From a virus, in IMG/VR virus record IMGVR_UViG_3300025701_000053, positions 1 through 24,175 of that record: DNA of 24,175 bases; one strand, given 5' to 3'. The position numbers were made by a program, and so were the translations under genes. Positions 1 to 24,175 of the stretch are shown piece after piece. How positions within the stretch are numbered: the stretch's first letter is position 1; every line of letters begins with the position of its first letter. Below the pieces are notes generated by a model. It saw nothing but the letters and a program-made list of their open reading frames with translations, did no database searches and was not told where the DNA came from.

Positions 1-137
1 ACAGTCGCATCATCTGATGGGCTATCACTAATTGTATATTTTATACTACCAGTACCTGGATAGTCTATTAAGAATTCAGATTCTTTAGCTTCGTTTACAT
101 TTGAAGTAAATTGTTCAAATAGTTTTACGTGTTTCAT
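1..137 (-). CDS. Partial protein with T4-like capsid-targeting N-terminus
   Basis: Only the first 45 codons lie in the window; the 3' end is beyond position 1. The protein starts MKHVKLFEQFTSNVNEAKES, and the start is supported by a class B promoter-like box 22 nt upstream. The pattern MK-x-F-x-x-F-x-NEA resembles the N-terminal capsid-targeting sequence of T4 internal head proteins (MKTYQEFIAEA), which steers them into the prohead and is removed after the Glu by the gp21 protease. I infer, but cannot show, that this protein is packaged in the head. The rest of the protein is not recognised. Confidence 0.6.
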   Translation of the reverse strand, partial: MKHVKLFEQFTSNVNEAKESEFLIDYPGTGSIKYTISDSPSDDAT

Positions 138-159
138 TTTCTATTATTTTTTTATAATC

Positions 160-167
160 TATATATC
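160..167 (-). promoter_or_regulatory. Class B promoter-like box
   Basis: GATATATA in the minus sense, 22 nt before the ATG at 137. It is one of eight copies in the window, all in front of minus-strand genes. Confidence 0.5.
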
Positions 168-189
168 TTAAATAATCGGAGAATATCTA

Positions 190-408
190 TCACCCTTGAA
201 ATACTATCCATTGCTTTCCATCAACAAAGATTGCAATAATACCTGTATCATCCTTTGTTATTGCATTAATATATGCTTTTGGGTTTTTAATCTTCGTATA
301 GACCTTTACCCTATTTCTATAATGAACCTCTATTTCACTTCCACCTGGGACTAGTGATAATGTATTAGTTCTAAATTCGTCTGCTATAATTACTCTTTTT
401 TTATCCAT
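190..408 (-). CDS. Hypothetical protein, 72 aa
   Basis: Small basic protein beginning MDKKRVIIADEF, predicted mainly beta-strand with a central basic stretch (residues 25-45, several Arg and Lys). No motif is recognised. It starts 10 nt after the DNA ligase stop, so it is probably co-transcribed with the ligase. No signal peptide or membrane segment is visible. Identity unknown. Confidence 0.6.
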   Translation of the reverse strand: MDKKRVIIADEFRTNTLSLVPGGSEIEVHYRNRVKVYTKIKNPKAYINAITKDDTGIIAIFVDGKQWIVFQG

Positions 409-418
409 ATTATTTTAT

Positions 419-1711
419 TTAAAAATCTCTTTTTGTTTCATAAACTGTTTTAATGACTGGAAATCTTAATGAATATTCACCAGATTTACTCTGAGATTCT
501 TCAAAATACTGTACTGTAATTTGTTTACCAAGAATCTCATTAGGATTTTGAAAGTAATAGCGTCTTTGTTCATGGCTAAAACCACTACCAACTCTAACTT
601 GATTACCTTTATGTTCAATGATAACATTCTTTAACATCAATTCAGAAACCTCCGAGCCTTCAACAATAACTCGATGTATATCATTTTCTACACCAACAAC
701 TACATATTCTGCATCATGGAATGATTTTACCTTAAGTACTTCATCAGATCTTTTACCTTTATATGTAGTATCTTTACGCAACATAAGTCCTTCCCAACCT
801 TCTTTTTTAGAGCGTTCTAATAAGCTGACAAACATATCATCTGCACAAATAAACTGATCAAGAACTGAAACACCCTTTAAACCATCTGGAACAATACTTT
901 CAATATTTGCAATACGTTGACTAAATTTTGTAGTTGAAACTTTAGATTCAAACTCTTTAATTGTCAAATGGTCAAAGATGTAATAATGAGGTTGTTCGAT
1001 TGTGTGATCTTTACGTTTGATTTCTTTCATGATGCTCGTGAAATCTTCATTTCCATTGACATCAATCATACAAATCTCACCATCTAGGACTGTATTAATT
1101 AGACCAAGTTGTCTAATAGAAGGTTTAAGATTATCAAGTGTTAAGAATTCATTGCCAGCTCTAGAAAAGAATTTAGGCTCTCCATCTCCGTCAATAATAC
1201 AGATACAACGACAACCATCTAATTTACGACTAACAAACCAACCGTCTGACCACTTAACTTTCTTTTGAGTTTTCTCATCGTATGCTTTAGCTAGAGCAAC
1301 ATCAAATGTTGGAATCAATCCCGGGATTACCTTGTTAATCATTGATGCTGTCGAACGAGTCTTTAGATTACGATCAATAATGTTAAAGATTATATCTTCA
1401 TATTGTTTGTTCTCTAAGACAAATCGGTTAACGTTGGCAATTGCAGTATGGCCTGTACAGACTCTATCGTTAAGGTCATCTAATAGTCCAAAGAAATCCC
1501 CGTATGTATTAGGGTGACCCAAAAGATCCGAGTTCTTTTTACAATTAGCTGAAGTTATCCCATATTGTTTAAATTTATCATATGTATAGGCTAATGCCTT
1601 TCTAACACTTTCATATTGAGTATACGTCTTTAAGACGTTTATCTTGTCCGTATTAGAGTTAGTAGCGTTTGATGCTTCGATAAAATCATGTATAAGTTGA
1701 AAGTCTGTCAT
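419..1711 (-). CDS. ATP-dependent DNA ligase
   Basis: Seals nicks in duplex DNA using ATP through an enzyme-AMP intermediate, the role of gp30 in T4 replication and repair. The nucleotidyltransferase motifs are in order: motif I KLDGCR with the adenylated lysine K163, SRAGNEF (183-189), motif III VLDGEI (208-213), YYIFDHL (243-249), motif IV EGLMLRK (307-313) and motif V LKVK (326-329). An OB-fold follows to residue 430. The segment NKVIPGLIP just before the catalytic domain matches the equivalent part of T4 ligase. At 430 aa it is somewhat shorter than T4 ligase (487 aa). The start sits 3 nt after the stop of a 46-aa ORF, which suggests translational coupling. No promoter is seen immediately upstream, so it is probably read from the class A promoter at 2267. 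Confidence 0.95.
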   Translation of the reverse strand: MTDFQLIHDFIEASNATNSNTDKINVLKTYTQYESVRKALAYTYDKFKQYGITSANCKKNSDLLGHPNTYGDFFGLLDDLNDRVCTGHTAIANVNRFVLENKQYEDIIFNIIDRNLKTRSTASMINKVIPGLIPTFDVALAKAYDEKTQKKVKWSDGWFVSRKLDGCRCICIIDGDGEPKFFSRAGNEFLTLDNLKPSIRQLGLINTVLDGEICMIDVNGNEDFTSIMKEIKRKDHTIEQPHYYIFDHLTIKEFESKVSTTKFSQRIANIESIVPDGLKGVSVLDQFICADDMFVSLLERSKKEGWEGLMLRKDTTYKGKRSDEVLKVKSFHDAEYVVVGVENDIHRVIVEGSEVSELMLKNVIIEHKGNQVRVGSGFSHEQRRYYFQNPNEILGKQITVQYFEESQSKSGEYSLRFPVIKTVYETKRDF

Positions 1712-1714
1712 ATT

Positions 1715-1855
1715 TTATTGTATTACTAAGTATTTTGCTCCAGATTCTAATTCTTTAACCTCTCCTAATCCAATTAGCTCTTTAATAAAGTCTGGATTCT
1801 CTCTATTAATAAATGCTAATAATTGAATTGTCTGTTCCATGTAAATCTCTTTCAT
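1715..1855 (-). CDS. Small hypothetical protein, 46 aa
   Basis: Open frame MKEIYMEQTIQLLAFINREN continuing to ...AKYLVIQ. The ATG at 1855 lies 1 nt after the stop of the upstream gene and the stop lies 3 nt before the ligase ATG, so it fills the gap exactly; this tiling is the main evidence that it is real. A second in-frame ATG at 1840 would give 41 aa. It is probably helical and amphipathic. Function unknown. Confidence 0.55.
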   Translation of the reverse strand: MKEIYMEQTIQLLAFINRENPDFIKELIGLGEVKELESGAKYLVIQ

Positions 1856-1856
1856 A

Positions 1857-2246
1857 TTATGCAAATTTAGCTCTTAGTTCTAAGATTTCTTCACGAGATT
1901 CAAAACCAATAATATGAAAAACTTCATTGCCTTCACCAAAGATTGGCATTACAAAATCTGCTTCGATTAGTTCGTCCCAAATTTCTGCTAACCAGTAGTT
2001 TTCAAAATGTTCAGCGTTCTTTAACATATCAGCTTTCATACTTTCTAGATTGTGACCTGCACCATATCCATAAGGATTAATAATCTTTGCCAGTTTATTA
2101 GCCGTGGTTTCATCTTCTAGTGCATTGATTGAGAATTCAATCTCTTTAATCATATGCTCGCGAACGTTATCATTATAGTCATACATTTCTTTTGACCATG
2201 GTTTAACTATTTCGATTCCGTGTTTGTAAATTTTTGGGATTGCCAT
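1857..2246 (-). CDS. Hypothetical protein, 129 aa
   Basis: Soluble, acidic and largely helical protein with no recognised domain. It is the first gene behind a class A promoter (2267-2284), about 20 nt upstream of its ATG, and a rho-independent terminator lies just beyond that promoter, so it begins a new transcription unit that continues through the 46-aa ORF into the ligase. A Gly/Tyr-rich turn (NPYGYGAGHN, about residues 57-66) and Trp-rich segment near residue 85 are the most distinctive parts. Function unknown. Confidence 0.75.
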   Translation of the reverse strand: MAIPKIYKHGIEIVKPWSKEMYDYNDNVREHMIKEIEFSINALEDETTANKLAKIINPYGYGAGHNLESMKADMLKNAEHFENYWLAEIWDELIEADFVMPIFGEGNEVFHIIGFESREEILELRAKFA

Positions 2247-2266
2247 ATTGTTTTGTTTTAAGTTTT

Positions 2267-2284
2267 AATTACAGTGTAAATATA
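2267..2284 (-). promoter_or_regulatory. Class A promoter-like repeat (copy 1)
   Basis: Exact 18-nt copy of TATATTTACACTGTAATT (minus sense), about 20 nt before the ATG at 2246. TATATTTAC resembles the Bacteroidetes -7 box TAnnTTTG. It lies immediately downstream of the terminator at 2288-2317. Confidence 0.7.
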
Positions 2285-2287
2285 AAC

Positions 2288-2317
2288 AAAAAAAGCCAAA
2301 CAAAAAAATGTTTGGCT
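2288..2317 (-). terminator. Rho-independent terminator after endolysin
   Basis: Minus-sense stem AGCCAAACA/TGTTTGGCT (9 bp) with a six-T loop, followed by a run of seven Ts. It closes the holin-endolysin unit, and the class A promoter starts about 3 nt later. Confidence 0.85.
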
Positions 2318-2345
2318 AATTATTTTGATAAAAGTTATTAACAAT

Positions 2346-3227
2346 TTAGAGGCTCGTTAACATATCTAATAATTCTTGTTGTGGAAACATATCGAATTTA
2401 TCTTTCCTAGTATTAGTATGTGTCCAAACACCCCTTACCTTACCATAATATGCATCTGCATTAAATAAGAAAGCATCTGCTCCTTTTTCTTTAACTAGTG
2501 CAGGTAAACCAGCTCTAATATCAATACCATCTCTTTCTGCAATAAAGTGCATCCAAAGTCTTAGTGATTCTATTTGAGCATCAGAATATCTGTGCCATGT
2601 CTTATAGCCTTTAAATGGTTCTGCTAAAGTAACTATTTGATCTTCATGTGCTCTAGTTCCAGCATATGTTTTACCATCCTTGATATAACCAAAATTATTT
2701 ACTTCAATTCCTACTGAACAATTATGCATATGTTGAGATCCATTCTTTCCAAGATGCCAACCATATCCACCTTCTGGGAATGCTTGAACCATCACGCCAT
2801 CATATTGTGTATCATTATCATTAACCTTCTGTCCGCCTAAAACAAACTCAGTTGCCACTCTTCCCCTAGTGTCTCTTCCCCATGAGTCTATTGTTTTATA
2901 AGGGTTATTCCAACCAGCAGTGTGGTGTAAGAATAAGTATTCTTTTTTTGTTGGACCTTCTAAATATTCACCCTTTGGTAAGAAGTGTCTATTAATTATT
3001 AATCCATTTTCTGTTGTGTAAACTTTTTCTGAATCATCAGTAGTAGCAAGACCCATAGCATCCCAAGTTTTAGGACCCACAATACCATCAGCAACAAGAC
3101 CATTTTTAGCCTGCCATTCCTTTAAGGCTTTTTCAGTGCCCGCACCAAAATCACCATCGGCTTTAATATCTAAGAACATTTGTAGTTCTTTGACCATATC
3201 ACCTCTAGAACCCTTCCTTAAAATCAT
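2346..3227 (-). CDS. Endolysin: peptidoglycan-binding domain plus N-acetylmuramoyl-L-alanine amidase
   Basis: Cell-wall hydrolase for host lysis. Residues 1-60 form a PG_binding_1 domain (LRKGSRGDMVKELQ, then DGDFGAGTEKALKEWQ and DGIVGPKTWDAM). Residues about 95-285 are a zinc amidase of the Amidase_2/PGRP fold: LFLHHTAG carries the first zinc ligand at H101 or H102, and VWTHTNTRKDKFDMFP carries the likely second and third ligands H270 and D279. The amidase cleaves the bond between N-acetylmuramic acid and L-alanine. No signal peptide is seen, so release needs a holin; the holin candidate is immediately upstream and overlaps this ATG by one base (TAATG). T4 itself uses a lysozyme (gp e), so this lysis enzyme is a non-T4 type. 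It is followed by a strong terminator. Confidence 0.93.
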   Translation of the reverse strand: MILRKGSRGDMVKELQMFLDIKADGDFGAGTEKALKEWQAKNGLVADGIVGPKTWDAMGLATTDDSEKVYTTENGLIINRHFLPKGEYLEGPTKKEYLFLHHTAGWNNPYKTIDSWGRDTRGRVATEFVLGGQKVNDNDTQYDGVMVQAFPEGGYGWHLGKNGSQHMHNCSVGIEVNNFGYIKDGKTYAGTRAHEDQIVTLAEPFKGYKTWHRYSDAQIESLRLWMHFIAERDGIDIRAGLPALVKEKGADAFLFNADAYYGKVRGVWTHTNTRKDKFDMFPQQELLDMLTSL

Positions 3228-3469
3228 TAAGTTCCAGGATTATTTTTATTACCCCAGATTTTATCAACCGAAGCAAGACCTAGACCTCCAATACAGATTG
3301 CTGCTACAGCATTTACTAAAGTAGCATCAACTGGATATTCAGTATATAGATTAGCAACAAGAGCACCACATAATGTAACACCTGCTAATATCCCTACAAA
3401 TCTTTTAGATGATGGAGTTCCCTTTTCGTCTTTTAATAGACCTACAACCCAATTTATAATTTTTTTCAT
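3227..3469 (-). CDS. Holin-like two-helix membrane protein
   Basis: An 80-aa protein with a basic amphipathic N-terminus (MKKIINWVVGLLKDEKGTPSS) and two predicted membrane helices at about residues 23-42 and 49-68, joined by a short loop (TEYPVDAT) and followed by a charged tail. The motif GTPSSKRFVG before the first helix is typical, from memory, of holin-like proteins in Bacteroidetes phages. It directly precedes and overlaps the amidase by one base, which is the usual lysis-cassette order. The expected role is to form lesions in the inner membrane and release endolysin. It could instead be an unrelated small membrane protein. A class B box lies 42 nt upstream. Confidence 0.75.
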   Translation of the reverse strand: MKKIINWVVGLLKDEKGTPSSKRFVGILAGVTLCGALVANLYTEYPVDATLVNAVAAICIGGLGLASVDKIWGNKNNPGT

Positions 3470-3511
3470 CTTTATATATTATATTTAAGCACATGCGTCA
3501 GTGCATATAGT

Positions 3512-3519
3512 TATATATC
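3512..3519 (-). promoter_or_regulatory. Class B promoter-like box before lysis cassette
   Basis: GATATATA (minus sense), 42 nt before the holin ATG. The spacer holds an imperfect GCAC/GTGC inverted repeat. Confidence 0.5.
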
Positions 3520-3540
3520 AAAAATGAGCCTCTCTTTTAA

Positions 3541-4047
3541 CTAGATTTGTAGATAGGGCTTCCATTCTTCTGGAATATGTGAAACCTGTCGAAGTAACAT
3601 TAAGTAATGAGGTCTCTTTGGTTCTGGTATTTCTCTACCCCATTCTTCAAGACTTAAATCCGCCTTTTCATTATTACACTTCTTACATGCTGTTACAAGA
3701 TTCTCCCAAGTATTTTGTCCACCTTTTGATTTTGGCACAACATGGTCTAGTGTTAGCTGTCTAGTTTCTCCTTCTCCACAATAAACACATTCAAATCCGT
3801 CTCTTTTATAGATATTGTTCCTAGTCATTGGAACCTTATGGTGTTTAGTATTCACATATTTAGGCACTCTAATAATCGAAGGCTTCTGGATTATAAGCTC
3901 TGGATTATAGAGCTTAAAAGCCTCTTCATGTTCATAGACGACATTGGCATTTCCTTTATAAACGATAACGAAAGCTCTAAGACTACTTATAATTCCTCTT
4001 GGAGTATAACTAGAATCCAAAACTAGCGTCTTATTATAATCTTTCAT
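3541..4047 (-). CDS. HNH endonuclease, 168 aa
   Basis: The C-terminal half is a classic HNH zinc/beta-beta-alpha nuclease module: CVYC (C87, C90), LTLDHVVPKSKGG (D101, H102), WENLVTACKKCN (N116, C121, C124) and the following K128. The N-terminal part (KTLVLDSSYTPRGIISSLRAF) matches the conserved start of a widespread bacterial and phage HNH family that begins LNxxYxP. Such proteins cut or nick DNA and can be free-standing homing nucleases or packaging helpers; the sequence does not decide which. It lies directly downstream of the tRNA cluster, about 58 nt from tRNA-Leu(UAG), so both may be on one transcript. Confidence 0.88.
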   Translation of the reverse strand: MKDYNKTLVLDSSYTPRGIISSLRAFVIVYKGNANVVYEHEEAFKLYNPELIIQKPSIIRVPKYVNTKHHKVPMTRNNIYKRDGFECVYCGEGETRQLTLDHVVPKSKGGQNTWENLVTACKKCNNEKADLSLEEWGREIPEPKRPHYLMLLRQVSHIPEEWKPYLQI

Positions 4048-4104
4048 TTTGTTATTTTTATTTGAGCAATATGTTTATCTATGAAAATGAAAAAAGGTTC
4101 ACAG

Positions 4105-4186
4105 TACATCTGGAGAGACTCGAACTCTCACGCCTTGTGGCACTAGATCCTAAGTCTAGCGTGTCTACCAATTCCACCACAGATGC
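4105..4186 (-). tRNA. tRNA-Leu (anticodon UAG)
   Basis: Folds as a type II tRNA with long variable arm. Anticodon stem CTAGA/TCTAG encloses loop CTTAGGA, giving UAG, which reads CUA and related Leu codons. The T arm GAGAG-TTCGAGT-CTCTC is canonical. Acceptor GCATCTG pairs with CAGATGT, so the terminal pair is G1-U72 rather than G-C. The discriminator is A, and CCA is not encoded. Confidence 0.93.
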
Positions 4187-4276
4187 ATAATTGCAGGATA
4201 TCGCTTAACCTGCAGTGAGTGTACCTTTCACTTTTTACGAATTCAGTACTGGTGCCCTATCGCTGCGATTTTTTTG
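4187..4276. other. tRNA spacer with short hairpins
   Basis: This 90-nt spacer between tRNA-Leu(UAG) and tRNA-Arg has no tRNA T-arm signature. It contains small inverted repeats: TGCAGG/CCTGCA (6 bp), AGTGA/TCACT (5 bp) and ATCGC/GCGAT. It may be a processing spacer or a degraded RNA gene; no function is assigned. Confidence 0.3.
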
Positions 4277-4350
4277 TGAACCCTGAAGGATTCGAACCTT
4301 CGACCGCCTCCTTAGAAGGGAGGTGCTCTATCCAGCTGAGCTAAGAGTCC
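4277..4350 (-). tRNA. tRNA-Arg (anticodon UCU)
   Basis: 74-nt cloverleaf: acceptor GGACTCT/AGGGTTC, D arm GCTC/GAGC, anticodon stem CCTCC/GGAGG with loop CTTCTAA (UCU), T arm with GGTTCGAATCC. It reads AGA, a codon favoured in AT-rich phage genes. The discriminator is A; no encoded CCA. Confidence 0.95.
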
Positions 4351-4364
4351 GTTGTTTAAGAATG

Positions 4365-4436
4365 TATTCCCTAGGAGAATCGAACTCCTATTTTCAGGAT
4401 GAAAACCTGATGTCCTAACCGTTAGACGAAGGGAAC
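4365..4436 (-). tRNA. tRNA-Glu (anticodon UUC)
   Basis: 72-nt cloverleaf: acceptor GTTCCCT/AGGGAAT with a G1-U72 terminal pair, anticodon stem TCAGG/CCTGA with loop TTTTCAT (UUC), T arm AGGAG-TTCGATT-CTCCT. The 5' half (TTCGTCTAACGGTTAGGAC) is typical of bacterial tRNA-Glu. No encoded CCA. Confidence 0.95.
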
Positions 4437-4562
4437 AAATAAGAGAGGTTTCGGGTCTTTCGGGGTTTCTGGTTAATGGTTTGCTTACGCTCGAACTACT
4501 CTAAACCCTTTTTCGTTCTTTTAGCACCACCATTAACTACAGCTTCACTGCCTCTCTAATTT
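4437..4562 (-). ncRNA. Candidate structured RNA between tRNA-Glu and tRNA-Asp
   Basis: The whole spacer folds into one closed unit. Outer helix: 4437-4448 with 4551-4562, 11 of 12 pairs with one mismatch. Inner helix: 4472-4480 with 4529-4537, nine perfect pairs (GTTAATGGT/ACCATTAAC). GGGTTT at 4463-4468 can pair with AAACCC at 4503-4508, which lies inside the inner helix, so this would be a pseudoknot. There is no tRNA signature or good ORF. T4 also carries two stable non-tRNA RNAs (species 1 and 2, RNA C and D) in its tRNA cluster, a plausible parallel. Strand is inferred from the flanking tRNAs. Structure is from manual pairing only. Confidence 0.45.
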
Positions 4563-4566
4563 ATTC

Positions 4567-4643
4567 TGGCGATCCGGACGAGACTCGAACTCGCGACCAC
4601 TTGCGTGACAGGCAAGTATTCTAACCAACTGAACTACCGGATC
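4567..4643 (-). tRNA. tRNA-Asp (anticodon GUC)
   Basis: Cloverleaf with acceptor GATCCGG/CCGGATC, anticodon stem CTTGC/GCAAG and loop CTGTCAC (GUC), T arm GCGAG-TTCGAGT-CTCGT, discriminator G as expected for Asp. It is the only tRNA here followed directly by CCA (4567-4569), although that may be chance. Confidence 0.95.
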
Positions 4644-4649
4644 ATTTTG

Positions 4650-4734
4650 CAGAGGAAGAGGGATTCGAACCCCCGGTACCGTGAAGTACGCTTGATTTCA
4701 AGTCAAGTCCATTCGACCGCTCTGGCATTCCTCT
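4650..4734 (-). tRNA. tRNA-Ser (anticodon UGA)
   Basis: Type II tRNA, 85 nt: acceptor AGAGGAA/TTCCTCT, anticodon stem CTTGA/TCAAG with loop CTTGAAA (UGA), long variable arm GTACTTCACGGTACC, T arm with GGGTTCGAATCCC, discriminator G. It reads UCA and other UCN codons. No encoded CCA. Confidence 0.95.
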
Positions 4735-4739
4735 TTAAT

Positions 4740-4844
4740 AATAAGGGGGCTTCTCCTTTTATAGCGCGCTTTCAGCATCAAGGACCCGACCTAAGCAATC
4801 CGTCGATTGTGCTCTTAGGATATTACGTTTATCTCCCCCATATT
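4740..4844 (-). ncRNA. Candidate structured RNA between tRNA-Ser and tRNA-Leu(UAA)
   Basis: The spacer is closed by 4740-4749 paired with 4835-4844 (9 of 10 pairs, five of them G-C). Inside, CCTAAG (4790-4795) pairs with CTTAGG (4814-4819), and the stacked helix CAATC/GATTG (4796-4800 with 4805-4809) caps it with a 4-nt loop. The closing helix has the same plan as the candidate at 4437-4562: four outer A/T pairs, one mismatch, then a G/C-rich helix. No tRNA signature. Function unknown. Confidence 0.4.
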
Positions 4845-4849
4845 TCTTG

Positions 4850-5143
4850 TACTTGAGGCGGGACTTGAACCCGCACGAACATTACTGTTCAATGGATTTT
4901 CTTACCTACTATAACTTTCGTTACCATCTTTCGATGTTTGGGGTCTGGACTTTCTCTCAATCATATCATTTCTGACTTAGACCACTCCTGTTAAGTCTCT
5001 ACACCTTCCAATTTCTTGGCTTGGCTCGGGATTGCCATTTAAAAGGTTTCCCCGAATTTAAGAGTGTATGCAACATAACCTTTCAGTTATGAGGCTCAAA
5101 ATTCCTATAAGTCCATCGTGTCTACCAATTCCACCACTCAAGC
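4850..5143 (-). tRNA. tRNA-Leu (anticodon UAA), interrupted by a group I intron
   Basis: Exon 1 is 5109-5143 and exon 2 is 4850-4900, together an 86-nt type II tRNA. The joined anticodon stem ATGGA/TCCAT encloses loop CTTAAAA, giving UAA (reads UUA). The T arm is GCGGG-TTCAAGT-CCCGC, and acceptor GCTTGAG pairs with CTCAAGT (G1-U72), discriminator A. The gene is split between U34 and A35 by a 208-nt insertion, the same site as the classic cyanobacterial and plastid tRNA-Leu(UAA) intron. Without splicing the tRNA could not fold, so the intron must be removed for function. An HNH nuclease gene ends 8 nt upstream. Confidence 0.92.
4901..5108 (-). other. Group I intron (IC3-type) in tRNA-Leu(UAA)
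   Basis: Self-splicing ribozyme candidate. Conserved blocks occur in the known order on the minus strand: internal guide region TTGAGCC (5093-5099), P4-region GGGGAAACC (5045-5053), GAGCCAAGCC (5018-5027), the R-type block GTAGAGACTTAACAGG (4987-5002), the S-type block GAGAGAAAGTCC (4947-4958), and a terminal G (4901). Exon CUU can pair with GAG of the guide, putting a U-G wobble at the 5' splice site. By recall, each block closely matches the Anabaena tRNA-Leu intron, which is somewhat longer (about 250 nt). No ORF is encoded inside. Confidence 0.9.
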
Positions 5144-5150
5144 ATTGTTA

Positions 5151-5591
5151 CTAATCAACTGTACGATTTGAGACATTTCTGCCTCTAAATGTATGGGTTT
5201 GACTATGGCAGTTAGGACACAAAAGTCTTAAGTTTTCTAAAGAATTATCGGATCTAATTCCTGAAATATGATCAAGTTCTAAACCCAATCTATTATTATT
5301 CCATTCATTAATTCCACATTCAGAACACTTATACTCCATGTAACCCTCTCTGATTAATCTCGCCTTTAGTTGATGAGTTACCATATGTTCTTTACCTGAA
5401 AATACATCGCTTAATTGCTTCTTCACTTTATAAGTACCTTTACCAGATGTATCATCTAGTGGCTTGTACAAATCTAATTTTGTCGCATATCTTTTAAACG
5501 TTGAAAAGGCTAATCCTAATAAATCAGCAGCCTGTGCCATTGATTTACTATTATTGATAGCTTCTTTTATTTCATCTTTTGTCTTTTTCAT
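5151..5591 (-). CDS. HNH endonuclease with N-terminal helix-turn-helix, 146 aa
   Basis: Residues about 1-45 look like a helix-turn-helix (EIKEAINNSKSMAQAADLLG, then AFSTFKRYATKL). The C-terminal half is an HNH module: CSECG, LELDHISGIRSDNSLENLRL and CPNCHSQT give the two Cys pairs and the D-H...N...H catalytic core. This architecture is common in free-standing phage homing endonucleases. The frame is open to an ATG at 5669, which would add 26 atypical residues; I prefer the ATG at 5591 because the helix-turn-helix starts there and a class B box lies 25 nt upstream. The gene ends 8 nt before the intron-bearing tRNA-Leu, suggesting a link with mobility of that locus. Confidence 0.85.
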   Translation of the reverse strand: MKKTKDEIKEAINNSKSMAQAADLLGLAFSTFKRYATKLDLYKPLDDTSGKGTYKVKKQLSDVFSGKEHMVTHQLKARLIREGYMEYKCSECGINEWNNNRLGLELDHISGIRSDNSLENLRLLCPNCHSQTHTFRGRNVSNRTVD

Positions 5592-5616
5592 AGTAGTATT
5601 TGGTACATATTTATTA

Positions 5617-5624
5617 TATATATC
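5617..5624 (-). promoter_or_regulatory. Class B promoter-like box before HNH gene and tRNAs
   Basis: GATATATA (minus sense), 25 nt upstream of the preferred HNH start at 5591. If the longer start at 5669 were used, this box would lie inside the coding region. Confidence 0.4.
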
Positions 5625-5673
5625 CACGCGTCTACCATAAATTTTACAAAATAGTAAAGATTGTACCATTAAG

Positions 5674-5781
5674 TTAAAGAACGTTCCAAAATCTAGATTC
5701 TCTGACCCAAGACATCCAATGTCTTATTGTTTTTATTAGAATCCAAGTTATTAACTTGTTTTTGATTTTTGTTATTTTCAT
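5674..5781 (-). CDS. Possible 35-aa Trp-rich basic peptide
   Basis: Open frame MKITKIKNKLITWILIKTIR continuing to ...SRFWNVL, with four Trp and many Lys/Arg, suggesting an amphipathic or membrane-associated helix. A 16-bp dyad (5789-5804) lies 7 nt upstream of its ATG. It ends 4 nt before the alternative HNH start at 5669. It may be a real micropeptide or chance coding in an intergenic gap; only its position supports it. Confidence 0.3.
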   Translation of the reverse strand: MKITKIKNKLITWILIKTIRHWMSWVRESRFWNVL

Positions 5782-5788
5782 GTATTAT

Positions 5789-5804
5789 ACCTTATCTATA
5801 AGGT
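5789..5804. repeat. Near-perfect dyad ACCTTAT-CT-ATAAGGT
   Basis: Inverted repeat with two 7-bp arms and a 2-nt centre, between the sigma-factor stop and the 35-aa ORF. There is no T-run, so it is not a standard terminator. It could be an operator or a transcript hairpin. Confidence 0.5.
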
Positions 5805-5823
5805 TTGTTTACAGACTTTAAAA

Positions 5824-6438
5824 TTATTTTGTCATTTTTTGTGCAATTAGAGTTTTACCTCTACGGATTCTATTCTTAACAGTCTGTAGTGTGATATTAT
5901 GCTTATCTGCAATATCTTCATACTTCATCTCATTTAAGAGTCTATCTTCTAAGATTTCTCTGTAGAGCGGCTGTAGGCTTTGGATTGCGTCCAGTGCACT
6001 TCCGTACTGCTTCATAAGAGCGCTCTCGTCATCCATAAAATCTTGTTCAGACTTCATCTCATATTCGATAAGAAGGTCATTTGCAGTATAGCCAATTTTA
6101 TTAGACTCAGTAATTTCAACTCCAAAATCACGCATACCTTCAATAGAATAAGTACGATTACGCTTACGGATCCAACCTAAACACTCGTTGAATGCAATTC
6201 TATACAACCAAGTAGTGATTTGATATTGTGGATCGTATTGGTCAATCTTAGTCCATAATTTAGTAAGTGTGTTAACTAGTATATCATCTGCTGCATCATT
6301 ATCTTTAACTACATTAAAAATATAAGAACGTAGACCTGGTTTCACTTTATTATGAAGTGCAACGTAGTCCTTCTCAGTTCTAGATGTAAAAAAGTTTTCT
6401 GATAGTTCGCGGTAAGATGTTTGTTTAGCTTTTGACAT
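5824..6438 (-). CDS. ECF-like RNA polymerase sigma factor, 204 aa
   Basis: Region 2 spans about residues 25-95 (YIFNVVKDNDAADDILVNTL, then TKLWTKIDQYDP and the promoter-melting/-10 segment TTWLYRIAFNECLGWIRKR). Region 4 spans about 147-200, with a helix-turn-helix (YEDIADKHNITLQTVKNRIRRGK). It should redirect host RNA polymerase to phage promoters, the job of gp55 in T4 late transcription. The linker between regions 2 and 4 is longer than in a minimal ECF factor and rich in acidic residues. It has its own class A promoter about 25 nt upstream. By inference, its targets are the class B boxes that precede the tail, packaging and lysis genes. Confidence 0.9.
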   Translation of the reverse strand: MSKAKQTSYRELSENFFTSRTEKDYVALHNKVKPGLRSYIFNVVKDNDAADDILVNTLTKLWTKIDQYDPQYQITTWLYRIAFNECLGWIRKRNRTYSIEGMRDFGVEITESNKIGYTANDLLIEYEMKSEQDFMDDESALMKQYGSALDAIQSLQPLYREILEDRLLNEMKYEDIADKHNITLQTVKNRIRRGKTLIAQKMTK

Positions 6439-6462
6439 ATATTGATTTTTTAGTATTTGTGT

Positions 6463-6480
6463 TAATTACAGTGTAAATAT
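6463..6480 (-). promoter_or_regulatory. Class A promoter-like repeat (copy 2), before sigma factor
   Basis: Exact 18-nt copy of TATATTTACACTGTAATT (minus sense), 24 nt before the sigma-factor ATG. The upstream TGTCA element shared with two other copies is also present. Confidence 0.7.
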
Positions 6481-6483
6481 AAT

Positions 6484-6521
6484 AAAAAAGATTGACATAA
6501 AAAAATTAAATGCAATCTTTT
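6484..6521 (-). terminator. Terminator after the 96-aa gene
   Basis: Minus-sense stem AAAAAGATTG/CAATCTTTTT (10 bp) with an 18-nt loop and T-rich 3' side, ending 3 nt before the next class A promoter. Confidence 0.6.
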
Positions 6522-6537
6522 TGCAAATTATTTTGAT

Positions 6538-6828
6538 TTATTTTAGATAAGCAGGTCCATAAACAGTATATTGCGCAGTCCCATTAAGGATATTACCTCT
6601 ACTATGCTTAGCTGGAGTTCTCCATGATGCTGCTTTAAGCAGGTCACCGTTTGCCAAATCAACAAAGCCCCATACAGAACTACCGTTTAAGATTTTAGCA
6701 TATTTTCTACCAAAACTAACTTCCACTTTTGGAATAGTTAAATTGCTGTAGTTTTTAGTATAATAATCGGTGATGTTGTTTTGAAGTTCTACTTCTACAA
6801 AATTGATGATTGATTCTTTAATATTCAT
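6538..6828 (-). CDS. Conserved phage protein of unknown function, 96 aa
   Basis: I recognise the C-terminal signature GDLLKAASWRTPAKHSRGNI (residues about 61-80), preceded by a GRKYAKI...FVDLANGD beta-rich segment and ending in YGPAYL. From memory this belongs to a family found in many unrelated tailed phages, always annotated as unknown. It is small and soluble, with no membrane segment. It is a single-gene unit here: class A promoter 22 nt upstream and a terminator just after the stop. That self-contained layout suggests an early accessory gene. Confidence 0.8.
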   Translation of the reverse strand: MNIKESIINFVEVELQNNITDYYTKNYSNLTIPKVEVSFGRKYAKILNGSSVWGFVDLANGDLLKAASWRTPAKHSRGNILNGTAQYTVYGPAYLK

Positions 6829-6850
6829 AATGTTATTTAGTTTGTTTGTT

Positions 6851-6868
6851 AATTACAGTGTAAATATA
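6851..6868 (-). promoter_or_regulatory. Class A promoter-like repeat (copy 3)
   Basis: Exact 18-nt copy of TATATTTACACTGTAATT (minus sense), 22 nt before the ATG at 6828. The upstream stretch GTTTTTTAGTGTCA is nearly identical to that of copy 4. Confidence 0.7.
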
Positions 6869-6886
6869 ATCAATTTATATGACACT

Positions 6887-6920
6887 AAAAAACTTTTGGC
6901 CAACAATTTGACCAAAAGTT
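6887..6920 (-). terminator. Terminator after the phosphoesterase-like gene
   Basis: Minus-sense stem AACTTTTGGTC/GGCCAAAAGTT (11 pairs including one G-U) with an 8-nt loop and a run of Ts. It lies 12 nt after the stop codon. Confidence 0.85.
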
Positions 6921-6931
6921 ATTAACAATTA

Positions 6932-7447
6932 CTAAATATCTTTAAATATTTCTAGAATTCTCTCTAGTTCCTGTGGTTTATTACCCCAGAGATCCGTAGA
7001 AACGTTGATAGTCTTAGTTTTAGGATCTGATTTATATTTCTTATTTGGATAACCAATAATAGACCAGTAGCCTTTAGACTTACTAGGCCAATTAAGAAGA
7101 GGCCAATAACTAATAGTGGCTTTTAGATTATCTAACGTATTAATCTGATTTATAATACTAACGCCATCTCGTAACATATTCTTTGTCTCTAAAGTTTTTA
7201 AAGCCTCATCATGTTCTGCTATTATAAATTTAATAGTACCATTAAGTCTTAGTAGACTATCTTGTGCAGTTTTAGGATCCCATGCAAAATTACCTAAGTG
7301 ATAGACAGTATCTCCAGTCTTAACAATTTTATTCCATTCAAGAATAAGATGGTCATTCATTTTATCTACTGATTCAAACTCACGATTATAGGTCTTCATT
7401 GCATTAGGACGACCTAATTGCATATTTGATGTTACGTATATTGCCAT
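6932..7447 (-). CDS. Metallophosphoesterase-fold protein lacking the catalytic residues
   Basis: The whole length follows the phage calcineurin-like phosphoesterase family: start IYVTSNMQLGR, then VDKMNDHLILEWNKIVKTGD, TVYHLGNFA, RLNGTIKFIIAEHD, ISYWPLLNW and the ending NVSTDLWGNKP. Active relatives have SDTHFGH, GDF, GNHD, a later HxP and GHxH. Here these read SNMQLGR (N8, Q10, R13), GNF (N53), AEHD (E78), YWP (Y114) and GYPN (Y133, N135). Nearly every metal ligand is replaced while the scaffold is intact, so this is probably a pseudoenzyme with a binding or structural role. It is co-transcribed with the nuclease-like gene, whose stop lies 1 nt upstream. Confidence 0.85.
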   Translation of the reverse strand: MAIYVTSNMQLGRPNAMKTYNREFESVDKMNDHLILEWNKIVKTGDTVYHLGNFAWDPKTAQDSLLRLNGTIKFIIAEHDEALKTLETKNMLRDGVSIINQINTLDNLKATISYWPLLNWPSKSKGYWSIIGYPNKKYKSDPKTKTINVSTDLWGNKPQELERILEIFKDI

Positions 7448-7448
7448 A

Positions 7449-7985
7449 TTAGACTACAATAAATTTAATGTTATATTGGTCCCATAAAAGATCTACGAAT
7501 TCAGTTTCGTTTCCACCGCCAGTAGAATTGAAAATACGCTTATCATCTGTAGTGTCTACGAAAAGGTAGAGTACAAAATCATAGTGTGTGGCATAAACCA
7601 TAGACTGTCCGAAACCAGATCTTAGGTCGCTCCCCTTTCCACCACGCTTGAATTCAATAGCTATTTTAAGACCATTCATTTCTAGAACCATATCAGGGCG
7701 GTTCTGTGTTCCCATGAAAAGTATATGGTTTACGGTAGTGTTAACATTACCTTCCCATTTTAAGCTCTTCTTAACTTGTTCTTTAGCTAGTACTTTATCA
7801 ATACCTTTATTCTCAACTACATATTCAGATAGAGAATCAACCAGATGAGGATAGATAAATTGCTTTATCTGATCCTCATTTTGGTTTTTGTAATTAATAG
7901 TACCGAAGATATCATCATGTGTGATGGCTTCTGTAATAAGGTCAATAAAGTCTAAACGCTTTTGACTCTTACTTTTGTACTTCAT
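7449..7985 (-). CDS. PD-(D/E)XK nuclease-like protein, 178 aa
   Basis: The core RPDMVLEMNGLKIAIEFKRG has the PD-(D/E)XK layout: D98, then E111-x-K113, followed by GFGQSMVYA with Q127, which fits the Q seen after the core in several families. This fold is found in restriction enzymes, resolvases and repair nucleases. The N-terminal 90 residues are helical and unassigned. No DNA-binding domain is obvious and the target cannot be predicted. Its ATG lies inside the end of the coiled-coil gene (17-nt overlap), and its stop is 1 nt from the next ATG, so the three genes form one operon. It could serve host DNA degradation, recombination or exclusion of other phages. Confidence 0.7.
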   Translation of the reverse strand: MKYKSKSQKRLDFIDLITEAITHDDIFGTINYKNQNEDQIKQFIYPHLVDSLSEYVVENKGIDKVLAKEQVKKSLKWEGNVNTTVNHILFMGTQNRPDMVLEMNGLKIAIEFKRGGKGSDLRSGFGQSMVYATHYDFVLYLFVDTTDDKRIFNSTGGGNETEFVDLLWDQYNIKFIVV

Positions 7986-8502
7986 CCATTTCAGTTTCTA
8001 GCTCTGCTTCAACTCTTTCTGTCGGTACTCCAAATTCTCTGATTTGTTTATCAACATCAGCAAGTTCAGTATGTGCTGTATTTATATCTTCATTTAGTGT
8101 GCCAAGCTCTTGCATAGCCTCACCTACTGTTTGACCAACATGTGTCAACATTGTAATAAATCTACGTGCACCCTCAATACCAGTACCTTCGCAATTTAAT
8201 AGAGCTTGGTAAAGTCCATTTAATTCATGTCCTTTAAGTCCTACTGAGCAAGATTCACCATTGGCTAAATCTGCCAATTCTTTATGTCTTGCTTTCAATT
8301 TGTCATGCAACGTTACAATAATTGCAGCATTTTGAGTTTTCCATGTATATGACTTATCTAAGTGTGTCATCATGGTTTTAATCATTGACTTATCCTCTAG
8401 GTTAATGTCAAATAGCTTTTCAGCTGCTTCCGTTTGCATTGTGTCAACTTTAGCCTGTAATTCTGCTTGTGTTGCTTTTAGTGTTTCTAATTCTTTACTC
8501 AT
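7969..8502 (-). CDS. Coiled-coil protein, 177 aa
   Basis: Both ends form heptad-rich helices (about residues 2-30, ETLKATQAELQAKVDTMQTE, and 130-177, with a strongly acidic end). The middle is helical with a short Cys/Gly-containing loop (NGESCSVGLKGHELNG). No enzyme motif, signal or membrane segment. It is preceded by a class B box 30 nt upstream, so it may be made late and could be a structural or scaffolding protein. Its 3' end overlaps the nuclease-like gene by 17 nt. Identity unknown. Confidence 0.75.
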   Translation of the reverse strand: MSKELETLKATQAELQAKVDTMQTEAAEKLFDINLEDKSMIKTMMTHLDKSYTWKTQNAAIIVTLHDKLKARHKELADLANGESCSVGLKGHELNGLYQALLNCEGTGIEGARRFITMLTHVGQTVGEAMQELGTLNEDINTAHTELADVDKQIREFGVPTERVEAELETEMDEVQK

Positions 8503-8532
8503 TTTTCTTGTTTTTTAAAAATTCTTGTTTTT

Positions 8533-8540
8533 TATATATC
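8533..8540 (-). promoter_or_regulatory. Class B promoter-like box
   Basis: GATATATA (minus sense), 30 nt before the ATG at 8502 and directly abutting the guanylate kinase stop codon. Confidence 0.5.
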
Positions 8541-9014
8541 TTAAAAATCTGGGTTAGTAATTTTAATTTCGTAATCCGTAAATCCCGCAAACTGCTCTTC
8601 GTCTGTTCTAACTCTACGCTCGATTGAATCATTATTATCATTTCTAGATTCAAGTCGTTTAAGCCTCTCTTCCATTGGAATATCTAGGTAGATTACAATA
8701 CATTGTTTACGATATTCTTCGGGCAACATATCAAGTCCATCTTTGGACATAATCATTATATCCGAATTATCAAAATCATCTTCAGTTTGTCCATAAAACC
8801 AGCCATTGAATTCCATGTATTCAATAAACTCTTTATTTTCAATCATCTTAATGAATTTAGCTCGGTCTACAAAATGGTAATCTACACCATCTACTTCACC
8901 AGGTCGACTTGGCCTTGTCGTATGACTTACACCAGCTCTAAAGCCCTTTTCTTCTAATTTACGTTTTATAAAATCTTTACCACTAGCGGCCTTTCCTACT
9001 AAGATTATTTTCAT
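8541..9014 (-). CDS. gmk: Guanylate kinase
   Basis: Phosphorylates GMP/dGMP to the diphosphate with ATP, feeding nucleotide pools for phage DNA synthesis. The P-loop is GKAASGKD (residues 7-14). The GMP-binding signature SHTTRPSRPGEVDGVDYHFV (residues about 29-48) is canonical for Gmk, followed by FIEYMEFNGWFYGQT (substrate site) and the lid arginine region (RLESRNDNNDSIERRVR). At 157 aa it is shorter than cellular Gmk (about 200 aa), mostly because of a short lid and C-terminus. T4 instead uses the unrelated gp1 dNMP kinase. The downstream class B box abuts its stop. Confidence 0.93.
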   Translation of the reverse strand: MKIILVGKAASGKDFIKRKLEEKGFRAGVSHTTRPSRPGEVDGVDYHFVDRAKFIKMIENKEFIEYMEFNGWFYGQTEDDFDNSDIMIMSKDGLDMLPEEYRKQCIVIYLDIPMEERLKRLESRNDNNDSIERRVRTDEEQFAGFTDYEIKITNPDF

Positions 9015-9035
9015 GTATGTTATATCTGCAAGTAT

Positions 9036-9227
9036 TTAATTGTTTCTTTTATATTCAGCATATTCAGCAAGATAACCCTCTGCTAATACTTTTTTAATTT
9101 CATAGACATCAGCATCATCAATCTCGGCATCTACTTCAGCGATTATTGCATCATGAAAGTGATTGCCGATGACATCATCTAAACGCTCTGCGATTGCTTC
9201 TATTTGTTCTTTACTTAAATTTATCAT
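9036..9227 (-). CDS. Small acidic hypothetical protein, 63 aa
   Basis: Helical, strongly acidic protein (MINLSKEQIEAIAERLDDVI, then AEVDAEIDDADVYEIKK). Lies 12 nt after the glycosylase gene and 21 nt before the kinase gene in the same operon. The charge pattern would fit a DNA-mimic or small adaptor role, but there is no specific evidence. Confidence 0.65.
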   Translation of the reverse strand: MINLSKEQIEAIAERLDDVIGNHFHDAIIAEVDAEIDDADVYEIKKVLAEGYLAEYAEYKRNN

Positions 9228-9239
9228 GTTTTGTTTATT

Positions 9240-10088
9240 TTACATATAAGCTGTTGGACTTGGAAGTCCACTATAGTAATCCCAATCCTTAAGATCGTCT
9301 CGGTGGATTGATATATCCCACTTTGGATCGTACCAGAATCTTCTACCTTTAGGATCTATACGCTCGGACATGTTTTTGTTTCCATAACAGAGCATAAACT
9401 TCTCAGTTGACTGTTCATTAAACGGATTCTTCCAGTCTTTAATACTTCCACCGCCTCGAGCATAGGCTAGGTTTGCAACATCCTCGCACATTTTTAATAT
9501 TTTAGGGTACTTTGCAATTTGCTGACCAGCTGGCAAGAATGGGTTAACATCCTCACATCTATAAATAATTTCAGCTCTTAGATAATTACCAATTCCATTA
9601 AAATATTTTTGGTCCATTAAGACTTCATAGAGTGGCTTCTTAAATGCTTTCTTTGTAAGGTTCGTCATTATATTCAAAAAGAATTCACGCGACTCTGTCG
9701 TAGGATCTGGACCTCTATCGGCTTTCCATGTAATACCCTGCTTCCAATTACCAAATCTTCGAACGTCTACAAAGCTTAGAGTAGTTCCGTCCTTTCGATA
9801 GAATTTAAGGTGTGCATGTTTTGGCTCTTGTCCAGTGTTTGTAACCTGGAAATGGCCACTCATGCCCATTGTCATTTGTAAAGTTATGAATTTATCAGAA
9901 TGTACATCTTTAAGCCATAGTAAGAGCTCCTTGCCTCGACTCTCTGCAACTATCGTAAACTCAGTGAATGATACGTTGACTTCTAAGCCCTTATGCTCAG
10001 GACTCTTCTTAATGGCCATGTATTTAATCTTTCCAGAATTGAGATTAATAAAGTCTGCTGTTAATTTAAGTTCTGCTAATTCAGGCAT
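9240..10088 (-). CDS. Fpg/Nei-family DNA glycosylase with zincless finger
   Basis: Base-excision repair enzyme that removes oxidised bases and cleaves the abasic site. Catalytic N-terminus MPELAEL (P2, E3, E6), the conserved lysine in ESRGKELLLWL (K53), MGMSGHF (75-80), DVRRFG (108-113) and the helix-two-turn-helix LMDQKYFNGIGNYLRAEI (157-174) are all present. In Fpg and Nei the C-terminal finger has four Cys; here the equivalent hairpin is CYGNKNMS...DPKGRRFWYDP with only C234, so it resembles the zincless finger of NEIL1-type enzymes. The arginine of the hairpin is kept (R249 or R250). Its start overlaps the end of the 112-aa gene by 8 nt. Confidence 0.93.
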   Translation of the reverse strand: MPELAELKLTADFINLNSGKIKYMAIKKSPEHKGLEVNVSFTEFTIVAESRGKELLLWLKDVHSDKFITLQMTMGMSGHFQVTNTGQEPKHAHLKFYRKDGTTLSFVDVRRFGNWKQGITWKADRGPDPTTESREFFLNIMTNLTKKAFKKPLYEVLMDQKYFNGIGNYLRAEIIYRCEDVNPFLPAGQQIAKYPKILKMCEDVANLAYARGGGSIKDWKNPFNEQSTEKFMLCYGNKNMSERIDPKGRRFWYDPKWDISIHRDDLKDWDYYSGLPSPTAYM

Positions 10089-10419
10089 GTGTTTTCTCTT
10101 TTATAAGTTCTTCAATTAAGTCTTCAAAGTCTCCGGAGTAGGTCTTACCACCAACATGCCATTTATCCAATTCGGTCATTGAATATTCTGGGTCCCATGT
10201 TTTCCAGTCATAAATTGTAAAGATATTACCCTCAAATTCTACAACCCATTCAAAGTTAACTTTACCATCACCTGAGAATTCAGGTCCATATGTTGGTTCT
10301 CCTAGGACTGAAACTATATCTTGGAATTTAATTCCTTGTTTAAGATAGCCCTTTAATGAAGTTCCGAACATTCCATTTGGAACCTCACTCTCTTTAAATA
10401 CTTTAATTGATTTTGTCAT
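10081..10419 (-). CDS. Conserved phage-type hypothetical protein, 112 aa
   Basis: Motif-rich soluble protein: GTSLKGYLKQ, VSVLGEPTYGPEFSGDGKVN, FEWVVEFEGNIFTIYDWKTW and ELDKWHVGGKT. From memory, similar proteins occur in many Bacteroidetes phages without a known function. First gene of the unit behind class A copy 4 (about 13 nt upstream). It overlaps the glycosylase start by 8 nt, so the two are translationally coupled. Confidence 0.8.
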   Translation of the reverse strand: MTKSIKVFKESEVPNGMFGTSLKGYLKQGIKFQDIVSVLGEPTYGPEFSGDGKVNFEWVVEFEGNIFTIYDWKTWDPEYSMTELDKWHVGGKTYSGDFEDLIEELIKEKTHA

Positions 10420-10432
10420 ATTGTTAAGTTTT

Positions 10433-10450
10433 AATTACAGTGTAAATATA
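10433..10450 (-). promoter_or_regulatory. Class A promoter-like repeat (copy 4)
   Basis: Exact 18-nt copy of TATATTTACACTGTAATT (minus sense), 13 nt before the ATG at 10419. Shares GTTTTCTAGTGTCA upstream with copy 3. A weak T-tailed inverted repeat (TTGCCA/TGTCAA) precedes it and may end the upstream operon. Confidence 0.7.
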
Positions 10451-10485
10451 AACAAAAAAATTGACACTAGAAAACTTTTTGGCAA

Positions 10486-10638
10486 TTATTTTGTAGATTT
10501 ATTACATCTACACTTTCCAAATTCATCCCAGTCACCGCAACATTCGCTCTTGGGCTTAGTTGGTTTGGGCTCTTCTTTAGGTTTATCATTATCAGGCTGG
10601 TTCCACATATCATCCCAAAAAATCATATCGTCTCCCAT
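10486..10638 (-). CDS. Small Cys-cluster protein, 50 aa
   Basis: Open frame MGDDMIFWDDMWNQPDNDKP, a proline/lysine-rich linker, then SECCGDWDEFGKCRCNKSTK. The four Cys (33, 34, 43, 45) could form a small metal site. The ATG lies 1 nt after the stop of the upstream gene, which supports translation by coupling. No homologue is recognised. Confidence 0.6.
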   Translation of the reverse strand: MGDDMIFWDDMWNQPDNDKPKEEPKPTKPKSECCGDWDEFGKCRCNKSTK

Positions 10639-10639
10639 T

Positions 10640-10957
10640 TTATTTGTCTGTTCTATTCTTATCTAAATCATGTGAACAAGTTACAGTCCAATAGGGATTT
10701 CCCGTGCGATTTGGGTCCCATGTCCGATCAGTATATGGTTGAATTGTTGGTGGATAATGGTTTGGTACTCCAAACGGAATCTCTACAGTATCTGATTCTT
10801 TTAATAATGTAATTGATTCGCTCGTAGAAATATTTCCATCTCTATGTAGGTCTTCAATATCTTGGAGATATTCACCCTTATGATTAAGGATTCTATTTGC
10901 ACATCGAATAACGATATGACCCTGGTCTATTAGCCTCTCTATGATTTTATCCTTCAT
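10640..10957 (-). CDS. Hypothetical protein, 105 aa
   Basis: The N-terminal half is helical (IIERLIDQGHIVIRCANRIL, then LHRDGNISTSESITLLKESD); the C-terminal half is rich in Pro, Trp and Tyr (NHYPPTIQPYTDRTWDPN). No domain is recognised. It follows the terminator at 11004-11033, so it must have its own promoter in the AT-rich leader 10958-11003, but neither a class A nor a class B box is present there. Confidence 0.7.
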   Translation of the reverse strand: MKDKIIERLIDQGHIVIRCANRILNHKGEYLQDIEDLHRDGNISTSESITLLKESDTVEIPFGVPNHYPPTIQPYTDRTWDPNRTGNPYWTVTCSHDLDKNRTDK

Positions 10958-11003
10958 AATTATATTTGTTTATTATTATACTTAATGTAATATTCTTTGT
11001 TTC

Positions 11004-11033
11004 ATAAAAAAGGCAACCATTTCTGGTTGCCTT
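11004..11033 (-). terminator. Rho-independent terminator after the coiled-coil membrane gene
   Basis: Perfect 9-bp stem AAGGCAACC/GGTTGCCTT with a 6-nt loop and a T6 run in the minus sense, 26 nt after the stop of the upstream gene. Confidence 0.92.
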
Positions 11034-11058
11034 CATCTACTCTAGCCAAGAGGTTTAT

Positions 11059-11526
11059 TTATTTATTTTTATTTTTTGTTAAGTCTTTAATAGAATGGTA
11101 TAAACTATCTACAAAGGATGTATTATCATTAAACTTTGCATCCATGTTAGAATATACGTCTGCAATTAGTTTAGCAATATTATCTTTCATTCTCTCCTCC
11201 AATTTATCGGTTCGAGAATCAACATATCTCTGTGCAGTATCAAAATTAAGTTCTGTGTTTGATACTAGCTCTTCATAATGCTGGTATAGTTTTGTTTCTA
11301 ATTCATCTAATAGATTATCGCTTCGATCAATCTCTTGGTCAACTCTACGATCTATCAAATCAAATCTAGATTCGTAATCACGCTCTAGTTCATTAATGAG
11401 ATTCTGTAAATCTTCAATTTCTTCGTACAAATCCTTGACATGTACGCGAGTCTTAAACATATTGTAAACGCCAGCTAATGCTAACACCGCCAATACACCT
11501 AAAACAAATGCAATTGTTTGTTCCAT
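11059..11526 (-). CDS. Membrane-anchored coiled-coil protein, 155 aa
   Basis: One N-terminal membrane helix (about residues 4-22, TIAFVLGVLAVLALAGVYNM), then a long, highly charged coiled coil from about residue 30 to 150 (DLYEEIEDLQNLINELERDY and onward). No lipobox or cleavage site is obvious, so it is likely an inner-membrane anchor with a rod-like soluble domain. This plan fits an inner-membrane spanin or a membrane tether, but the lysis cassette is far away and no partner lipoprotein is seen. Function unassigned. It is closed by a strong terminator. Confidence 0.75.
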   Translation of the reverse strand: MEQTIAFVLGVLAVLALAGVYNMFKTRVHVKDLYEEIEDLQNLINELERDYESRFDLIDRRVDQEIDRSDNLLDELETKLYQHYEELVSNTELNFDTAQRYVDSRTDKLEERMKDNIAKLIADVYSNMDAKFNDNTSFVDSLYHSIKDLTKNKNK

Positions 11527-11545
11527 AATTTTATTGTTTTTATTT

Positions 11546-11791
11546 TTAATTTCCGGCTAGAGAAATATCTTCACTGTGAATTTTCTCAAATTCATAGTTT
11601 GGTTTAATAAACTCATTTAGGGCTTTACCCTGAGATTCTGCAAGGTTAAATAGATTCCAATCAGTAGAAGTAACATCCTTATAAAGGTATGATGCATGAT
11701 TGAAATGGACTAACAAAGTTTTCTCTTTGTAGTTATATGCAGCTGACTTTAAAGTAGAGCTATCATAATGTGAAATAGTTGTTGTAATCAT
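11546..11791 (-). CDS. KTSC-domain protein, 81 aa
   Basis: Residues about 15-70 match the KTSC domain pattern: SAAYNYKEKTLLVHF, then YLYKDV, the helix containing WNLFNLAES, and QGKALNEFIKPNYEFEKI (family form: KG.y.n..I...y). KTSC domains are small folds found alone or fused to RNA/DNA-related proteins; their role is not established. The start codon is the last part of an 11-bp inverted repeat (11788-11825), so translation may be controlled by RNA structure. It follows the tape-measure gene by 49 nt. Confidence 0.75.
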   Translation of the reverse strand: MITTTISHYDSSTLKSAAYNYKEKTLLVHFNHASYLYKDVTSTDWNLFNLAESQGKALNEFIKPNYEFEKIHSEDISLAGN

Positions 11792-11825
11792 CTTCTTGTT
11801 ATTTTAAAATTATACAAGAAGATGA
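11788..11825 (-). promoter_or_regulatory. Hairpin burying the KTSC start codon
   Basis: Arms TCATCTTCTTG and CAAGAAGATGA (11 bp each) around a 16-nt A/T loop. The ATG at 11791-11789 and the AAGAAG directly before it lie in the 3' arm of the transcript hairpin. There is no T-run, so termination is unlikely. Confidence 0.6.
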
Positions 11826-11840
11826 CTATTTGTTTCAGTG

Positions 11841-14800
11841 TTAGGTAAATTGAGATTTAACTTTAATACCTTTAGATGTCAATGTACTCTGCAATTGTTT
11901 AATTGCACTGACAACTGCACTATTATCTGGAGCTGCCTGTTGTGCTGGAGCTGGTTTATCAGATCCACCTCCAATTCCAACTGACTTACCAAGATCGCTT
12001 ACAGTATCTCCAATAGAACTTAATATTCCACCTTGGGCTTCATTACCTTCACTAACTGTATTCTTAAACTCACCCAACATTTCTGCTAAGTTTTGTAGTG
12101 CTTCTGAAAGAGATTCTCCCATTTGAGCTAATATATCCGAAGGCTCACCACCATTTGAAAGAACACCAAGTGCTTCAAACATTTTTCTGGTTTCAACAAG
12201 TTTGTCAAAATCAATAGCATTAATACCCTCAGCAATCTTAGGCATACTTTCACCAGTTTTAGTCATACTATGGCCAATTGAATTCCATAATAGTTTTTGT
12301 GCATTATAACTAGCATTTGGTTTTTTAGCATCCACTGGTCCGATAAACATTTGTGTGAATGCTTTACCTTTTTCTGAATCATAACTTCCAATTGCAGTAA
12401 TAATACTTGGGATTGCAGCTCCCAATTTCTCGAAACTATGACCGATTGCATTAATTAATAATTTTTTAGTATTTAAAATAGCAGAATCTTCAGCATCTGC
12501 ACCTGCGCTTGTAAATACTCCTATAAATGATTTAATTTTACCGGTCACCTTATCAACATCATGTTTCATTACAGCCTCAGCAATTGTACTAATCGAACTT
12601 CCTAGTTTTGAATAAGGCTCTGAAATCAATTCAATAATCTCTTTCCCTTTTTCAAAATTTGTAGATGAGAACCAACCTCCAGTTTTAGATTCACCAGAAC
12701 CTATTTCCTCAAATACACCAGTTAATGCATTAATAAGCATTTTTGTATTGTCTGCTACTGTAGTCGAAATATCATTAATATCTTCGCCCTCCCAGTATGA
12801 AGTAGGCTTACCGTCATCACCCCATGTCTTTGGAAATCTAAGGTTGGCCATATCCTGTACTCCTTTTGCTAAGTTTACCAATGGCTCTCCCATACCTTGT
12901 ACTAAATCAATACCTTTTTGAATTGTTGATTTACCACCCCAAAAACTACTTTTTGCCTCTGGTTTTGCCCCGATTTCGGTAAATGTACCAGTAAGTGCAT
13001 CAATTAATAAATGAGTATTAAGAGATACTTTCAAAGCATCCCCTGCATTAAACTTATGATAACCAGTTGCTTTACCATCTTTATCAAACCCTTCTGGCAT
13101 TTTTAACATTGCCATATCGGAAACACCTTTAGCAATATTTGTTAAAGCACTACCCATACCCTGGACTGCTTCAATACCAGCCGTTACTGGGTTTTTAAAG
13201 AATATATTACCAGCAGGTATTAATACTTTAAATTTATTTCCGGTAATTGGGTTTGTTATTTCTACTTCAAATCCTTTTCCAATTTCAGCAAATGGTGCAG
13301 ACAGTGATGATATTAACATGGCTGTGTTTTCTGCAACCTTTGCCGGTGCATCACTTTGCATTGTTTCATATCCAGTAGCCTTACCATCTTTATCAAATCC
13401 GGTTGGGAATTTAAGGTTAGCCATATTCTGCATACCCATTGCAATACCCGTTAGTGCAGTACCCATATTCATTACAGATTCAACACCAACTTTAACCGGA
13501 TTTGGAGTAAACCAACCACCTTTCGTAAAGGTTATTGGTTCACCATTTATACCTGTTATTGTACCTCCGTTACCAATTACATAGAATGTACCTGCTAAAG
13601 TAGCAACCATCTGTGTTACTGTTTCTCCTAGCGCGGGCATGTCTATATCTTTGGCAAGTTGTTTAAATTCTTTTAAACCTTTACCAATTGTAATTAATGC
13701 CACACCAGCAACTACCATTGCTCCAGATCCTGTCAGGATTGCAGCTGCGTTCCACGGAGCCCATAAGAATCCTTCGCCAATTGCAGTTAAAAGTCTTACT
13801 AATGCAGGAGAGCCATCCTCTAATGCTAACATGGCATTTATCGCGGAGGTGTTCTTGAATACTTTATTCATAATCAATAGACCAGCACCAATTGTAATTA
13901 ATGCAACACCAGCAACTGTCATTGCTGCCGCTCCTCCTAGAATAAACGGTGTTGCTAAACCTGCAACTCCCATTACAACTCCAAGTCCAGTAATAAACGC
14001 TAATGAACCTCCAATAACCGTCCATGGATTTTCCCCTAATGCTTTTGACATCAGCATGAATCCTATAGAGATTACCAATAATGCACCACCAGCAGCTAAC
14101 ATTGCAATAGCTCCCTTTTGAATATGTTTTGCTCCAACACCAATAATACGGAATGTAAGTGCTACTGCTCCTATTGCTAGAAGCGGCGTATAGTTCATAA
14201 TATCCAATGCAAATTCTGCCGGAATTATCTGATTCATCAATTGGAATGACAATCCAACTACAATAATTGCCAGAGACGCCCACAATAAGGCATGTGCTCC
14301 TTCTTTTATCCCTTTAGCACCTCGGCCAATAAGTGCAAATGCTAATGCAACTCCACCGACTACCAACATTGGAGCCATTGCTGTCTCTGGGTTTGGTAGA
14401 ATTATATTAAACAGAGCTAACGCTATACCTAATGATAATATTGCACCTGCTGCAAATATTAAGCCCATACCTGCATCTTTAATACCACCGTCAATTTGAC
14501 TAATTAGTGCAAATGCCAAACCTATTAGTAATATTATTTTTGCAGCAGACCACATACCTGCCATTGCATATGGTTCTATAAGTGAGAATAGAGCTAATGA
14601 GACTCCTAATGATAAGATAGCTAATCCAGCGAACATTAGTCCCTTTGCAGTCTCCTCAATAGTGTCAGTTAGGCCTGTCATTGCAAGTAATGTAAATACT
14701 CCACCAATTAGTAGGATTATTAATGCAGCTCCCAACACGCCTTTTAATGCAAATGGCATTATTAGTGAGGCTAGTGCTAACGAACCAGTAAGTACTAGAA

Positions 14801-15359
14801 TACCCTTACCAACATGTTTAAGGTTTTCTAAAGACTTCATTGCCTCAACATCAATCCATTTTGTAGCTAATCTTATAGCACCGACAATTAAGAATAATGA
14901 TACTGCAAAAAGCGGAGCAGCGACTACTGCTAACATCAATAATGGCAATGATAACGCCATATAACCAGCAAATGCAAATACTGATTTACCAATATCTGCA
15001 ATTGATTGTAATACTTTAACAATGGCCTCAAGACCTTTGGCCTTCTCTTCGCCACCCTCTAGTCTATTTAAGGCTGCTATAATAAATTCTAAACCCTTTC
15101 CAAGAGGTTTCATTGCAGGTGCCATAATAGACACAGCAATTGAATCCTTTATACTTAGTCCAGTAGGGCTTCCCTTGCCAGTTCCTTTCGCCACACCAGT
15201 TAATTCCTCTATTGCGGTTACTAGGTTATCAATTCTAGAATATAAACTACCACCGACTGAAACTGATACCGCAGTAACTTTAGTATTTTCTTGGATCTCT
15301 TTTAAAACTGCACCTTGGCCACCTATTTTATCAAAAGCATTCTGGAAGAATTTATTCAT
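11841..15359 (-). CDS. Tape-measure-like tail protein, 1172 aa
   Basis: Largest gene of the window, placed after sheath, tube and chaperone-like genes as expected for a tape measure, which sets tail length and sits inside the tube. Residues 1-120 are soluble and helical. Residues about 127-560 are a run of Gly/Ala/Leu/Ile-rich hydrophobic segments with repeated internal patterns (GLMFAGLAILSLGVSLALF, GLIFAAGAILSLGIALALF; GVALITIG twice). Residues about 585-900 hold three to four tandem modules of about 90-100 residues, beginning near 620, 723, 811 and 901, each with an M-G-x-A/P-L core; the first two also share GFDKDGKATGY, degenerate in the third (TWGDDGKPTSY). The tail is helical with a Pro/Ala linker near 1135. 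T4 gp29 is about half as long. No peptidase domain is visible. Its leader carries a large hairpin. Confidence 0.75.
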   Translation of the reverse strand: MNKFFQNAFDKIGGQGAVLKEIQENTKVTAVSVSVGGSLYSRIDNLVTAIEELTGVAKGTGKGSPTGLSIKDSIAVSIMAPAMKPLGKGLEFIIAALNRLEGGEEKAKGLEAIVKVLQSIADIGKSVFAFAGYMALSLPLLMLAVVAAPLFAVSLFLIVGAIRLATKWIDVEAMKSLENLKHVGKGILVLTGSLALASLIMPFALKGVLGAALIILLIGGVFTLLAMTGLTDTIEETAKGLMFAGLAILSLGVSLALFSLIEPYAMAGMWSAAKIILLIGLAFALISQIDGGIKDAGMGLIFAAGAILSLGIALALFNIILPNPETAMAPMLVVGGVALAFALIGRGAKGIKEGAHALLWASLAIIVVGLSFQLMNQIIPAEFALDIMNYTPLLAIGAVALTFRIIGVGAKHIQKGAIAMLAAGGALLVISIGFMLMSKALGENPWTVIGGSLAFITGLGVVMGVAGLATPFILGGAAAMTVAGVALITIGAGLLIMNKVFKNTSAINAMLALEDGSPALVRLLTAIGEGFLWAPWNAAAILTGSGAMVVAGVALITIGKGLKEFKQLAKDIDMPALGETVTQMVATLAGTFYVIGNGGTITGINGEPITFTKGGWFTPNPVKVGVESVMNMGTALTGIAMGMQNMANLKFPTGFDKDGKATGYETMQSDAPAKVAENTAMLISSLSAPFAEIGKGFEVEITNPITGNKFKVLIPAGNIFFKNPVTAGIEAVQGMGSALTNIAKGVSDMAMLKMPEGFDKDGKATGYHKFNAGDALKVSLNTHLLIDALTGTFTEIGAKPEAKSSFWGGKSTIQKGIDLVQGMGEPLVNLAKGVQDMANLRFPKTWGDDGKPTSYWEGEDINDISTTVADNTKMLINALTGVFEEIGSGESKTGGWFSSTNFEKGKEIIELISEPYSKLGSSISTIAEAVMKHDVDKVTGKIKSFIGVFTSAGADAEDSAILNTKKLLINAIGHSFEKLGAAIPSIITAIGSYDSEKGKAFTQMFIGPVDAKKPNASYNAQKLLWNSIGHSMTKTGESMPKIAEGINAIDFDKLVETRKMFEALGVLSNGGEPSDILAQMGESLSEALQNLAEMLGEFKNTVSEGNEAQGGILSSIGDTVSDLGKSVGIGGGSDKPAPAQQAAPDNSAVVSAIKQLQSTLTSKGIKVKSQFT

Positions 15360-15389
15360 GTAGTTGGTAAACTAATTTTTTTCATATAT

Positions 15390-15419
15390 AATGGAGTGCT
15401 AAATTAATAGCACTCCATT
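15390..15419 (-). promoter_or_regulatory. Strong leader hairpin before tape-measure gene
   Basis: Perfect 12-bp inverted repeat AATGGAGTGCTA/TAGCACTCCATT with loop AATTAA. No T-run follows on the minus strand. It lies between a class B box (15423-15430) and the ATG at 15359, so it would sit near the 5' end of a transcript from that box. Confidence 0.6.
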
Positions 15420-15422
15420 TAG

Positions 15423-15430
15423 TATATATC
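15423..15430 (-). promoter_or_regulatory. Class B promoter-like box before tape-measure gene
   Basis: GATATATA (minus sense), 63 nt before the ATG at 15359, with the 12-bp hairpin in between. It immediately follows the stop of the chaperone extension frame. Confidence 0.45.
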
Positions 15431-15431
15431 T

Positions 15432-15797
15432 TTAAAACTTAGGCATCTTCAATGAAGGTGTCTTTAAAGATGGGACCGAGGGCATCTTTGGAGCTTTAGG
15501 CGATCTATATGAAGATTGCTGAGACTCCGCATGTTCTTGTTGGTCCATTTGTTGCTTATTCTTAGCCTTTATGTAGTCCTGTAGATTTTTGACATAGTAC
15601 CAATATTCATAATAGTACATTTCTTCAATCTCCGAGGGCTGCATTCTAAGATGAATGCCCAGGTAGAACTTAGTCTTAAAGTAATTCTCCAGCGAGATCT
15701 GAAATAATGAAAAGACTTTTGATGCCACCTGGGAACTCAAGAGGGGCTTTCGCGATCTCCCCGTCGAATTCCATTTCAAGTGTTGTTTGAACACCAA
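15432..15797 (-). CDS. Second frame of tail-assembly chaperone (probable frameshift extension)
   Basis: This frame overlaps the end of the 335-aa gene by 122 nt and is offset by +1 (equivalently -2). It has no ATG until 15644; the extreme 5' end is only a TTG. The stretch from about 15715 to 15644 (SLFQISLENYFKTKFYLGIH) looks truly coding and lies upstream of that ATG. It continues MQPSEIEEMYYYEYWYYVKN and ends in a Lys/Gln/Pro-rich tail (PKMPSVPSLKTPSLKMPKF). Tail chaperones upstream of tape-measure genes are often made as short and frameshifted long forms, and this layout fits. Alternatively a separate 70-aa protein starts at 15644. The exact slip site is not identified. Confidence 0.6.
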   Translation of the reverse strand: MVFKQHLKWNSTGRSRKPLLSSQVASKVFSLFQISLENYFKTKFYLGIHLRMQPSEIEEMYYYEYWYYVKNLQDYIKAKNKQQMDQQEHAESQQSSYRSPKAPKMPSVPSLKTPSLKMPKF

Positions 15798-16683
15798 TTC
15801 TCATCTTTTCTGCAAGTCTATAGATAACCATAAACTTTTTCTCATCCCATCCTTTGTAATCAATCTCAGCTTGGAAGATCTTAGTTAAAGATAGATCTTG
15901 CCAGTTTGATTGGATATAAGGTAAGACTTGCACGAATGCTTTATCAAACTCAATATCTTTCTCTTGGCGATCTCTTAAATAAGCTGTAATCTTTTCCATA
16001 GCTCCAATTGTTGGTGGCTTCATACGGACCACACCAGCGGATCTAGTCTTAATTACATAAGTTCTTTCTCTTGAGTCATAATATGCTTCAATTTCTTCTG
16101 GAACTTCTGTTGGTACTAAATACTTTGTAGAAAGTTCAATATCTACAGTTCTTTTTGTTTTCTCAGTTTTACCTTTAAGCATTAATTTTTGCTCTGGTTC
16201 TGGGAATGTTAAATCTCTAATTGCTAATAGAATAATAACTCGATCTTCTTCTAGAATATCTTTATAAGTCATTCTAGTTTTTGATGTTGTTAATTGAGTA
16301 CAAGACTCTACGATAGAGTTAAGTTTCTCTTCCATGTCGATATAGTTATTCTCATCCATGGTTGAGAAATGTCTAATCTCTTTAGCTCTTGCAGATCTAA
16401 TTTTAATTACACAATCAGCTGGGTAGAATTTACCTCTTGATGGTAATGTATCTTGGTCTAGGACCATCCACCCTAAGATAGAGTCCGAAGATTCTGCTTT
16501 TTGTGGTGCAAAGTTGGCCATGTTTACACTGCCCAATCCTTGTTTTTCAATTACATCTTCTACTGCTTCAACCTCTTCAATATTTGAAGATTCTGCTTGT
16601 CCTGATCTAATCGCCTGTTCACGAGCGTCCAGTTCAGCAAGTCTTGCCAATTCTTCTTCTGTAAATTTATTCTGTTCTGACAT
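15676..16683 (-). CDS. T4 gp26-like baseplate hub assembly / tail chaperone protein, 335 aa
   Basis: After an acidic disordered N-terminus (residues 1-70), the core starts LPSRGKFYPADCVIKIRSAR (about 79-98), which I recognise as the T4 gp26-type baseplate-assembly signature (short-side-of-tail protein: LPSxGxFY... then an I-x-I-R segment and KEI). The rest is helical with VIILLAIRDLTF and PPTIGAMEKITAY. It probably helps assemble the baseplate hub or chaperone the tape measure. It ends ...PGGIKSLFIISDLAGELL in this frame, while the +1 frame continues with coding character, suggesting a longer frameshifted product. At 335 aa it is longer than T4 gp26 (208 aa). It starts 1 nt before the stop of the upstream RHH gene region. 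Confidence 0.7.
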   Translation of the reverse strand: MSEQNKFTEEELARLAELDAREQAIRSGQAESSNIEEVEAVEDVIEKQGLGSVNMANFAPQKAESSDSILGWMVLDQDTLPSRGKFYPADCVIKIRSARAKEIRHFSTMDENNYIDMEEKLNSIVESCTQLTTSKTRMTYKDILEEDRVIILLAIRDLTFPEPEQKLMLKGKTEKTKRTVDIELSTKYLVPTEVPEEIEAYYDSRERTYVIKTRSAGVVRMKPPTIGAMEKITAYLRDRQEKDIEFDKAFVQVLPYIQSNWQDLSLTKIFQAEIDYKGWDEKKFMVIYRLAEKMRIGVQTTLEMEFDGEIAKAPLEFPGGIKSLFIISDLAGELL

Positions 16684-16684
16684 A

Positions 16685-16906
16685 TTACTTTTCTTTTAAG
16701 TTTTTAAGGTTTTGTTTTATATACGACTTCTGTTCAATTGTTTTCGTTTCTAGCTCTCTTTTTATGAGATTTCTAATAAAGGCACTAATTGAAATAGGTC
16801 TAGTCTCGCTATCAAGTGCATCATTTAAGATAACTCTATTAATTTGACTAACCTCTGTTTCTGTTAATAGCACCTGGAGCTTTTTTGTAAGCTTTTGGTT
16901 CTCCAT
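16685..16906 (-). CDS. Ribbon-helix-helix-like small protein, 73 aa
   Basis: KLTKKLQVLLTETEVSQINR is a basic beta-strand followed by helix 1, and ISISAFIRNLIKRELE is a typical second helix of the CopG/Arc ribbon-helix-helix fold, with a basic tail. Such dimers bind DNA operators. It lies inside the tail gene cluster, between the terminator that ends the tube gene and the gp26-like gene, and ends 1 nt before the latter's ATG, so it could regulate this operon. A non-DNA-binding chaperone role cannot be excluded. Confidence 0.6.
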   Translation of the reverse strand: MENQKLTKKLQVLLTETEVSQINRVILNDALDSETRPISISAFIRNLIKRELETKTIEQKSYIKQNLKNLKEK

Positions 16907-16947
16907 ATTATTTTATTATATTGATATTATATTATGTTTTCTGTGTT

Positions 16948-16983
16948 AAAAAAAATAAGAAGGCTTTCACCTTCTTATTTTTA
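16948..16983 (-). terminator. Strong terminator after tail tube gene
   Basis: 13-bp stem AAAAATAAGAAGG/CCTTCTTATTTTT with loop CTTTCA (plus sense) and T-runs on both sides. It lies 13 nt after the tube stop and would separate high-level tube/sheath transcripts from the genes below. Confidence 0.92.
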
Positions 16984-16995
16984 TAGTAGGTTAGT

Positions 16996-17553
16996 TTAGT
17001 TTAATTCTTCAGACCATACATCTGATCTCCAACCAATTTCTAATGTTGCTGGATCTGCAGATTCGTATGATAATTCAGAAGTAAATCCGATACCAGATGT
17101 GATAAAACAGTCATCAAGTGTTACCTTTCTGTAAATGTCTCCTTCTCTGTTAAACTGTACGATAACGATTGTACCAACATAGTTCTTTTTAAGACCCATT
17201 TCTCCAGTCTCAGGGTTATACTGAGCTCTGTACCATTGTCTTAAAGACTTATATAAGTAAGCTTGGTTTGCATCGTTTAAGTTTAGCGAAAAGTTAACAG
17301 TTACATCAACTGTAGTTTCACCAATCATACCAGCGTATGATCTGCTCGCAAATTTGTATTTCTGAGTTACTGCGTCAACTCCTTTGTGTAGACCATCAAG
17401 TCCAGAAATTGAGTTTACGTGCTGTAAAAACAACTCTTGTCCTGCAACTCCTGCTGGAGGTAAAATAGTTACCTCAAACAGGTTAGCCTGAACTGGCTCA
17501 AAATTTCTGCCTTTTTTACTTGTTTGATCTTCCGAATAATGTGGTAAAGCCAT
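16996..17553 (-). CDS. Tail tube protein (gp19-like)
   Basis: Forms the inner tube of the contractile tail. Recognised by length (185 aa; T4 gp19 is 163), position directly after the sheath gene, and features of the family: N-terminal FEPVQANLFEVTILPP, the central loop KFASRSYAGMIGETTVDVTV, SLNLNDANQAYLYKSLRQWY and the ending TLDDCFITSGIGFTSELSYE with ATLEIGWRSDVW. It is beta-rich, with no membrane segment. A class B box 22 nt upstream and a strong terminator downstream make it a separately expressible, probably abundant late transcript. Confidence 0.93.
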   Translation of the reverse strand: MALPHYSEDQTSKKGRNFEPVQANLFEVTILPPAGVAGQELFLQHVNSISGLDGLHKGVDAVTQKYKFASRSYAGMIGETTVDVTVNFSLNLNDANQAYLYKSLRQWYRAQYNPETGEMGLKKNYVGTIVIVQFNREGDIYRKVTLDDCFITSGIGFTSELSYESADPATLEIGWRSDVWSEELN

Positions 17554-17575
17554 ATCTTTATATTTGTATTTATTT

Positions 17576-17583
17576 TATATATC
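17576..17583 (-). promoter_or_regulatory. Class B promoter-like box before tail tube gene
   Basis: GATATATA (minus sense), 22 nt before the tube ATG and 7 nt after the sheath stop. Confidence 0.55.
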
Positions 17584-17590
17584 TAATTTC

Positions 17591-20434
17591 TTATGCGAAG
17601 TTACCAGTAGCAATTTCACCTGTATTCAAGATTGTTACTCTCGATACTAAGATTTCAAGACCTTTAACCGGCTCAACGTACGTATCTAAGATACCCATGT
17701 TGTTGTCAATAACTTCGTTAGTGTTGTTAGTTCCGTCCATGATGTTTCTGTAATCGTAAACACCACCATCTTTCTTAACCGACTCCATAAAGTTGTCTGC
17801 TAAAGTTTTAATCTCTAATCTTGTTTGAGCATTATTAAACTCGAATAAGTAGTTCTTTAAGATTTCTGCTAAACCATCTTCAATGTAGATCATTGCCTCT
17901 CTCACGTGAGCAGAAGAAAGAGCTGATTGAATTGATTGTTGTGCAGTCTTGTTACCTTTGATTGTTAAACCAACTCCTCTTTCGAAAACGATTGGGTTAA
18001 TACCAAATGGCTCAAGTACATCTCTGTCGTTCTTATCGAATGCAAATTCAAGTGCTTGAACTCCAGTACCACCTACAACACCTCTTCTAGGTCCTGCGAT
18101 GATTGACCATGGTAAAGCATCTGTATATTTGTCAATGTAGTTGTTTGATACGTAAGCCGCTGGTGGGATTACTTTAACTCTACCATTCTCTAATACATTA
18201 AGTCCAGGTCCGTAGTAGAAACCAAAGTTAGCTCCTTCATTAAGGCTTGGTAATGTATAAAGTGCAGTTGGGTTAAGGTTTAAGTTACCTCCAGTTGCAA
18301 TATGTCTAGTTTCAAATGCCCCAGTAAGTTCATTTAAGAATGATGGATTTTTTGAAGCTTTAAACTCATGTACCATTGGTGCATTTAAGATTGCAGAAGC
18401 ATTCTGTCTCTCTTTACAAAGTTGAGTAATCTCTTCTTTGTTTAAGAGTCCGTCATTTTCTAATGAAGCAAATGTATCAATTACATATCTGAATGTGATT
18501 GCATCTTTGTCAATTAAAGTATTTGCAAGACCAGTACCTGGTTTTAACATTGCTAATAATTCAGAGATTGATTTCTCATTAATAACAGTTCCTTCAATTG
18601 GGAACATTGTATATGTTGTTGTAGCATCTTCATATCTCTTAAGAGCATATTCAGGTTCAGTTGCTAAGTTTCTATGTGTAATAAACTTATAAGTATAAGT
18701 AGTTTCGCCTAGTGCAACGTTTGCAACTGGTGCTTCTTTTTGAATCTGTAAGATTCTAGCTAATTTACCACTAGTTGCATCTGGCATATACATACCAACT
18801 TTGATGTTAGTGTTAAACGCAGGTTCACCAGCAGAAGTTAAGACTGTTCTAGACCAAGTTGATTGACCAGCACCTAATGATGTAAATGTCCATCCAGTTG
18901 GAACTACTTCTACTCTATCATTTTCATTAATTGTAATAACTGGGATTGTAGTTGAATTTGCTCTTTTGTAAGTTTTGATTGTTGTTACACCAGTACCATC
19001 GTAGAAGCCAGCATCTGCACCATCAGCAGTTGAGATTACAGTTTTACCAGAACCAGGTAATGCTTCTATGTTAGTAACATTAGTATACTCACCAGCGTTT
19101 GCGCTTTTCAAGAATGCGCTTGTTGTTAATATATCAAGTTCAAGTGCTGTTAATTCAGCATCAACAGTTAAGTCTCCGTTTGGAGCAACTGTAATATTAG
19201 CTGCAGCAAAAGAAGGCTGACCTACTAGAGGTGCGGAGTACTTCTCGTAAACGTCAGCAATTTTAGAAATACCGAACGTTCCACCAACTGTTACTACAGT
19301 ATCTGCACTAAATGCAACATTTGTTACTTGTGAATATTCATTATTAACCGCTGATTTTAAGAAGTCTCCTATTACAATATCTGCAGTTACATCAACACCA
19401 GTAATAGTCAATTTATTGCCATCAACAATTACTTCAGCGCCTACAGTTACGTCATCTGTTGCAACTCCTTGCTCAATGTTGTGAGATAATAATTGGTAGT
19501 CTTGGTAAATATCAAAACCTTCACCGATAAGATCGATATTAGCAATTGCATCTTCATTAACTGCACAGAAAAGTCCAGTTCTTCTTGCTTCTAAGTTAAT
19601 TAGAGTTTCAATATACAATTGACGTCCTTCATTATCCATAAATTCTGGGATTAAAGAACCTGTATACTGTGCAACTAAAGAAACTTCTCTTAAGTTTGTA
19701 AAGCTAGTAAGTTGTGATTTAAGTAAACCTTCGTTAGTAAAGTATTGACCGTAAACTGGGTCGTTGTTTAATTCACTAGCGTTGAATGTACCTTTGTAAA
19801 CTAATACGTCTACCATGTAATCAGAAACATATTCTAATCCATCGATACCTTCTGGAAGGTTACCTTCACCATACCATTCTCTTGCAGTAACTTCAAAACC
19901 AGCAGTATTAGCCGCTTGCTTTACGATAATCGTAATTGGGTCTTGTTTGATGTTTGCAAAAGTAATAGCGTTAGTTGAATTTGCAGTAGTGTTTCCAGCA
20001 GCTGCTAAAACTTTACTATCTGAAGGTGTCCAGAATTTATCCGTATCAAATACGTCTGCGTATTCTGTTGTTAATTCAGCGAATGATAAACCTTGTTCAC
20101 CACCATCTGTTACGGGAGATACCATGCTTACTGTATCGTCAGCATCATTAGATGTTAAGTTAAGTGCTAGGATAGGTCCTCTTGAAAGAGTTTCTAGGGC
20201 TGATCTATGGAAGAACATTCCTTTCTTTTCTAAAGACTTATCAACACCACCAAAAATCTGTACGAATTGCTCAGTATCTTCAATGAATACTGGAGTGTTG
20301 TAAGGTCCTTTCTTAGAGTAACCTACAACCAATCTGATAGTTTCAGCTGGTATGTTAACCGTTTGTGATTTGTCAAACTCTAGACGATATACGCCTGAGC
20401 TCTTGAACTGTTGTAATTGAGGACTTAATGCCAT
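17591..20434 (-). CDS. Tail sheath protein (gp18-like), 947 aa
   Basis: Contractile sheath subunit. The N-terminus (SPQLQQFKSSGVYRLEFDKS, then VVGYSKKGPYNTPVFIED, FVQIFGG) and C-terminus (GVGLTIKGNKTAQQSIQSAL, AHVREAMIYIEDGL, FNNAQTRLEIKTLADNFMES, GLEILVSRVTIL) are the conserved sheath core that interlocks subunits. At 947 aa it is much longer than T4 gp18 (659 aa). The extra length lies between about residues 320 and 600 and contains two related beta-rich units (GDFLKSAVNNEYSQVTNV near 356 and SAFLKSANAGEYTNVTNI near 439), likely surface domains on the sheath. It has its own class B box 33 nt upstream and is followed by the tube gene after 37 nt. Confidence 0.95.
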   Translation of the reverse strand: MALSPQLQQFKSSGVYRLEFDKSQTVNIPAETIRLVVGYSKKGPYNTPVFIEDTEQFVQIFGGVDKSLEKKGMFFHRSALETLSRGPILALNLTSNDADDTVSMVSPVTDGGEQGLSFAELTTEYADVFDTDKFWTPSDSKVLAAAGNTTANSTNAITFANIKQDPITIIVKQAANTAGFEVTAREWYGEGNLPEGIDGLEYVSDYMVDVLVYKGTFNASELNNDPVYGQYFTNEGLLKSQLTSFTNLREVSLVAQYTGSLIPEFMDNEGRQLYIETLINLEARRTGLFCAVNEDAIANIDLIGEGFDIYQDYQLLSHNIEQGVATDDVTVGAEVIVDGNKLTITGVDVTADIVIGDFLKSAVNNEYSQVTNVAFSADTVVTVGGTFGISKIADVYEKYSAPLVGQPSFAAANITVAPNGDLTVDAELTALELDILTTSAFLKSANAGEYTNVTNIEALPGSGKTVISTADGADAGFYDGTGVTTIKTYKRANSTTIPVITINENDRVEVVPTGWTFTSLGAGQSTWSRTVLTSAGEPAFNTNIKVGMYMPDATSGKLARILQIQKEAPVANVALGETTYTYKFITHRNLATEPEYALKRYEDATTTYTMFPIEGTVINEKSISELLAMLKPGTGLANTLIDKDAITFRYVIDTFASLENDGLLNKEEITQLCKERQNASAILNAPMVHEFKASKNPSFLNELTGAFETRHIATGGNLNLNPTALYTLPSLNEGANFGFYYGPGLNVLENGRVKVIPPAAYVSNNYIDKYTDALPWSIIAGPRRGVVGGTGVQALEFAFDKNDRDVLEPFGINPIVFERGVGLTIKGNKTAQQSIQSALSSAHVREAMIYIEDGLAEILKNYLFEFNNAQTRLEIKTLADNFMESVKKDGGVYDYRNIMDGTNNTNEVIDNNMGILDTYVEPVKGLEILVSRVTILNTGEIATGNFA

Positions 20435-20467
20435 GTTGTTCTATTTGTTTTTTTTTAATTCTTTAAT

Positions 20468-20475
20468 TATATATC
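20468..20475 (-). promoter_or_regulatory. Class B promoter-like box before sheath gene
   Basis: GATATATA (minus sense), 33 nt before the sheath ATG and 17 nt after the large terminase stop. Confidence 0.55.
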
Positions 20476-20492
20476 TGTCTTAGTTTGTGAAT

Positions 20493-22325
20493 TTATTTAA
20501 GAAGGTCATAAATATCATATTGTAAATCTCCTTCAGTATCATTATCTTTAAAAAGTATAGCTTCCATTCTTGTATGGATTTTTTCATCAACGAAATCTAG
20601 AGCCTCTTCCACGAAATCTGCATAGTCTGTTGTGTTAAAAAATTCGGTCGCTGTAATCGCAGTCATGATGACGTCATCATGGCCCATTTGAGCTCCATAA
20701 CTTCCGTTTGGTAAAGTGCCAAAAAGACTGGCTTCGATTACAGTTTCTTCATCTGTGATATCTATCCTATTATCTCCATATAACTTTGAGAAGTTCTGAC
20801 AAAAGATTGCCTTGTTGTCTGATTTTAGTTTAATACCAGGTTTAAGAGTTCTAGCATCATGTCTATGTTTAAATCTTACAACCATCTCATCATCAAAATC
20901 ATTCTTTTGTGGAAACACAGTCTTTAAATATTGGAATAATACAGTTCCATAAGTATTGTACTCCACAATCATCTTTACGTTCTCATTATAGAATATATCT
21001 ACTGCCAATGTATAGAGTATCTTTGCAAAATCTTCAATTACATGTTTATTACTCTTAAATCTGGCCACTTGTGTAAACTTAAAGAAGTCATACATTGCCC
21101 CTGGATTCTGAATAGCCTCTAATTCTTTCATATTCATTGGCTGTAGTTCAAAGATATTAATTACTGAAGCATCACCACCGTTACCTTCTGCAATATCTAC
21201 AGAGAATAGCCAAAACTTTTCTGGGTCTCTGCATGAATCAATATCAAAATCTTTATCCCATGCTAGACAATCTTTAACGTCGATGTTAATATAGTCAAAT
21301 TCATCTAGCTCATGATAGACATATTTATGTGCTCGCTTTCTCATCTTCTTAATTGAGATTGGATCTAATAAGAGATTAGATGAGCTTACAAACTCATTTC
21401 CATACTGTCTATTAAATGCTTCAATAGTCCCTAGGTTACCTAATTCTCTTTCATACCAAGCATCATCTCTATCTGGATGTTCCCACCAATCAATTCTTTG
21501 TGCTTTATACACATTATCACCTCTTTCGGCTGCTGCGTAGATTTGGTAGAACTTATTAAATCCATTTGGAGTTGACGTAATTGTTATACGTGAGACCTTA
21601 GATGCTGAAAGTGTTGGATAAACATTCTCATAGAATACATCCACAATAGAAGGGTGGATATGTGCAAACTCATCCAAGTATAGATTATGAATTGTAAATC
21701 CAATACCAGCCTTTGCTGTGGTTGATTGACCAATAAGTCTACAACCATTATCACATCTAACATTCATTACGTCATACTTGATAATACCTGGCTTCATAAA
21801 GAAGGGCAAGTTCTCAATTACTACCTTTGCCTTATCAATAATTTCTTTTGTTGAATCTGATTTATTGGCAAGTAGTAGAGTATTTTTATCTGTATTAAAG
21901 ACTAGGTACCATGCATTAAAAATAGAGGCTGTTACGGTTTTACCCATCTGTCTAGATGCAAGTACAATATTGAATCTATTATCTTGGAAGTTACGCAACA
22001 TTGTCTTTTGGTAACCCCTAAGCTTTACCTTTTGAATACCATTATCTGTCATTACAACAGCATACTTCTCTGCAAAATAAACAATATCGCTTGCACATCT
22101 AGCAAGTTCAGCTATCTCTTCGTCAGTATACTCAAATACAACATTACCTTTACGGAGATATTGTCGCCCTTCATAAAAAGGCAACTTAATCTTAGGTCGA
22201 TAACCCTGGTCAAGTGCTAAGATAAGATCGTTGATCTGTTTAGTTGACCAAACGATTCTTTCCGCAGCTACATCAGATTCACCTTTCGGGATCCATTTAT
22301 TATCTCCTACGTAACCTTCGCTCAT
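20493..22325 (-). CDS. Terminase large subunit (gp17-like)
   Basis: ATP-driven DNA packaging motor and headful nuclease. N-terminal ATPase: adenine/Q region with LRGYQKTML (102-110), Walker A SRQMGKT (124-130), Walker B LYLDE (215-219) and coupling motif TSTPNG (250-255). C-terminal RuvC-like nuclease: FSVDIAEGNGGDASV with catalytic D377, a later acidic region (VKMIVEYNTYG) and GHDDVIMTAITA near the end. At 610 aa it equals T4 gp17 in length. It begins 3 nt after the small terminase stop, so the pair is co-translated. Confidence 0.97.
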   Translation of the reverse strand: MSEGYVGDNKWIPKGESDVAAERIVWSTKQINDLILALDQGYRPKIKLPFYEGRQYLRKGNVVFEYTDEEIAELARCASDIVYFAEKYAVVMTDNGIQKVKLRGYQKTMLRNFQDNRFNIVLASRQMGKTVTASIFNAWYLVFNTDKNTLLLANKSDSTKEIIDKAKVVIENLPFFMKPGIIKYDVMNVRCDNGCRLIGQSTTAKAGIGFTIHNLYLDEFAHIHPSIVDVFYENVYPTLSASKVSRITITSTPNGFNKFYQIYAAAERGDNVYKAQRIDWWEHPDRDDAWYERELGNLGTIEAFNRQYGNEFVSSSNLLLDPISIKKMRKRAHKYVYHELDEFDYINIDVKDCLAWDKDFDIDSCRDPEKFWLFSVDIAEGNGGDASVINIFELQPMNMKELEAIQNPGAMYDFFKFTQVARFKSNKHVIEDFAKILYTLAVDIFYNENVKMIVEYNTYGTVLFQYLKTVFPQKNDFDDEMVVRFKHRHDARTLKPGIKLKSDNKAIFCQNFSKLYGDNRIDITDEETVIEASLFGTLPNGSYGAQMGHDDVIMTAITATEFFNTTDYADFVEEALDFVDEKIHTRMEAILFKDNDTEGDLQYDIYDLLK

Positions 22326-22328
22326 TTA

Positions 22329-22988
22329 TTATTCTTCTATATTTTCTTCTACATCCTCAATATCCTCAATGTCCGCACTCTTAATACCAGCTTGAATTGC
22401 TGCCATTAGATCTTTTGTACCTCTTTGTACATTTCGGTCACTTGAGTCTCCACCAGCCTCTTCAATCTCTCTAACATCATCTCTCTTACGATAGATTTCG
22501 ATATCCCTTGCAATACGTTTAGTGGACTCCTCAGCTGCCATTAGATACATTGTCTGAGATTTAATAATATCTAACATTGATTTCTGTAGGGTTGCCAGTA
22601 CTTCAAACATTCTTGGTGCTAATTCACCACTGTCTATTGTTTCCAATAAGGTTGTAAGCGCTCTCTCACCTGCTTGTAATTGATAGATCAGAGAGGACAT
22701 TGTCATCTCATCCATTTTCTTTTTGGCTGCAATATATTCGTCCTTCTCAATTATATCTGCATCAAGATAGAACTTCATTAAACTAGTAATAGTTCTTTTG
22801 GCCTTTTTAGTTGCACCGGCTTTAAGTTCTGTATAGTTTACTTGTGGTACTAAGGGCTTTGATTCTAAAGCTGGCAAGTCACTTGGGTCACTTTCCACAT
22901 CTAATGTTTCCTCATCACCAATTAAGAAATCTAATTCTTCTCTAATTTTATCTGCTTGCTCTGAAATACTGGGTTTCTTTTCGCTCAT
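22329..22988 (-). CDS. Terminase small subunit (gp16-like)
   Basis: Recognition/regulatory partner of the large terminase. The centre has the T4 gp16 pattern: helical ALTTLLETIDSGELAPRMFE followed by VLATLQKSMLDIIKSQTMYL matches the T4 segment with PRHMEVFATL and the following long helix that forms the oligomer coiled coil. Acidic N-terminal and C-terminal tails flank it. At 219 aa it is longer than T4 gp16 (164 aa). Its position directly before TerL (3-nt gap) supports the call. A class B box lies 17 nt upstream. Confidence 0.85.
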   Translation of the reverse strand: MSEKKPSISEQADKIREELDFLIGDEETLDVESDPSDLPALESKPLVPQVNYTELKAGATKKAKRTITSLMKFYLDADIIEKDEYIAAKKKMDEMTMSSLIYQLQAGERALTTLLETIDSGELAPRMFEVLATLQKSMLDIIKSQTMYLMAAEESTKRIARDIEIYRKRDDVREIEEAGGDSSDRNVQRGTKDLMAAIQAGIKSADIEDIEDVEENIEE

Positions 22989-23005
22989 ATTATTATATTA
23001 TAATT

Positions 23006-23013
23006 TATATATC
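23006..23013 (-). promoter_or_regulatory. Class B promoter-like box before terminase genes
   Basis: GATATATA (minus sense), 17 nt before the small terminase ATG, in an AT-only leader. Confidence 0.5.
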
Positions 23014-23045
23014 TAACTTTGTTAGCATATATTAGTAGTTTGGAA

Positions 23046-24175
23046 TTATCTACTTTGGTTATATCTCCTCAATCCAATAGAAGGGATTGCATTATCGATA
23101 ATATGTGCTAGTTGATTATCTCTTACAACATATTGCTGTAGTACATTCATATGTTGGTCTAGACCGATTGTCTTTTTAAAGAGTCTAATATTGGTAACAT
23201 CTAATTTAGCCGGCATCAATTGGTATTTCTTTGGAGTTACCCATCCATATGGGTTTCCAAAGTTTTTAACAGCATGGTTAGCCTGTATAAATGTTTTAGT
23301 AGCTACATTAGTTTTTTGGAAGTTACTTAAAGGATCTAGCCTATATGTAGAAACTGAGATTGTCTTAAATTTATTATTTAAGTTAAAGACGAAACCATAC
23401 CATATATTATTTTCTAGAGCTAAGTCGTGTAAAAATGTATGAGTATCTCCATTAATTTTTACAATGGTCGATGCAGCAGAAACTAGAATCTGAAGTCCCT
23501 TTCCATTTTCCCAACCATCAAAAAGAATCTGGTGATCTGTATTGTCAAACTTTGGTCTAATCCATGTTGTAAATGCAACATTATCTGAAGTTGCCAACTC
23601 TGATTTTTTATTATAGACTAGAGCTTCAATATTACTATCTAGAGTTGAAGTTAAATCATAGTGGTTTTTAGAGATAACAGTCCATCTATTTCTAATCTCA
23701 GCATCTGTGATTAAAAGTTTATTATGAATTCTATATCTAGTACCGTCTCCAACTTCAGTATATGTGGTTTTGTATTGTTCTGGTTTTGTTGTTTGTACAT
23801 ATTCTTCTTGAATCTCTTCTCCGAATATTTCTTCTATTCCAACCGTTAAGTCGTCAAGCTCTTGCTCAATTGCAGTATCGTTAATAATACTTGAAGTTCT
23901 CTCTTCAAACTTCTTAAGCATAACTTTCCAATAAGTCATATTTAGATTAAATTCATCAGCATAAGAAACAGCACTAACCTCATACATTCTATTAATTAAT
24001 GGAAAGTATAAATAGTCTCTCATCTTTGGACTTGGTCCAATTCCAAATGCAGATTCAAATTGACCTTTGGTAATATGAACTTCAAAATCATCAAATCCCA
24101 TACCAAATATGTCATAACTAAATTGCTGTGTTGGCATTTCATTATCTGGAACCATTATCTTAAATTCACCTTGCT
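23046..24175 (-). CDS. gp14-like neck protein with C-terminal ConA/LamG-like domain, 5' end outside window
   Basis: The frame is open to the window edge, so the internal ATG at 24155 is probably not the start. The visible N-terminal part (PSPKMRDYLYFPLINRMYEV, then YWKVMLKKFEERTS) resembles the T4 gp14 neck segment EGDLIYFPMDNSLFEI followed by a conserved KI..GKF strand. Residues counted from that ATG about 190-335 look like a concanavalin A/LamG-type beta-sandwich (VAFTTWIRPKFDN, ILFDGWENGKGLQI, NNIWYGFVFNLNNKFKTISV), absent from T4 gp14 and a possible sugar- or surface-binding decoration of the neck. T4 has gene 15 between 14 and 16; no such gene is present here. The neck assignment is by partial similarity plus gene order. 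Confidence 0.6.
   Translation of the reverse strand, partial: QGEFKIMVPDNEMPTQQFSYDIFGMGFDDFEVHITKGQFESAFGIGPSPKMRDYLYFPLINRMYEVSAVSYADEFNLNMTYWKVMLKKFEERTSSIINDTAIEQELDDLTVGIEEIFGEEIQEEYVQTTKPEQYKTTYTEVGDGTRYRIHNKLLITDAEIRNRWTVISKNHYDLTSTLDSNIEALVYNKKSELATSDNVAFTTWIRPKFDNTDHQILFDGWENGKGLQILVSAASTIVKINGDTHTFLHDLALENNIWYGFVFNLNNKFKTISVSTYRLDPLSNFQKTNVATKTFIQANHAVKNFGNPYGWVTPKKYQLMPAKLDVTNIRLFKKTIGLDQHMNVLQQYVVRDNQLAHIIDNAIPSIGLRRYNQSR

Follow-up and report, generated by a model that had tools for sequence, protein, structure and literature searches.

The window, by which we mean the whole stretch of 24,175 nucleotides analysed here (IMG/VR virus record IMGVR_UViG_3300025701_000053), carries on its minus strand a tRNA-Leu(UAA) gene at 4850-5143 that is split by a group I intron (Table 1). 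Upstream of the tRNA is a gene encoding a freestanding HNH endonuclease, whose stop codon lies 7 nt from the tRNA. This neighbour is an addition to the original prediction, which was made from the letters of the window and did not mention it. Just upstream of the HNH gene we noticed a small sigma-70-like factor with regions 2 and 4 (5824-6438, minus strand). A second, different HNH gene (phrog_16726; 3541-4047, minus strand) is located 56 nt downstream of a tRNA-Leu(UAG) gene (4104-4186).

Table 1. Features of the split tRNA-Leu(UAA) locus in window coordinates. L numbers are our labels for the loci compared.
Feature	Position	Strand	Evidence
tRNA-Leu(UAA) 5' exon, last base U34	5109..5143	-	Score of joined exons; 34/35 identical to intronless L127 allele
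tRNA-Leu(UAA) 3' exon, first base A35	4850..4900	-	Score of joined exons; 49/51 identical to L127
Group I intron, 208 nt, without ORF	4901..5108	-	RF00028; covariation in 18 relatives; empty sites in L127 and L453/L465
Internal guide GAG	5095..5097	-	P1 pairing with 5'-exon CUU (5111-5109), U-G wobble at splice site; columns 21-23/43-45 paired in 18/18
P7 5' strand GACUU	4993..4997	-	Paired 100% in 18 sequences; fifth pair changed on both sides
P7 3' strand AAGUC	4948..4952	-	Pairs with 4997-4993; 18-sequence alignment
HNH endonuclease, freestanding, 146 aa; helix-turn-helix-like part at the N-terminus, followed by HNH	5151..5591	-	PF01844, E 4e-6; phrog_10822, E 7e-36
Promoter-like leader, common to intronless L127	5660..5689	-	Shared GGAACGTTCTTT; match to consensus TTGGAA-18-TACAAT

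Structure of the split tRNA gene and its intron

The tRNA-model check proposed with the original prediction was run with ARAGORN on the joined exons, which fold as tRNA-Leu(UAA), the identity predicted. That an ordinary finder might miss or misplace the gene proved correct as well. With default settings ARAGORN reported five other tRNAs in the whole window and not the split tRNA-Leu(UAA), and with introns allowed it named the gene tRNA-Tyr(ata) and misplaced the intron, giving it 206 nt. Phage tRNA introns are easily overlooked, because such finders either give the gene another name or fail to report it.

The Rfam group I model RF00028, with the core helices P3-P9, matches 4922-5118 on the minus strand over its full length with 52.2 bits, barely above the cut-off of 50 bits (E 2e-12 to 2e-14). 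The proposed covariance search thus returned a group I match rather than none, although an Rfam gathering run with fast filters over the whole window missed the intron. The introns of 18 phage tRNA-Leu genes were aligned together with short stretches of the adjoining exons, and P7, which is absent from the Rfam structure, was added as a pseudoknot. In the 12 helices of the group I core including P7, 95.7% of the cells are paired, compared with fewer than 40% when the helices were slid as a control. Both sides have changed in 31 of the 50 pairs, and the covariation score of 0.492 lies above those of 500/500 shuffles (0.185). P7, the guanosine-site helix, forms 5/5 pairs in every sequence and covaries at its fifth pair. 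Together with the Rfam match, the covariation bears out the assignment to group I.

The predicted ends of the intron also stand. The U-G pair of P1 at the 5' site is found in 18/18 aligned phage relatives, and the window intron ends in a G, which recurs in relatives extracted without requiring it. The pattern of 5' exon plus P1 has a single match against 0.00 expected, which like the covariation is well outside what chance would give. By its sequence the intron is an intact ribozyme, because the core helices pair and covary and the P1 U-G pair is universal in the set, and such an intact intron is very probably able to splice.

Empty alleles, the HNH family and intron homing

Intronless tRNAs, which were caught by one of our tRNA patterns, served as empty alleles. 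The phage of L127, whose terminase is 73% identical to that of the window, carries an uninterrupted tRNA-Leu(UAA) without intron and without HNH, and its exons are identical to those of the window at 83/86 bases. The leader GGAACGTTCTTT stands directly before the tRNA in L127, whereas in the window the HNH gene lies between leader and tRNA; matches of the TTGGAA-18-TACAAT type are no commoner than in shuffles. A second pair of loci, L453 and L465, is collinear, with 81-85% DNA identity near the tRNA and an HNH gene upstream in both. A 212-nt intron is present in L453 and not in L465, where the gene is joined exactly at the predicted splice sites U34/A35. Since the empty alleles join at the same sites, the predicted interruption of 208 nt between U34 and A35 has exact boundaries. 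The pair also shows that intron and HNH are separable. In L453/L465 (~3450-3760) the tRNA-Leu body is visibly more diverged than its flanks (85%), a pattern that resembles the replacement of a short tract around the tRNA. The tRNA cluster of L453 that includes the introned tRNA-Leu also contains a GOLLD RNA (1118-1581, 205.7 bits) with a tRNA inside.

In the AlphaFold model of the window HNH (pLDDT 87.7) the N-terminus is helical and resembles a helix-turn-helix, and the C-terminus is HNH. C89, C92, H108, N120, C125, C128 and H129 are invariant in 30 relatives, and the motif with its zinc cysteines is intact. For the nuclease part, a sequence search of the PDB turned up no relative with a solved structure; one marginal match, to a CAP repeat, was at the N-terminus. 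Foldseek with the model had no match below E 0.001, and the resemblances to HNH and helix-turn-helix proteins that it listed were weak.

We collected the 80 closest HNH relatives by protein similarity alone; most members of the family are freestanding. All but one (79/80) have a tRNA within 500 nt. In 50 the tRNA closest to the HNH gene is a tRNA-Leu, where 19.3 would be expected given the tRNA content of the same loci (0/2000 permutations, a test that treats the relatives as independent, which phylogenetically they are not). In at least five more of the 80 the neighbour is a tRNA-Leu gene with an insert, misnamed by ARAGORN, and HNH-containing introns that ARAGORN had placed in tRNA-Ser or tRNA-Thr were reassigned to tRNA-Leu by exon sequence. 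Most HNH-adjacent tRNA-Leu genes are intronless. Elsewhere the HNH gene precedes or follows an introned tRNA, or is contained in the intron (L097, L450, L444, L443, L448, L459, L116, L036). L150 and L223 also have it within the intron, there on the opposite strand, which is uncommon for an intron ORF. These viruses show all combinations of intron and HNH.

Inserts of other kinds were observed behind HNH genes. A tRNA-Leu-like sequence in L463 (3398-3504) and L471 (3458-3564; the same contig as L139) has a conserved hairpin of ~21 nt in the anticodon loop, 5-14 nt after the HNH gene, in which the stem is kept and the loop letters vary; it is not group I. In L456/L457 (3433-3578) a tRNA-Leu located 7 nt after the HNH gene has an insert of 62 nt behind C32 that CGAGG/CCTCG closes, and Rfam gave no match there other than tRNA.

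We consider the best model, and a fairly probable one, to be collaborative homing of an ORF-less group I intron in tRNA-Leu with the HNH endonuclease. After transcription the intron would excise itself with a guanosine cofactor, using P1 on the 5' exon and its own last G at the 3' splice site, so that an ordinary tRNA-Leu results. In a mixed infection the HNH would nick or cut the intronless tRNA-Leu region of a rival, and repair of the cut would copy the HNH gene and the nearby intron in the same tract; the intron, once present, would block re-cutting. Splicing, cleavage, co-conversion, homing and this block are inferred, while the intron with its boundaries, the empty sites, the HNH genes at tRNA-Leu and the combinations of the two elements are observed. 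In the window a separate endonuclease gene stands near an ORF-less intron, and L127 supplies the empty allele. The narrower claim, that the adjacent HNH mobilizes the window intron, appears to us about evenly balanced.

The main competing explanation, which we hold to be possible, is that intron and HNH hitchhike independently of each other, each with a preference for tRNA-Leu. In that case the HNH would move only itself, like SegB of T4, and the intron would travel by ordinary recombination or reverse splicing. L453 and L465 fit this explanation in differing by the intron alone, and so do the many tRNA-Leu introns without an HNH nearby; that of LR756501 has no such HNH within its 10-kb locus. 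The HNH tree fits it too, as intron-associated HNHs are scattered in it among those without introns. Against independence stands a comparison of dereplicated tRNA-Leu loci not chosen by HNH, in which an HNH lies within 400 nt of 9/30 introned and 1/45 intronless genes (p 8e-4, with kinship ignored and the introned genes mostly from one phage clade). The several HNHs inside introns also speak for a connection, as does the fact that window and L127 differ by intron and HNH at once.

Two further points weigh against the collaborative model. Because the HNH tree mixes intron and no-intron positions, the HNH plainly homes or persists without the intron; and since an intron is lacking in most tRNA-Leu genes next to an HNH, the intron cannot serve for self-protection in every case. 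We tentatively propose a previously undescribed HNH homing family concentrated at phage tRNA-Leu genes, together with a mobile intron pool, in which all stages in the birth of a composite intron may coexist. The candidate stages at this one gene would be the tRNA with neither element, the tRNA with only an HNH beside it, the tRNA with only the intron, the introned tRNA with an HNH before or after it, and the intron that contains the HNH on one strand or the other. Provided that the HNH family indeed cuts tRNA-Leu, the locus offers a natural series for the meeting of endonuclease and intron, and having every combination in related viruses makes the question of how mobile introns acquire DNA cutters directly testable.

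Distribution and ancestry of the intron

A complete scan of IMG/VR with the pattern of tRNA-Leu 5' exon plus P1 gave 92 contigs. After a check of the 3' exon, about 85-90 viral contigs have a tRNA-Leu intron at the same site; among the ~90 viral loci are some that other searches supplied, and three are proteobacterial in type. A broad group I core pattern was set aside, with many unrelated matches mixed in. The 735-kb phage LR756501 also has a tRNA-Leu intron. The tRNA-Leu introns of three viral contigs, L363, L384 and L423, are of the proteobacterial type; they are not to be counted as phage introns because they probably lie in host tRNAs at prophage ends. In cells, among the matches listed, same-site introns occur in cyanobacteria and beta/gamma-proteobacteria, with single cases in genomes labelled Planctomycetia, Eremiobacterota and unclassified. 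Same-site introns were seen in MAGs labelled bacterium (L274, with two copies), Planctomycetia (L276) and Eremiobacterota (L304), and could reflect lateral transfer or contamination. Related phage introns interrupt tRNA-Arg(UCU), also between 34 and 35 (L016, L108, L118, and L461 at 2165-2362), as well as protein genes, and other tRNAs are interrupted in L053, L073 and L110.

The closest terminases to that of the window belong to uncultured huge phages (best LR756500) and to Tenacibaculum, PAU and Flavobacterium phages, in agreement with the predicted T4-like phage; because the last three are among them, a Bacteroidota host is plausible. The nearest introns in our collection are likewise from phages, in tRNA-Leu (L448, 80%) and tRNA-Arg (L461, 79%). 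In a maximum-likelihood tree, built like the tests below from phage and bacterial introns, the window intron falls among phage introns and apart from the cyanobacterial clade (98.5/94), with deep nodes weak. Proteobacterial introns form a clade of their own (95.7/97), and the sister of the LR756501 intron is one from the capsid gene of a pelagiphage (95.2/100).

The original prediction called the intron cyanobacterial/plastid in type and saw it as carried sideways from there by phage. The first part holds for the U34/A35 site and the similar core, both of which are also common to proteobacterial and the ~85-90 phage introns. The second part is not supported by our data, and direct lateral transfer from cyanobacteria or plastids is in our judgement very unlikely. 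Besides the shared site and core, it can claim the AU test, which did not reject the window intron alone with cyanobacteria (p-AU 0.18). Against it, the best bacterial intron in the collection is only 66% identical to that of the window compared with 80% for phage, the cyanobacterial clade is separate, the relatives include phage introns from tRNA-Arg and from protein genes, and a single clade of all phage tRNA-Leu introns plus cyanobacteria is rejected (p 0.008). An earlier AU rejection of the cyanobacterial grouping (p 0.003) was dropped, because a fast search had been used for its constrained trees; fair searches gave the value of 0.18. The present tree leans towards placing the window intron outside cyanobacteria, and the simplest reading would be a pool of tRNA introns circulating in phages, not a recent acquisition from cyanobacteria.

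It is more improbable still that the insert is a dead, non-splicing remnant in a tRNA pseudogene, since in spite of the Rfam score close to the cut-off the core helices including P7, the U-G pair and the terminal G are all intact and the exon stems are kept by compensating changes against L127 (CTTGAG/CTCAAG v CTCGAG/CTCGAG).

Relation to known systems

Group I introns of tRNA-Leu are a known kind of element, and so are freestanding homing endonucleases of phages. The cyanobacterial tRNA-Leu intron belongs to group I subgroup IC3. Cyanobacterial and plastid tRNA-Leu(UAA) introns resemble that of the window in tRNA, U34/A35 site, similar core and lack of an ORF; compared with the cyanobacterial introns fetched, however, the window intron is at most 66% identical, in a separate clade, in a phage and beside an HNH gene. 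The tRNA-Leu(UAA) introns of beta/gamma-proteobacteria share tRNA and site but form their separate clade in cellular genes. Bonocora and Shub reportedly described, in 2001, I-Ssp6803I as the homing endonuclease of a cyanobacterial tRNA-fMet intron, directed at the anticodon region of the tRNA gene. That enzyme is intron-encoded, of another nuclease family and in a cellular genome, whereas the window HNH is freestanding and in a phage.

To our knowledge, the known cases of collaborative homing are all in protein genes. In phages, an ORF-less intron and a separate freestanding endonuclease share one target in such cases (reviewed in PMC3984707). The window has the same two elements, but it differs in that the putative target is a tRNA gene and that in related loci the HNH also occurs inside the intron and on both sides of the tRNA; it is a candidate case. 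According to the same 2014 review, phage introns had until then been known from protein genes only, despite the many phage tRNA genes (PMC3984707); the ~85-90 IMG/VR viral contigs contradict this. In the portions of the Lak megaphage study consulted (Devoto 2019, PMC6784885), introns in phage tRNAs are likewise described, one possibly encoding a tRNA; they are called enigmatic there, without a group I assignment. Many group I introns are reported in open-licence papers on Jug and crAss-like phages, and the portions consulted do not mention tRNA genes as targets.

Phage tRNA genes counter tRNA-cutting host defences (PMC13096335), and the locus bears on how phages keep and spread such genes. In T4 and T6 the freestanding homing endonuclease SegB is linked with phage tRNA genes (PMC13096335, PMC2988022). 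SegB is of the GIY-YIG fold and does not favour any one tRNA isotype, whereas the family of the window is HNH and enriched at tRNA-Leu.
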